A stretch of DNA of 44,286 bases from Candidatus Caccovicinus merdipullorum. Its GTDB lineage: Bacteria > Bacillota > Clostridia > Lachnospirales > Lachnospiraceae. The position numbers were made by a program, and so were the translations under genes. The notes beneath the pieces were generated by a model. The model saw only the letters and a program-made list of their open reading frames with translations. It had not been told where the DNA came from and did no database searches. This document shows positions 1 to 44,286 of the stretch, one piece after another (the first letter of the stretch is position 1; each line of letters starts with the position of its first letter). The stretch covers positions 1 through 44,286 of the forward strand of contig DVKS01000183.1 in assembly GCA_018715905.1 (NCBI GenBank), written 5' to 3'.

Positions 1-15
1 TGGGCTGAATATCAA

Positions 16-1302
16 TTACACAAGCTTTGCCTCAGCAACCAGCAGATCTACAGCTGCCTGTACAGCCAGATCCTGGCGCATCTGGTTCTTCTCGTTCTCG
101 CCCATATACTCTTTCAGCTTTTCTACTTCCATCTTATAAGCGTCAGCCATCTTCTGCAGTTCTTCGTCCAGTCTCTCATCGGAAATCTGGATATCTTCTG
201 CCTTGGCTACAGCCTCCAGAACCAGTCTGGTCTGAATCCGGCGGATAGCCTGGGGCTTCATCTGCTCCTTCAGATCATTCAGGGTCATGCCGGTATACTT
301 CATATAGTCATCCAGAGAAATGCCCTGGCTCTGCATACGGCGTGCGTAATCCTGAACCATGTTCTCTACCTGGCCGTTTACCATGGGATCCGGAATATCC
401 ATGGAAGCATTGGCAACAACAGCCTCCACTACCTTATCTTCATTCTGGGTAGCTGCTTCTTTCTTCTTCTTCTCCTCAAGCTTTGCTCTCAGATCAGCCT
501 TGTACTCATCCAGAGTCTCAAACTCGGAAACTTCGCTGGCAAACTCGTCATTTAACTCCGGAAGCTCTTTCTTCTTGATCTCCTTAACCGTTACCTTGAA
601 TACAGCAGGCTTTCCAGCCAGATTGGATGCGTGGTATTCCTCGGGGAAGGTTACATTTACTTCGCACTCTTCGCCGATGTTCTTTCCGATCAGCTGCTCC
701 TCAAAAGTATCGATGAAGGAGTGGGAGCCGATGGTCAGCGGATAATCCTGTGCCTCACCGCCCTCAAAAGGAGCGCCGTCCACAAAGCCCTTGAAATCGA
801 TCACGGTGCGGTCGCCGTCCTCTACGGCACGGTCCTCAATGGTAACCAGTCTGGAGTTCTGATCCTGAACCTTAACTAACTCAGCAGCAACATCCTCATC
901 GGTTACTTCCTCAGAAGCCTTCTCTACCTCTACACCCTTATACTGGCCCAGGGTAACTTCCGGCTTTACTGCAACCATGGCAGAATAAACGAAGGGCTGG
1001 CCCTTCTCGATCTTCTCTACGGAAATCTCCGGTCTGGATACGATCTCCAGTCCGCTCTCCTTCATGGCATCCGCATAGGTATTGTTAATGGCCTCATCTG
1101 CAGCATCCTCATAGAAAACTGCTGCGCCGTACATCTTCTCAATCATATTTAAAGGAGCCTTGCCCTTCCGGAATCCCGGGATGACAAACCGGTTCTTATT
1201 CTTCTTATATGCGGTCTGAATGCAGGCATCGAACTGCTCGGCAGAAACCTCCACAGTCAGCTTCGCCATGTTCTTCTCTAACTTTTCTACTTGTAAACTC
1301 AT
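16..1302 (-). CDS. tig: Trigger factor (ribosome-associated chaperone / peptidyl-prolyl isomerase)
   Basis: This is a full-length trigger factor of 428 residues, normal for the family. The N-terminal ribosome-binding domain carries the signature GFRKGKAP near residue 45, the loop that docks at the exit tunnel. The middle part (about 150-245) is the FKBP-like prolyl isomerase domain, and the lysine- and glutamate-rich C-terminal part is the helical chaperone arm. The start is supported by an AAGGAGG ribosome site about 10 bases upstream of ATG. It acts in the cytoplasm on nascent chains. In Firmicutes it often precedes clpP-clpX, which would lie off the left edge. No oddity is seen. Confidence 0.97.
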   Translation of the reverse strand: MSLQVEKLEKNMAKLTVEVSAEQFDACIQTAYKKNKNRFVIPGFRKGKAPLNMIEKMYGAAVFYEDAADEAINNTYADAMKESGLEIVSRPEISVEKIEKGQPFVYSAMVAVKPEVTLGQYKGVEVEKASEEVTDEDVAAELVKVQDQNSRLVTIEDRAVEDGDRTVIDFKGFVDGAPFEGGEAQDYPLTIGSHSFIDTFEEQLIGKNIGEECEVNVTFPEEYHASNLAGKPAVFKVTVKEIKKKELPELNDEFASEVSEFETLDEYKADLRAKLEEKKKKEAATQNEDKVVEAVVANASMDIPDPMVNGQVENMVQDYARRMQSQGISLDDYMKYTGMTLNDLKEQMKPQAIRRIQTRLVLEAVAKAEDIQISDERLDEELQKMADAYKMEVEKLKEYMGENEKNQMRQDLAVQAAVDLLVAEAKLV

Positions 1303-1498
1303 TTTATGGGTTCCTCCTTAAATCTATATGTGAACCGCCTTGGCTCTGGGCGCTACACTTCAATTTAATACTATAGCATATCTGTCCGGCAAATACCAGT
1401 CCTAAATCACAGAATTTTTGCCTGTTTTCCACGATTTACAGTAATGAAAGCCGTCTTTTTCCGACTCTGCGGGGCCCGTTGAAGGTTTCCTGACTGTG

Positions 1499-1532
1499 AA
1501 AAAAGGAATCCCGTCACGCAGGATTCCTTTTT
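1499..1532 (-). terminator. Intrinsic terminator downstream of the DJ-1/PfpI gene
   Basis: Seven-base GC-containing arms GGAATCC/GGATTCC, extended by A and T runs, flank a nine-base loop. The hairpin is followed by a T run on both strands, so it could work in either direction. It lies just after the stop of the minus-strand DJ-1/PfpI gene and separates it from tig. Confidence 0.85.
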
Positions 1533-1555
1533 GTAAAAATTTCCCTCTGAAATAT

Positions 1556-2113
1556 TTACACCTGATCATACTGAATGGCTGCCTTAACCTTCGCCGAAGT
1601 CTCCTGACCCACCAGAAGACGGGAAATCTCCAGCCCCAGATCCAGGGCATATCCGAGACCCCTCGCAGTGGTAACCAGCCCGTCGGTAATCACACCCTGA
1701 CTGGTATACTCTGCCCCCGTCAGCTTATCTTCAAAACCCGGATAGCAGGTGGCTTTCTTTCCTTTCAAAAGTCCCAGACCTCCAAGAACACTGGGCGCTG
1801 CACAAATCGCCGCCACCCTGCGCTCCTCCGACACCGCTTTCACCAGTGCTTCTCCCAGTTCCTTATGGGCAGCCAGATGGGCAGTGCCGGGCATCCCGCC
1901 CGGCAGGAAAATACAGTCTGCCTCATCTGGCTGGCTCTCTTCCCACAGAAGATCTGCCGTAATGCGGATCCCGTGCGCACCGGTTACCACTGGATTTCCG
2001 GTCATGGAAACCAGCTTAACGGTGATCCCGCTGCGGATCATCACATCCACAGCTGCCAGACACTCCACTTCTTCCAGGCCATCTGCCATGCATGCATATA
2101 CTACTGCTTTCAT
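1556..2113 (-). CDS. DJ-1/PfpI superfamily protein
   Basis: A 185-residue single-domain protein of the DJ-1/PfpI/YajL fold. The N-terminus contains the EEVE segment with the conserved acidic residue, and the nucleophile elbow is visible as AAICAAP at about residues 102-108, with the reactive cysteine at the turn. The family covers protein and nucleotide deglycases, chaperones and ThiJ-like proteins, so the exact reaction cannot be read from the sequence. Length is typical of the YajL/ThiJ group. An AGGAGG-type site lies upstream of ATG. The next gene upstream, DUF975, ends only about 40 bases away, so the two may be co-transcribed. A terminator follows. Confidence 0.9.
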   Translation of the reverse strand: MKAVVYACMADGLEEVECLAAVDVMIRSGITVKLVSMTGNPVVTGAHGIRITADLLWEESQPDEADCIFLPGGMPGTAHLAAHKELGEALVKAVSEERRVAAICAAPSVLGGLGLLKGKKATCYPGFEDKLTGAEYTSQGVITDGLVTTARGLGYALDLGLEISRLLVGQETSAKVKAAIQYDQV

Positions 2114-2151
2114 CTTGTTTCCTCCTGATTTTTTAGTCGCTCTGTTTTCTG

Positions 2152-2970
2152 CTAAAAACGCTTATTGGGATCCTGATAAAAGGAACCGCCCTGCCAGTTT
2201 TCTCCCTGGGCCTGCTGGGTATATACTGCCCCGTCCGCATCCGGCGCATGCGCGCCGTTTCTGGCAATTCCCAGGCGGTCCTCCCGAAGCTTAAGATAAA
2301 GTTCTGCCAGAGTCGCCTCGTAATAAGGATTTACAAAGAATCCGCCGATGCAGCAGCACAGCACGCCCAGAAGATACCAGCCGATAAAGGAAAGCTCCAG
2401 CACCCAGGTGGCAAATTTATTTCCATCCATCATCTGCTTGCTGAGACGAAAAATCTCTTTGCTGTCCATGGAAGGGTACTCCGCAACCAGGTACGGAACC
2501 ATATAATACTCATAATGCTTGATAATTCCAGGAATAATAAGCAGCAGAGACCATAAAAACTCATACAGCCCCCGGAGAAACTGCACCTTTACAATATTCA
2601 TGTAACGGCCTTTCTTGAATCCTCCGAACAGCTCTTCGAACCCGGCATTTCTCTGCTCCAGAGTACTCATGGAAAAATACCGGCACTTGCCCACTGCTAC
2701 CACATTTGACACAAATATGGAAAATAGGATGACCACTGCAAAAATGACAAACATAACGCAAAGCAGAATTAATAAGAACTCCATGTCATTGCCTGCAATG
2801 ATGGAATTCGTTTCCGCAGTATTCACTGTAGAGGTTACGCCCGTGGGCACATACCCCTCGCTGGAACCCGCCCCAAGAATGCCTGCTACAAATACCACCA
2901 GAAGTCCATACCAGTAGTAGCGCCGGAGTCCCTCTTTTGCCCGGCTTTTTAATTCAGCCCTTGTCCACAT
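2152..2970 (-). CDS. DUF975 family integral membrane protein
   Basis: A membrane protein of about 272 residues matching the DUF975 family. Visible features are an N-terminal RAELKSRAKEGLR amphipathic segment, then several hydrophobic spans (one near residue 25, a pair around 75-105, and further ones around 155-175 and 200-225). A polar C-terminal tail ends in QDPNKRF. The function of DUF975 is unknown. The ORF track starts two codons earlier; I prefer the ATG at 2970 because the GGAGG site then has normal spacing (it nearly touches the first ATG) and family members start MWTR-like. A palindromic intergenic repeat lies upstream. Confidence 0.85.
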   Translation of the reverse strand: MWTRAELKSRAKEGLRRYYWYGLLVVFVAGILGAGSSEGYVPTGVTSTVNTAETNSIIAGNDMEFLLILLCVMFVIFAVVILFSIFVSNVVAVGKCRYFSMSTLEQRNAGFEELFGGFKKGRYMNIVKVQFLRGLYEFLWSLLLIIPGIIKHYEYYMVPYLVAEYPSMDSKEIFRLSKQMMDGNKFATWVLELSFIGWYLLGVLCCCIGGFFVNPYYEATLAELYLKLREDRLGIARNGAHAPDADGAVYTQQAQGENWQGGSFYQDPNKRF

Positions 2971-3017
2971 TTCCATTCCCTCCTCACTTTTCTTCTGAAT
3001 GAAGGCTTCTGTAAAGA

Positions 3018-3110
3018 TCCTGCCGCCGGACAGGCGGCAGCAATTTACATCACGAAGTATCCAGCAAGACGCGCCAGTGACGCGTCTTGTCGGATTTTTT
3101 CACAGCCGCC
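3018..3110 (-). repeat. Palindromic intergenic element (relative of those at 21.3 and 43.0 kb)
   Basis: The 320-base gap between the divergent DUF975 and CYTH genes holds two strong palindromes. One is CTGCCGCC-GGACA-GGCGGCAG. The other is CAAGACGCG/CGCGTCTTG around a short loop, followed by a T run on the plus strand. The first hairpin resembles those in the leaders at 21329 and 42980, and like them it sits close upstream of the ribosome site of a minus-strand gene. The CGCGTCTTG motif recurs upstream of thrS near 25120. It may be a mobile REP-like element or a leader structure. The remaining bases up to the promoter at 3224 show nothing else. Confidence 0.6.
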
Positions 3111-3223
3111 TTTAGTATAGCATAAACACTCCAGTCAGAAAAGCAAAGTTATCTAAAAACTTCTTACATTTTTCTTTCATTTGCAGCTTTCTTCTCATTC
3201 TCCAGGCGGATTTGTCTTTTTCA

Positions 3224-3251
3224 TTGACATCCGACGCCAGTATGATATGAT
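3224..3251 (+). promoter_or_regulatory. Sigma-A promoter for the CYTH gene
   Basis: A perfect -35 TTGACA (3224-3229) is followed after 16 bases by TATGAT (3246-3251). This lies about 45 bases upstream of the plus-strand CYTH start codon. Confidence 0.8.
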
Positions 3252-3296
3252 ACGGTCATAACTGCAAACAGTACAATCAAAAAGCGAGGAATCCTT

Positions 3297-3785
3297 ATGG
3301 AAATTGAACGCAAATATCTGATTCATGAAATACCAAAAGTCTGTCTTTCCTACCCTTACAGCCAGATTGAACAGGGATATCTCTGTACCGAACCGGTGGT
3401 CCGGGTGCGCAGAGACGGCGATGAATACTATCTGACTTACAAAGGAAAGGGCCTTTTAGCCAGAGAAGAATACAATCTTCCTCTAACCCGGGAAGCATAT
3501 GCGCATCTGATTGCAAAGGCCGACGGCATCATTCTTTCAAAGCGCCGCTACCGCATTCCGTTAACCGATGCTATGAAGGCGGGCTCCCCTGAAACAGTAC
3601 CGGCAGAAGTTTTGCCTCTTACTGTGGAGCTGGATGTATTTGAAGGCCGATACCAGGGGCTGATCCTGGCAGAAGTGGAATTTCCCACCATGGAACAGGC
3701 AGAGTCTTTCACGCCCCCTTCCTGGTTCGGTCCGGACGTGACGCTAAGCGGAGAATACCAGAACAGCCGGTTAAGCCGCGGCTGA
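3297..3785 (+). CDS. CYTH domain protein (triphosphate tunnel metalloenzyme)
   Basis: A 162-residue protein starting MEIERKYL, the ExExK signature of the CYTH/triphosphate tunnel family, in which the glutamates bind metal and the lysine contacts triphosphate. Further charged strands follow (VRVRRDGDEYYLTYKG, YNLPLT, SKRRYRIP, VELDVFEG, LAEVEF), as expected for the eight-stranded tunnel. Members hydrolyse inorganic tripolyphosphate or nucleoside triphosphates, or cyclise ATP. A tripolyphosphatase role is common for short bacterial versions but cannot be proven here. It has its own promoter and a GAGGA site and stands alone among minus-strand genes. Confidence 0.9.
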   Translation: MEIERKYLIHEIPKVCLSYPYSQIEQGYLCTEPVVRVRRDGDEYYLTYKGKGLLAREEYNLPLTREAYAHLIAKADGIILSKRRYRIPLTDAMKAGSPETVPAEVLPLTVELDVFEGRYQGLILAEVEFPTMEQAESFTPPSWFGPDVTLSGEYQNSRLSRG

Positions 3786-3829
3786 TTTAAGAAAACGCGC
3801 TGCCGAATCCACCATGGAATATATTCGGT

Positions 3830-4912
3830 TCAGGCGCCGACATCCCTGCAGGCCTTCAGCAGGGAAAGAAGGACCTGGTTTTCTTCTTCTCCCTTTACGC
3901 ACACTCGGTAATCCCGTCCGTCCAGTCCGTGATAATTTCCGCAGGAACGGATCAGAAGTTCCCTTTTCAGGCATTCTTCATACAGACTCCCTTCCGGAAC
4001 TTCAGGACGGACATCCCGGAAAAACACGTAGTTGGCCGCCGGCGGGATTACCTGAAATCCCAGATCCGAAAGTCCTTCAAAAAGCTGCTTCCGCCCCCGG
4101 CGGATCATGTCCTTTGTTTTTTCCCGGTATTCACTTTCGCCAAGGGCAGCCAGCCCTGCCTCCTGTGCCGTACCAGATACGGACCAGGGCTGGCGCACTT
4201 CTTCCATCTTCTTTAAAAGCGCCTGGTTTGCGGTTACACAGTACCCCAGCCGAAGGCCGGCCATACCGTAAAGTTTGGTAAAGGCCTTAAAAATAACCAT
4301 ATGGGGGAAGCGGTCGGTCTCCTGAAGGAGCGAAAAAGCCTCCGGGTGATCCAGAAAATCCACAAAGCATTCATCCAGGGCAAAGCATATCTTCTGTTTT
4401 TCTAAAAATTCTGCAAGTTCCTCCAGCTCCTGTTTCGGCACGGCTGTACCGGTGGGATTGTTGGGATTGCAGAAAAAAAGAATCTCCGGCTTTTTCCCCT
4501 CTTTTCCCATGGTCCGGATCTTCTCTTCAAGGACCCTTACATCCGGCCGGAAATCACGCTCCCGTTCCAGACAGTATAATTCCTGCCGGCATCCGGCAGC
4601 CTCCAGGGCCTTCTCATACTCCGAAAAAGTGGGAGCCAGAAGAAGGGCTTGCTTCGGCCTCATGGCCAGAGCCAGCTGAAAGATCAGATCCGCCGCACCA
4701 TTTCCGCAGAGGATCCTATCCTCCGGGATTTGATGAAACGCTCCAAGGGCCTTTTTAAGCCGGCGGCACCGGGGATCCGGATACCGGCAGCAGTCCTCGG
4801 CCGAGCGCCGCACAGCCTCCTTTACCCCTTCCGGCGTTCCCAGGGGATTTACATTTGCCGAAAAATCCCAGCGGATCCGCCGGCTGTACACATCTCCTCC
4901 ATGGGCATCCAT
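3830..4912 (-). CDS. cobD: Threonine-phosphate decarboxylase CobD-like (PLP aminotransferase fold)
   Basis: A 360-residue fold-type-I PLP enzyme. The N-terminal HGGDVY and DFSANVNPLG motifs are characteristic of L-threonine-O-3-phosphate decarboxylases, which make (R)-1-amino-2-propanol phosphate for the cobalamin side arm. Visible PLP elements are FCNPNNPTG (about 165-175), a DECFVDF strand and FKAFTKLYGMAGLRLGY with the Schiff-base lysine. Histidinol-phosphate aminotransferase is the close alternative, but the HGG start and the cobalamin neighbours favour CobD. The ATG overlaps the cbiC stop as TGATG, indicating translational coupling. It is the last gene of the cobQ-cbiC-cobD block. Confidence 0.88.
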   Translation of the reverse strand: MDAHGGDVYSRRIRWDFSANVNPLGTPEGVKEAVRRSAEDCCRYPDPRCRRLKKALGAFHQIPEDRILCGNGAADLIFQLALAMRPKQALLLAPTFSEYEKALEAAGCRQELYCLERERDFRPDVRVLEEKIRTMGKEGKKPEILFFCNPNNPTGTAVPKQELEELAEFLEKQKICFALDECFVDFLDHPEAFSLLQETDRFPHMVIFKAFTKLYGMAGLRLGYCVTANQALLKKMEEVRQPWSVSGTAQEAGLAALGESEYREKTKDMIRRGRKQLFEGLSDLGFQVIPPAANYVFFRDVRPEVPEGSLYEECLKRELLIRSCGNYHGLDGRDYRVCVKGEEENQVLLSLLKACRDVGA

Positions 4913-5601
4913 CAGCGTCCCCCCTCCTTTTCCGGTTTTCCCGCCTGGTAAAGCATGGCATTGACGATGGCCGCCGCCACATTGCTTCCGCCTTTCCTCC
5001 CCCGGGCCACAATGCTTGGCACATTCTGCCGCTTTATCAGCTCTTCCTTGGAAGAAACCACATTGACAAATCCCACCGGCGCACCGATGACCAGGGCGGG
5101 ATGGATCCGCCCTTCATCAATAAGATCACAAAGCGCGTACAATGCCGTAGGAGCATTTCCAATGGCATAGATCACCGGCGGCATACCCGATGCGTCCTTT
5201 CCAAAAAGGGAAGCGGATTTTTCCATGCTGACTGCCGCTCTGGTACAGCCTCTCCGGGAAGCTTCTTCCGTCACATCCGGATCTGCCATAAAGCAGAATA
5301 CCTCGACACCGAGACTTTCTGCTTTCTTTTTATTAATGCCGGCCCTGGCCATATTGGTATCCGTCACAATGACTGCACCTGCTTCCAGGGCCCGGATCCC
5401 TGTTTTTACCGCATCCGGTGTAAATACCAGATTTTCGGCATAATCAAAATCCGCTGTGGTATGGATGGCCCTTCGGATCACCGGCCCGTTTTCCGCATCC
5501 AGACAAATCCCCATGGCTTCCAGTTCCTCGTTTATAATGGAGAAGCTTCTCTCCTCGATTTTTTCCGGACGAACCGTCTCTCTTTCTTTGTTTCCGCTCA
5601 T
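4912..5601 (-). CDS. cbiC: Cobalt-precorrin-8 methylmutase
   Basis: This protein of about 229 residues matches CbiC/CobH, which moves the C-11 methyl group to C-12 to form cobyrinic acid. The diagnostic AIHTTADFDYAENL segment contains the catalytic histidine, and GAPVGFVNVVSSKEEL, TNMARAGI and the GRKGGSNVAAAIVNAMLY C-terminus are all family hallmarks. I chose the ATG at 5601 rather than 5631 because it follows an AGGAGG site and fits family length. It overlaps cobD by one base and follows cobQ closely. Other corrin-ring genes are not in this window, so the pathway must be completed elsewhere. Confidence 0.94.
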   Translation of the reverse strand: MSGNKERETVRPEKIEERSFSIINEELEAMGICLDAENGPVIRRAIHTTADFDYAENLVFTPDAVKTGIRALEAGAVIVTDTNMARAGINKKKAESLGVEVFCFMADPDVTEEASRRGCTRAAVSMEKSASLFGKDASGMPPVIYAIGNAPTALYALCDLIDEGRIHPALVIGAPVGFVNVVSSKEELIKRQNVPSIVARGRKGGSNVAAAIVNAMLYQAGKPEKEGGR

Positions 5602-5648
5602 AAACCCTCCTGTTCTCCGCCCTGCGGCCATTCTCCCTGGAGCGGCTG

Positions 5649-7220
5649 TCAGCAGCCTTCCTCCAGGATCCGGTAAATCTGTTTCATATCAAGACTTTTT
5701 CGAAGTTCCCGGGCCAAATAGTCATACTGCCGGGTCCGGTAAGCCTGATAGTCAAAAGACTCTGTGTTTTCCGGAAGGCCCTTCTTTCTGCGCAGTTCAT
5801 TGACGATCTCTCCGGCGATTCCTTCCTGATCAAAGATCCCGTGAACATAGCTTCCATATATATTTCCCCGGCTCCATCCGTCAGAATGCACCGCTTTCGA
5901 GCTGCCGGTTTCGTCTATTAAATATGCAAAGGGACGGCAGATTTCCAGATTTCCATTGACCATACGGGTTGTATCGGCCGCGCCCATTTCCCGGCAGATA
6001 ACGGTCTCTCCCATATGAATCTCATAACCAGAAAGACATTTTCCTGAAAGGGAGGAAAAGAGCCCTTCCACCTGGCCAAAGGAACCGGATACCTGCCTTC
6101 TTGTCTTTTCCCGTTGGAATACCGTGGTCAAAGGCAGAAGCCCCATGCCGGAAATGCTCCTTCCCGGCTCTCCTTCCGCCCCTTCCGGATCCGACAAGGT
6201 CTCTCCCAGCATCTGGTATCCGCCGCAGATCCCCCACACAGGGGTTCCCCGGTCAGCCAGCTTAATGACCGCCCCTTCCAGACCGTTCTGCCGCATCCAC
6301 AGAAGATCACCGATGGTATTCTTTGTTCCTGGAAGGATCACCAGGTCCGGCTCCCCAAGTTCCTGAGGACTCTCTACATAGCGGAGGGAGACGCCGGGCA
6401 TGGCGGAAAACACGGCCGCATCCGTAAAGTTTGAAATCCTGGGAAGGCGGATCACTGCAATGTCCGCCAGTCCGGCCGCTGCCCCTCCTCCGGTTTTCAG
6501 GCGGCTGCTTAAGCTGTCCTCATCATCAATATCCACCTGCATATACGGAACAACGCCTACCACCGGCCGGCCGCAAAGCTCTTCCAGCTGCCGGATCCCC
6601 GGCTCAAGGATGGAAACATCTCCCCGGAATTTATTTACAATCAGGCCCTTGATCCGCTTCTTCTCTTCTTCCTCCAAAAGCGCCACAGTGCCGTAAAGCT
6701 GGGCGAAAACCCCGCCCCGGTCAATATCCCCTGCAAGGAGTACCGGAGCATTTACCATCCGAGCCAGCCCCATATTTACAATATCGTCCTGCTTCAGATT
6801 GATCTCCGCCGGGCTTCCTGCGCCTTCTATGACAATGATGTCGTATTCTTTATCCAGCTTTTCGTAGGCCTCCCAGATTATCGGGATCAGATTCTTTTTA
6901 TATGCGAAATAATCCCTGGCCTTCATATTTCCCGTGGGAACTCCGTTTACGATCACCTGGGAACCCACATCTGTAGTAGGCTTCAGGAGAATGGGGTTCA
7001 TGGCGGCTGTGGGTTCAATGCCGGCAGCTTCCGCCTGGGCCGCCTGGGCCCGGCCGATCTCCAGACCCTCTTTTGTGATGTAGGAATTCAGCGCCATATT
7101 CTGGGACTTAAAGGGGGCCGTGCGGTAGCCGTCCTGACGGAAAATCCGGCATAAGCCGGCTGCCAGAAGGCTTTTTCCCGCATTGGACATGGTCCCCTGT
7201 ATCATGATGGGTTTTGCCAC
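5649..7220 (-). CDS. cobQ: Cobyric acid synthase (glutamine-dependent amidase)
   Basis: A 523-residue CobQ/CbiP that amidates corrin side chains b, d, e and g using glutamine and ATP. The N-terminal dethiobiotin-synthetase-like ATPase has a P-loop GTMSNAGKS, then [13 protein letters not shown] and [13 protein letters not shown]. The C-terminal class-I glutaminase has the nucleophile in [11 protein letters not shown] and the histidine in [10 protein letters not shown]. The start codon is GTG with an AGGAG site nine bases upstream. It is the first gene of the cobQ-cbiC-cobD unit. No cobalamin riboswitch is visible in the short gap to rplT, so the genes may rely on an unseen promoter or on read-through from the ribosomal operon. 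Confidence 0.95.
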
Positions 7221-7296
7221 TTTCCTGTTCTCCTCTCTGGGCCTTTTTTCGAAATCAGGACAGGATTCCCGGCCCCGGCAGAAATCTGCCTATACA

Positions 7297-7323
7297 GAAA
7301 ACAGCCCCGGAATCCGGGGCTGT
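7297..7323 (-). terminator. Intrinsic terminator after rplT
   Basis: A perfect ten-base stem ACAGCCCCGG/CCGGGGCTGT with a three-base loop is followed on the minus strand by a short T run. It closes the infC-rpmI-rplT operon and would limit read-through into cobQ. Confidence 0.85.
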
Positions 7324-7351
7324 AAAATTTTCTTTGAACAGCTGATGAAAA

Positions 7352-7708
7352 TTAAGCCAGCTTGGACTTTGCCAGCTCTGCTAACTTTGCAAATCCTTCT
7401 GCATCGTTAATGGCCATATCGGATAAGATCTTGCGGTTCATCTCCACGCCGGCCAGCTTTAAGCCGTACATGAACTTGCTGTAGGATAAGCCGTTGATTC
7501 TGGCTGCAGCGTTGATACGTGCGATCCACAGCTGACGGAACTGTCTCTTTCTCTCCTTGCGGCCAGCGTAGGAGCTGGTCAGCGCTCTCATTACGGACTG
7601 CTTTGCCACACGATACTGCTTGGAACGTGCGCCTCTGTAGCCCTTTGCCATCTTTAATACTCTATTATGCTTCTTTTTAGCATTTAAACCGCCTTTAATT
7701 CTTGCCAT
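7352..7708 (-). CDS. rplT: Large ribosomal subunit protein bL20
   Basis: A 118-residue L20, standard length. It begins [19 protein letters not shown] with the very basic extended N-terminus that threads into 23S rRNA, followed by the globular part with [11 protein letters not shown] and the C-terminal [12 protein letters not shown]. In Firmicutes L20 also binds the leader of its own mRNA and represses the operon. It is the third gene of infC-rpmI-rplT with a clear ribosome site. Confidence 0.98.
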
Positions 7709-7737
7709 CGGTAATTCCTCCTTCTCTTAACTAAAAC

Positions 7738-7935
7738 TTACAGATATGGTAAAATCTTCTTCATTACCTTGGAATTGGTTGCATCGGTAACGATATCTTT
7801 TCTAAGATTTCTCTTTCTCTTGGTGGACTTCTTAGTTAAGATGTGAGACTTGTAAGCTTTATTTCTTACCAGCTTTCCGGTTCCGGTCTTTTTGAAACGC
7901 TTTGCAGCAGCTTTGCTTGTTTTTAACTTAGGCAT
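7738..7935 (-). CDS. rpmI: Large ribosomal subunit protein bL35
   Basis: A 65-residue, lysine- and arginine-rich protein beginning [21 protein letters not shown], the L35 signature, and ending near KKILPYL. It lies between infC and rplT with 29-base gaps and a good GGAGG site, the universal order of this operon. Confidence 0.98.
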
Positions 7936-7964
7936 TGTAAAATCCTCCTTAAATCTTCTATTCT

Positions 7965-8471
7965 TTAACGTTTTGCAGTTAAGAACATAACCATGCTTCT
8001 TCCTTCAACCTTGGAAGGCTTGTCGATTACAGCAATATCCGACAGACTCTCAGCGAATTCGTCCAGAATATACTTTGACTGGTTCATATGAGCCATCTCA
8101 CGACCACGGAAACGCAGTGTTACCTTTACCTTATTTCCCTTTTCCAGGAACTTTCTGGCGGCTGAGGTCTTTGTGTTCAGGTCATTGGTGTCAATGTTCG
8201 GAGACAACCGGACTTCCTTGATCTCGATCACCTTCTGCTTCTTCTTCGCTTCCTTCTCCTTACGGACAAGCTCATAGCGGTATTTGCCGTAATCGATAAT
8301 CTTACATACCGGCGGCTTCGCAGTCGGAGCGATCTTTACCAGGTCCAGATCTGCTTCCAGGGCCAGCTTATATGCCTCCTTGGCAGACATGATTCCCAAC
8401 TTCTCTCCGTGTTCACCGATCAGCAGAACCTCTCTGTCTCTGATCTGTTCGTTAATCATTAACTCGCTAAT
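7965..8471 (-). CDS. infC: Translation initiation factor IF-3, AUU start
   Basis: IF-3 controls start-codon fidelity and subunit joining. The N-domain runs from [11 protein letters not shown] to the [10 protein letters not shown] linker, and the C-domain contains [15 protein letters not shown] and [15 protein letters not shown]. The ORF track begins at an ATG at 8459, but that ATG lacks a well-spaced ribosome site. An in-frame ATT at 8471 lies nine bases after GGAGG and adds ISEL before MINEQ, giving 168 residues. infC genes are known to use rare AUU-type starts, which IF-3 itself discriminates against, giving autoregulation. The leader upstream adds a transcriptional attenuator. Confidence 0.95.
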
Positions 8472-8700
8472 AGTCGTACACCTCCAATTATTAATTCGAA
8501 ATCAGCAGCGCCTGTAAACAGGCAAAAATAAAGTGGATAGACAGACTATCCACTATTTAAGCACGTAAAAACCATACGGCAAAGCCAATGCTCCGCACCG
8601 GTTATCTTAAATATGAACCCAGGTCACTGCATCTTATGTAAATGCTTCCGTGCCAAGGTGAGGTGGATACCTGCTTTCCTGAAGTTGCTCTCACAACTTA
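8472..8700 (-). ncRNA. infC operon leader (L20-type autoregulatory leader)
   Basis: The region of about 230 bases between the infC promoter and its start codon has no ORF but contains several complementary segments and ends in a clear intrinsic terminator just ahead of infC. This is the arrangement of the Firmicutes L20 leader, where bound L20 promotes premature termination. The assignment rests on position and the terminator; I did not match a covariance model. Confidence 0.75.
8524..8553 (-). terminator. Leader attenuator terminator upstream of infC
   Basis: A perfect eight-base stem (GTGGATAG/CTATCCAC) with a five-base loop is followed on the minus strand by TTTATTTTT. It stands inside the leader, about 50 bases before the infC start, so it is an attenuator rather than an operon end. 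Confidence 0.88.
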
Positions 8701-8704
8701 AATT

Positions 8705-8734
8705 ACTATACTACAGCTGATTTAAATTGTCAAC
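8705..8734 (-). promoter_or_regulatory. Sigma-A promoter of infC-rpmI-rplT
   Basis: TTGACA (8729-8734) and TATAGT (8705-8710) are separated by 18 bases. The -35 box contains the TGA stop codon of the upstream hydrolase gene, so the peptide operon and the ribosomal operon abut with no terminator between them. Confidence 0.85.
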
Positions 8735-9497
8735 TCTTTTTTGCGGAATTTTCCCACCTGAATTTTCCGGCCCGTTCCACAAGATCTGCAAATATCCGGT
8801 TCATCACCGGCGCCGAATCGATCAGGTCCTCCGGATGCCACTGGGTTCCCACAATCAGCCCTTCTTCGTCCTCGACAGCTTCAATGGTTCCATCGCAGGC
8901 TCTGGCTGAAACTTTAAGGCCTTCTCCAAGCTTCCGGATGGCCTGGTGGTGCATGGAATTGGTCTCCCGGGTCCCGGCGCCGATTATGGCTGCCATGCGG
9001 GTTCCCGGCTCCACCTCCACGTGATGGCTCAGATAACTCCGGTTGTATTTCTGCATGTGCTGGATTACCGGATGTCCGCTCTCCTTTTCCTGAAGAGACA
9101 TATCCTGGTAGAGACTTCCGCCCAGGGCCACGTTAATGGTCTGGTGCCCCTTGCAGATGCCGAGAACCGGCATCCGGGCGGAAACGGCATATTCCATGGC
9201 CTTTAACCAGGCCTTGTCGATCTCCGGGCGGAATACGCCGATCACGGGAAGGGGTTCTTCATTATAATACCACGGCGTCATGTCCTCTCCGCCGGGAAGC
9301 AGCAGACCGCTGCACCCGGACAGGGCCCCTTCGGGATCTTCTGCCAGAGATGCGGCCGGAACCACCACCGGAATCCCTCCGTTTCTTAAAATGGCTCTGA
9401 TATAAGTACTTCCGGCATGCACACGCTCGCCGCTGATAAACATGCCGGGATCTGAACTGGCCGTCAGTCCGGCAATTCCAATGACTGGTTTTTTCAT
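8730..9497 (-). CDS. Gamma-glutamyl-gamma-aminobutyrate hydrolase family (class I amidotransferase fold)
   Basis: A 255-residue protein of the peptidase C26 / PuuD-like family, which cleaves gamma-glutamyl amides. The nucleophile elbow LGICKGHQTINVALGGSLYQD gives the cysteine, and GTQWHPE supplies the catalytic histidine and glutamate. The start at MKKPVIGIAG (9497) is chosen over the track start because the extra 18 residues are unlike the family. It is the last gene of the peptide-transport operon, after M55 and M42 peptidases. A role in opening gamma-glutamyl bonds, such as those of wall-derived or gamma-Glu peptides, is an inference from context; the true substrate is unknown. Confidence 0.88.
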   Translation of the reverse strand: MKKPVIGIAGLTASSDPGMFISGERVHAGSTYIRAILRNGGIPVVVPAASLAEDPEGALSGCSGLLLPGGEDMTPWYYNEEPLPVIGVFRPEIDKAWLKAMEYAVSARMPVLGICKGHQTINVALGGSLYQDMSLQEKESGHPVIQHMQKYNRSYLSHHVEVEPGTRMAAIIGAGTRETNSMHHQAIRKLGEGLKVSARACDGTIEAVEDEEGLIVGTQWHPEDLIDSAPVMNRIFADLVERAGKFRWENSAKKS

Positions 9498-9535
9498 CTT
9501 AATCCGCCTGTCTTTCTTCTGTATTTGATGATACC

Positions 9536-9563
9536 GGGGCCAAATGCCCAAAGCTTTGGCCCC
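9536..9563 (-). other. Intercistronic stem-loop
   Basis: A nine-base perfect stem GGGGCCAAA/TTTGGCCCC lies between the M42 peptidase stop and the C26 hydrolase start. There is no T run, so it looks like an mRNA stability or processing hairpin rather than a terminator. Confidence 0.55.
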
Positions 9564-9584
9564 TTATAAATTAATGGGATACAG

Positions 9585-10673
9585 TCAGATAATATCCTGC
9601 CTTAATATATGGCGGATCCGCTCTTCATCCATCTCCCGGATAACCTGTACTGCCAGATCCACAGCCGCTTCCAGATCCGCTTTGGCGCAGAAATTATAAT
9701 GAGTATGCACATAGCGGCTGGGAACGCCCAGAACAAGTACGGGAACCGCCTTGTTGGTCAGGCTGATCTTTCCTGCATTGGTGCTTCCCCCTCGCCGCAC
9801 AGTTTCCTGATAGGGGATGCCGTATTTTCCAGCCAGCTCAATGGCGTATTCCATAAATGCCGGATTGGAAATGTAGCTTTTGTCCAGCCTGCGGATCTGC
9901 ACGCCGCCTTTCATCCTGCACTGGGCCTGGGTGGCGCTGAAATAAAAGTCATCGGAGGGAGACCCCTCAAATACAATGGCCATATCCGGCTTTACCACCT
10001 GAGCGGTAACAGCCGCGCCGCGGGTCCCCACCTCTTCCTGGGAAGCAAAAGCGCCCACCACGTTAACCGCCAGATTTTCCCGTTCTCCGTACAGCCGGTT
10101 CATGGTGTCCACGATACAGGCACAGCCTGCGCGGTTGTCAAAAGCTTTCCCCAGACAGATCTCATGCTCCTCATCGTAGGCAAACTGCACATCCGGCATC
10201 ATGGGATCCCCTACGGAAACGCCGAATACTTCTTCTGCCTCCTTCCGGCTGGTGGCTCCGATATCCACGTAAATGGTTTCAATGTCCAGGGACTGGGAGG
10301 CACGCTCCTTTTCATTCATAAAATGGACCGGCTTGGATGTGGTAATGCCGCGGATCTTTTTCCCGCTTCTGGTGCGGATGACCACAGTATGGGCCGGCAC
10401 ATTGGTCAGCACAAAACCGCCCAGCATAATAATTCCCAGACAGCCGTTATCATGAATGGTCTGCACCATGAACCCGCACTCGTCCGTGTGGGCATCCAGC
10501 TGTACCACCGGCTTCTCCTCCTGCTTCCCCGGCATCCGGACATACAGGTTATTCATGGCATCATTTTTCACTTCAAATTTCCCGCAGTAGCCTGCAATCG
10601 TGCGGATGACCTCCTCCTCAAACCCGCTTGGGCCGAAGGCATCGGAAATCCGGCCAAACATTTGCATATCCAT
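9585..10673 (-). CDS. M42 family metallo-aminopeptidase (glutamyl aminopeptidase/deblocking type)
   Basis: A 362-residue M42 peptidase. Metal-binding and catalytic motifs are seen in order: QLDAHTDECGFMV, GKAFDNRAGC, ASQEEVGTRGA, FEGSPSDD and RYVHTHYN. These enzymes form large cytoplasmic tetrahedral particles with two metal ions and remove N-terminal residues from short peptides. It sits directly downstream of the M55 D-aminopeptidase and the dipeptide transporter genes, so it likely digests imported peptides. Residue specificity (Glu/Asp or neutral) cannot be set from sequence alone. Confidence 0.93.
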   Translation of the reverse strand: MDMQMFGRISDAFGPSGFEEEVIRTIAGYCGKFEVKNDAMNNLYVRMPGKQEEKPVVQLDAHTDECGFMVQTIHDNGCLGIIMLGGFVLTNVPAHTVVIRTRSGKKIRGITTSKPVHFMNEKERASQSLDIETIYVDIGATSRKEAEEVFGVSVGDPMMPDVQFAYDEEHEICLGKAFDNRAGCACIVDTMNRLYGERENLAVNVVGAFASQEEVGTRGAAVTAQVVKPDMAIVFEGSPSDDFYFSATQAQCRMKGGVQIRRLDKSYISNPAFMEYAIELAGKYGIPYQETVRRGGSTNAGKISLTNKAVPVLVLGVPSRYVHTHYNFCAKADLEAAVDLAVQVIREMDEERIRHILRQDII

Positions 10674-10700
10674 TATCGTTCCCTCTCATTTGCTCTGTTT

Positions 10701-11501
10701 TTAATATACGACAAAACTGTGGGCCGTCACCACATCCATCCAGTTTTCCGTCTCCAGACGGTCTGTAAAAGTATCCACCGGCTTCATCCCCGGATAAAAG
10801 GACATCTGATAGGCTCTCTTCCAGTCCTTAAATGTTACCTCGTAAACAAAACGCTCCGGCATATTGATCCGGCAGGCGGAAAAATCTTTTCTCAGCGCTT
10901 TCTTTATGCCGCAGCGGATCTGCTGGATCACCGCAGACTTAGGACGGCACACCACGGCAGCTCCTTCTCCCCATTTGGAGGCCGCCGTCTCAATCCCCGG
11001 CACCAGTTCACCGGCCAGACTGCATATCGCCTCATCTCCCGATAAAAACAGCACCGGCACCCCATGACTTGCAGCCGTGTAAGCATTCAGCATAAACTCG
11101 CTCATGTATTTTCCGTTCAGGCGGATATACAGGCTGTTTCCAGTGGATGTATGGCTTACCGGGAACCGGGGATCGCCGGCCGGCGCATGGTACCCGATAA
11201 AGATCACCCCGTCAAAGGAATCGTCAATCCCCCACATCATATTATAGGGATGTCCGCTTTTCCCCCGGATCAGCGTCACATATTCTGGCATCTGGAAGGG
11301 ATCGATATTCGTGGCATCCCCATGACCATCCTTCACCACGATTTCATCGGCCCCCATTTCATGGGCCGCCTCACAGGCCGCCAGAACTTCCTTCGTCATC
11401 TCCTCTGCAAAGGGCCGGTAAATGCTTTCCTGCTTATGGGTTTCCGCCGGAAGCACCAGTCCTGCACAGCCCTCAATATCCGCACTGATAAACAGTTTCA
11501 T
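10701..11501 (-). CDS. dppA: M55 D-aminopeptidase, DppA-like
   Basis: A 266-residue zinc peptidase of family M55. It begins MKLFISADIEGCAG, the SxDxEG metal-binding signature of B. subtilis DppA, and continues with VKDGHGDATNI, FIGYHAPAG and VLFLSGDEAIC, which hold the other ligands and the catalytic region. The founding member forms a decamer and releases D-Ala from D-Ala-containing dipeptides. It follows the ABC transporter genes as in the Bacillus dpp operon, which argues that the imported substrates include D-amino-acid peptides. Here DppA means the peptidase, not the E. coli binding protein of that name. Confidence 0.94.
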   Translation of the reverse strand: MKLFISADIEGCAGLVLPAETHKQESIYRPFAEEMTKEVLAACEAAHEMGADEIVVKDGHGDATNIDPFQMPEYVTLIRGKSGHPYNMMWGIDDSFDGVIFIGYHAPAGDPRFPVSHTSTGNSLYIRLNGKYMSEFMLNAYTAASHGVPVLFLSGDEAICSLAGELVPGIETAASKWGEGAAVVCRPKSAVIQQIRCGIKKALRKDFSACRINMPERFVYEVTFKDWKRAYQMSFYPGMKPVDTFTDRLETENWMDVVTAHSFVVY

Positions 11502-11521
11502 AACGTCTTTTCCTCCAAAAG

Positions 11522-12505
11522 TCAGCCGTTGGTCTTGTCATCATACAGATGGCAGTATACGTAATGATTTTCACTTACCTGGTAGCGCTTGGGCACATCC
11601 GTCACGCAGCACTCCATGCAGTTGGGACAGCGGGTGTGGAATTTGCAGCCGGTAGGCGGATTCAGCGCAGACGGGATGCTTCCCTCCAGGATCACCCGGT
11701 CCTTTTTCGCGGTAGGATCCGGAACGGGAACCGCAGAAAGCAGCGCCTTTGTATAAGGATGAAGAGGATTTCCGTACAGGCTCTTCTTGTCGCCTACTTC
11801 CACAAAATTTCCCAGGTACATAACGCCCACCCGGTCACTGATATGCTCCACCACGCTCAGATCGTGGGCCACGAAAATATAAGTCAGATTAAATTCATGT
11901 TTTAACTGATTCAGAAGATTCAGCACCTGGGCCTGAATGGAAACATCCAGGGCCGAAACCGGCTCATCTGCGATGATCAGCTTGGGCTGTACTGCCAGAG
12001 CCCTGGCGATTCCGATTCTCTGACGCTGTCCGCCGGAAAACTCATGTGGATAGCGGTTGGCATGATAATCATCCAGTCCTACCTTTCTGAGAAGATCCAG
12101 CACTTTCGCCTCCGTCTCTTCCTTTGTCTTTGTCAGCTTGTGGATAATCAGAGGCTCGGCAATGATATCGTAAACCGACATTCTGGGATTCAGCGACGCA
12201 TAGGGGTCCTGAAAGATCATCTGCACCTTTTTTCGGACGGCACGCATCTGCTTATCATTATATCCGGAGATATCTTCTCCGTCCAGGATAATCGTCCCTG
12301 CCGTAGGCTTCTCCAGCTTGCAGACAGCACGGCCAAGTGTGGATTTTCCGCATCCGGACTCTCCAACGATGCCGAAAACCTCCCCTTCCCTGATCTCAAA
12401 GGAAACGCCGTCCACAGCCTTGACATACTCCTTGGTGCCGATCCGTTTCCCGGCCACCGGATAGTAAAGCTTCAGATCCTCTATCTTTAACAGAACATTT
12501 TCCAT
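11522..12505 (-). CDS. dppF: Peptide ABC transporter ATP-binding protein (OppF/DppF type)
   Basis: A 327-residue ATPase with Walker A GESGCGKST, signature FSGGQRQRIGIARAL, Walker B LIIADEP and switch histidine in FVAHDLS. The C-terminal oligopeptide-transporter extension has the conserved cysteines (FHTRCPNCMECC) found in DppF/OppF, which can hold an Fe-S cluster. The start at 12505 overlaps the previous gene's stop as TAATG and follows GGAGGCGGAG; the track's upstream extension is discarded. It pairs with the DppD-type ATPase to drive dipeptide import. Confidence 0.95.
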   Translation of the reverse strand: MENVLLKIEDLKLYYPVAGKRIGTKEYVKAVDGVSFEIREGEVFGIVGESGCGKSTLGRAVCKLEKPTAGTIILDGEDISGYNDKQMRAVRKKVQMIFQDPYASLNPRMSVYDIIAEPLIIHKLTKTKEETEAKVLDLLRKVGLDDYHANRYPHEFSGGQRQRIGIARALAVQPKLIIADEPVSALDVSIQAQVLNLLNQLKHEFNLTYIFVAHDLSVVEHISDRVGVMYLGNFVEVGDKKSLYGNPLHPYTKALLSAVPVPDPTAKKDRVILEGSIPSALNPPTGCKFHTRCPNCMECCVTDVPKRYQVSENHYVYCHLYDDKTNG

Positions 12506-13500
12506 TATTTTTCTCCGCCTCCTTTTTCGCAAAGCCAGCATCTGCAGGTATGTCCGCCGCCCAGGTCAAAAAATCCCGGTTCTTCTTCCCGGCACTTTTC
12601 CATGGCCTGACTGCACCGCGGCGCAAACTTGCAGCCTTTAGGCATGTATTTGGGATTAGGCACATTTCCCGGAATCACTTCCAGCTCATCTGTATCCTCT
12701 CCCAGTTTGGGGATGGAGCCTAAGAGGCCTCTTGTGTAGGGGTGGGACGGATTCGCAAAAAGAGAATATACATCTGCCTTTTCCACTACCCGGCCGCAGT
12801 ACATTACCGCCACCTCATCACAGACTTCTGCCACCACACCCAGATCGTGGGTGATAAACAGAATGGAGGTTCCGATCTCCTTTTTCAGATTATTCATCAG
12901 ATCCAGGATCTGGGCCTGTATGGTCACATCCAGAGCTGTCGTAGGTTCATCGGCAATCAAAATCCTGGGACGACACACAAGAGCCATGGCGATCATGACA
13001 CGCTGACGCTGACCGCCGGAAAGCTGGAAGGGATATTCATACATCATCCGCTCCACTCTGGGAACACCGGTCTTTCGGAGCATGTCCTCCGCTTTCTGCC
13101 AGGCTTCTTTTTTGGAAATTTTTTCATGCTGCAGGATACATTCCGTCAGCTGTTTGCCGATCTTCATAACCGGATTCAGGCTGGTCATAGGCTCCTGGAA
13201 GATCATGGAGATCTGTCCGCCCCTGAGACGGCGCTTCTCTTCTTCGCTGATATGGGCAATATCCTTTCCGTCCAGAAAGATCTGGCCTTCCGTCACCTTT
13301 CCGGTGGTCCCTGTAAGAAGTCCCATAATGGAAAGAGAGGTAACGCTCTTTCCGCTTCCCGACTCGCCTACGATGCCCAGGGTAGAGCCTTCTTTCAGGC
13401 TGAAGTCCACACCGTCCACCGATTTTACCACACCGTCATCCATGAAAAAGCTGGTGTGCAAATTTATTACTTCTAAAACATTTTTCCTCATATCTGCCAT
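12505..13500 (-). CDS. dppD: Peptide ABC transporter ATP-binding protein (OppD/DppD type)
   Basis: An ATPase of about 331 residues with Walker [11 protein letters not shown], signature [15 protein letters not shown], Walker [13 protein letters not shown] and FITHDLGV. The C-terminal cysteine motif ([15 protein letters not shown]) is that of DppD/OppD. I prefer the start MADMRKN at 13500 because GGGGGAAG lies at the right distance; the ATG six codons upstream overlaps the dppC stop but has no ribosome site. It is co-translated with its neighbours and forms the heterodimeric motor with DppF. Confidence 0.95.
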
Positions 13501-13517
13501 AGTCGCTTCCCCCTTCA

Positions 13518-14411
13518 TTAATCCGTCAGCTTCGGATCCAGCGCATCCCGCAGTCCATCGCCCAGAATATTAAAGCTTAAAACCGTAAGGAAAATCGCAA
13601 GCCCCGGAAACAGGGTGGCGTGCAGGCTGGTAAGCATGTAATTTCTTCCGTTTGAAAGAAGAAGGCCCCATTCCGGCGTAGGCGGCTGGGCGCCCATACC
13701 AAGGAAGCTTAAGGAAGACGCCGTCAGAATGGAAGAACCTACGGACATGGTAAACTGCACGATAATCTCCGGAACCGCTCCAGGCAGAATATGGCGGAAC
13801 AGAATCCGCGCGTCAGAAGCACCCAGGTTCCTGGCTGCCTGCACGAACACGGAATGTTTCAGTGCCAGAGTCCGGCTTCTTACCAGACGGGCAAACGTAG
13901 GCGTGGAGAATACAGCTACTGCAATAACCACATTTCCGAGTCCGCTTCCCAGAATTGCCACAATGGCAATGGCCAGAATGATTCCCGGGAATGCAAAGAG
14001 CGTATCGCAGATCCGCATGATGACGGAATCCACGAATCCTCCGTAGTAACCGCCCAGAAGTCCTAAAACAGTGCCGCAGATGGCTCCCACCGTAACGGCT
14101 GACAGTCCAACTGCAAGGGAAATCCTCGTTCCGCAGACAATTCTGGAAAACAGATCTCTTCCAAATTCATCGGTTCCGAACCAGTGGGCCATACTGGGCC
14201 CCTGAAGAATCGCCGAATAATCGTATTCATTAATGCCGTAAGGCACAAGATACTCGCCTACCAGAGCGATGATCACCAGAAAAATAATGAAAAACAGGGC
14301 AACGACCGCGTTTTTCTGTCTCTTGAATTTCCGGATCATCTCGGATACGGGAGTTTTGATGTCGGTTCTCTCGTTCATCTCGGCATTGCCGGATGTTTTC
14401 TTTCTTGCCAT
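13518..14411 (-). CDS. dppC: Peptide ABC transporter permease (OppC/DppC type)
   Basis: A permease of about 297 residues. A polar N-terminal tail precedes the first membrane span ([19 protein letters not shown]), the OppC_N domain ([19 protein letters not shown]) and the BPD_transp_1 domain, where the EAA loop [18 protein letters not shown] contacts the ATPases. The start at 14411 gives AGGAGG a nine-base spacing, while the track ATG abuts the site. It forms the channel with DppB. Confidence 0.95.
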
Positions 14412-14424
14412 AGTTCCCATCCTC

Positions 14425-15345
14425 CTAAGATAATTTGATTTCCGGATTTAATGCTGCATACAGAATATCCACAATCAGGTTAATTACAATAAACTGCAGA
14501 GAAAAGATCAGAATCAGCGACTGAATCGCCGGATAATCCCGGTAGTTTACCGACTCGATCAACAGCTGCCCCAGTCCCGGATAAGCAAACACCGCTTCCG
14601 TAACCACAGAACCGCCCAGAAGGAATCCAAACTGCAGTCCCACTACGGTAACAACGGAAATCATGGAGTTGCGGAAGGCATGTGCCCATATTACCGTCTT
14701 TTCTTTCAGTCCCTTGGCGCGGGCCGTGCGGATGTAATCTTCCTTCATTACTTCTACGATAGAAGATCTGGTAAAACGGGCAATAATGGCTGCGATACTG
14801 GTTCCCAGGGTAATGGCCGGAAGCACCAGATTCCGCCAGCTGCCTGCACCTGTGGTGGGGAACCATCTTAACTTAACCGAAAACAGCATGATCAGAAGGA
14901 AGCCGATCCAGAAGTTTGGAAGGGAGATTCCCGATACCGCCAGAGTCATTCCTGTGAAGTCCTGCCATTTTCCCCGGTTTTTTCCGGACCATACACCGAG
15001 GATCACGCCTACAATGGTACTCCAGATCAGGCTGGCAATGGTAAGGGCCATGGTGTTCCAGTATCTGGAAGCCACCTCTGTAAGAACCGGGCGGCTGGTG
15101 CGGAGGGAAGTTCCCAGATCCCCCTGCAGAAGGCCCAATATGTATTTTATGTACTGAATATAGATGGGCTGATTCAGTCCCAGCCGCTCTCTTACCGCCT
15201 CTACATCCTGCAGAGTCGCCTGTTCGCCGGCCACAAGACGGGCCGGATCTCCGGGAATCAGGCGAACGAAAAAGAACACAAACGTCACAACGATAATGAG
15301 CGTCGGTATCATTCCCAGAACACGTTTTATGGTATATCTTAACAT
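14425..15345 (-). CDS. dppB: Peptide ABC transporter permease (OppB/DppB type)
   Basis: A 306-residue permease. It begins [25 protein letters not shown] with the first membrane span, followed by the periplasm-facing N-domain ([16 protein letters not shown]) and five further spans. The EAA motif is [19 protein letters not shown]. This is the standard DppB/OppB layout. It is the second gene of the operon, separated from the binding-protein gene by a long hairpin, consistent with the binding protein being made in excess. Confidence 0.95.
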
Positions 15346-15376
15346 GTGCCGCTATCTCCTTCCTTTGTCATCAGAA

Positions 15377-15428
15377 GGGCGCTGCAAGCTTTTTGCACCT
15401 TCGGTACGGCTTTCCGCTTGCAGCGCCC
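15377..15428 (-). other. Intercistronic hairpin between binding protein and permease genes
   Basis: A 13-base perfect inverted repeat (GGGCGCTGCAAGC/GCTTGCAGCGCCC) with a 26-base loop lies between the binding-protein stop and dppB. There is no clear T run on the minus strand. In binding-protein operons such structures act as partial terminators or 3' RNA stabilisers that raise binding-protein output; that role is inferred. Confidence 0.7.
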
Positions 15429-15461
15429 CTTTTATGGTCCTTCTGACCATTCTGCTTTTCC

Positions 15462-17135
15462 TTAATTTGTCATCTTCGCATTCTTCATGTTGATTGCGCC
15501 GTCCGGGTAGAGCTTTACATTCTGAATGTTGTTAGCTGTAGCCCAGGTATTGGAATCAACACACAGATTGATAAGCGGGCACTCATCCCAGATCAGATCC
15601 TGTGCCTTTGCATAAGCCTCGCTGCGGATTGCGTCATCTGCGCTTGATAAGCCATCCTGAATGTAGCCTTCCAGCTCTTCATTCTCAAAGTAGCTGATGT
15701 TGTAGCTCATAGGCGGCTCGGACTCGATGGCAAGCAGCGGGCGGATACCCCAGTCTGCATCGCCGGTGGAGGGAGACCAGCCGATGATATAAAACTCGAC
15801 TTCTGCCTCAGATCCGGGAACATCCACATCCTGGATCCTCTCATTTAAGATGGCGCTCTCCATGCCGTTTAACTCCAGGTTAATGCCTACCTCAGCCAGC
15901 TGCTGCTTAAGGAATTCCGCCTGCTTCTGGTTTGCGCTGGTATTGGCATACATTGCAGTCGTTGTAAATCCATCGGGATATCCGGCCTCTGCCAGAAGTT
16001 CTTTTGCCTTTTCTACATTGTACTCTCTTATCTCGTTTGCCTTATGATACTGTACAGCCGGTGCGATCAGAGAATCCGCCTTGGTGGCCAGTCCGTTCTT
16101 TACTACCTGGATGTAGGCATCCTTATCGATGGCGTAATCGATGGCCTGACGCACGCGCTTATCCGTATAGGGTTCCTTCTGGGTATTCAGCATAACAAAC
16201 CGCACTACAAGGCCCTCATCGGTGTAGGAAGTTACGTTGGGATCTGCCTCCAGCACAGCTACGCTCTCGGTAGGAGTGGGCCAGATAATCTGCGCATCGC
16301 CGGACTGCAGCATGGCTACGCGGGTTGCGCTTTCTGTAACAGGACGGAAGGTAATGGTGCGGAATCCTGCATCCGAATCTGCCAGAGCCGTTCCGCCGCA
16401 GATATCGGCATCATAACCCCACCATTCGGTATTTAATTCCAGAGTCAGATGATCGCCCTCGATCCACTCTACGAACTTATACTGGCCGGTTCCCACCGGA
16501 GAGGAAGCACATGCCTCAACGCCGGCTTCAATCTGCTTCGGGCTCATTACCACACAGGCCGGATGAGCCAGGTTGCTGATAAATGCTCCGAAGGGCTCCG
16601 TCAGGTTTATCTTTATAGTGTAATCGTCTACCTTCTCGTAAGTATCCAGTATGTTGCACAGGAAGGTGGTTCTCTTCAGACCAAGAGTCTCATCATCCCA
16701 TTTTGCGAAGTTGGCCAGAGCCGCATCGGCATTCCACGGGGTTCCGTCGGTGAAGCTGATACCTTCCCGAAGAGTAATGGTAAACTCCGTAGCGTCTTCA
16801 TTTGCCTCGTACCCGGTAGCAAGCATCGGATAGATGTTCATCTCATCATCGAAGCCGAACAATCCGTCCATGATCATACGCTGAATACCGCCGGATAACG
16901 TGTCGCTGGTATCCATAGGATCCATGGTGGTAAAATCCACGTTCACTGCGGCTACCACATCCTGCTGCTGGGAAATGGATGCACCTTCTGCAATCTCCGC
17001 CGGCGTCTCTCCGGAAACCGCCGCGCTGTCTGCTGCCGAAGTATCACCAGCAGTGTCCGAACCGGAACATGCAGTCAGTGTGGTCATCGCCGCTGCCATT
17101 AACAAAGCCAAAAGCCTGTACCCTTTTTTCTTCAT
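15462..17135 (-). CDS. Peptide ABC transporter substrate-binding lipoprotein (SBP family 5)
   Basis: A 557-residue extracytoplasmic binding protein. The start MKKKGYRLLALLMAAAMTTLTACSG is a lipoprotein signal peptide with lipobox LTAC, so the mature protein is anchored at Cys23 to the outer face of the membrane. A short Ser/Thr/Ala-rich linker follows, then the SBP_bac_5 fold (PMDTSDTLSGGIQRMIMDGLFGFD, YTIKINLTEPFGAF, DKRVRQAIDYAIDKD). It captures di- or oligopeptides for DppBCDF. It is the first gene of the operon and divergent from the regulator. Nickel or glutathione binding, also seen in this family, is not excluded by sequence but fits the peptidase context less well. Confidence 0.94.
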   Translation of the reverse strand: MKKKGYRLLALLMAAAMTTLTACSGSDTAGDTSAADSAAVSGETPAEIAEGASISQQQDVVAAVNVDFTTMDPMDTSDTLSGGIQRMIMDGLFGFDDEMNIYPMLATGYEANEDATEFTITLREGISFTDGTPWNADAALANFAKWDDETLGLKRTTFLCNILDTYEKVDDYTIKINLTEPFGAFISNLAHPACVVMSPKQIEAGVEACASSPVGTGQYKFVEWIEGDHLTLELNTEWWGYDADICGGTALADSDAGFRTITFRPVTESATRVAMLQSGDAQIIWPTPTESVAVLEADPNVTSYTDEGLVVRFVMLNTQKEPYTDKRVRQAIDYAIDKDAYIQVVKNGLATKADSLIAPAVQYHKANEIREYNVEKAKELLAEAGYPDGFTTTAMYANTSANQKQAEFLKQQLAEVGINLELNGMESAILNERIQDVDVPGSEAEVEFYIIGWSPSTGDADWGIRPLLAIESEPPMSYNISYFENEELEGYIQDGLSSADDAIRSEAYAKAQDLIWDECPLINLCVDSNTWATANNIQNVKLYPDGAINMKNAKMTN

Positions 17136-17168
17136 TCTTATCCTCCTTTTTCTTCCGAAATAACAAAA

Positions 17169-17204
17169 GCAAGGGAATCCTGTCCACTATGCAGGCACCC
17201 TTGC
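17169..17204 (-). other. 5' leader hairpin of the peptide operon
   Basis: A stem GCAAGGG/CCCTTGC with a further CCTG/CAGG pairing inside begins a few bases after the predicted transcription start and is followed by TTTTGTTATTT. It could be a weak attenuator or a 5' stabilising stem-loop. Confidence 0.5.
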
Positions 17205-17214
17205 CATTTCCATC

Positions 17215-17244
17215 ATTTTAGCCCAGCTCTTTTGCTTTGTCAAA
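17215..17244 (-). promoter_or_regulatory. Promoter of the peptide-transport operon
   Basis: TTGACA (17239-17244) and TAAAAT (17215-17220) are 18 bases apart on the minus strand, a normal sigma-A promoter. No GG-N10-GC sigma54 element was seen in the divergent intergenic region. Confidence 0.8.
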
Positions 17245-17302
17245 TTAAAGCGCTATCTTAGCACAGCAAAAATTATTTTTTTAAGAATATAAAGTAATCT
17301 GG

Positions 17303-17332
17303 TTGATTATATTCATTCTTTTTTGATATAAT
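17303..17332 (+). promoter_or_regulatory. Promoter of the divergent regulator gene
   Basis: TTGATT and TATAAT separated by 18 bases on the plus strand lie about 30 bases before the regulator ATG, which has an AGAGGAGG site. Confidence 0.7.
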
Positions 17333-17363
17333 CTTCCTAATAAATAAAAGAGGAGGCCAAACC

Positions 17364-19331
17364 ATGCCGGATTCCCCAAATAAATACAAAGTCTTAATTG
17401 TCTGCATCAATCCCTATATCCGCGTTGAATTTCTTGACTACCTGACCTCGTTTCTAGGCAGCTATATCACATTTGACGCTGCATCTCCTTCTGAATTAAA
17501 GGAACCCAGGCAGCTGGAAGGTTACGGCTGCATCCTTTTTTCCAGCCGGATGGTCCAGACCGCATTTCCCCTTCCAGTTCCCGAAACCATCACACAGCTG
17601 GTCTGCTCCCGGACCTTCAATCATGCCTATCTGGACCAGCTGATCCGGATTCCACCCATGGAGAAAGTTTATGTGGTCAATGATACTCTGGACTCTGCGA
17701 TTGATATTATTGAAGAATTCCGGGAATCGGGACTTTCACAGTATCAGTATATTCCATGGGGTCCGGACTCTTCCAATGCGGACCTTTCCGTCCGCTACGC
17801 CATCACCATCGGAGAGCCACAGCTGGTTCCCAGCCATATCAGCAATGTGATCAATATCGGGAACCGGATCATCGATATCGCCACCATCAACGAACTGTGC
17901 ATGACTTTTCATCTTCCCACCCGGTTAAGCAACCAGATCACCAAAAACTACATCTCCCATATCCTGAAAGTGGTAAAGACCGCCGGAAACAGCTACAGCA
18001 GCTATGTCTTTTCCCAGCAGCTTTTAGACGCCGTAGCTTCCAACCTGCCCTTAAGCATCTGCCTGACGGATGCTTCCGGCCGGATTCTTCTGGCCAATGA
18101 TTCCTTTTCCGCCGACTGGTTTTTCTCTGACACACAGGCGGTGGGCCGGTCCTTTGCATCTTTCCTTCCGGAAGAATCGGCAGCTATCTCATTCCAGGAA
18201 ACTGCAGATTATCGGATTTACAATCAGAAAGGGAACCCCTTCTTTTTAAGCGTAATGGAACTGTTCTTTCCAAACCATGACCCGGTCTGCCTGCTTACCA
18301 GCCGGCCGGCTCCTCCTATGGAAGAAAAGGAATGCGAAAACATAGAAGACAGTACGGCGCTTATTGAGCGGCAGAGAAGCACTTTCCAGAATATCATCAC
18401 TGCTTCAAAACAGTGGAACAGTGTCCTCTCCTATGCCAGACGCCTTGCCCTTTACGATTTCCCCATACTGATCCACGGAGAAAACGGAACCCAGAAAAAG
18501 ATGCTTGCCAACGCCATCCACAAAAGTTCCCGCCGCAGAAACAATGCCATCATTAGTTTAAACCAGATGCTTTCCCTCTCCGGAAACAGTCCCCAGCAGA
18601 TCCTGGAGACCGCAAACCACGGAACCCTCCTGGTGGACAATATCGAATATCTCTCCCTGACACTGCAGGATTTTCTGATCCAGGTGTTCCAAAGCAGCGC
18701 CGACACCTCCATCTTCCTGCCAAGGCATTACGATATCCGGGTGATCGCCACAACTTCGGCGGACCTGTATGAACGGATGGAGCAGGGGCTTTTCCGGCAG
18801 GAACTTTTCTATCTGCTGGGCGGAACCTCCATAGAAACCATCCCCCTGCGGAACCGGCGCGAGGACATTCCGCTGCTTCTGGATCATTTCTTTCAGAATC
18901 TATTCCTCAATCCGGACTTTCAGGCTGCAAACATCCTCTCCGACAGTCTGTATGAATTTATGATGACCTATGATTACCCGGGAAATGTGCAGGAGCTGCA
19001 GAATCTGGCCCAGCATCTGTTTTCCCAGTATGCGGCCCATCCGCTGATCATGGCCCAGCTTCCTTCCTATATCCGAAACCGGATCCCGGCAGCCAAAACC
19101 CGGGAGAGTTCGCTGAAAAAACAGGTGCTGACGATCATCCAGACATCTCCCAAAAGCGGAAGAGCTGCCATACAAAAAGCCCTCGCAGCCTCCGGCACGG
19201 AAATCAGCGACGGAAAGCTGCGGGGGCTCTTAAAGGAACTTGCCGCAGAAAATTTAATTTTTATTCACCGCACAAAAGGCGGCTGTGAAATTACCGAAAC
19301 CGGTGCAGCCCTTCTCTCAGCCGGAAAGTGA
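17364..19331 (+). CDS. PAS/degenerate AAA+ transcriptional regulator of the peptide operon
   Basis: A 655-residue protein shaped like a sigma54 enhancer-binding activator but degenerate. Residues 1 to about 200 are a receiver- or PrpR-N-like sensor region. A PAS-like domain follows (about 220-310; LPLSICLTDASGRILLANDSF). The AAA+ part (about 345-580) has a damaged Walker A, GENGTQKK at 372-379 with K in place of the terminal S/T/E. There is no GAFTGA loop where ISLNQMLSLSG stands, and Walker B reads LLVDNIEY (D425-N426, not DE). It retains LRNRREDIPLL and DYPGNVQEL. The C-terminus (about 585-655) looks like a winged helix rather than a Fis-type HTH. It is divergent from the operon and probably controls it through sigma-A promoters. 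It overlaps the convergent P1 peptidase gene by 15 bases. Confidence 0.85.
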   Translation: MPDSPNKYKVLIVCINPYIRVEFLDYLTSFLGSYITFDAASPSELKEPRQLEGYGCILFSSRMVQTAFPLPVPETITQLVCSRTFNHAYLDQLIRIPPMEKVYVVNDTLDSAIDIIEEFRESGLSQYQYIPWGPDSSNADLSVRYAITIGEPQLVPSHISNVINIGNRIIDIATINELCMTFHLPTRLSNQITKNYISHILKVVKTAGNSYSSYVFSQQLLDAVASNLPLSICLTDASGRILLANDSFSADWFFSDTQAVGRSFASFLPEESAAISFQETADYRIYNQKGNPFFLSVMELFFPNHDPVCLLTSRPAPPMEEKECENIEDSTALIERQRSTFQNIITASKQWNSVLSYARRLALYDFPILIHGENGTQKKMLANAIHKSSRRRNNAIISLNQMLSLSGNSPQQILETANHGTLLVDNIEYLSLTLQDFLIQVFQSSADTSIFLPRHYDIRVIATTSADLYERMEQGLFRQELFYLLGGTSIETIPLRNRREDIPLLLDHFFQNLFLNPDFQAANILSDSLYEFMMTYDYPGNVQELQNLAQHLFSQYAAHPLIMAQLPSYIRNRIPAAKTRESSLKKQVLTIIQTSPKSGRAAIQKALAASGTEISDGKLRGLLKELAAENLIFIHRTKGGCEITETGAALLSAGK

Positions 19332-20405
19332 CCCTTCCTGCCTTTCAAGAAGCTCCGGCAGAAATTCCGACAGACTGTAATACATCTCTCCGCCGATTCC
19401 CCGGGTGCTTTCGGCGCAGACCATGGAATTTAAAATCGCTTCATGGGCCGCCTCTGCCGCTGCCTGAAAAGCGGCATTGATGGAGTCTTCCGGGATCATG
19501 GAAAAGGACAGAAGCTTTCCATGGCCGGATGCCGGGATCCGGTTTGCCGTGGTAAATCCGATCATCACTTCCCCGCTTCCGTGGCCTGTATAGGCCCCGG
19601 TGCGGGCGATGCCCACTGCCGTCCTGCGGATGATCCGCTTCAGCTGGCGGCTGGTGACAGGAAGATCCGTGGCAAGAATGGTCATAATGGAGCCCTTGTC
19701 CTCTTCGGCAGTCTCCATCTTCTCTTTCCCCTCTTTCATCTTAAGGATCCTGGGGCCTGCCGCCCTCCCATCCAGAACAAAATCTGCCGTAGCGCCGAAA
19801 TTCGACTGTACCAGAACGCCTATGGTATATTCCTTTCCGTCCAGCGCAATGATCCTGGATGCAGAGCCGATCCCGCCTTTCAGACCGTAGCAGATGGTGC
19901 CTGCGCCGGCTCCCACATCTCCTTCATCAAAATCCTCCCCAGCCAACTCAATGGCCGCAAATACATGCTCCTTTTTTACCGCCCGGTTCTGGATATGGTT
20001 AATGCGGCTGTCATTGCACTCTCCCACCACAGGATTAATGCTTAATGCCGGAATGCCGTCTTTTTCACATTCTTTCAGAACGTACTCTGCCAGGCTGTCC
20101 CAGACGATGCCCACATTCAGGGTATTGGTCAGCGCCACCGGCGTTTCCAGTGTTCCCAGTTCTTCTATCTGGATCAGCCCGGTGCTTTTCCCGAAACCAT
20201 TATGGACGTAGGCCGCTGCCGTATACTTGTTTAAAAAACAGTTGCCGCTGCCCGGAAGGATAACGGTCACCCCGGTATGGCTGTCTTTCTCTTTGATGGT
20301 ACAGTGCCCTACCTTTACACCCGGCACATCGGTGATCTTGTTCCGTTTTCCGGTTTTTATGCGCCCGGTATCAATACCGTAATCACGAATCCTCTTTTTC
20401 TCCAT
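19317..20405 (-). CDS. P1 family (DmpA-type) aminopeptidase
   Basis: A protein of about 362 residues of peptidase family S58/P1, whose members self-process and then act as aminopeptidases on L-, D- or beta-amino-acid amides and peptides. Family hallmarks are ITDVPGVKVGH near the N-terminus, YVHNGFGKSTGL, PVALTNTLNVG, GGIGSASRI, and the catalytic region TGHGSGEVMIGFTTAN. The ATG at 20405 follows AGGAGG and is preferred over the longer track start. It is downstream of the D-amino-acid transaminase on the same strand and convergent with the regulator. Given the neighbours, D-aminopeptidase or beta-peptidase activity is plausible but unproven. Confidence 0.9.
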   Translation of the reverse strand: MEKKRIRDYGIDTGRIKTGKRNKITDVPGVKVGHCTIKEKDSHTGVTVILPGSGNCFLNKYTAAAYVHNGFGKSTGLIQIEELGTLETPVALTNTLNVGIVWDSLAEYVLKECEKDGIPALSINPVVGECNDSRINHIQNRAVKKEHVFAAIELAGEDFDEGDVGAGAGTICYGLKGGIGSASRIIALDGKEYTIGVLVQSNFGATADFVLDGRAAGPRILKMKEGKEKMETAEEDKGSIMTILATDLPVTSRQLKRIIRRTAVGIARTGAYTGHGSGEVMIGFTTANRIPASGHGKLLSFSMIPEDSINAAFQAAAEAAHEAILNSMVCAESTRGIGGEMYYSLSEFLPELLERQEGSLSG

Positions 20406-20461
20406 GATCGTCTGCTCCCTCCTGCCGGTCATCCCATGGCCGGCCCTGGTCTTTTTCCGAA

Positions 20462-21304
20462 TTATCTGCCGATCTCAGCCAGATAGCAGTCCCGGAGCTT
20501 CTTTACCAGTTCCGGATTCTTCATGCCCACCGGCTTTCCGTCCAGCATCTTAACCCGCATGCTGGGATGACTGGTGCTGGAAATGATGATCTCATCTGCC
20601 TGGGCCATCTCATCCGGCGTAAATGCGCGTTCTTCCACAGGGATCCCCAGCTGGCCGCAGAAGCGGATCATATGTTTCCGCTCCGTACCCGGCAGAACCT
20701 TGTTATCCAGCGGATGGGTAATAAATACACCGTCTTTAATCAATGAAACATTGGAATGAGCTCCCTCGGTCACAAATCCGTCACGGACAAATACCGCCTC
20801 ATCGCAGCCGGCTTCCTTCGCCTGCTGTGCCGCCATAACATTGGGGATCAGATTCACGGTCTTGATATTGCAGTGCAGGAAACGGGTATCGTTAACGGTC
20901 ATGACCCGGTATTCGTCAGACATCTGCACGCCGCTCCAGGGCTTGCTGTATATGTAAAGATTGCTGGGAACGCCGTCGCCCGGGAAGAGATGATTTCTCG
21001 GTGCGGTTCCTCTGGTAATCTGCCAGTACAGAAACTGACAGCTGCTTTCCATCTTTAATACCAGTTCGGAAAGAAGCTTCCCGATCTCTTCTTTCGGCAT
21101 GGGAAGGGCGATCCGCAGCTGCCGGGCACTGCTTTCCATCCTGTCCAGATGGTCCGAAAGGGCATAGATCTTGTAATCAAAAACCATGGCCACCTCATAG
21201 ATGCCGTCGCCAAAATAATACCCTCTGTCATTGGCCGGGATCATCATATCGTTGATGGCCGTAATCCTTCCGTTATAATAAGCCAGATCTTTCATCTTTT
21301 CCAT
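20462..21304 (-). CDS. dat: D-amino-acid transaminase (PLP class IV)
   Basis: A 280-residue fold-type-IV aminotransferase. It begins with LAYYNGRITAINDMMIPANDRGYYFGDGIYE, and the PLP lysine is in LHCNIKTVNLIPNVMAAQQA, which closely matches D-amino-acid transaminases (CDIK-S-LNLL region). FVTEGAHSNV supplies the phosphate-binding turn. It interconverts D-Ala or D-Glu and their keto acids, either feeding wall synthesis or degrading D-amino acids. Branched-chain transaminase is less likely because a separate ilvE is at 29.4 kb. Its position next to M55 and P1 peptidases favours use of imported D-residues. The palindromic repeat lies just upstream of its ribosome site. Confidence 0.9.
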   Translation of the reverse strand: MEKMKDLAYYNGRITAINDMMIPANDRGYYFGDGIYEVAMVFDYKIYALSDHLDRMESSARQLRIALPMPKEEIGKLLSELVLKMESSCQFLYWQITRGTAPRNHLFPGDGVPSNLYIYSKPWSGVQMSDEYRVMTVNDTRFLHCNIKTVNLIPNVMAAQQAKEAGCDEAVFVRDGFVTEGAHSNVSLIKDGVFITHPLDNKVLPGTERKHMIRFCGQLGIPVEERAFTPDEMAQADEIIISSTSHPSMRVKMLDGKPVGMKNPELVKKLRDCYLAEIGR

Positions 21305-21328
21305 AAATACTTCACTCTCCTTTTCTTG

Positions 21329-21420
21329 CTCTGATAGCCTGCCGCCGAATAGGCGGCGCTAATTCAGGGATGCCAAATGCGCCGCCATGACTTTCATGGG
21401 ATGGCTGGTGCATCGGCCGG
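21329..21420 (-). repeat. Palindromic leader repeat, copy A
   Basis: About 90 bases nearly identical to 42980-43070: both share CTGATAG, a GCCGCC-GGCGGC hairpin, AATTCAGGGATGCCAAATGC, GCCGCC and ATGGCTGGT. On the minus strand three arms (GGCGGCGC, GCGCCGCC, GGCGGC) can pair in two exclusive ways. The element ends about 25 bases before the D-amino-acid transaminase ATG. The rest of the gap (21421-21589) holds the 5' side of the element and AT-rich DNA with no gene. Confidence 0.8.
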
Positions 21421-21589
21421 ACTTCCGGCCCTTTGGCTCTAATATCATCAGTATACAATCTGATTTTTTAATTGTAAAGCATTTCCATGTGCCAGGAGCC
21501 GGCAAATCATCATTCTGCATCGTTTCCTGCAAATTGAAAAAACCGGCATGCCAGGACATGACTGCCGCCCGGTATGCCGGTCTCTGGAT

Positions 21590-21904
21590 TTACTTTGCCC
21601 GGAAACTGCTGCACTGGGTCTGGGATGCCTGGCTGGCCCCGTCGCCGGATATTCCGATATGCTCTGCAGAACATTTGCGGCCCTGATTATAGATGCAGTT
21701 TACCGCCTCGCATCCTACATCCAGCTTCTTTTCCGGCGTCTTAAACAGGTTGGTAAAGGAACCGCCCTTGTTTTCATCGAAGCTGCCGCAGCAGGTTTCA
21801 TAGGCTTCCTTCGCCGCCTGACCGTCTACCATGATCTGGTTCTTACAGCAGCAGTTATCTGCATTGTGCATACAGCTGGTTACGTTACAGTCTAACTTTG
21901 TCAT
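21590..21904 (-). CDS. DUF1540 domain protein (two Cys-rich repeats)
   Basis: A 104-residue protein with two copies of the small cysteine motif of DUF1540: LDCNVTSCMHNADNCCCKN near the start and VGCEAVNCIYNQGRKCSAE at about 62-80, each followed by a QA/TxCxSF stretch. The cysteine spacing suggests small metal-binding knuckles. Function is unknown; the family is common in Clostridia and Bacillus. It has an AAGGAGG site and stands alone between the transaminase and an acyltransferase. Confidence 0.9.
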   Translation of the reverse strand: MTKLDCNVTSCMHNADNCCCKNQIMVDGQAAKEAYETCCGSFDENKGGSFTNLFKTPEKKLDVGCEAVNCIYNQGRKCSAEHIGISGDGASQASQTQCSSFRAK

Positions 21905-21950
21905 ATCTTTTCCTCCTTGATGGATTAATCTTAGACAAAGTTAGTATGGT

Positions 21951-23078
21951 TCAAAACCGCTCTTTTATGTATGCCTCGATACGGTAAATTCCTACAGTCA
22001 CCGCCCAGGTAACCGCAAATACAAGAAACAATACAGCCAGCACTTCCCTTGTACTGAGAGAAGCGCCGTCAAAATGCCCGCACAGAATCTGACTGATCAT
22101 GTGGTGAGTCAGGAAAATCCCGTAAGTTTTTCCGCTGATTTCCAGAATGATTTTTTTTCCGTGTTTCCACCGTTCCAGGTAAGGCGCAATGCCCATGCAG
22201 AAAATATAAAAGGCGCAGGTGGTAAGAAGAATAAAACTCTGGCGCAGGAAAATTCCCGATCCCACCGCCTGAGCGGAAAACGTGGCTTCCATAGACGGAA
22301 GTCCTTCCGTTACCGGGACGAAAAACCACACCGCCATAACCGCCGCGCTGGCCAGCCAGAGAAGGAGAGATACCCGGCTTATCCTCCCTTTCTCTCCTTT
22401 TGCTCCGGCCTTCTGGCCCTTTTTCTCCATCCTGCCTGCCGAAAGATAACTCCGCATCTCCTCAAACCAGGCTCCCAGCAAAAAGTAAAACAGGTCCACC
22501 ACCGGATTCTGCTTGATATCCATGGGGAAGGGATGATACCAGAACAAAGCCAGGGCCGCAGCCAGAGATACCAGCATTGTGATGCTCCGGCTCTTTCTCC
22601 AGCACCACCGCACCAGGGGAAATGCCAGATACAGTATGATAATGCTCCCCAGAAACCACTCCCCTACCATATAAAAGGTGGGGATCCAGTTTACGATCCA
22701 GCCGTCCAGTCCCAGAATAGACCAGATAAATGACCAGGTCGGAATGTGATAAAAATGGCCCAGCTGCCAGTAAGTGGCGAAAAATCCAAGGATGTAAGCG
22801 ATCCAGAACAGAGGATAAATGCTGAAAAACCGCTTTTTATAAAAGGTTTTTACCGGAAGCTTTTCCTCTCTGCCGTATCGGTGGAACAGGGCCGCGCCGG
22901 ACACCATAAAGAAGCAGTAAACCGGCGTCATCCCCCAGCTGCCGTTTACCGTGCCATGGAGAGGATCCACGGCACCGCCGATGGAAAAGGGGAAATGATA
23001 GATCACGATCAGGACGGCCGCAGCCACCCTGATCAGATCCAGATAAAATAATCGCTGACGTTCTGTTTTCATAGACAT
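21951..23078 (-). CDS. Acyltransferase family 3 membrane protein
   Basis: A 375-residue polytopic membrane protein of the acyltransferase-3 family (OafA/OatA/WecH type). It starts with RLFYLDLIRVAAAVLIVIYHFPF, carrying the family's conserved arginine and histidine in and after the first span, and has about ten hydrophobic spans. There is no SGNH domain. Such enzymes acetylate or acylate wall or surface glycans or other exported molecules; the target cannot be deduced. It starts five bases after the thrS stop with a weak ribosome site, so it may be translated by coupling. Confidence 0.85.
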   Translation of the reverse strand: MSMKTERQRLFYLDLIRVAAAVLIVIYHFPFSIGGAVDPLHGTVNGSWGMTPVYCFFMVSGAALFHRYGREEKLPVKTFYKKRFFSIYPLFWIAYILGFFATYWQLGHFYHIPTWSFIWSILGLDGWIVNWIPTFYMVGEWFLGSIIILYLAFPLVRWCWRKSRSITMLVSLAAALALFWYHPFPMDIKQNPVVDLFYFLLGAWFEEMRSYLSAGRMEKKGQKAGAKGEKGRISRVSLLLWLASAAVMAVWFFVPVTEGLPSMEATFSAQAVGSGIFLRQSFILLTTCAFYIFCMGIAPYLERWKHGKKIILEISGKTYGIFLTHHMISQILCGHFDGASLSTREVLAVLFLVFAVTWAVTVGIYRIEAYIKERF

Positions 23079-23083
23079 GCAGA

Positions 23084-25021
23084 TTACTTTTTATCCTGAG
23101 AAACTTCCACCTGGCGGATGGCCTTGGTTTCGATCTCCTCTTTGATGGATGCGATGAACGCATCCAGGCTTCTGGCGCCCTCATCACCGGCAAAACGGCT
23201 TCTTACAGAAACCATGCCCTCTTCCTCTTCCTTCTGGCCTACTACCAGCATGTACGGAATCTTCTGTGTCTGGGCCTCACGAATCTTATAGCCGATCTTC
23301 TCAGAACGGGTATCCATCTCAGCACGAATGCCGGCCTCATTTAACTGCTCCAGCACCTTCTTTGCATAATCAGCAAACTTGTCGGAGATGGGCAGCACCT
23401 TTACCTGAACCGGAGCCAGCCAGGTGGGGAATGCACCTGCAAAATGCTCAATCAGGATACCGATAAACCGCTCAATGGAGCCGAAGGCAACGCGATGGAT
23501 CATGATGGGACGGTGCTTCTCGCCGTCTGCGCCGATGTACTCCAGTTCAAACCGCTGGGGAAGCTGGAAGTCAAGCTGGATGGTGCCGCACTGCCAGGTA
23601 CGTCCGATGGAATCCTCCAGATGGAAGTCGATCTTCGGTCCGTAGAAGGCGCCGTCTCCTTCATTTACCACGTAATCCAGGCCCAGCTCATCCAATGCAG
23701 AGCGCAGGCCGTCGGTAGCCATCTCCCAGTCCTCGTCGCTTCCCATGCTGTCCTCCGGTCTGGTGGAAAGCTCCACATGGTATTTAAATCCAAAGAGCGA
23801 ATATACTTCATTGATCAGATGAGCCACGCCCTTGATCTCGTCCTTGATCTGCTCCGGGGTCATGAAGATGTGGGCATCATCCTGAGTAAAGCAGCGCACA
23901 CGCATCAGGCCGTGAAGCTGTCCGGACTTCTCATGACGGTGAACCAGGCCCAGCTCGCCCATGCGCAGAGGCAGGTCACGGTAGGAACGAGGCTCGGAGG
24001 CATATACCAGAACGCCGCCGGGGCAGTTCATGGGCTTAATGGCGTAATCTTCCTCGTCAATGACCGTGGTGTACATGTTGTTCTTATAGTGATCCCAGTG
24101 GCCGGAGGTCTCCCACAGCTTCCGGTTTAAGATAATGGGAGTGGAAATCTCCACATATCCGGCCTTCTTATGGATCTCTCTCCAGTAATCAAGGAGGGTG
24201 TTCTTTAATACCATGCCCTTTGGCAGGAAGAAGGGGAATCCGGGGCCGGCCTCATGCATCATAAACAGGCCAAGCTCTCTTCCCAGCTTTCTGTGGTCAC
24301 GCTTCTTTGCCTCTTCCATCATGGTAATGTAGGCATCCAGCTCATCCTTCTTCTGGAAAGCCGTAGCATAGATACGGGTCAGCATCTTGTTGTGCTCATT
24401 GCCTCTCCAGTATGCGCCGGCAATGCTGGTCAGCTTATAGGCCTTTCCCACATCCTTGGTATTCATCAGATGGGGGCCTGCACACAGGTCCGTAAACTCG
24501 CCCTGCTTATAGAAGCTGATCTCCTCACCTTCCGGCAGATCCTCAATCAGTTCTACCTTATAGGGCTCATCCTTCTCCTTCATCAGGGCGATAGCCTCTT
24601 CTCTGGGAAGGGTAAAACGCTCGATGGGAAGGGCTTCCTTGATAATCTTCTTCATCTCGGCCTCAATCTTTGGAAGATCGTCGGAAGTAATTGGATTTAC
24701 CGGATCCACATCGTAGTAAAATCCGTCTGCAATGGAGGGGCCGATGGCCAGCTTCGTGTCCGGATACAGGCGCTTGATGGCCTGAGCCATTACATGGCTG
24801 GCAGAATGGCGGAGAGCCGCCAGGCCCTTTTCATCCTTTGCCGTAAGGATATTCAGGCTGCAGTCCTCGCTGAGTACCGTCCGCAGATCCTCACTTTCTC
24901 CGTTTACCTCGCCCACACAGGCCATTCTGGCCAGGCCTTCACTTAAATCCTTTGCAATGTCGATAATGGACATCGGCTGTGCGTACTCCTTTACGGAGCC
25001 GTCTTTTAACGTAATCTTCAT
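23084..25021 (-). CDS. thrS: Threonyl-tRNA synthetase
   Basis: A class-II synthetase of 645 residues. The TGS domain starts at MKITLKDGSVKEYAQPMS, the editing domain has HSASHVMAQAIKR, the catalytic core includes the zinc-site region YAIKPMNCPGG and YEDSIGRTWQCGTIQLDF-like motif 2/3 segments, and the C-terminal anticodon domain begins around LAPVQVKVLP. The track ORF runs to 25270 but those 83 extra residues are translated T-box RNA. The real ATG at 25021 follows AAGGAG at seven bases. Expression is governed by the upstream threonine T-box. Confidence 0.97.
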   Translation of the reverse strand: MKITLKDGSVKEYAQPMSIIDIAKDLSEGLARMACVGEVNGESEDLRTVLSEDCSLNILTAKDEKGLAALRHSASHVMAQAIKRLYPDTKLAIGPSIADGFYYDVDPVNPITSDDLPKIEAEMKKIIKEALPIERFTLPREEAIALMKEKDEPYKVELIEDLPEGEEISFYKQGEFTDLCAGPHLMNTKDVGKAYKLTSIAGAYWRGNEHNKMLTRIYATAFQKKDELDAYITMMEEAKKRDHRKLGRELGLFMMHEAGPGFPFFLPKGMVLKNTLLDYWREIHKKAGYVEISTPIILNRKLWETSGHWDHYKNNMYTTVIDEEDYAIKPMNCPGGVLVYASEPRSYRDLPLRMGELGLVHRHEKSGQLHGLMRVRCFTQDDAHIFMTPEQIKDEIKGVAHLINEVYSLFGFKYHVELSTRPEDSMGSDEDWEMATDGLRSALDELGLDYVVNEGDGAFYGPKIDFHLEDSIGRTWQCGTIQLDFQLPQRFELEYIGADGEKHRPIMIHRVAFGSIERFIGILIEHFAGAFPTWLAPVQVKVLPISDKFADYAKKVLEQLNEAGIRAEMDTRSEKIGYKIREAQTQKIPYMLVVGQKEEEEGMVSVRSRFAGDEGARSLDAFIASIKEEIETKAIRQVEVSQDKK

Positions 25022-25145
25022 GGCTGTTCTCCTTTTCTTTTCGTTTCCTGGAGCATGGGGCTTTCCAGACTCCCGCAGGATGCGCTGCCGGCGCATCCCT
25101 CCGGATATTTCGTAATCCCACAAGACGCGTCCTGCTGAATACTTC

Positions 25146-25392
25146 ATAAAAAAACGCCCCATGCAATGTAGGTAAATACATACATTACAAGGGACGATTA
25201 ACACCGCGGTTCCACCCTGATTGCCCTCCGCATCGCGAAGTGCCGCTTCATTTGATGATAACGGAATCACCGTTCCCGATTAAGGGACGCTCCGAGCTGG
25301 TCTTCACTTTCCTTCCCCGTAAGGCATTCGCAGCAAATCAGCCTCTCTCTGAACGGTTCCGTCAGCTACTGGTCTCATCAACGCTTTATCTG
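25146..25392 (-). ncRNA. Threonine T-box riboswitch leader of thrS
   Basis: The minus-strand leader contains the invariant T-box AGGGTGGAACCGCGG (25203-25218 region) followed by an intrinsic terminator. Stem I lies toward 25260-25390. A specifier-loop segment reads GTGAAGACCAGC, in which ACC would be the threonine codon, consistent with the gene. Uncharged tRNA-Thr binding the specifier and T-box would favour the antiterminator and allow thrS transcription. Confidence 0.93.
25148..25196 (-). terminator. T-box terminator of thrS leader
   Basis: A long hairpin (CGTCCC...GGGGCG, with TGTAATGTA/TACATTGCA inside) is followed by seven Ts on the minus strand. It is mutually exclusive with the T-box antiterminator. 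Between it and the thrS ATG are about 125 bases containing a GATGCG/CGCATC hairpin and a CGCGTCTTG motif also found at about 3060. Confidence 0.9.
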
Positions 25393-25397
25393 TTCCG

Positions 25398-25425
25398 ATT
25401 ATAACATGTTGAATGGGTTTGTCAA
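25398..25425 (-). promoter_or_regulatory. Promoter of the thrS T-box transcript
   Basis: A consensus TTGACA (25420-25425) and TATAAT (25398-25403) with a 16-base spacer start transcription just before T-box stem I. Confidence 0.9.
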
Positions 25426-25460
25426 GACAGAAATTCCCGGGCAGCTCTGCACAGCCGCCT

Positions 25461-25697
25461 TTATGCCTTCAGGTCGTATCCCATACCCTCCAGAATTTCC
25501 GCTGCCTTCTCCTGATTTTCCGCTGCCACATAAATCTCTTCGCCGCCATTAGAATAGCCGCCGTAAATATTCATTACCGACGCATAACCCAGATCCTTTT
25601 TGTAGGCAGGGATTCCATTGTTTTTCAGCGTCTCCAGAATCATATCTGCCTGCAGGCTGTCCTGTGCTGTATAAACCCTGATCTCATTCTTTTCCAT
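25461..25697 (-). CDS. DUF2007-like small protein
   Basis: A 78-residue protein (RVYTAQDSLQADMILETLKNNGIPAY, then YVAAENQEKAAEIL). It matches the DUF2007 / putative signal-transducing, PII-like fold found in short proteins of Firmicutes and other bacteria, with a ferredoxin-like beta-alpha-beta pattern. Biochemical function is unknown. Its start overlaps the end of the P-loop kinase gene by 14 bases, so the two are probably translated together. Confidence 0.8.
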   Translation of the reverse strand: MEKNEIRVYTAQDSLQADMILETLKNNGIPAYKKDLGYASVMNIYGGYSNGGEEIYVAAENQEKAAEILEGMGYDLKA

Positions 25698-26187
25698 TCT
25701 GCACCTCCTGAAAAATCTGTTCCGCTGCTTCCTCGGCGCTTATCTCTGCCGTAAAGATCTTCTCCTGGATCAGATCCAGGTAATCCTTTTCCAGCCACCA
25801 CCGGCGCATAGCCTCTTCCCCGAATTCATCCCGCTTGTCTCTGGTTCTGTGCCTTAACATGGTTTCTTCAAAGGACAGATCATAGTAATATGCGTAAATC
25901 TCTTCTCCGAAGGCTTCTTTCGCCAGCTCAAACAGCGGCTGGTACCAGCCAGAATGAAGGATCCCCTCCAGGACCACTACTTCGCACCGCTCTTTTCCGT
26001 AAAGGAGCAGGGTTTGCAGAAGAGGAAGCGCACGATTGTCCGGCCCGTCCTTTACCCAAAGCATCTCCCGGCGTACCGCATCCTGGGAAATCACCAGTGT
26101 ATTATGCCCGAATTTTCTCTGCAGCAGCCCGGCTACCGTGCTCTTCCCGCTTCCGGAATTTCCCCGGAGGATAACCAGCTTTGCCAT
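25684..26187 (-). CDS. P-loop nucleotide kinase-like protein
   Basis: A 167-residue AAA_33/zeta-toxin-like kinase. Walker A is LRGNSGSGKSTVAGLL at the N-terminus, ISQDAVRREML resembles the substrate-binding region of polynucleotide or chloramphenicol kinases, VVVLEGIL is Walker-B-like, and RHRTRDKRDEFGEE forms an arginine-rich lid. Annotated relatives are often called uridine kinase or AAA family ATPase. No antitoxin gene is evident, so a toxin role is not supported. The substrate is unknown. It is divergent from the FMN reductase gene at 26342. Confidence 0.8.
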   Translation of the reverse strand: MAKLVILRGNSGSGKSTVAGLLQRKFGHNTLVISQDAVRREMLWVKDGPDNRALPLLQTLLLYGKERCEVVVLEGILHSGWYQPLFELAKEAFGEEIYAYYYDLSFEETMLRHRTRDKRDEFGEEAMRRWWLEKDYLDLIQEKIFTAEISAEEAAEQIFQEVQNGKE

Positions 26188-26261
26188 CTCTCCTTCCTCC
26201 CCTCCATCCTGCTTTGGCTGATTTCAGCTTACCACAAACCAGCCCCGGCCGCAACGGGGTT

Positions 26262-26290
26262 TTGCCTCCTCTTCCTGTTTGTGCTATAAT
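26262..26290 (+). promoter_or_regulatory. Promoter of the FMN reductase gene
   Basis: TTGCCT and a perfect TATAAT with a 17-base spacer lie about 50 bases upstream of the plus-strand ATG, which has an AAGGAGG site. Confidence 0.7.
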
Positions 26291-26341
26291 AATCTGGCAG
26301 CTGCATAAAATGAAGATCAGTCAACAAGGAGGAATGCCAAA

Positions 26342-26959
26342 ATGAAGGTATTGATGATCAACGGAAGTCCGAAATCCAACGGGAATACAGCCATTGCCCT
26401 CCATGAAATGGAGACAGTTTTTAAACAGGAAGGGATCGAAACTGAAATTCTCCACGTAGGCAATAAAGATATCCGCGGATGTATCAGCTGCGGACAATGC
26501 TTTTCCAGCGGGAAATGCGTGTTTAACGACCTGGTTAATGAAACCGCAGCAAAATTTCAGGTCTGTGACGGGCTGGTGGTGGGAAGTCCTGTATATTATG
26601 CCTCCGCCAATGCCTCCCTGATGGCTTTTCTCACCCGCCTATTTTACAGTACCCACTTTGACAAGACCATGAAGGTGGGCGCTGCTGTAGTCGCTGCCAG
26701 AAGAGGCGGCCTGTCCTCTGCCTTTGATGAGCTGAACAAATTCTTTACCATCAGCGGCATGCCCGTAGCATCCAGCCAGTACTGGAACAGCATTCACGGC
26801 CACAAACCGGGAGAAGCCGCCCAGGATGCGGAAGGCCTGCAGACCATGCGGACTCTGGCAAGGAATATGTCGTTCCTGATGAAGAGCATTGCACTGGGAA
26901 AAGAAAAGTACGGTCTGCCGGAAAAAGAGGCGTTTAAGAGGACTAATTTTATCCGGTAA
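26342..26959 (+). CDS. Flavodoxin-fold NAD(P)H-dependent FMN reductase family protein
   Basis: A 205-residue flavoprotein. It begins MKVLMINGSPKSNGNTA, the phosphate-binding loop of the FMN-reductase/flavodoxin-2 family, followed by GCISCGQCFSSGKCVFND, a cysteine-rich segment typical of the iron-sulfur flavoprotein-like subgroup, and GSPVYYASANASLMAFLTRLFY. The CxxC spacing could bind a metal or an Fe-S cluster, as in archaeal Isf, or the cysteines may be redox active. It would transfer electrons from NAD(P)H to an unknown acceptor. It stands alone with its own promoter. Confidence 0.9.
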   Translation: MKVLMINGSPKSNGNTAIALHEMETVFKQEGIETEILHVGNKDIRGCISCGQCFSSGKCVFNDLVNETAAKFQVCDGLVVGSPVYYASANASLMAFLTRLFYSTHFDKTMKVGAAVVAARRGGLSSAFDELNKFFTISGMPVASSQYWNSIHGHKPGEAAQDAEGLQTMRTLARNMSFLMKSIALGKEKYGLPEKEAFKRTNFIR

Positions 26960-27099
26960 TCCCCTTCCTTCCCAAAATCAGTTTTTTATGACGCCATACA
27001 GACGACCGCAGACCGGCAAAGGAAGATCCCATGTCGGCCTGCGGCCGTTTAAAATCAACTGCCCTTATTCATATACGATGCCGGATTCCCCTTAATCCA

Positions 27100-27261
27100 G
27101 GCACCGTCCTTCTGCCCCTGCAGGGGCGCCAATATTTCCTCCATCGCAGCCATCCTGTCATTTACGATGAACTGTCTTTTGTTGCGGAAAACGGTGCATT
27201 CGTAAAGGACCGGAAAGAGCTGGTTTTTACAGTCAATATGCCAAAGGAAACCTCAGAGTGA
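27100..27261 (+). pseudogene. Remnant of a Cof-type HAD hydrolase
   Basis: An in-frame stretch reads GRQYFLHRSHPVIYDELSFVAENGAFV and ends KETSE-stop. The SGRQY and F(I/V)AENGA motifs are those found about 45-70 residues into Cof-family sugar phosphatases. The N-terminal DxDGT motif and everything after residue ~90 are missing, so it is a decayed fragment. The surrounding gap 26960-27470 shows no intact gene; an imperfect inverted repeat (TGTCGCT...AGCGACA) lies at about 27390-27433. Confidence 0.65.
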
Positions 27262-27470
27262 TTAAAATGATTACGCTTCGTTTCCAAAGAGTTTCAAGGC
27301 GAGGGCTTAGGGCATAACACGATCCTGCCCCCACGCTTCAAAGCCGGGAACAAAAAATCCTTCAAGCTATGATGGATGTGCGGGTAGGAATTGTCGCTTG
27401 CAGCGTGTCCGAGGGAGAATGCAGCGACAGAAAATACACCTCCATTGAGGTGATGATTGAGGAGAACATA

Positions 27471-27923
27471 ATGAAAATCACAGAAGCAGAAAATCGAACG
27501 CCAGAATTAATCAATCAGCTGCTGGAAGTATGGGAAGACTCTGTCAGGGCCACCCACCTGTTCCTGTCAGACGATGAAATCAAGAGTATCAAAGAATATG
27601 TCCCGCAGGCTCTGAATGGGATCGCCCATCTGCTGGTTGCGCAGGATGGTTCAGGCTGTCCCGCAGCCTTTATGGGAATTGAGGACGGTTCGCTGGAAAT
27701 GCTGTTCGTCGCGCCGGAAGAACGGGGCAAAGGGCTGGGGAAACGTCTGATTCAATATGGAATTGAAAATTATGCCGTGAAACGGCTGGCGGTCAATGAA
27801 CAAAACCCGCAGGCCAAAGGTTTTTATGAACACATGGGCTTTCAGGTTTACAAACGGACAGACTTTGACGAACAGGGAAAACCCTATCCTCTGCTGTATA
27901 TGCGCCGCCTGACAGATCGGTAA
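27471..27923 (+). CDS. GNAT family N-acetyltransferase
   Basis: A 150-residue acetyltransferase with the acetyl-CoA motif LFVAPEERGKGLGKRLIQYG and the following NEQNPQAKGFYEHMGFQVYKRT, the typical A and B motifs of GNAT. The start MKITEAENR at 27471 follows GAGGAG; the longer track ORF adds unrelated residues. Substrate is unknown. It lies between fragments of two other genes, so it may have arrived with, or survived, a rearrangement. Confidence 0.88.
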   Translation: MKITEAENRTPELINQLLEVWEDSVRATHLFLSDDEIKSIKEYVPQALNGIAHLLVAQDGSGCPAAFMGIEDGSLEMLFVAPEERGKGLGKRLIQYGIENYAVKRLAVNEQNPQAKGFYEHMGFQVYKRTDFDEQGKPYPLLYMRRLTDR

Positions 27924-27925
27924 AA

Positions 27926-28177
27926 AAGATAAAAATTAACAGGAAGGAACTTTCCGCTATTGAACTGCCCTATCCCGAATGGGGTGCCAAGGATTTGTTT
28001 GTTCGTGATGATAAAAAGCGAAATTACTATCTCATTACGGTAAAAGGTGATAAGCGTGTTGATCTGAAGGAATTCCGCAGGCAGCACAGCTTGCGTGCGC
28101 TCTCCTTTGCTTCTTCAGAGGATTTGCTGCGTCTGATTCAGGAACATGGAAATGCAGCAGAATTCACCCAGTTATAA
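27926..28177 (+). pseudogene. Fragment of a YbaK/ProX prolyl-tRNA deacylase-like gene
   Basis: Immediately after the GNAT stop, one open frame reads KDLFVRDDKKRNYYLITVKGDKRVDLKEFRRQ and ALSFASSEDLLRLI. This is the middle of the YbaK/ProX editing domain (KNLFL, yYL, gdkrvd, LsFAs). The N-terminal third and the C-terminal GSVSPFGL-type motif are absent and the frame stops soon after. No good start codon exists except TTG. It is best read as a truncated relic. Confidence 0.7.
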
Positions 28178-28205
28178 AACACATGATTTTACAAATTTTG
28201 TACAA

Positions 28206-28237
28206 AAAAGTCCAGGAATCTGTACTCCCGGACTTTT
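28206..28237 (-). terminator. Terminator after the C_GCAxxG_C_C-NUDIX gene
   Basis: Arms AAAAGTCC/GGACTTTT with an inner GGA/TCC pair form a hairpin followed by TTTTTT on the minus strand, directly after the stop of the fusion gene. It could also stop plus-strand transcription from the GNAT side. Confidence 0.8.
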
Positions 28238-28244
28238 CATTTGC

Positions 28245-29363
28245 TTATTTCAGCCCGCTTCCGCCGCACAAAAGCGGCTTCACAAGCCTCTCATATTCCC
28301 CGTTATGGCGGCACCATTCCTCTTCCCGGATAAGTACCGGTTCTCCCTCCAGGGTGTATCCCTGGATATAAGGCGCTCCGCCAAATTCTTTTTTCTCGTA
28401 CTCTTCTATGGGAACGGCAATCATCCGGTCCACTTCTTCTCCCGGCAGAAATTCCGGCAGATCCATCTCATAAAGATAGACCTGTCCAATCTCCCGGTCA
28501 AAGAAATCGTCTTCATGAAGCTCCTCCCGCACCTGTCCGGCATAGACAAGCCTCTCCGGATCCATCTTCACGCCGGTTTCTTCCCGAACCTCACGAAGGA
28601 CCGCCTGGGCATGCTCCTCACTGGCATCCACATGGCCGGTAGAGGACAGATCATAAAAACCGGGGAAATCTTTTTTCGATGCGGCGCGCTGCTGAAAATA
28701 CAGCCATATGGTGTCGCCATGTCTGGCATACATCCAGCAGTGAACCACCTCATGCCAGAGTCCCAGCCGGTGTACCTGCCCCCGCTTCATCTGCCCTAAA
28801 GGCTTTCCGTCATCATCATAGACAGAAAATATCTCCTGCTCACCGGGAACCGCTTCTTTGTCGGAATCCGGATGTCTGGCAGCCCCTGGAAGCCCGGCCT
28901 CTTCCTCCCCGGAAAACAGTTCCGGAAACGTATCTTCGATAATCCTGGCAGCAGTGGCTACCATCCGAGCACAGGGCCGCTTCCGGTAATACTCCGGTGT
29001 CCTCTCGGAAGGAGCTGCGCTTTTTTCCGCCGCCCGAAGGCCCAGAATCTCCCGGCAGATAATGGTCTTATGCTCCGCCTTAAATGCCGCTGCCATTCTC
29101 CGCACCGTCTCATAATTCTCTGTCTTGGCCGCCTGATCGGCCGGGTCTGTATTTCCGCAGACCAGCCCGGCAATCATAAACATGGCAGATACTGTGCCGC
29201 ACACTTCCCGCATGCGCCCCATGCCGGCTCCAAAGGAACAGGAAAGGCGAAGGGATGTATCCCGGTCCAGGCCAAACAAATCGCTGTAGGCAGTAAATAC
29301 AGACTGACAGCAGTTATAGCCGGACATGAACAGCTCCACCGCCTGATCTACTCTGCTTTTCAT
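28245..29363 (-). CDS. C_GCAxxG_C_C family domain fused to a NUDIX hydrolase
   Basis: A 372-residue two-domain protein. Residues 1 to about 150 match the C_GCAxxG_C_C family (YNCCQSVFTAYSDLFGL, then SFGAGMGRMREVCGTVS), a putative redox protein usually encoded alone. From about 195 onward is a NUDIX hydrolase of the isopentenyl-isomerase-like type. The box GHVDASEEHAQAVLREVREETGV (about 265-287) fits GX5EX7REUXEEXGU exactly. The joining segment is polar and unstructured. Both halves look intact and one continuous frame covers them. The NUDIX substrate is unknown. It is encoded just downstream of ilvE on the same strand. Confidence 0.88.
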   Translation of the reverse strand: MKSRVDQAVELFMSGYNCCQSVFTAYSDLFGLDRDTSLRLSCSFGAGMGRMREVCGTVSAMFMIAGLVCGNTDPADQAAKTENYETVRRMAAAFKAEHKTIICREILGLRAAEKSAAPSERTPEYYRKRPCARMVATAARIIEDTFPELFSGEEEAGLPGAARHPDSDKEAVPGEQEIFSVYDDDGKPLGQMKRGQVHRLGLWHEVVHCWMYARHGDTIWLYFQQRAASKKDFPGFYDLSSTGHVDASEEHAQAVLREVREETGVKMDPERLVYAGQVREELHEDDFFDREIGQVYLYEMDLPEFLPGEEVDRMIAVPIEEYEKKEFGGAPYIQGYTLEGEPVLIREEEWCRHNGEYERLVKPLLCGGSGLK

Positions 29364-29368
29364 GATAT

Positions 29369-30439
29369 TTATTTTACCTCAACGCTCCAGCCTTCCGGTC
29401 CTTCGATCCGTCCTAACTGGATACCGGTAATGGTATCGTATATTCTCTGGGTCAGTTCGCCGATATGGTTATTGCTGATAGGCATCTTCTCATTCTCAAA
29501 ACGCAGCTCGCCAACAGGAGAAACCACTGCGGCAGTTCCGGTGCCGAAACACTCTTCCATCTCGCCGCTCTCTGCAGTTTTAATCACTTCATCTACGGAA
29601 ATCTGGCGCTCCTCTACCGGAATTCCCCACATTTTGCACAGCTGGATCGCGGAATCTCTGGTGACGCCAGGAAGGATGCTGCCGTTTAATGCAGGAGTGA
29701 CCACAGTGCCGTTAATCTTAAAAAAGATATTCATGGCGCCTACTTCCTCGATATATTTTCGATGTACGCCGTCCAGCCACAGAACCTGTGCATAACCTTC
29801 GTCATGTGCCTTTACCTGGCTCGCCAGAGATGCCACATAGTTTCCGCCGGTCTTGGCCTCGCCGATGCCGCCCTTTACTGCTCTTACGTATTCATCCTCG
29901 ATCCAGATCTTTACGGGATCCAGTCCGCTTTCATAATAAGCGCCTACCGGAGACAGAATAATAATGAACTTATACGTATGAGACGGACGAACGCCCAGGA
30001 ATGGATCGGTAGCGATCACAAAGGGACGGATGTAAAGTGCCGTTCCCGGTCTGGTGGGAATCCAGTCTGCATCAACCTTTACTACTGTCTTCAGGGCCTC
30101 AAGGAAAATGTCCTCAGGAATCTCCGGAATGCAGAGGCGGCGGTTGCTGCGGTTTGCCCGCTCGATGTTCTTGTCCGGGCGGAACAGAAGGATCCTTCCG
30201 TCATCTGCCTTATATGCTTTCAGGCCCTCGAACATCTCCTGTCCGTAATGGAATACCATACAGGAAGGTTCCAGTACCAGCGGCTGATAGGGGATGACTC
30301 TCGGGTCATGCCAGCCGTTTTCCTCATCGTAATCCATCACAAACATGTGATCCGTAAAAATCGTTCCGAACACCAGCGGATTATCCTGGCCTGGCTTCTC
30401 CTTCGGTGCTGTAGTGCGTTCAATTCTAATCGTCTGCAT
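29369..30439 (-). CDS. ilvE: Branched-chain amino acid aminotransferase
   Basis: A type-II BCAT of about 356 residues that interconverts Leu, Ile and Val with their keto acids. Key motifs are FHYGQEMFEGLKAY, RPDKNIERANRS, the PLP lysine in GGIGEAKTGGNYVASL, and NGSILPGVTRDS. The start MQTIRIERT at 30439 is used because GGAAAGGAAG lies at the right spacing; the track adds seven residues. A strong promoter precedes it. Its stop is five bases from the start of the NUDIX fusion gene, so they form an operon. Confidence 0.96.
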   Translation of the reverse strand: MQTIRIERTTAPKEKPGQDNPLVFGTIFTDHMFVMDYDEENGWHDPRVIPYQPLVLEPSCMVFHYGQEMFEGLKAYKADDGRILLFRPDKNIERANRSNRRLCIPEIPEDIFLEALKTVVKVDADWIPTRPGTALYIRPFVIATDPFLGVRPSHTYKFIIILSPVGAYYESGLDPVKIWIEDEYVRAVKGGIGEAKTGGNYVASLASQVKAHDEGYAQVLWLDGVHRKYIEEVGAMNIFFKINGTVVTPALNGSILPGVTRDSAIQLCKMWGIPVEERQISVDEVIKTAESGEMEECFGTGTAAVVSPVGELRFENEKMPISNNHIGELTQRIYDTITGIQLGRIEGPEGWSVEVK

Positions 30440-30496
30440 AATGCATACTTCCTTTCCCATGCCTGGCTTATGCGTCAGTCAATTAATTTGCTAACC

Positions 30497-30525
30497 ATTA
30501 TCATCCAAAAATTCCGTTCTGTCAA
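30497..30525 (-). promoter_or_regulatory. Promoter of ilvE
   Basis: TTGACA (30520-30525) and GATAAT (30497-30502) are spaced by 17 bases on the minus strand. It is back-to-back with the MATE gene promoter (TGGACG-17-TATAAT, 30614-30642). Confidence 0.8.
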
Positions 30526-30706
30526 TACTTCCCAATATGAAGTTCTGTTATATTTTCTTTTCGTCCAGGTTATATTTCCTGCTTTTCTGCTCTTTCTGTC
30601 CCTTGGAAAATACTGGACGATAAATTTATTCCGTTGTATAATGGTAAGAAATTTTTATCTGGTATCATACCATTTCACGGAAGAAAGAAGAAAGGTGGAA
30701 CTGTCA

Positions 30707-32104
30707 ATGAAGCATTCTGCTCCCGCCGCAGAAAGCAGCAAAAATGATTTTTCGAAGGGAAGCATTGTAAGTGCGATCCTCAGCCTGGCGCTTCCCATGA
30801 CCACAGCTCAGCTGATTAATGTCCTTTATAATATCGTAGACCGGATCTACATCGGCAGGATTCCGGAAAATGCCACCCTGGCCCTCACCGGCCTGGGACT
30901 TTGCCTTCCCATTATCTCCATCGTCATAGCCTTTGCCAATCTGTTCGGCATGGGAGGGGCTCCCCTCTGCTCCATCCAGCGCGGAAAAGGAAATATCGAG
31001 GAAGCGGAGGCTATCATGGGCAATTCCTTTATCCTGATGATCCTCTTCGGTCTGATCCTTACTGTCCTGGGGCTGATTTTTAAAAGGCCCCTTCTGTATC
31101 TTTTCGGTGCATCGGATGCCACGATTTCCTATGCCGAGGACTACGTAACCATCTATCTGCTGGGCAGTCTTTTTGTCATGGTAGGACTGGGAATGAACAG
31201 CTTTATTAATTCCCAGGGATTCGGAAAAACCGGCATGATTTCCGTAATCGTGGGAGCAGTTGCCAACATCATCTTGGATCCTGTATTTATTTTTGCCCTG
31301 GACATGGGCGTAAAGGGCGCCGCCTGGGCCACCATCATCTCCCAGTTTCTTTCTGCAGTCTGGATCGTCCGGTTCCTTACCGGAAAGCGGACCATCCTGA
31401 AACTTCGGCGCAAAGCCTTCCGCCTGAAAAAAAGCCGCGTTATGGCGATCATAGGACTGGGACTCAGCGGCTTTACCATGTCCGTTACCAACAGCCTGGT
31501 GCAGATCATGTACAATGCCAGCTTATCCCACTGGGGCGGCGACCTGTACGTAGGCGTTATGACCGTAATCAATTCCGTCCGCGAAATCATCTCCCTGCCG
31601 GTAAACGGCCTGACCAACAGCGCCCAGCCGGTCATGGGATTTAACTACGGAGCCGGCGAGTACCGGCGGGTAAAAAAAGCCATCGTCTTTACCTCCGTGG
31701 TCTCCATCCTTTATACCCTTGGGGCCTGGATGCTGGTTCACGGTTTTCCAGAATTTTTCATCCGCATTTTCAATCAGGATCCGGAGCTGGTGGCTGCCGG
31801 TGTGCCGGCCATGCAGATTTACTACTTCGGCTTCTTTATGATGTCCTTACAGTTTGCCGGACAGGCCGTATTCGTAGCTCTGGGAAAATCGAAAAAAGCG
31901 GTGTTCTTTTCCATTTTCCGAAAGATCATCATCGTGATCCCGCTGATCCTGATCCTGCCCAATCTTTTCGGACTGGGCACCGACGGCGTCTTTATGGCAG
32001 AACCGGTCTCCAACTTTCTTGGCGGAGCGGCTTCCTTCGGAACCATGCTTCTTACCGTCTGGCCGGAACTTACCCGGGGTGAAAAAAAGGCAAAGACGGC
32101 ATAA
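30707..32104 (+). CDS. MATE family efflux transporter
   Basis: A 465-residue multidrug and toxin extrusion-type antiporter with about 12 membrane spans in two homologous halves (LALPMTTAQLINVLYNIVDRIYIG at the start of the first, GLSGFTMSVTNSLVQIMYN at the start of the second). It would export cationic or other compounds using a Na+ or H+ gradient. The track ORF extends upstream to 29762 through sequence antisense to ilvE; the real ATG at 30707 has an AAAGGTGG site and a TATAAT about 65 bases upstream. Its stop nearly touches that of the convergent molybdenum gene at 32106. Confidence 0.94.
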   Translation: MKHSAPAAESSKNDFSKGSIVSAILSLALPMTTAQLINVLYNIVDRIYIGRIPENATLALTGLGLCLPIISIVIAFANLFGMGGAPLCSIQRGKGNIEEAEAIMGNSFILMILFGLILTVLGLIFKRPLLYLFGASDATISYAEDYVTIYLLGSLFVMVGLGMNSFINSQGFGKTGMISVIVGAVANIILDPVFIFALDMGVKGAAWATIISQFLSAVWIVRFLTGKRTILKLRRKAFRLKKSRVMAIIGLGLSGFTMSVTNSLVQIMYNASLSHWGGDLYVGVMTVINSVREIISLPVNGLTNSAQPVMGFNYGAGEYRRVKKAIVFTSVVSILYTLGAWMLVHGFPEFFIRIFNQDPELVAAGVPAMQIYYFGFFMMSLQFAGQAVFVALGKSKKAVFFSIFRKIIIVIPLILILPNLFGLGTDGVFMAEPVSNFLGGAASFGTMLLTVWPELTRGEKKAKTA

Positions 32105-32105
32105 T

Positions 32106-33431
32106 CTATCTCATATTCTCCGGATAATCAATATCTTTCAACTCTTCTTCCCCGGCTGGAAATTCCATCACACGGCCGGGGAATTCTTTCATGATCCGGC
32201 TGCCGCCCCGGTCACCGGTCAGAGCCAGAAGCTTTTCCCGGTAAGTCCGGTAAAACAATACCGGATTTCCCCGGCGCCCGCCCCAGCTTAAGCATCCCAT
32301 ATCCTTTTTCCCCGGGATCAGATTTTCCTGATAATTTTTAAGAAAGTTCTTCATGGTCCTGACAGAAAGCCGGGGCTGGTCCGCCACGGAAAACAGATAT
32401 CCGTCAGCTTCCTCCCCTGCTGCCAGAACTCCCAGATGAATGGATGCGGTAATTCCCTCTGCAGCCCGGTCATTTTTCACCGTCCAGAACCCCGGCAGAT
32501 CCCACCGGACAGACTGCCCTTCCTCCAGATTCCTGCCTTCTCTTAAAATTTCCGGATACTGGCTTACCACAATGATTTCCAGATGGATTTCTTCTGCTTC
32601 CAGCTCCCTCTTTAACTCCAGGAACATATCCAGACCATGGCGGTACAGCGGCTTTCCCTCGTACAGTTTCAAAAGCTTGTTTTCACCGAAACGATTTCCA
32701 AAACCGGAAGCCATATAAATCAATGCAATCCGCGCCGGCCGCAGGCGGCAGAGACGGCATTCCCAGCCTTTTTCCTGAAGGATTCCGCATATCTTCTCTC
32801 CTGCATGCTTTCTGTATGTCGTGTCCGCCTGATTTAAAAACAGCATGAGGGGAGCTGAGGGCAAGCGGAACCGAATGGGCCTTAAATACCCTCTCTCCAA
32901 AAAATCCGCAGCCATTTCCGGCGTAACCGGCACCTGGCCGTCCTCTTCCGCTGGTGCCCCGTCTGCCCTCAAAAGACCCAGCTGCCACCGGTGGCAGACG
33001 GTTTCCAGAGGCTGTCCTACGGCAGAAAGGCCGAACATAACAAAAACCGCATCGGTATTGGCGGGCACCACTGGCTCACGGGGCCATTCCGGGAACTTCA
33101 TAGGCAGGTTCCGCGAACCGTCAGCCTCCACCAAAACCAGGTCAGCCATCCTGCAGATCTGTTCGTAAGCATCCTGACCGGGATAGGTCAGCTTTCCCCG
33201 GGCCTTTCCCTCGCCCAGACTTCCAAATACCGTGATTCCTTCCTCATCCAGCATCCGCTCCGCCTCACAGACCTCTTTTCCCGCCGTGCTGTGCTCCCTG
33301 GGCAGCCACATATGGGTGGTGGTCATCACCGCAGTCTTTTTCCCCGCCTTCCAGGCGGCAGCAGCCAGACGTTCAATCATGGAAGTCTTCCCGCCGGAAC
33401 CGATCACCGCAATTACGTAAGATTTATTCAT
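32106..33431 (-). CDS. YqeC-MocA fusion, molybdenum hydroxylase maturation
   Basis: A 441-residue fusion. The N-terminal half is YqeC-like: P-loop IGSGGKTSMIERLA, TTTHMWLP, and VEADGSRNLPMKFP, a family tied to selenium-dependent molybdenum hydroxylases. The C-terminal half (from about 230) is a MobA/MocA-type nucleotidyltransferase: LIYMASGFGNRFGENKLLKLYEGKPLYRH and FSVADQPRLS. MocA adds CMP to molybdopterin to give the cytosine dinucleotide cofactor of xanthine-dehydrogenase-type enzymes. Its start overlaps the preceding gene by four bases (ATGA). The hydroxylase itself is not in the window. Confidence 0.9.
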   Translation of the reverse strand: MNKSYVIAVIGSGGKTSMIERLAAAAWKAGKKTAVMTTTHMWLPREHSTAGKEVCEAERMLDEEGITVFGSLGEGKARGKLTYPGQDAYEQICRMADLVLVEADGSRNLPMKFPEWPREPVVPANTDAVFVMFGLSAVGQPLETVCHRWQLGLLRADGAPAEEDGQVPVTPEMAADFLERGYLRPIRFRLPSAPLMLFLNQADTTYRKHAGEKICGILQEKGWECRLCRLRPARIALIYMASGFGNRFGENKLLKLYEGKPLYRHGLDMFLELKRELEAEEIHLEIIVVSQYPEILREGRNLEEGQSVRWDLPGFWTVKNDRAAEGITASIHLGVLAAGEEADGYLFSVADQPRLSVRTMKNFLKNYQENLIPGKKDMGCLSWGGRRGNPVLFYRTYREKLLALTGDRGGSRIMKEFPGRVMEFPAGEEELKDIDYPENMR

Positions 33432-34357
33432 GAATCTGTCCCCCTGCCGAAATACTTTTCAAACAGCTTTCTGGACTCTGCCGCTAACTCTGCCTCCATA
33501 TCCAGATAATTTTTAAGGAATTCCCGGCACTGGGGCGTAAGCTGTGAGAAACCGCCCTCCGCTCCTCCCGACTTCGTATTCAGAAGCGGAAAACCCAGCT
33601 GTTTCTGCGCGTCTTTAACGATCTTCCAGCCTTTGCTGTAGGACATATGCATCTGGCGGCATGCAGTCTGCATGGATCCGGTGTGATCCACCAGACTTAA
33701 AAACTGAGCAATGCCGGGGCCGAAAAAAATCTCCTCCCCCTCAATATAAAGACGACATACGCTGTGAAGAGGGATCCGGCTTTCTCTCCACCCTTCCCAG
33801 TCTTCCTCTCCCTCGATGGGCATGATAATTCCCTGATCTTCTACGGGGATCTCCTCTACCAGAGGGCTGACCGAATCCTGCCGCAGGGCTCCCCTGAGAC
33901 CGCCAGGCCCTTCGTATCCAAGGATCTGAGGAATCAGGCTGCTGGAAATCAAAACCGGGTGACCGCGTCTTCCCTGGTATACCGGGCAGGCTGCCTTTCC
34001 TCCGCTTTTCAGGAGACGTTCCACCGTATCCGCCAGAAACAGCGGATATTTTACCGGCAGGATCAGCACCTGGCTGCAGAGTTCTTCGATATAGCGAAGG
34101 CCCATGCCCACACTGTAAAACATGTCTGTGGTCTCATAAGCCTCATTCCGCAGGCAGATCACCCCCATTCTGGCGATATGTTTCTCCAGCAGATCGCCCT
34201 CCCGGCCGGTTATAACAATGACGGGTTCCACACCGGCCTGTTTTAAGGTAATGATGATGCGGCGGATGACCGTGGTTTTGCCTACAGGAAGAAGAGGCTG
34301 GAACACAGAAGATCCGGTCTTATGGCCCGCTGCGGATATGACTGCACCTGTCTTCAT
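33428..34357 (-). CDS. MobA-like nucleotidyltransferase fused to a ModE-type HTH
   Basis: A 309-residue two-domain protein. Residues 1 to about 195 form a MobA/MocA-like NTP transferase (VISAAGHKTGSSVFQPLLPVGKTTVIRRII, VYQGRRGHPVLI). The usual GxSxRxGxxK loop is altered to AAGHKTGSSVFQP, so catalysis may be reduced. From about 210 the sequence is a ModE-like winged helix: FGPGIAQFLSLVDHTGSMQTACRQMHMSYSKGWKIV, then GGAEGGFSQLTPQ. ModE represses molybdate uptake genes. I infer that this protein senses cofactor or nucleotide status and binds DNA. It lacks the C-terminal molybdate-binding (Mop/TOBE) domains of classic ModE. Overlaps of four bases couple it to both neighbours. Confidence 0.87.
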   Translation of the reverse strand: MKTGAVISAAGHKTGSSVFQPLLPVGKTTVIRRIIITLKQAGVEPVIVITGREGDLLEKHIARMGVICLRNEAYETTDMFYSVGMGLRYIEELCSQVLILPVKYPLFLADTVERLLKSGGKAACPVYQGRRGHPVLISSSLIPQILGYEGPGGLRGALRQDSVSPLVEEIPVEDQGIIMPIEGEEDWEGWRESRIPLHSVCRLYIEGEEIFFGPGIAQFLSLVDHTGSMQTACRQMHMSYSKGWKIVKDAQKQLGFPLLNTKSGGAEGGFSQLTPQCREFLKNYLDMEAELAAESRKLFEKYFGRGTDS

Positions 34358-35130
34358 CGTTCTCCGCCAAGGAATAATTCATTTTTCTTGGGCTCCTGGC
34401 ACACCTTCTTCAGTTTCTGGGAAATGGCGGCCGCCATAAGCTTATTCAGCTTTCTGGCATCTCTTGGACAGACCTTAATGCAGCGCATACAGGAAATACA
34501 GAGCGACGGGTCTGTTTTTGCCGGATTATCTGCCGGTATGGCCCCTACAGGGCATTTTCCGACGCAGGCTCCGCAGCCGCTGCACTCTTTTCCCGCCTCC
34601 GGGTGCACGGGCACCACGCCGAACTTCCGGTAAGGCCGGTTTCCCGGCACAGTAACCTCTTCTGCCGGCTCCTCACCGGTAAGTATGGGCCGGAGCTGAT
34701 CTGCAAATCCTCTTAATTCCTTTTCATCCTCCCGGTCAGGCCTTCCGGCTGCAAACTGCCTTGCAATAGAATGTTCCGCCACCGCGCTTACCGCACCAAT
34801 GCAGAAAAATCCCGCCTCATCCATGACGTCTTTAAGCTCCGCAAGGGTATCTTCGTAAGCCCGGTTTCCATACACGCAAACGATAACTGCCCTGGCGCCG
34901 CTTCCTTTTATCTGCCGGATACGCTCCGCTGCCGCCTGAGGCACTCTTCCTCCATAAGAAGGAACAGCTGCCAGACAGACATCCTCCGGTGAAATACTGA
35001 TATCCGAATATACCGTATCCATCCGGGTAAGATCAATTACCTGGCGCTTTAAGCCGATCTCCTCGGCCAGTATATCTGCTGCCCTTTTCGTACCGCCTGT
35101 AGGACTGAAAACCATTTCGTATAATTTCAT
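34354..35130 (-). CDS. EFR1-like flavodoxin/ferredoxin fusion protein
   Basis: A protein of about 258 residues with an N-terminal flavodoxin-like domain (YEMVFSPTGGTKRAADILAEE, AVPSYGGRVPQAAAERI) and a C-terminal pair of [4Fe-4S] motifs (CSGCGACVGKCPVGAI and CISCMRCIKVCP). Such EFR1-family proteins shuttle electrons in anaerobes. The start MKLYEM follows GGAGGAGG and is preferred over the track start. It leads the EFR1, NTase-ModE, YqeC-MocA operon, so it may supply electrons for cofactor or hydroxylase maturation, an inference from position. An extended -10 TGGTATAAT (35169-35177) lies about 30 bases upstream. Confidence 0.9.
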   Translation of the reverse strand: MKLYEMVFSPTGGTKRAADILAEEIGLKRQVIDLTRMDTVYSDISISPEDVCLAAVPSYGGRVPQAAAERIRQIKGSGARAVIVCVYGNRAYEDTLAELKDVMDEAGFFCIGAVSAVAEHSIARQFAAGRPDREDEKELRGFADQLRPILTGEEPAEEVTVPGNRPYRKFGVVPVHPEAGKECSGCGACVGKCPVGAIPADNPAKTDPSLCISCMRCIKVCPRDARKLNKLMAAAISQKLKKVCQEPKKNELFLGGER

Positions 35131-35185
35131 TTCGATTCCTCCTCCAAAAATCAAGCAATTCTTTTTTCATTATACCATAAATTCA

Positions 35186-35214
35186 TTGTCAACGGGCATT
35201 TTTCGTTTTATAAT
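35186..35214 (+). promoter_or_regulatory. Plus-strand promoter of an orphan RNA
   Basis: TTGTCA (35186-35191) and a perfect TATAAT (35209-35214) with the ideal 17-base spacer. No plus-strand protein gene follows for eight kilobases. It is interleaved with the minus-strand EFR1 promoter. Confidence 0.8.
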
Positions 35215-35220
35215 AGACGT

Positions 35221-35322
35221 TGTTCACCAGTTCCGGGAGGAGTGCGGCGAAAGCCGTATAGCCGGTGTCCGGTCTCACACGATTAATCCCGGGAACACGC
35301 GGCTGCTGGCGAACATTTTTTC
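35221..35322 (+). ncRNA. Candidate structured small RNA
   Basis: The gap between EFR1 and modC has no ORF. From the predicted start at about 35221 the RNA begins TGTTCACCAG, which pairs with CTGGCGAACA at 35306-35315 and is followed at once by TTTTTT. Inside, TTCCGGGA pairs with TCCCGGGAA, and two hairpins are seen: CGGC-GAAA-GCCG with a GNRA tetraloop, and GTGT...ACAC. AGCCG could also form a pseudoknot with CGGCT. This is the anatomy of a standalone stable RNA of about 100 nucleotides. I could not match it to 6S, SRP, tmRNA, Moco or other riboswitch consensus from memory. Confidence 0.6.
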
Positions 35323-35335
35323 TGTTGATGATGAC

Positions 35336-35382
35336 AAAAAAGCTCTGACGGCGGAATGATCCGCTGTTCAGAGCTTTTTGTC
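35336..35382. terminator. Bidirectional terminator between the orphan RNA and modC
   Basis: AAAAAGCTCTGA and TCAGAGCTTTTT arms enclose a second small palindrome (CGGCGGAATGATCCGCTG). T runs occur on both strands, so it can end the modC mRNA and any plus-strand RNA reading past 35322. Confidence 0.9.
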
Positions 35383-35439
35383 ATAATATGATTTGATTGT
35401 CTTTCACATTGCTTCCGCAGCTCGCCGGCGCAGGATGGC

Positions 35440-36570
35440 TTACTCCCCACGCAAAAGAAGAACCGCCTCCGGCTGTACCGTAAGCCACTGGGGAATCACA
35501 CCGGCACTGTCATGGGTATGGATTGTCTTTTCCACCTTCCACCAGAGGCCGTTTTCCAGAGTCACATACCACTCAAAGGGCATTTCCGTAACGGATCCAT
35601 TCCCCACCGGTATCCGGTTTATGCCGATTCCATCGGCCGCCGGTTCCAGATCATGGGCCCGGATTCCCACTGCGAAAATTTCCGGTCCCACTTCCTGTTC
35701 CGTGGTGAGTACCAGTCCGTTCCAGTCCAGGGCCTTTACCTGCCGGGCCCCCAGGCGCTCAATCCGTGAAATGTTTTTGCAGCCTGTAAGGCGGGCCGCC
35801 TGGCAGGTTCCCGGGTTCTGGAAGATATCCCTGGTCCTTCCGGCTGTCAGCACGTGTCCATTGTCCATAAGAAGCAGGTAATCGCAAAGCTGATACGCTT
35901 CATCCCTGTCATGGGTCACCATGACAGATGCGCCGTCATAATCTTTTAATACCCGGGCCAGTTCCAGCCGAAGTCCTTCCCGAAGGTATGTGTCCATGGC
36001 AGAAAAGGGTTCATCCAGCAAAAGGACTCTGGGTTCATAGGCCAGAATCCTTGCCAGAGCGGTCCGCTGCTGCTGTCCGCCTGAAAGCTGGCCGGGGTAG
36101 CGCTTTTCCAGTCCGGACAGCCGGAATCGCCGGATCATTTCCTCCACCCGCGCATCCTGTGCGGCCCGGCTTAAACGCTCTCCTTTCCCGGGCAGCCCCT
36201 TCTTTCCCTGACTTTTTAATCCGATCCGGATATTTTCTTCTACTGTCATATTGGGGAAAAGAGCGTAATTCTGAAACAGATATCCCACCCGTCTCTGCTG
36301 GGGCTTTCTGTTAATCTTACGTTCCCGGTGAAAGAGGATCTGCTCTTCTTCTTCTCTGCCGTCTCTTTCCAGGCTGCGAAGCAGGATCTTTCCCTCATCT
36401 GGTGTTACGATCCCGGCAATCGATTTTAAGGTCATGCTTTTCCCGCATCCCGATGGTCCAAGGATCCCCAGGCATCCTCTGCCGCAGGAAAACTGAATCT
36501 CCAGCCGGAACTCCTTCAGCTGTTTCCGGATATCCACTTCCAGAAGATTCGTATTATCGCTGTGTTCCAT
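35440..36570 (-). CDS. modC: Molybdate ABC transporter ATP-binding protein
   Basis: A 376-residue ATPase with Walker A GPSGCGKSMT, signature LSGGQQQRTALARIL, Walker B VLLLDEPFSAMD and switch VTHDRDEAYQL. The C-terminal part after about residue 250 is an OB/TOBE-like regulatory domain. The length and fusion match ModC of Clostridia. It energises molybdate (or tungstate) uptake with ModB and ModA, directly upstream on the same strand. It follows an AGGAGAT site and ends before a strong terminator. Confidence 0.94.
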   Translation of the reverse strand: MEHSDNTNLLEVDIRKQLKEFRLEIQFSCGRGCLGILGPSGCGKSMTLKSIAGIVTPDEGKILLRSLERDGREEEEQILFHRERKINRKPQQRRVGYLFQNYALFPNMTVEENIRIGLKSQGKKGLPGKGERLSRAAQDARVEEMIRRFRLSGLEKRYPGQLSGGQQQRTALARILAYEPRVLLLDEPFSAMDTYLREGLRLELARVLKDYDGASVMVTHDRDEAYQLCDYLLLMDNGHVLTAGRTRDIFQNPGTCQAARLTGCKNISRIERLGARQVKALDWNGLVLTTEQEVGPEIFAVGIRAHDLEPAADGIGINRIPVGNGSVTEMPFEWYVTLENGLWWKVEKTIHTHDSAGVIPQWLTVQPEAVLLLRGE

Positions 36571-36611
36571 TTCAATATCTCCTAAAGCATCTGCCGCCGG
36601 ACGGCGAAAGG

Positions 36612-37283
36612 CTATTTTCTCTGGTTTTCCGTGCGCATGGCCGCCCAGTTCATCAGCATTACCGAAAGCAGAGCGATCACTGCAATCACCATCACATACC
36701 GGTTTGCCGTGTCCATATTTCCGGCCGCCACCTCAGAATAAACCGCCATGGGAAGAGTTCTGGTTTTTCCGGCAATGTTTCCCGCGATCATAGCGGTGGC
36801 GCCGAATTCGCCAAGTCCCCTGGCAAAGGCCAGTACACCGCCGCTTACCACGCCGGGGGCCGCATTGGCCAGAAGAACCTTCCGGAAAATCTCCCACTCA
36901 CTCATGCCCAGGGTCCGCGCCGCAGCCGTCAGGTTCGGATCCACCTGCTCGAAGGCGCCCCTGGCGGACCGGTACATCAGGGGAAAGGACATAGTCACTG
37001 CCGCAATGACGGTAGCTCCCCAGGAAAAAGCGATCTTAATGCTGAAAAAATCCAGGAAAAACTTTCCCAGCGGCCGCTTCACCCCGAACAGATACAGCAG
37101 GAAAAATCCCGCTACCGTCGGCGGCAGCACCAGGGGCAGCGTCAGAATGCCATCCAGAATCATCTTAGCCCGTCCATCCCGAATGCTGACCACCAGCCAT
37201 GCCGCCAGGATTCCAAGGAAAAATGTAATTAAAATCGACAGACTCGCCGTCTTCACAGATATCCAGACCGGTGACCAGTCCAT
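36612..37283 (-). CDS. modB: Molybdate ABC transporter permease
   Basis: A 223-residue permease with about five spans (SLSILITFFLGILAAWLVVS, LPLVLPPTVAGFFLLYLFG, FSWGATVIAAVTMSFPLMY). The EAA loop AARTLGMSEWEIFRKVLLANAAPG contacts ModC, and the RGLGEFGATAMIAGNI segment is typical of ModB/CysT permeases. The AGGAGGG site gives the start. A degenerate trace CTGCCGCCGGACGGC, like the leader palindromes, lies in the 41-base gap to modC. Confidence 0.95.
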   Translation of the reverse strand: MDWSPVWISVKTASLSILITFFLGILAAWLVVSIRDGRAKMILDGILTLPLVLPPTVAGFFLLYLFGVKRPLGKFFLDFFSIKIAFSWGATVIAAVTMSFPLMYRSARGAFEQVDPNLTAAARTLGMSEWEIFRKVLLANAAPGVVSGGVLAFARGLGEFGATAMIAGNIAGKTRTLPMAVYSEVAAGNMDTANRYVMVIAVIALLSVMLMNWAAMRTENQRK

Positions 37284-37320
37284 GGCTTTCCCTCCTCCTG
37301 TTTCACATGTATGTTCTTCT

Positions 37321-37380
37321 CACTGGAAAATTATTTCTCTCACCGAAAAAATGTTTTTCCCGCCGGAAAAGATCAGCCCT
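37321..37380. repeat. Three degenerate 20-bp tandem units between modA and modB
   Basis: Three successive 20-base units begin CACTGGAAAA, CACCGAAAAA and CGCCGGAAAA. The first two agree at about 14 of 20 positions. The tract spans the modA stop and the modA-modB gap. Whether it is a binding array or drifted spacer DNA is open. Confidence 0.4.
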
Positions 37381-38191
37381 CACTTCCGGCAGCAAATCCA
37401 TAAGCTTCAAATACCGCCATGGCTTCCGGTGTTTTCAGGAAATCTACCAGACTTTGAGCAGCTTCCTCATGGGCCGTATTCTTTACCACGGCAACAGGGT
37501 AAATCACCTTGGTCTTAAGGCTTCCTTCCGGCGCCTCTGCAACCACATCTACCTGATCTTCCATGCTGGCCGCATCGGTCGCATAAACGATGCCTGCGTC
37601 TGCGCTTGCAGCTGCTACCTGGTTTAACACCTCCGTTACATTGGTGCCGAAGCTGACCTTATCCTGAATGCTGTCCCAGATCCCCAGACTGGTCAGCGCT
37701 TCCTGGGCATACTGACCGGCCGGAACGCTGGCAGGGTCGCCTAATGCAATGCTGGCAGCATCTGCAATATCCTCAAATGCGCTTAATCCGGCCTCATTTC
37801 CCTCAGGAACGATCAGAACGATCTTATTCTCCAGAAGGTCGGTAATGGTATCCGATGCAATCAGTCCTTCTTCATTCAGTGCATCCATCTGCGTGGTGGC
37901 AGCAGACATAAATACATCTGCTTCCAGTCCTTCCTCAATCTGTGTCTGCAGTTTTCCGGAGCTGTCATAGGTGCCTTTTACTACAATATTCGGATACTGC
38001 TCCTGGAACATGGGGATCAGCTCCTCTTCAAAGGCATTCTTCAGGCTGGCAGCTGCAGCAATGAGAATTTCCTCGGTCTCCACAGTTTCCTGAGGCGCTG
38101 CAGTGGTTTCCCCACTCTGGGAAGAGCAGCCGGCCAGCATGCCGGCCGTCAGGGCCGCTGTCATCATCCATACCAACGTTCTTTTTTTCAT
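37373..38191 (-). CDS. modA: Molybdate ABC transporter substrate-binding lipoprotein
   Basis: A 272-residue periplasmic-type binding protein anchored as a lipoprotein: signal MKKRTLVWMMTAALTAGMLAGCSSQ with lipobox LAGC. The ModA fold follows (ILIAAAASLKNAFEEELIPMFQEQYPNI, TYDSSGKLQTQIEEGLEADVFMSAA, LIVPEGNEAGL, ADAGIVYATDAAS). The serine in AASLKNAF and the SSGKLQ turn are the expected oxyanion contacts. Molybdate is favoured over tungstate by the neighbours. It starts 58 bases after the MOSC-MogA stop with GAGGGAG. Confidence 0.95.
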   Translation of the reverse strand: MKKRTLVWMMTAALTAGMLAGCSSQSGETTAAPQETVETEEILIAAAASLKNAFEEELIPMFQEQYPNIVVKGTYDSSGKLQTQIEEGLEADVFMSAATTQMDALNEEGLIASDTITDLLENKIVLIVPEGNEAGLSAFEDIADAASIALGDPASVPAGQYAQEALTSLGIWDSIQDKVSFGTNVTEVLNQVAAASADAGIVYATDAASMEDQVDVVAEAPEGSLKTKVIYPVAVVKNTAHEEAAQSLVDFLKTPEAMAVFEAYGFAAGSEG

Positions 38192-38249
38192 ACTACTCCC
38201 TCTTTCGCTTTCTTAAGTTGCTGTGAGTATAATGGTTATTTTAACGGGT

Positions 38250-39206
38250 TTACCGCTGTCCGGCACATTCGGAAGCACTGCCCCGCAGGATCTTAATGCC
38301 GTGCTCCAACGGCTCCAGAATAAATCCAAGGCTCTCCCGGACTGCCTTGGGACTTCCCGGGAGATTGACGATTAACGTTTTCTTCCGGATTACCGATACG
38401 CCGCGGCCAAGCATGGCACGGCTGGTCAGCTCCATGGAACGGTATCGGATATACTCTGCAATCCCTGGCGCATTCCGGTCCGCCACTGCCATGGTGGCCT
38501 CCGGCGTCTGGTCCCGCATGGAAAATCCCGTACCGCCGCTGGTGACCACCAGATCCAGCTGCCGCCCGTCTGCCAAGCGGATCAGCTGCTGCTTCAAAAC
38601 TTCCGGCTCATCAGGAAGCAAAAGGACTTCCTCCACCTGGTATCCCGCCTGTTCAAGCATTTCTTTTGCTGCCGGTCCGCTCTCATCCTTCCGCTTCCCG
38701 GCCGCTCCCTTGTCGCTTAACACGATCACCGCCGCCGAAAAAGGCCTGTCCGGATCAGGCATTATCACTTCCATCTTGTCTCCCGGGCGGACCGTTCCCT
38801 CCCGGATCACTCTGGCAAACACCCCCTGCGTCGGCATGATGCACTCTCCCATCCGCTGATAAATGGCACAGTGGCTGTGGCATTCCTTTCCGATCTGGGT
38901 AATCTCAAGTTCTGCGTCATTAACCAAAAGCCTTGTTCCCACGGGAAGGGAAGAAAAGTCAATTCCTTCCACCACCAGATTTTCCCCGAAAGCGCCGTCG
39001 CCGACACCGGCTCCCCGCTGGTTAAACGCTTTTACCCGGTCATAGGAAAGCAGGCTTACCTGCCGGTGCCAGTTTCCTCCGTGGGCATCGCTCTCAATAC
39101 CAAAGTTTAAAACCAGGCGTCCTTCCGGTACGGCATGTTTTTCTGTGCCGCGCTTTTCGCTGATACAGACGGCACGAACCTGCCCCTGTATATTCTCCTG
39201 CTCCAT
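38250..39206 (-). CDS. MOSC domain fused to MogA/MoaB molybdopterin domain
   Basis: A 318-residue fusion. Residues 1 to about 150 are a MOSC domain (GIESDAHGGNWHRQVSLLSYD, GAFGENLVVEGID, IGKECHSHCAIYQRMGECIMPTQGVFARV), including the conserved cysteine implicated in sulfur or metal-sulfur transfer. From about 155 on is a MogA/MoaB domain: IVLSDKGAAGKRKDESGP, VTSGGTGFSMRDQTPEAT, LPGSPKAV, which binds and adenylylates molybdopterin. The pairing suggests cofactor insertion and sulfuration steps on one chain. It is four bases downstream of moaA. Confidence 0.93.
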   Translation of the reverse strand: MEQENIQGQVRAVCISEKRGTEKHAVPEGRLVLNFGIESDAHGGNWHRQVSLLSYDRVKAFNQRGAGVGDGAFGENLVVEGIDFSSLPVGTRLLVNDAELEITQIGKECHSHCAIYQRMGECIMPTQGVFARVIREGTVRPGDKMEVIMPDPDRPFSAAVIVLSDKGAAGKRKDESGPAAKEMLEQAGYQVEEVLLLPDEPEVLKQQLIRLADGRQLDLVVTSGGTGFSMRDQTPEATMAVADRNAPGIAEYIRYRSMELTSRAMLGRGVSVIRKKTLIVNLPGSPKAVRESLGFILEPLEHGIKILRGSASECAGQR

Positions 39207-39210
39207 GGTT

Positions 39211-40284
39211 TCATCCTCCTATGTCAATCATATTTCTCTGTTCCGTCATTGCCTGAGGCTGTTCAAAACAATGGGCTCCCGGCTTTGACCGCACCGCCTT
39301 CTCCATGGCTTCGGAAAGGCGTTTCTGCAGATCCGGAGCATCCGGACAGTCTGCGTATTTCCATTCCCAGTGTCCGTTTTCCCGAGTCTTAGCCGCCTGA
39401 TCCTGTCTGAGGACAGCCCGCAGGTCTTCTCCATCCGGATAACACAGACATGTCTTTAAAAAGCCGCTGGCTGTCAGACGGATACGGCTGCAGTCTTTGC
39501 AGAATTTCCCGTGCATGGCACTGATAAGACCCAGACTTCCTTTAAATCCAGGCACTTGGTAATACACCGCAGGCCCCGCCCCATGGCGCCGTCCGTCCGG
39601 CTCCATCCCCGGATAACGCTTCTGCATCTCCTTAAAAAGCGTCTCATGATTTATAGTCTCATACTGCCTTCCATATCCGATGGGCATCATTTCAATAAAT
39701 CGCACATCCACAGGCAGAATCCTGGCAAGCTCTGCCACCGAAACCCAGTCCGGCACCAAATGTTCTGTTCCGGAATCCCTGCCTGCAAAACCTGCCCGGT
39801 CAAAATCAATAGACACTGCATTTACCTTTACGGGAATCCCGCTTCTGCAGGCCGCCTGTATGGCCGATTCCACCGTTTCCAATCCGTCTGCACCTGTGAT
39901 CTGATGGTAGCGCGCCCGGTCCCTGGTATCCAGGCTGATATTGATCCCATCGATCCCCGCTTCCAAAAGACCCGGAAGCTCCTCTTCAAGGCGGATTCCG
40001 TTGGTGGTAAGCGTCACCGTCTCGATTCCTGGAACTTCCTTAATCATCTTCACCAGCCGGCAGCATCCCCGGCGCACCAAAGGTTCCCCGCCGGTTATCT
40101 TAATATGGCGGATCCCAAGTCTTGCTCCACAGATTGCCACCGCCTGGATCTCCTCAAAGGTAAGGATCTGCGCCGCCGGCTCCTTTTGGGCACCGTGAGG
40201 CATACAGTAGCAGCACCGCAGATTGCAGCGGTCTGTAATGGAAATCCGCATATAGTCAATGGTTCGTCCGTAAGAATCCTTCAT
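39211..40284 (-). CDS. moaA: GTP 3',8-cyclase (radical SAM)
   Basis: A 357-residue MoaA, which with MoaC turns GTP into cyclic pyranopterin monophosphate. The radical-SAM cluster motif is CNLRCCYC in DRCNLRCCYCMPHG, GGEPLVRRGC follows, and the C-terminal second [4Fe-4S] site is seen in FCKDCSRIRLTASGFLKTCL. The start overlaps the moaC stop by four bases (ATGA). A slightly long insert around 165-185 is unremarkable. Confidence 0.96.
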   Translation of the reverse strand: MKDSYGRTIDYMRISITDRCNLRCCYCMPHGAQKEPAAQILTFEEIQAVAICGARLGIRHIKITGGEPLVRRGCCRLVKMIKEVPGIETVTLTTNGIRLEEELPGLLEAGIDGINISLDTRDRARYHQITGADGLETVESAIQAACRSGIPVKVNAVSIDFDRAGFAGRDSGTEHLVPDWVSVAELARILPVDVRFIEMMPIGYGRQYETINHETLFKEMQKRYPGMEPDGRRHGAGPAVYYQVPGFKGSLGLISAMHGKFCKDCSRIRLTASGFLKTCLCYPDGEDLRAVLRQDQAAKTRENGHWEWKYADCPDAPDLQKRLSEAMEKAVRSKPGAHCFEQPQAMTEQRNMIDIGG

Positions 40285-40772
40285 GACTCCCTCACCGCTT
40301 TCGGGTGGAAAAATTCGCCGCTCTTTCCGCCGGATTTGTGCTCTAGCCGAATCTCTCCCATTTCCATGGTCCTGTCAACGGCCTTGCACATATCGTAAAC
40401 CGTCAGAAGGGCCGCAGTTACACCGGTCAGCGCCTCCATCTCCACTCCCGTCTTTCCCGTGGTTCTGGCTGTACAGACTGCTTCGATCTCACATCGTTCC
40501 TGCTTTATGGAAAAATCAATGGCAAGACTGGAAAGGGGCAGGGGATGGCACAAAGGGATCAGTTCCCAGGTCCGCTTGGCTCCCATGATTCCGGCGATCC
40601 GGGCCGTACCCAGCACATCTCCCTTTTTCATGGTTCCTTCCATAACCATATCAAGACATTCCCGGCTCATAAAAATGCTTCCTCTGGCCTTTGCCTCCCG
40701 AACTGTGTCCGCCTTTTCTCCCACATCTACCATGCGGGCATTTCCCGCCTCATCAAAATGTGTAAATTTCAT
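40281..40772 (-). CDS. moaC: Cyclic pyranopterin monophosphate synthase
   Basis: A 163-residue MoaC. Motifs: HFDEAGNARMVDVGEKADTVREAKARG, IAGIMGAKRTWELIPLCHPLPLSS with the substrate-binding histidine, and KTGVEMEALTGVTAALLTVYDMCKAVD. The start MKFTHFDE at 40772 is preferred because AAGGA lies upstream, whereas the earlier ATGs lack a site. It overlaps moaA by four bases and follows the MoeA-like gene after five bases. Confidence 0.96.
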   Translation of the reverse strand: MKFTHFDEAGNARMVDVGEKADTVREAKARGSIFMSRECLDMVMEGTMKKGDVLGTARIAGIMGAKRTWELIPLCHPLPLSSLAIDFSIKQERCEIEAVCTARTTGKTGVEMEALTGVTAALLTVYDMCKAVDRTMEMGEIRLEHKSGGKSGEFFHPKAVRES

Positions 40773-40777
40773 CGTTT

Positions 40778-41836
40778 CTACCATCCTTTTCCGAAGCCGC
40801 AGGCCGGCCAGGTACAGACGGGGCAATTCAGACACAGTCCCCCCTGTCCCAAAGAAGCCAGCTCTTCTGCCGTCACTTCATCGTCTGCCATAATCTTTGG
40901 GAGTACCAGATCAAATATGGTGCGCTTCGAATACATCACGCAGCCGGGAAGGCCCATGATGGGCACCACCCGGGCGGAGTCTCCTTCTCCCGCCGTATAA
41001 TAAGCCAGCAAAAACATAGCTCCCGGAAGCACCGGAGCGCCGTAGGAGACGATCCTTGCGCCGGTATTCTTAATGGCAAGGGGTGTTTTGTCATCTGGAT
41101 CCACGCTCATGCCGCCGGTACAGATCACCATGTCCGCGCCTTTTTCGATCATGCGCAGAATGGCCTCGGTCACCTTCTTATCGTCATCGTTCCAGATTTC
41201 ATGGCCCATCACTTCCGTATCATACTCTGCCAGCTTCTCCCGGATCACCGGTGAGAAGGTGTCTTCAATCCTTCCGTAATATACTTCATTTCCGGTGGTA
41301 ACGATGGCTGCTTTCTTTTTTCGGAAGGGCACAAGTTCAAAGATCGGACTGCCGCCGGTAATCTCCATGGCCGTCTTTTTGGCTGCCTCCATCTTCTCTT
41401 CCTCGATTACAAGAGGAATGATCCGCGTGCCTGCCAGTTTGTCTCCTGCCTTTACCGGAACATTTCCGTGCCGGGAAGCGATCATCATCTGACCCATGCT
41501 GTTTACTGCCTTAAGGGCCTCATTTTTTATTTTAAACAGGCCGCTGCATGCTGCCGTCAGCTCGATCTTTCCTTCTTTGGGAGCAGAGCGGTCCATGTAT
41601 TCTCCCCTGCAGATGGCGCAGAGAATCTCGGCTGCCTCATCTTCATGAAGCATTCCCTCTGCCTTCTCCCAGACGTAAAGCTGGTCTTTCCCAAGACTTA
41701 AAAGGACCGTGATATCCTCCTTCGTCACCACATGACCTTTCCGAAACCGGGCATCCTTGGTGACGCCTTTGATGATCTGCGTAATGTCATGACACAGTAC
41801 CGCGCCTTCCGCTTCTGTCGTACGAATCAGTTTCAT
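40778..41836 (-). CDS. MoeA/MoaB-like molybdopterin-binding protein with Cys-rich tail
   Basis: A protein of about 352 residues, the first gene of the block. The N-terminal half (AVLCHDITQIIKG, FRKGHVVTKEDI, LYVWE) resembles the MoeA-like proteins of Clostridia, and the C-terminal half is a MoCF-binding domain (AIVTTGNEVYYGRI, MVICTGGMSVDPDDKTP, GLPGCVMYSKRTIFDLVLP). It would act in molybdate insertion. It ends with CLNCPVCTWPACGFGKGW, four cysteines with close spacing that suggest a metal or Fe-S knuckle. The start at 41836 follows GGGAGG. No separate moaD or moaE is in the cluster. Confidence 0.88.
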   Translation of the reverse strand: MKLIRTTEAEGAVLCHDITQIIKGVTKDARFRKGHVVTKEDITVLLSLGKDQLYVWEKAEGMLHEDEAAEILCAICRGEYMDRSAPKEGKIELTAACSGLFKIKNEALKAVNSMGQMMIASRHGNVPVKAGDKLAGTRIIPLVIEEEKMEAAKKTAMEITGGSPIFELVPFRKKKAAIVTTGNEVYYGRIEDTFSPVIREKLAEYDTEVMGHEIWNDDDKKVTEAILRMIEKGADMVICTGGMSVDPDDKTPLAIKNTGARIVSYGAPVLPGAMFLLAYYTAGEGDSARVVPIMGLPGCVMYSKRTIFDLVLPKIMADDEVTAEELASLGQGGLCLNCPVCTWPACGFGKGW

Positions 41837-41853
41837 TTTCTCTTGCCTCCCAC

Positions 41854-41877
41854 CGTTATTTTTTTTTAAGAATAACG
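41854..41877 (-). promoter_or_regulatory. Putative ModE-type operator
   Basis: A perfect inverted repeat CGTTATT/AATAACG with a ten-base centre, read as CGTTAT-N12-ATAACG. This is the geometry of the E. coli modA operator as I recall it. It lies from about +2 to +25 of the predicted transcript of the molybdenum operon, a blocking position. Confidence 0.65.
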
Positions 41878-41885
41878 CTATTTTC

Positions 41886-41914
41886 AGCATATAATATTTC
41901 AGCCGATTTGTAAA
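41886..41914 (-). promoter_or_regulatory. Promoter of the molybdenum cofactor operon
   Basis: TTTACA (41909-41914) and TATGCT (41886-41891) with a 17-base spacer on the minus strand. It is upstream of the MoeA-like gene and abuts the palindrome at 41854. Confidence 0.6.
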
Positions 41915-41925
41915 TACTATTCCAC

Positions 41926-41978
41926 AAAAACAGGCGGAAACTGCACAAACACATTCGTTTGGCAGCTTCCGCCTGTTT
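41926..41978 (-). terminator. Terminator after the 42.0-kb flavodoxin gene
   Basis: A long stem (AACAGGCGGAAxCTG with CAGxTTCCGCCTGTT) is followed by TTTTTG on the minus strand. It separates the flavodoxin gene from the molybdenum operon. Confidence 0.85.
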
Positions 41979-42027
41979 CCGTATCTTATTTATTTTATTC
42001 CGAAATGCAGCTGGAAAATGCTTTCCG

Positions 42028-42507
42028 TCAGTCCTCTGCGATCTTTGAAGCCCAGGAGCGGACCTGTTCTGCAGGGGTTTTCATCTTCTGCCCGTTGAAC
42101 TGGATATTCAGTCCTTCCTTTACTTCCGCGCCGGCACAGATTTTCTTCACATCCTCCAAGGTATGTCCCAGCCATCCGCCGTTTGTAGCAAAAGTCCAGA
42201 CCTTTTTTCCGGCAAGACTGTTTTCCGTCAGAAAGGTCTTTACAGCCGGCGCAAAGGTGTACCACCACACAGGCGTTCCTAAAATAATCTTATCATACTG
42301 GGAAAGATCCGACTGAATGGGCTCTATCTCTGGCATATAGCCGCTGTTTACTTCCCGGTGCCCCTGCTCGACTACCGCATTGTAGCTTCCGGTATACGGT
42401 TTTACTGTGCGGATCTCTTCCATGTCTCCGCCGGTTACCTGCCGGATCATCTCCGCAGTGCTTCGGGTATTTCCGCCGTAAGAATAATAAAGAATCAATG
42501 TTTTCAT
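42028..42507 (-). CDS. Flavodoxin
   Basis: A 159-residue flavodoxin. The FMN phosphate loop is YYSYGGNTRSTAE at the N-terminus, and LGTPVWWYTFAPAVKTFL and FATNGGWLGHTLED form the isoalloxazine-binding loops. It serves as an electron carrier or quinone/nitro-type reductase. It is downstream of a cupin gene and a second flavodoxin gene on the same strand, all pointing away from a LysR-type gene. Confidence 0.92.
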   Translation of the reverse strand: MKTLILYYSYGGNTRSTAEMIRQVTGGDMEEIRTVKPYTGSYNAVVEQGHREVNSGYMPEIEPIQSDLSQYDKIILGTPVWWYTFAPAVKTFLTENSLAGKKVWTFATNGGWLGHTLEDVKKICAGAEVKEGLNIQFNGQKMKTPAEQVRSWASKIAED

Positions 42508-42550
42508 CTCGTCACCAAACTGCTGCCATTACTGTGCAGCCGCCTTCCAT

Positions 42551-42961
42551 TTACGATAATTTTCCGTACTCCTCATCCGAAACCGGCTCACACCACTCGT
42601 TGGCTGTCTCCTCTCCGGGAACTTCCACAGCAAGATGGGCAAACCAGCTGTCCAGTGCCGCTCCGTGCCAGTGCTTCACTTCCGACGGGATCACCACCAC
42701 ATCGCCGGGTTTTAATTCCCTGGCCTCTTTTCCCCATTCCTGATAATACCCCCGGCCTGCGGTGCAGAGAAGGATCTGGCCACCTCCGGATTTTGCATGG
42801 TGAATATGCCAGTTATTACGGCAGCCGGGCTCGAAAGTAACATTGCCGATGGGCACGCCGCTGGTCGTCAGCATGTTCAGATAGCTTTGTCCCACAAAAT
42901 ATTTTCCAAACGCCACATTTTTCTCCCCCACTGGGAAAATGCTTACTTCTTCTGGTTTCAT
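42551..42961 (-). CDS. Cupin domain protein
   Basis: A 136-residue single cupin. The metal-binding motif 1 is recognisable in CRNNWHIHHAKSGGGQILLC and motif 2 in LKPGDVVVIPSEVKHWHGAA. Family members of this size are often linked with carboxymuconolactone-decarboxylase-type or flavodoxin genes; substrate is unknown. It sits between two flavodoxin genes. The palindromic leader repeat copy B ends about 20 bases before its start. Confidence 0.9.
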   Translation of the reverse strand: MKPEEVSIFPVGEKNVAFGKYFVGQSYLNMLTTSGVPIGNVTFEPGCRNNWHIHHAKSGGGQILLCTAGRGYYQEWGKEARELKPGDVVVIPSEVKHWHGAALDSWFAHLAVEVPGEETANEWCEPVSDEEYGKLS

Positions 42962-42979
42962 AATCTTACCTCCTGCTTA

Positions 42980-43070
42980 CTCTGATAGTCTGCCGCCGGA
43001 TAGGCGGCGTTAATTCAGGGATGCCAAATGCGCCGCCAGACTTTTGCGTAATGGCTGGTACGTCGGCCGC
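42980..43070 (-). repeat. Palindromic leader repeat, copy B
   Basis: Near-identical partner of 21329-21420 (differences are scattered substitutions and small indels). It carries the same three GC-rich arms that can pair in two alternative ways and lies directly upstream of the cupin ribosome site. It fills the gap between the second flavodoxin and cupin genes. Confidence 0.8.
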
Positions 43071-43089
43071 CGGCGCATAATGGTTTACT

Positions 43090-43614
43090 TTACTTTTTAT
43101 CTGGCCGGTTTTCCCGGATCCATCTGTCAAGAGCCGGTTCTGCATCCTTTACGCTGCCGCCCCGAATGGCCAGACCTTTTTCCACCTTCGCCCCGGGGCA
43201 AATCTTTCGGATATCCTTTTCACTGGCGCCCATTCCGCTTCCCTCATGGGTACAGAAGGGGAGAATGGTCTTTCCTGAAAAATCATAATGCTCCAGAAAG
43301 GTAAATACTGCCATGGGCATGGTACTCCAGTAATTTGGGTATCCCAGGTAAATCCTGTCATACCCATCCAGATTCCCGGGATACTTCTTAAGTTCCGGCC
43401 TGGCATTCCGCCGCTGGTCTGCCTGGGCCTGGGCAATGCAGGTATTATAATCCCTGGCATATTCCTGCACCGGCTCGATCCGGAAAAGATCTGCCCCGGT
43501 CAGTTTCTGAAGGATCTTCGCTGCAATTTCGGTATTTCCAGTCTCTAGATCGCGGATCTCGCCGCTTACATAATTTTCATATTTTCTTGAAAAATATGCG
43601 ATCAGCTCTGCCAT
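43090..43614 (-). CDS. Flavodoxin family protein
   Basis: A 174-residue flavodoxin. It starts MAELIAYFSRKYENYVSGEI, where the phosphate loop is less canonical than in the neighbour (SRKYENY in place of STGNT). It continues with DRIYLGYPNYWSTMPMAVFTFLE and FCTHEGSGMGASEKDI, typical of flavodoxin-4 family reductases. It is the first gene of the flavodoxin-cupin-flavodoxin group and divergent from the truncated LysR gene. Confidence 0.9.
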   Translation of the reverse strand: MAELIAYFSRKYENYVSGEIRDLETGNTEIAAKILQKLTGADLFRIEPVQEYARDYNTCIAQAQADQRRNARPELKKYPGNLDGYDRIYLGYPNYWSTMPMAVFTFLEHYDFSGKTILPFCTHEGSGMGASEKDIRKICPGAKVEKGLAIRGGSVKDAEPALDRWIRENRPDKK

Positions 43615-43670
43615 ATGTATTCCTCCGTTTCTGATTTTCAGGGAGTCCGCTTTATGTACCCTGTGACTTC

Positions 43671-43726
43671 ATTATACGTTTCCTTTCCTTGACATGGAAT
43701 CTCCGATATGTTATTTTGGCATTAAC
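43671..43726 (-). promoter_or_regulatory. Flavodoxin promoter and LysR-type box
   Basis: A perfect TATAAT (43671-43676) with a poor -35 suggests an activator-dependent promoter. GTTA-N9-TAAC at 43710-43726 contains a T-N11-A LysR box about 45-60 bases upstream of the predicted start, the usual activator position. Confidence 0.55.
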
Positions 43727-43792
43727 ATTTTGTTGATACCGGTCCAGGCTTTCCGGGCCGTAATCATTTCGTTCATGGAAAGGAGACCCGCC

Positions 43793-43897
43793 ATGTTTAA
43801 TCCTATGCTTACCGTTTTTACCTGTGTGGCTGACTGCGGCAGCTTTACCAAGGCAGCAGAAAGCCTGTTCATTTCCCCCACTGCCGTAATGATGTAG
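43793..43897 (+). pseudogene. LysR-type regulator, truncated after its N-terminal HTH
   Basis: From an ATG after AAAGGAGA the product reads MFNPMLTVFTCVADCGSFTKAAESLFISPTAVM, an exact LysR HTH start. It then breaks: after ATGATG comes a stop, where LysR proteins continue with K/xQhxxLE. The substrate-binding domain is missing. The break coincides with the start of mobile-element sequence, so the gene was split. The divergent flavodoxin genes have probably lost their regulator. Confidence 0.82.
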
Positions 43898-44286
43898 GAC
43901 GGATTTTGCGGACATTCAAAATAAAAAAGAATGTGGAGGTAACAGACAATGGCAAAGACAATTTTTGAGGAAATGGGCGGCAAATACGAAAGGCAAGGCG
44001 ATTATTTAATACCGTGCTTAACTGTACCCGCCGAAGAAGAACAGCCGATAGGCATCTGGGGACAGCGGCATTTGGATTATCTGAAGCATCACTGCAAAGT
44101 TACATACACCAATCTTCTTACAAGCGGCAGACTTAACGCTTACCTTGCCGACATTGACAGACAGGCACAGGAACGCTTTGAAAGGCTCATAGAGGGTATG
44201 AAACAGGCACAGGGCATAACGGAACAGCTAAAGGCAGAAAACGCCTTAGAATGGACAGGATGCCTCAATAACATAAGGGCTTGTGC
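43893..44286 (+). mobile_element. Left end of a TnpV-carrying transposon/integrative element
   Basis: The LysR frame breaks at about 43893-43897 within GTAATGATG and the following AT-rich leader leads into tnpV. The element continues beyond the window, so its integrase and its other end are not visible. Tn4451-like elements move by a large serine recombinase and join at GA dinucleotides; a GA is present at the break, but this is only suggestive. Confidence 0.6.
43949..44286 (+). CDS. tnpV: TnpV-like transposon-encoded protein (partial)
   Basis: An open frame starting MAKTIFEEMGGKYERQGD after a GGAGG site and running off the window (at least 112 codons). It contains QPIGIWGQRHLDYLKHH, YTNLLTSGRLNAYLADIDRQA and TEQLKAENALEWTGCLNNIR, the recognisable sequence of TnpV proteins from clostridial mobile elements of the Tn4451 type and related integrative elements. 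The function of TnpV is not established. The track missed it because it has no stop inside the window. Confidence 0.85.
   Translation, partial: MAKTIFEEMGGKYERQGDYLIPCLTVPAEEEQPIGIWGQRHLDYLKHHCKVTYTNLLTSGRLNAYLADIDRQAQERFERLIEGMKQAQGITEQLKAENALEWTGCLNNIRAC

Follow-up and report, generated by a model that had tools for sequence, protein, structure and literature searches.

A Clostridia enhancer-binding-protein homologue lacking the GAFTGA loop as a probable sigma54-independent regulator of a divergent peptide-transport operon

The regulator gene REG lies on the + strand at positions 17,364-19,331 of the window, that is, of the whole 44,286-nucleotide stretch of Candidatus Caccovicinus merdipullorum DNA analyzed here, and encodes an enhancer-binding protein (bEBP) homologue of 655 amino acids. 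Our best reading of the sequence is that REG would be a local regulator, independent of sigma54 and unable to hydrolyze ATP. We consider it likely that the bEBP derivatives making up the REG clade have ceased to function with sigma54, and that REG controls the divergent operon through the sigmaA RNA polymerase.

The domain arrangement is that of an enhancer-binding protein, and Pfam matched Sigma54_activat (5.4e-23) and AAA_lid_14 (2.9e-16), with weaker matches to PAS and to the HTH_12 winged helix. From the N-terminus, the protein contains a two-lobed alpha/beta domain with a long helix (residues 1-226; 17,364-18,041), which had no Pfam match; a PAS domain (residues about 218-315; 18,015-18,308), weak in the window copy and matched by Pfam in 18/21 family members; an AAA+ domain (residues 340-495; 18,381-18,848); the AAA+ lid (residues 496-580; 18,849-19,103); and a HTH_12-like winged helix (residues 583-651; 19,110-19,316). 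The GAFTGA loop of the AAA+ domain is deleted. Walker A (residues 372-379; 18,477-18,500) reads GENGTQKK where GESGTGKE is canonical, with altered Gly and Glu and the Lys present, and Walker B (18,627-18,650) reads LLVDNIEY, with DN where DE is expected. The layout, the missing loop, both Walker readings and the C-terminal winged helix had all been claimed by the first-pass annotation, and each of them held. In addition, sensor I is IATTS versus AATN in intact relatives, and the arginine-finger stretch has LL where the arginine of YRL is expected. From the absent Walker B Glu only, REG is predicted to act without ATP hydrolysis; the Walker A Lys is retained, and thus ATP binding may still matter. 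The structure prediction that the same annotation had suggested was in agreement: the AlphaFold model (mean pLDDT 79) matched the AAA+ domains of PspF, FleQ and ZraR in Foldseek, with a target TM of about 0.75-0.79.

The identity of the N-terminal domain was addressed separately. PrpR_N was suspected from the alpha/beta pattern and from two PrpR_N-looking bEBP homologues on another contig of the same genome (C53). However, the Pfam matches listed for 21 members (E 0.1) and for REG itself (E 10) did not include PrpR_N (PF06506), and Foldseek gave weak Rossmann or periplasmic-binding-like matches only; hence, this candidate was rejected. The TyrR equivalog has a cut-off of 576 bits and scored only 106, which leaves REG outside the TyrR family proper, and the top NCBIfam score was that of DhaR, though far under its cut-off.

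A profile search with the N-domain across the class Clostridia found relatives in 30/391 genomes, and the tree of these proteins split into two clades with an SH-aLRT of 100. The intact sister clade (28 rows, L097-L124) shares with REG the domain order, the N-domain type, the PAS domain and the winged helix, and several of its genes have peptidases or a peptide transporter in their vicinity (M3, S9, M20, SBP5). These proteins differ from REG in having GAFTGA or GSFTGA and, in nearly all cases, a GESGTGKE-like Walker A and DE. Since the intact relatives carry a winged helix of the same type, we rejected the idea that it was a late replacement. In the REG clade (17 rows, window included), neither an intact GAFTGA nor the Walker B Glu was found in any row. 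In two intermediates (L018 and L096) the loop is complete, as GAFPGS and GAFPGA, and Walker B is DG; in the remaining members, the loop reads SSFTDE or is absent. Thr-to-Pro is also the change reported to be preferred among defective GAFTGA proteins (PMC3162934). Walker A ranges from intact to lost: some distant members have a full GETGTGKE or GESGTGKE, and in others (GQSGTMRL, GEPGLYQP) the Lys is missing, which implies that part of the clade does without ATP binding. Read from these extant states and not from a formal reconstruction, the proposed order of loss would begin with the Walker B Glu and the Thr-to-Pro change in GAFTGA, followed by deletion of the loop and then by erosion of Walker A.

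The operon divergent from REG (- strand) starts with a family-5 solute-binding protein of the peptide type (15,462-17,135), followed by a dipeptide/oligopeptide ABC transporter with two permeases and two ATPases (11,522-15,345) and by an M55 peptidase (D-aminopeptidase, DppA-like) and an M42 peptidase (9,585-11,501). On the other side, and convergent with REG, lie a peptidase S58 (19,317-20,432, - strand), syntenic in most relatives, and a D-amino-acid transaminase (20,462-21,304, - strand), found there in some. The first-pass annotation had placed REG in D-peptide uptake; this is a guess drawn from the neighbors only, namely the M55 D-aminopeptidase, S58 and the transaminase. It had also suggested a search for relatives beside dpp operons; here, the same transport and peptidase operon was divergent from REG in 13/13 near loci (L004-L016) and in L028, comprising a solute-binding protein, a pair each of permeases and ATPases, M55 and, in most loci, an M42 peptidase. 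In distant members, the divergent partners were other peptide-type ABC operons and, in L125, an M42 peptidase. No regulator already named for this divergent operon turned up in a literature search. In two loci, additional genes have come to lie between REG and the promoter of the operon (L006:7152-9001 and L011:8426-9001), and in another a partial second REG-like gene lies immediately upstream of the full copy (L034:7497-8477). Elsewhere in the window, at 32,106-33,431, a YqeC domain is fused to a MobA-like nucleotidyltransferase domain.

Both promoters of the intergenic region look to be of the sigmaA type, as had been claimed. The operon promoter (17,215-17,243, - strand) has TTGACA (17,238-17,243), a 17-bp spacer and TAAAAT (17,215-17,220), with 11/12 consensus bases, and the REG promoter (17,303-17,332, + strand) has TTGATT (17,303-17,308), an 18-bp spacer and TATAAT (17,327-17,332). 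Around the latter we propose a new operator of roughly 41 bp, with inverted half-sites CTGGTTGA...TCCTAA (17,299-17,340) and the family consensus TTAGGTTGA...TATAAT...CCTAA. The composite element TTAGGTTGATTT-N-TATAAT-N3-CCTAA upstream of REG was conserved even when the divergent operon was a different one. The operator occurred once per genome in 13/14 genomes, and the reversed pattern gave 0 matches in the same search. A stricter pattern gave 5 matches across 397 family genomes, all adjoining REG genes; three were at known REG genes, and each of the two new ones immediately preceded a REG gene that diverges from an SBP5 gene. The TTAGGTTG...CCTAA operator was not found in the intact sister clade; within the REG clade, it was diverged or unrecognized in L023, L025 and L026, and none was recognized in L020. 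In L006, a degenerate operator was left beside the operon promoter, away from REG.

The distance between the operator and the operon promoter was also conserved. The -35 box lies 57 bp from the operator GG in the window, and across 11 loci this gap was 57-58 bp, with an SD of 0.5 compared with 34 and 92 for the distances to the two start codons; in other lineages, gaps of 47, 48, 56, 57, 58 and 59 bp were found. The occurrence of gaps of both 57-58 and 47-48 bp suggests helical phasing. The best promoter fell within the allowed gap set in 11/11 tested loci versus about 4-8% per locus in shuffles, a comparison to be read locus by locus, as the set was picked after the data were seen and the spacing counts of closely related loci are not independent. 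The divergent promoter was weak or ambiguous in L033, L035, L125 and L132, and in the first two it was no stronger than chance; a fixed gap in the intermediate L125 was dropped as ambiguous. A conserved box, CACTTTACTTTGACAAAG, surrounds the operon -35 in near orthologues, and the operon promoter showed no second TTAGG half-site.

The eroded motifs raise the question of whether REG is a decaying gene without function, and the copy closest to it (L004, 83% identity) has a frame break at L004:9774-9892, either a pseudogene or an assembly error. Against this, relatives sharing 57-62% identity have full-length copies with invariant residues, and dN/dS was 0.058-0.146 for whole-gene pairs, 0.035-0.157 for the AAA+ domain alone and about 0.1 in every domain. 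This purifying selection, together with the conserved synteny and operator, led us to reject decay, which we regard as extremely improbable; REG looks like a conversion that worked rather than a dying gene. The first-pass annotation had raised repurposing, a view strengthened by these data and by the retention of REG in genomes without a convincing rpoN. It had also held that homologues with intact motifs would mark this copy as simply decayed: such homologues do exist, but they form a clade of their own, and conservation is also seen within the clade that lacks GAFTGA. A second alternative is that REG still depends on sigma54, contacting it in a non-canonical way or acting at a remote -24/-12 promoter. 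Here, rpoN was strongly matched in 13/21 REG-bearing genomes, including several relatives with an intact gene; however, it was not convincingly detected in the other 8 (G118 and G284, both 99% complete, G063, G333, G336, G338, G343 and G344), and the REG copies of two of these (L005 and L008) are under purifying selection. The organism's own draft genome (89% complete) has a single rpoN match, a 395-amino-acid open frame ending ahead of the RpoN box (L040:821-2008, contig C28), reflecting real decay or an assembly error. A -24/-12 scan of 540 bp upstream, in which a site counted as significant if no more than 1% of mononucleotide shuffles scored as high, found such a site in 7/28 intact relatives and in no member of the REG clade, window included. 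Dependence on sigma54 is thus very improbable, and the loss of sigma54 contact claimed earlier is supported, as are the altered hydrolysis residues and the sigmaA promoters on both sides.

Other observations touched on sigma54 in these genomes. A frameshifted RpoN box was considered for the organism's own rpoN and set aside, as the downstream frames showed only faint resemblance. Some genomes of a genus have rpoN while others of the same genus gave no rpoN match, suggesting recent repeated loss. The organism's genome encodes three bEBP-like proteins, REG included, and GAFTGA was found in 0/3. The other two form a tandem pair (L039:229-2187 and 2230-4254, contig C53) with a PrpR_N-looking N-terminus and a Fis-type C-terminus, and are possibly a second sigma54-independent lineage.

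In the mechanism that we propose, REG would bind the operator through its winged helices. As the operator encloses the REG promoter from its -35 box to +1, autorepression by occlusion is suggested. Bound REG would be centered at about -110 of the operon start, a classical enhancer position, from where it may touch the sigmaA RNA polymerase directly or organize the DNA, and so control the operon, most likely by activation. The state of REG would be set by a metabolite that peptide uptake supplies and that the N-domain or PAS would sense, and the AAA+ domain would serve as an oligomerization or allosteric scaffold instead of a motor. Activation is favored by the bEBP descent and the enhancer-like position; the near-consensus operon promoter, on the other hand, suits repression at least as well. 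REG could then be a dual repressor that occludes its own promoter and shuts that of the operon by looping or spreading, with a peptide-derived ligand relieving both. The 17-bp spacer and the box conserved at the operon -35 are in line with this, looping also fits the helical phasing, and TyrR is frequently a repressor; but the missing second half-site, the activator ancestry of bEBPs and the retained enhancer distance speak against it, and we see it as a real, if minority, possibility. It is rather unlikely that REG is an oligomer switch that still needs ATP binding, in which nucleotide and ligand would drive assembly without hydrolysis, as in TyrR and R. capsulatus NtrC. Such a switch, equally compatible with activation and repression, would explain the Walker A Lys kept in the window and near orthologues, the full Walker A of some distant members and the selection on the AAA+ domain, but not the changed Gly and Glu or the members that have lost the Lys. 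The fullest version of our proposal is that the whole clade crossed from sigma54 to sigmaA in visible steps and carries a new operator of wide spacing, held in fixed helical phase at a distance like that of an enhancer, so that a dead AAA+ assembly may serve as a scaffold in regulating the housekeeping polymerase; we hold it tentatively and give it close to an even chance.

Several sigma54-independent bEBP derivatives are known, namely TyrR, DhaR, HupR, VpsR and some NtrC proteins (PMC3162934, PMC10274813, PMC4374768), and REG would be a further variant among them, from Clostridia and set apart by its sensor, its winged helix and its operator. TyrR of Enterobacteriaceae is likewise GAFTGA-defective and acts at sigma70 promoters, including a divergent pair; it differs in its box (TGTAAA-N6-TTTACA), its regulon of several genes and its ATP-driven hexamer, whereas REG has a winged helix, a single operator per genome and degenerate Walker motifs. 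The GAFTGA loop has also been lost or deleted in VpsR, HupR and the NtrC proteins of R. capsulatus and Caulobacter, whose promoters are sigma70-dependent. These four are of the response-regulator type, with other N-domains, and DhaR differs from REG in its sensor domain and C-terminus and in its targets, the dihydroxyacetone genes. DhaR of E. coli resembles REG in being GAFTGA-defective and works with sigma70 (PMC3162934), and VpsR was reported to have no need for ATP (PMC10274813). Among Clostridiales bEBPs, the XcyR and YpdR groups are listed for peptide-degradation genes and, in contrast to what we propose for REG, are reported as sigma54-dependent, the likeness to REG being by description only (PMC6615313). 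That catalogue searched sigma54-bearing genomes and checked GAFTGA (PMC6615313); therefore, the REG clade would fall outside it, and our literature text searches found no paper on this clade.

Bacterial regulators of this descent without GAFTGA have so far been known singly and mostly from Proteobacteria. In Clostridia, the REG clade can be compared with intact sisters and with intermediates, and the promoters change sigma factor in parallel; therefore, the order of loss and the remaining role of a dead AAA+ domain become directly testable. For the genes of this clade, the automatic label "sigma54-interacting regulator" is wrong, also in genomes without sigma54.

Follow-up and report, generated by a model that had tools for sequence, protein, structure and literature searches.

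In the gut bacterium Candidatus Caccovicinus merdipullorum (Lachnospiraceae), a gene within a molybdenum cofactor (Moco) operon encodes a fusion of a MobA/MocA-like nucleotidyltransferase domain, predicted to be catalytically dead, with a ModE-type winged helix. We consider it probable (roughly 60%) that this protein is a ModE-type repressor in which the Mop sensor is replaced by a dead MocA-like sensor, shutting the operon when the cofactor is plentiful. The stretch of DNA that was analyzed, hereafter the window, comprises the 44,286 nucleotides of contig DVKS01000183.1 and belongs to a draft genome (88.8% complete, 232 contigs, 2.98 Mb). The fused gene and its parts are as follows:

33428..34357, minus strand: fused gene, pseudo-MobA/MocA domain plus ModE-type winged helix (309 aa, ATG start)
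33788..34357, minus strand: MobA/MocA-like (pseudo)nucleotidyltransferase domain, residues 1-190 (NTP_transf_3; folds 3d5n, 2we9, 1h4e)
34286..34333, minus strand: degenerate NTP-binding loop, residues 9-24, canonical Arg and Lys missing
34049..34051, minus strand: codon 103, Lys where LxxDxP has its metal-binding Asp (so in all 31 clade members)
33446..33742, minus strand: ModE-type winged helix, residues 206-304 (TIGR00637; 1b9m via profile; genus alignment)

A preliminary description of this DNA had proposed that the open reading frame joins a MobA/MocA-like domain to a ModE-type helix-turn-helix (HTH), and the domain and structure searches bear this out. The Pfam family NTP_transf_3 matches residues 17-160 (E 2.2e-20) and the NCBIfam model ModE_repress (TIGR00637) gives a domain match over residues 214-294 (E 1.1e-12; 47.9 bits, below the curated cut-off of 98.5); of the matches that the description had anticipated, only Pfam HTH_1 was missed, slightly under its cut-off (24.6 vs 26.6 bits). 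In line with these assignments, a single profile built from 44 fused relatives retrieves both the solved MobA-like structures 3d5n (1.6e-19) and 2we9 and the ModE-type structures 2ijl (5e-19), E. coli ModE 1b9m (1.9e-13) and 1o7l. The AlphaFold2 model of the fused protein (mean pLDDT 91.6, pTM 0.88) has MobA/MocA-type transferases as its top folds (TM-scores by target length of 0.85 for 3d5n and 0.83 for 2we9). The recognition region of the HTH is the best-conserved section of the protein, with a mean column identity of 92% vs 71% for the transferase domain, and within the winged helix HTGSMQTACRQMHMSYSKGW is invariant in the alignment of the nine genus sequences (9/9). The protein shares its fold and the motifs NxxYxxxxMxxS, GHP and GGL with MocA/YgfJ (TIGR03310) and with the DVU_1551 family (NF045665), from which it differs in having a DNA-binding domain, in lacking the catalytic residues and in scoring far under both cut-offs: 66.5 vs 186.45 bits for the TIGR03310 equivalog, a cut-off that the intact YqeC-MocA neighbor likewise misses (86.6 bits), and 142.8 vs 315 bits for NF045665, of which only the first 188 of 359 positions were matched.

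A domain search found no Mop/TOBE domain in the fused protein, and the sole Mop/TOBE match in the genome lies on a different contig, in a 389-aa open frame that presumably encodes an ABC ATPase. Like E. coli ModE, which consists of an HTH and two Mop domains, the fused protein combines a winged helix with a candidate CGNTAT-N12-ATANCG operator and with molybdate-transport and cofactor genes as predicted targets; in E. coli, however, the HTH is N-terminal and is followed by Mop domains, whereas here it is C-terminal and a MocA-like domain occupies the sensor position. The absence of Mop is less exceptional than the preliminary description implied when it held that the ModE HTH is normally fused to this domain, a generalization that failed: the HTH often occurs by itself, Lachnospiraceae commonly have standalone ModE-HTH genes, and a single-domain ModE is present in Desulfovibrio (PMC545781).

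The altered NTP-binding loop of the earlier description was confirmed. The loop reads AAGHKTGSSVFQPLL in place of the canonical AAGxSSRMGxxKxLL, so that a full catalytic loop is not present, both its Arg and its Lys being missing; a second catalytic element, which had gone unmentioned, is also lost (PVKYP vs PVDxP). Among 119 transferase sequences compared (49 without an HTH and 70 with one; 59 intact), catalytic residues (loop Arg, Lys, Asp) are missing in 60/70 HTH-fused transferases vs 0/49 of those without an HTH, a contrast that is inflated by relatedness, as the tree forces only about three (at least three) independent changes. A tree-corrected test of whether HTH fusion goes with catalytic loss was discarded, because the independent pairs are too few for significance. 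The window protein belongs to a clade of 31 fused proteins (SH-aLRT 99), all catalysis-deficient by sequence. The loop R and K and the three metal-binding Asp, (almost) invariant in the 59 intact relatives, are lost across this clade: 0-3% of its members retain R15, K20, D103 and D180, and 16% retain D182. Judged by these residues, the catalytic site is dead, and the transferase domain is predicted to be unable to act as a canonical enzyme. This bears on the suggestion of a BirA-like double function, in which the protein still transfers a nucleotide to molybdopterin through an altered site while the HTH adds regulation. The whole catalytic set is retained in 10/70 HTH-fused relatives, so active fusions probably exist in the family, but the fused protein retains neither the Arg and Lys of the loop nor any of the three acidic residues, and the adjoining gene codes for an intact MocA, which makes such a dual role very unlikely here.

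What the clade has kept is as telling as what it has lost. N71, Y74, M79, S82, G86, P105, P125, G132, H133, P134, G150, G153, L154 and D174 are retained in 94-100% of its members, and position 103 is fixed as Lys in 31/31. From family motif conservation, rather than from ligand-bound structures, these non-catalytic positions would line the substrate pocket. A pocket conserved while the catalytic residues are lost argues for a sensor domain and agrees, as far as the pocket is concerned, with the earlier proposal that the transferase domain serves as a sensor, which would require precisely such conservation. Alternatively, the dead transferase domain of a ModE-box repressor could be a mere dimerization or protein-interaction module, for instance with the MocA part of YqeC-MocA, so that the partner senses or nothing does. 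Fused proteins have indeed often lost catalysis, and several other dead fused lineages show pocket decay as well, with many positions retained in just 55-90%; additionally, there is a 4-bp overlap between the fused gene and that of YqeC-MocA, and the two proteins are thus probably co-produced. Nevertheless, a scaffold would not need the non-catalytic pocket residues that the 31 sequences keep at 94-100%, nor would it need a single fixed residue in place of the lost Asp, and we regard a pure scaffold as rather unlikely compared with a sensor.

Other genomes carry the fusion as well. Full-length orthologues with all features kept are found in eight other members of the genus (65-82% identity to the window protein), and a tenth genus genome (G001) carries a copy interrupted by a masked gap; the orthologues and their synteny rule out an annotation accident or assembly artefact. 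Across 397 Lachnospiraceae genomes there are about 38 fused copies, with named relatives among Lachnospiraceae MAGs and Enterocloster-type species such as C. clostridioforme, C. citroniae and C. asparagiforme, and beyond this family the fused protein occurs in about 8-10 of 399 genomes of the phylum. Thus, the fusion recurs through Lachnospiraceae and some other genomes of the phylum, and nearly all sampled neighborhoods contain mod/moa/xdhC/yqeB-type genes beside it. No description of a MobA-ModE fusion was found in the open-licence literature. Two distant genomes encode the transferase and the ModE-HTH side by side as separate genes (L242, 3027-4000; L243, 3222-4219), which likely represents a pre-fusion stage. 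One genus member (G007) has a second fused paralogue (L019; L273, 6634-7971), which adjoins a molybdenum hydroxylase, shows the identical Asp-to-Lys change and has an additional HTH-like region at its N-terminus. The clusters L036, L181 and L244 lack modABC; behind the fused gene they encode an XdhC-like protein and a FecCD-type ABC transporter that may import molybdate or tungstate.

In the window, the operon order is MPT-binding protein-moaC-moaA-MOSC/mogA-modABC-ferredoxin-fused gene-YqeC/MocA, and its features outside the fused gene are:

41886..41914, minus strand: predicted promoter TTTACA-N17-TATGCT (from sequence; layout conserved in relatives)
41854..41877, no strand assigned: exact 24-bp ModE box CGTTAT-N12-ATAACG, candidate operator
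40778..41836, minus strand: molybdopterin-binding (MoCF domain) protein, which opens the operon; a start at 41836 (MKLIRTTEAEG) suits relatives better than one at 41890
40281..40835, minus strand: moaC (domain/family matches)
39211..40284, minus strand: moaA (domain/family matches)
38250..39206, minus strand: MOSC plus MogA/MoaB-like fusion (domain/family matches)
37373..38191, minus strand: modA (TIGR01256 above cut-off)
36612..37283, minus strand: modB (TIGR02141 above cut-off)
35440..36570, minus strand: modC-type ATPase, no TOBE/Mop domain called (domain/family matches)
34354..35154, minus strand: flavodoxin/ferredoxin (EFR1-like) between modC and the fused gene, 4-bp overlap with the latter
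32106..33431, minus strand: YqeC-MocA fusion with an intact transferase loop, 4-bp overlap with the fused gene

The placement of the EFR1-like gene between modC and the fused gene recurs in another locus (L025), and its product is a possible electron donor in the pathway. YqeC and MocA form a single protein in most of the genus and are encoded by two neighboring genes in Enterocloster (L032, L033, L035, L037) and in one genus member (G008; L034). Elsewhere in the window, a 372-aa ORF at 28245-29363 unites a C-GCAxxG-C-C-type protein with a Nudix-like domain, the two being separate neighboring ORFs in L028 and L029.

The exact box at 41854-41877, which begins right after the expected +1 and ends ahead of the Shine-Dalgarno sequence of the molybdopterin-binding gene, is unlikely to be fortuitous: 0.0007 occurrences are expected in the window, and the pattern CGNTATW-N10-WATANCG occurs only there in the 2.98-Mb genome, with no occurrence of the reversed control. 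Its half-sites and spacing match the E. coli ModE consensus ATCGNTATATA-N6-TATATANCGAT (PMC545781). Moreover, the promoter-box layout before the molybdopterin-binding gene is conserved through the genus and Enterocloster: of 15 distinct leaders, 14 have an exact box and the remaining one a box with one mismatch, and their 12-bp spacers have diverged. The exact box, the E. coli spacing and the conserved layout uphold the earlier designation of this segment as a ModE-type site, at the level of a sequence prediction. Since the box lies between promoter and Shine-Dalgarno sequence, repression is suggested; in contrast to E. coli ModE, the operator here follows the +1 and precedes a Moco-synthesis operon. 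RNA control by a Moco riboswitch or other element was rejected, as an RNA-family search of the window found no Moco riboswitch and only a T-box leader (RF00230, 96.6 bits) at 25187-25390, upstream of a threonyl-tRNA synthetase gene.

Several observations connect the fused protein to this operator. Exact boxes are present in 10/10 genus genomes with the fused gene and absent from G004, which lacks it, and besides the fused protein no other convincing ModE-type HTH was found in the genus, the matches in G004 and G005 being weak and partial. G004 has the same operon order (MPT-binding, moaC, moaA, MOSC/mog, modABC, YqeC-MocA) with the fused gene missing, and no box within two mismatches occurs across its 19.5-kb operon stretch. 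This co-loss of gene and operator is one event, yet it is the natural experiment one would want; comparably, a gradual loss of sites followed the loss of ModE in Geobacter metallireducens (PMC2700814). The fused protein would thus bind the box at 41854-41877, and the comparative evidence (ModE-type HTH, conserved box) speaks against a merely structural HTH. Other observations count against this reading. Enterocloster additionally carries a standalone ModE-HTH, so the box may serve two proteins there, and around the fused genes of several other lineages (L171-L174, L176, L178-L182) no box within one mismatch was found, suggesting that the operator may have changed in them. Species that transcribe the fused gene from a promoter of its own lack a box ahead of it, the exceptions being L036/L054 and, with a weak box, L051/L052; a box ahead of the fused gene as its own transcription unit was therefore rejected as a rule, being seen in few species only. 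A family-wide enrichment of the box was likewise rejected: the stringent box occurs in 29/397 genomes, not above the reversed control pattern, and only its placement is therefore informative. In this regard, half of the stringent boxes across the family (15/30) have a ModE-HTH gene, usually a standalone one, no more than 10 kb away.

The standalone ModE-HTH proteins of Lachnospiraceae, which share the HTH type and the adjacent box with the fused protein but have no sensor domain, raise the question of what is sensed. Conceivably, the HTH at the ModE box responds to molybdate or tungstate itself through another site, as standalone ModE-HTH proteins perhaps do, the transferase domain being irrelevant to sensing. 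Such sensor-less genes do adjoin the same box in other Lachnospiraceae, and Mo sensing by single-domain ModE is described as not clear (PMC545781). This explanation leaves the pocket conservation in the fused clade unaccounted for, and we hold it to be improbable.

In sister species the box extends to selenium metabolism. Most of them have a second box ahead of yedE or selD of a selenium-dependent hydroxylase cluster: six sister species carry an exact box in front of the gene for a YedE-type selenium transporter (L082, L084, L086, L088, L092 and L083, the gene being partly masked in the last), and one carries it in front of selD (L096, L166). These genes sit in a cluster that we take to be ssnA-ygfK-molybdenum hydroxylase-hydantoinase-(yedE)-selD-yedF-yqeB-csd, the names being assigned by sequence similarity. 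In the window's own genome, the selenium cluster (contig C169) has neither yedE nor a box. A further box lies ahead of a molybdenum hydroxylase gene in G007, and a near-box precedes modA in Enterocloster. Exact boxes also occur near standalone ModE-HTH genes in selD-yedF-csd-yqeB clusters (L247, L248, L249, L251), so that shared control of Mo and Se genes seems to be widespread in Lachnospiraceae. SelD, YqeB, YqeC and YgfJ/MocA have been associated with selenium-dependent hydroxylases (PMC2276186).

Taken as a sensor-repressor, the fused protein would bind the ModE box just downstream of the expected start site through its winged helix, while its pocket, devoid of the metal and triphosphate residues, would probably bind a molecule made or used by the intact MocA next door. 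As intact MocA is the very next gene, with a 4-bp overlap, its substrate or product would be the natural ligand, candidates being Mo-molybdopterin, its cytosine dinucleotide (MCD) and CTP. Ligand binding would alter the affinity for DNA, presumably such that plentiful cofactor switches off molybdate uptake and cofactor synthesis. Control would then depend on the molybdenum cofactor rather than on molybdate, as hypothesized in the preliminary description. A more specific version, to which we give less than even odds, is that the dead MocA copy senses the finished cofactor (Mo-molybdopterin or MCD) and reports its level to the ModE-type operator, thereby placing molybdenum uptake, cofactor synthesis and, in sister species, selenium supply (yedE/selD) for selenium-dependent molybdenum hydroxylases under joint control.

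An arrangement of this kind has a precedent in NrtR, a regulator of NAD synthesis in which an inactive Nudix domain is joined to a DNA-binding domain and ADP-ribose binding leads to DNA release (PMC6800001). Both proteins would join a degenerate enzyme domain that retains its pocket, identified here by sequence conservation, to an HTH; the enzyme fold, the DNA-binding domain and the pathway are all unrelated, and the likeness is one of analogy only. That the finished cofactor can feed back on Moco genes is itself familiar from E. coli, where the effect was ascribed to an RNA element, no protein factor having been found (PMC2408646); that device, the Moco riboswitch, differs in being RNA and is missing from the window. 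A dead cofactor-synthesis enzyme on a ModE helix, together with a defined operator, makes both protein-based Moco feedback and ModE sensing without Mop domains directly testable.
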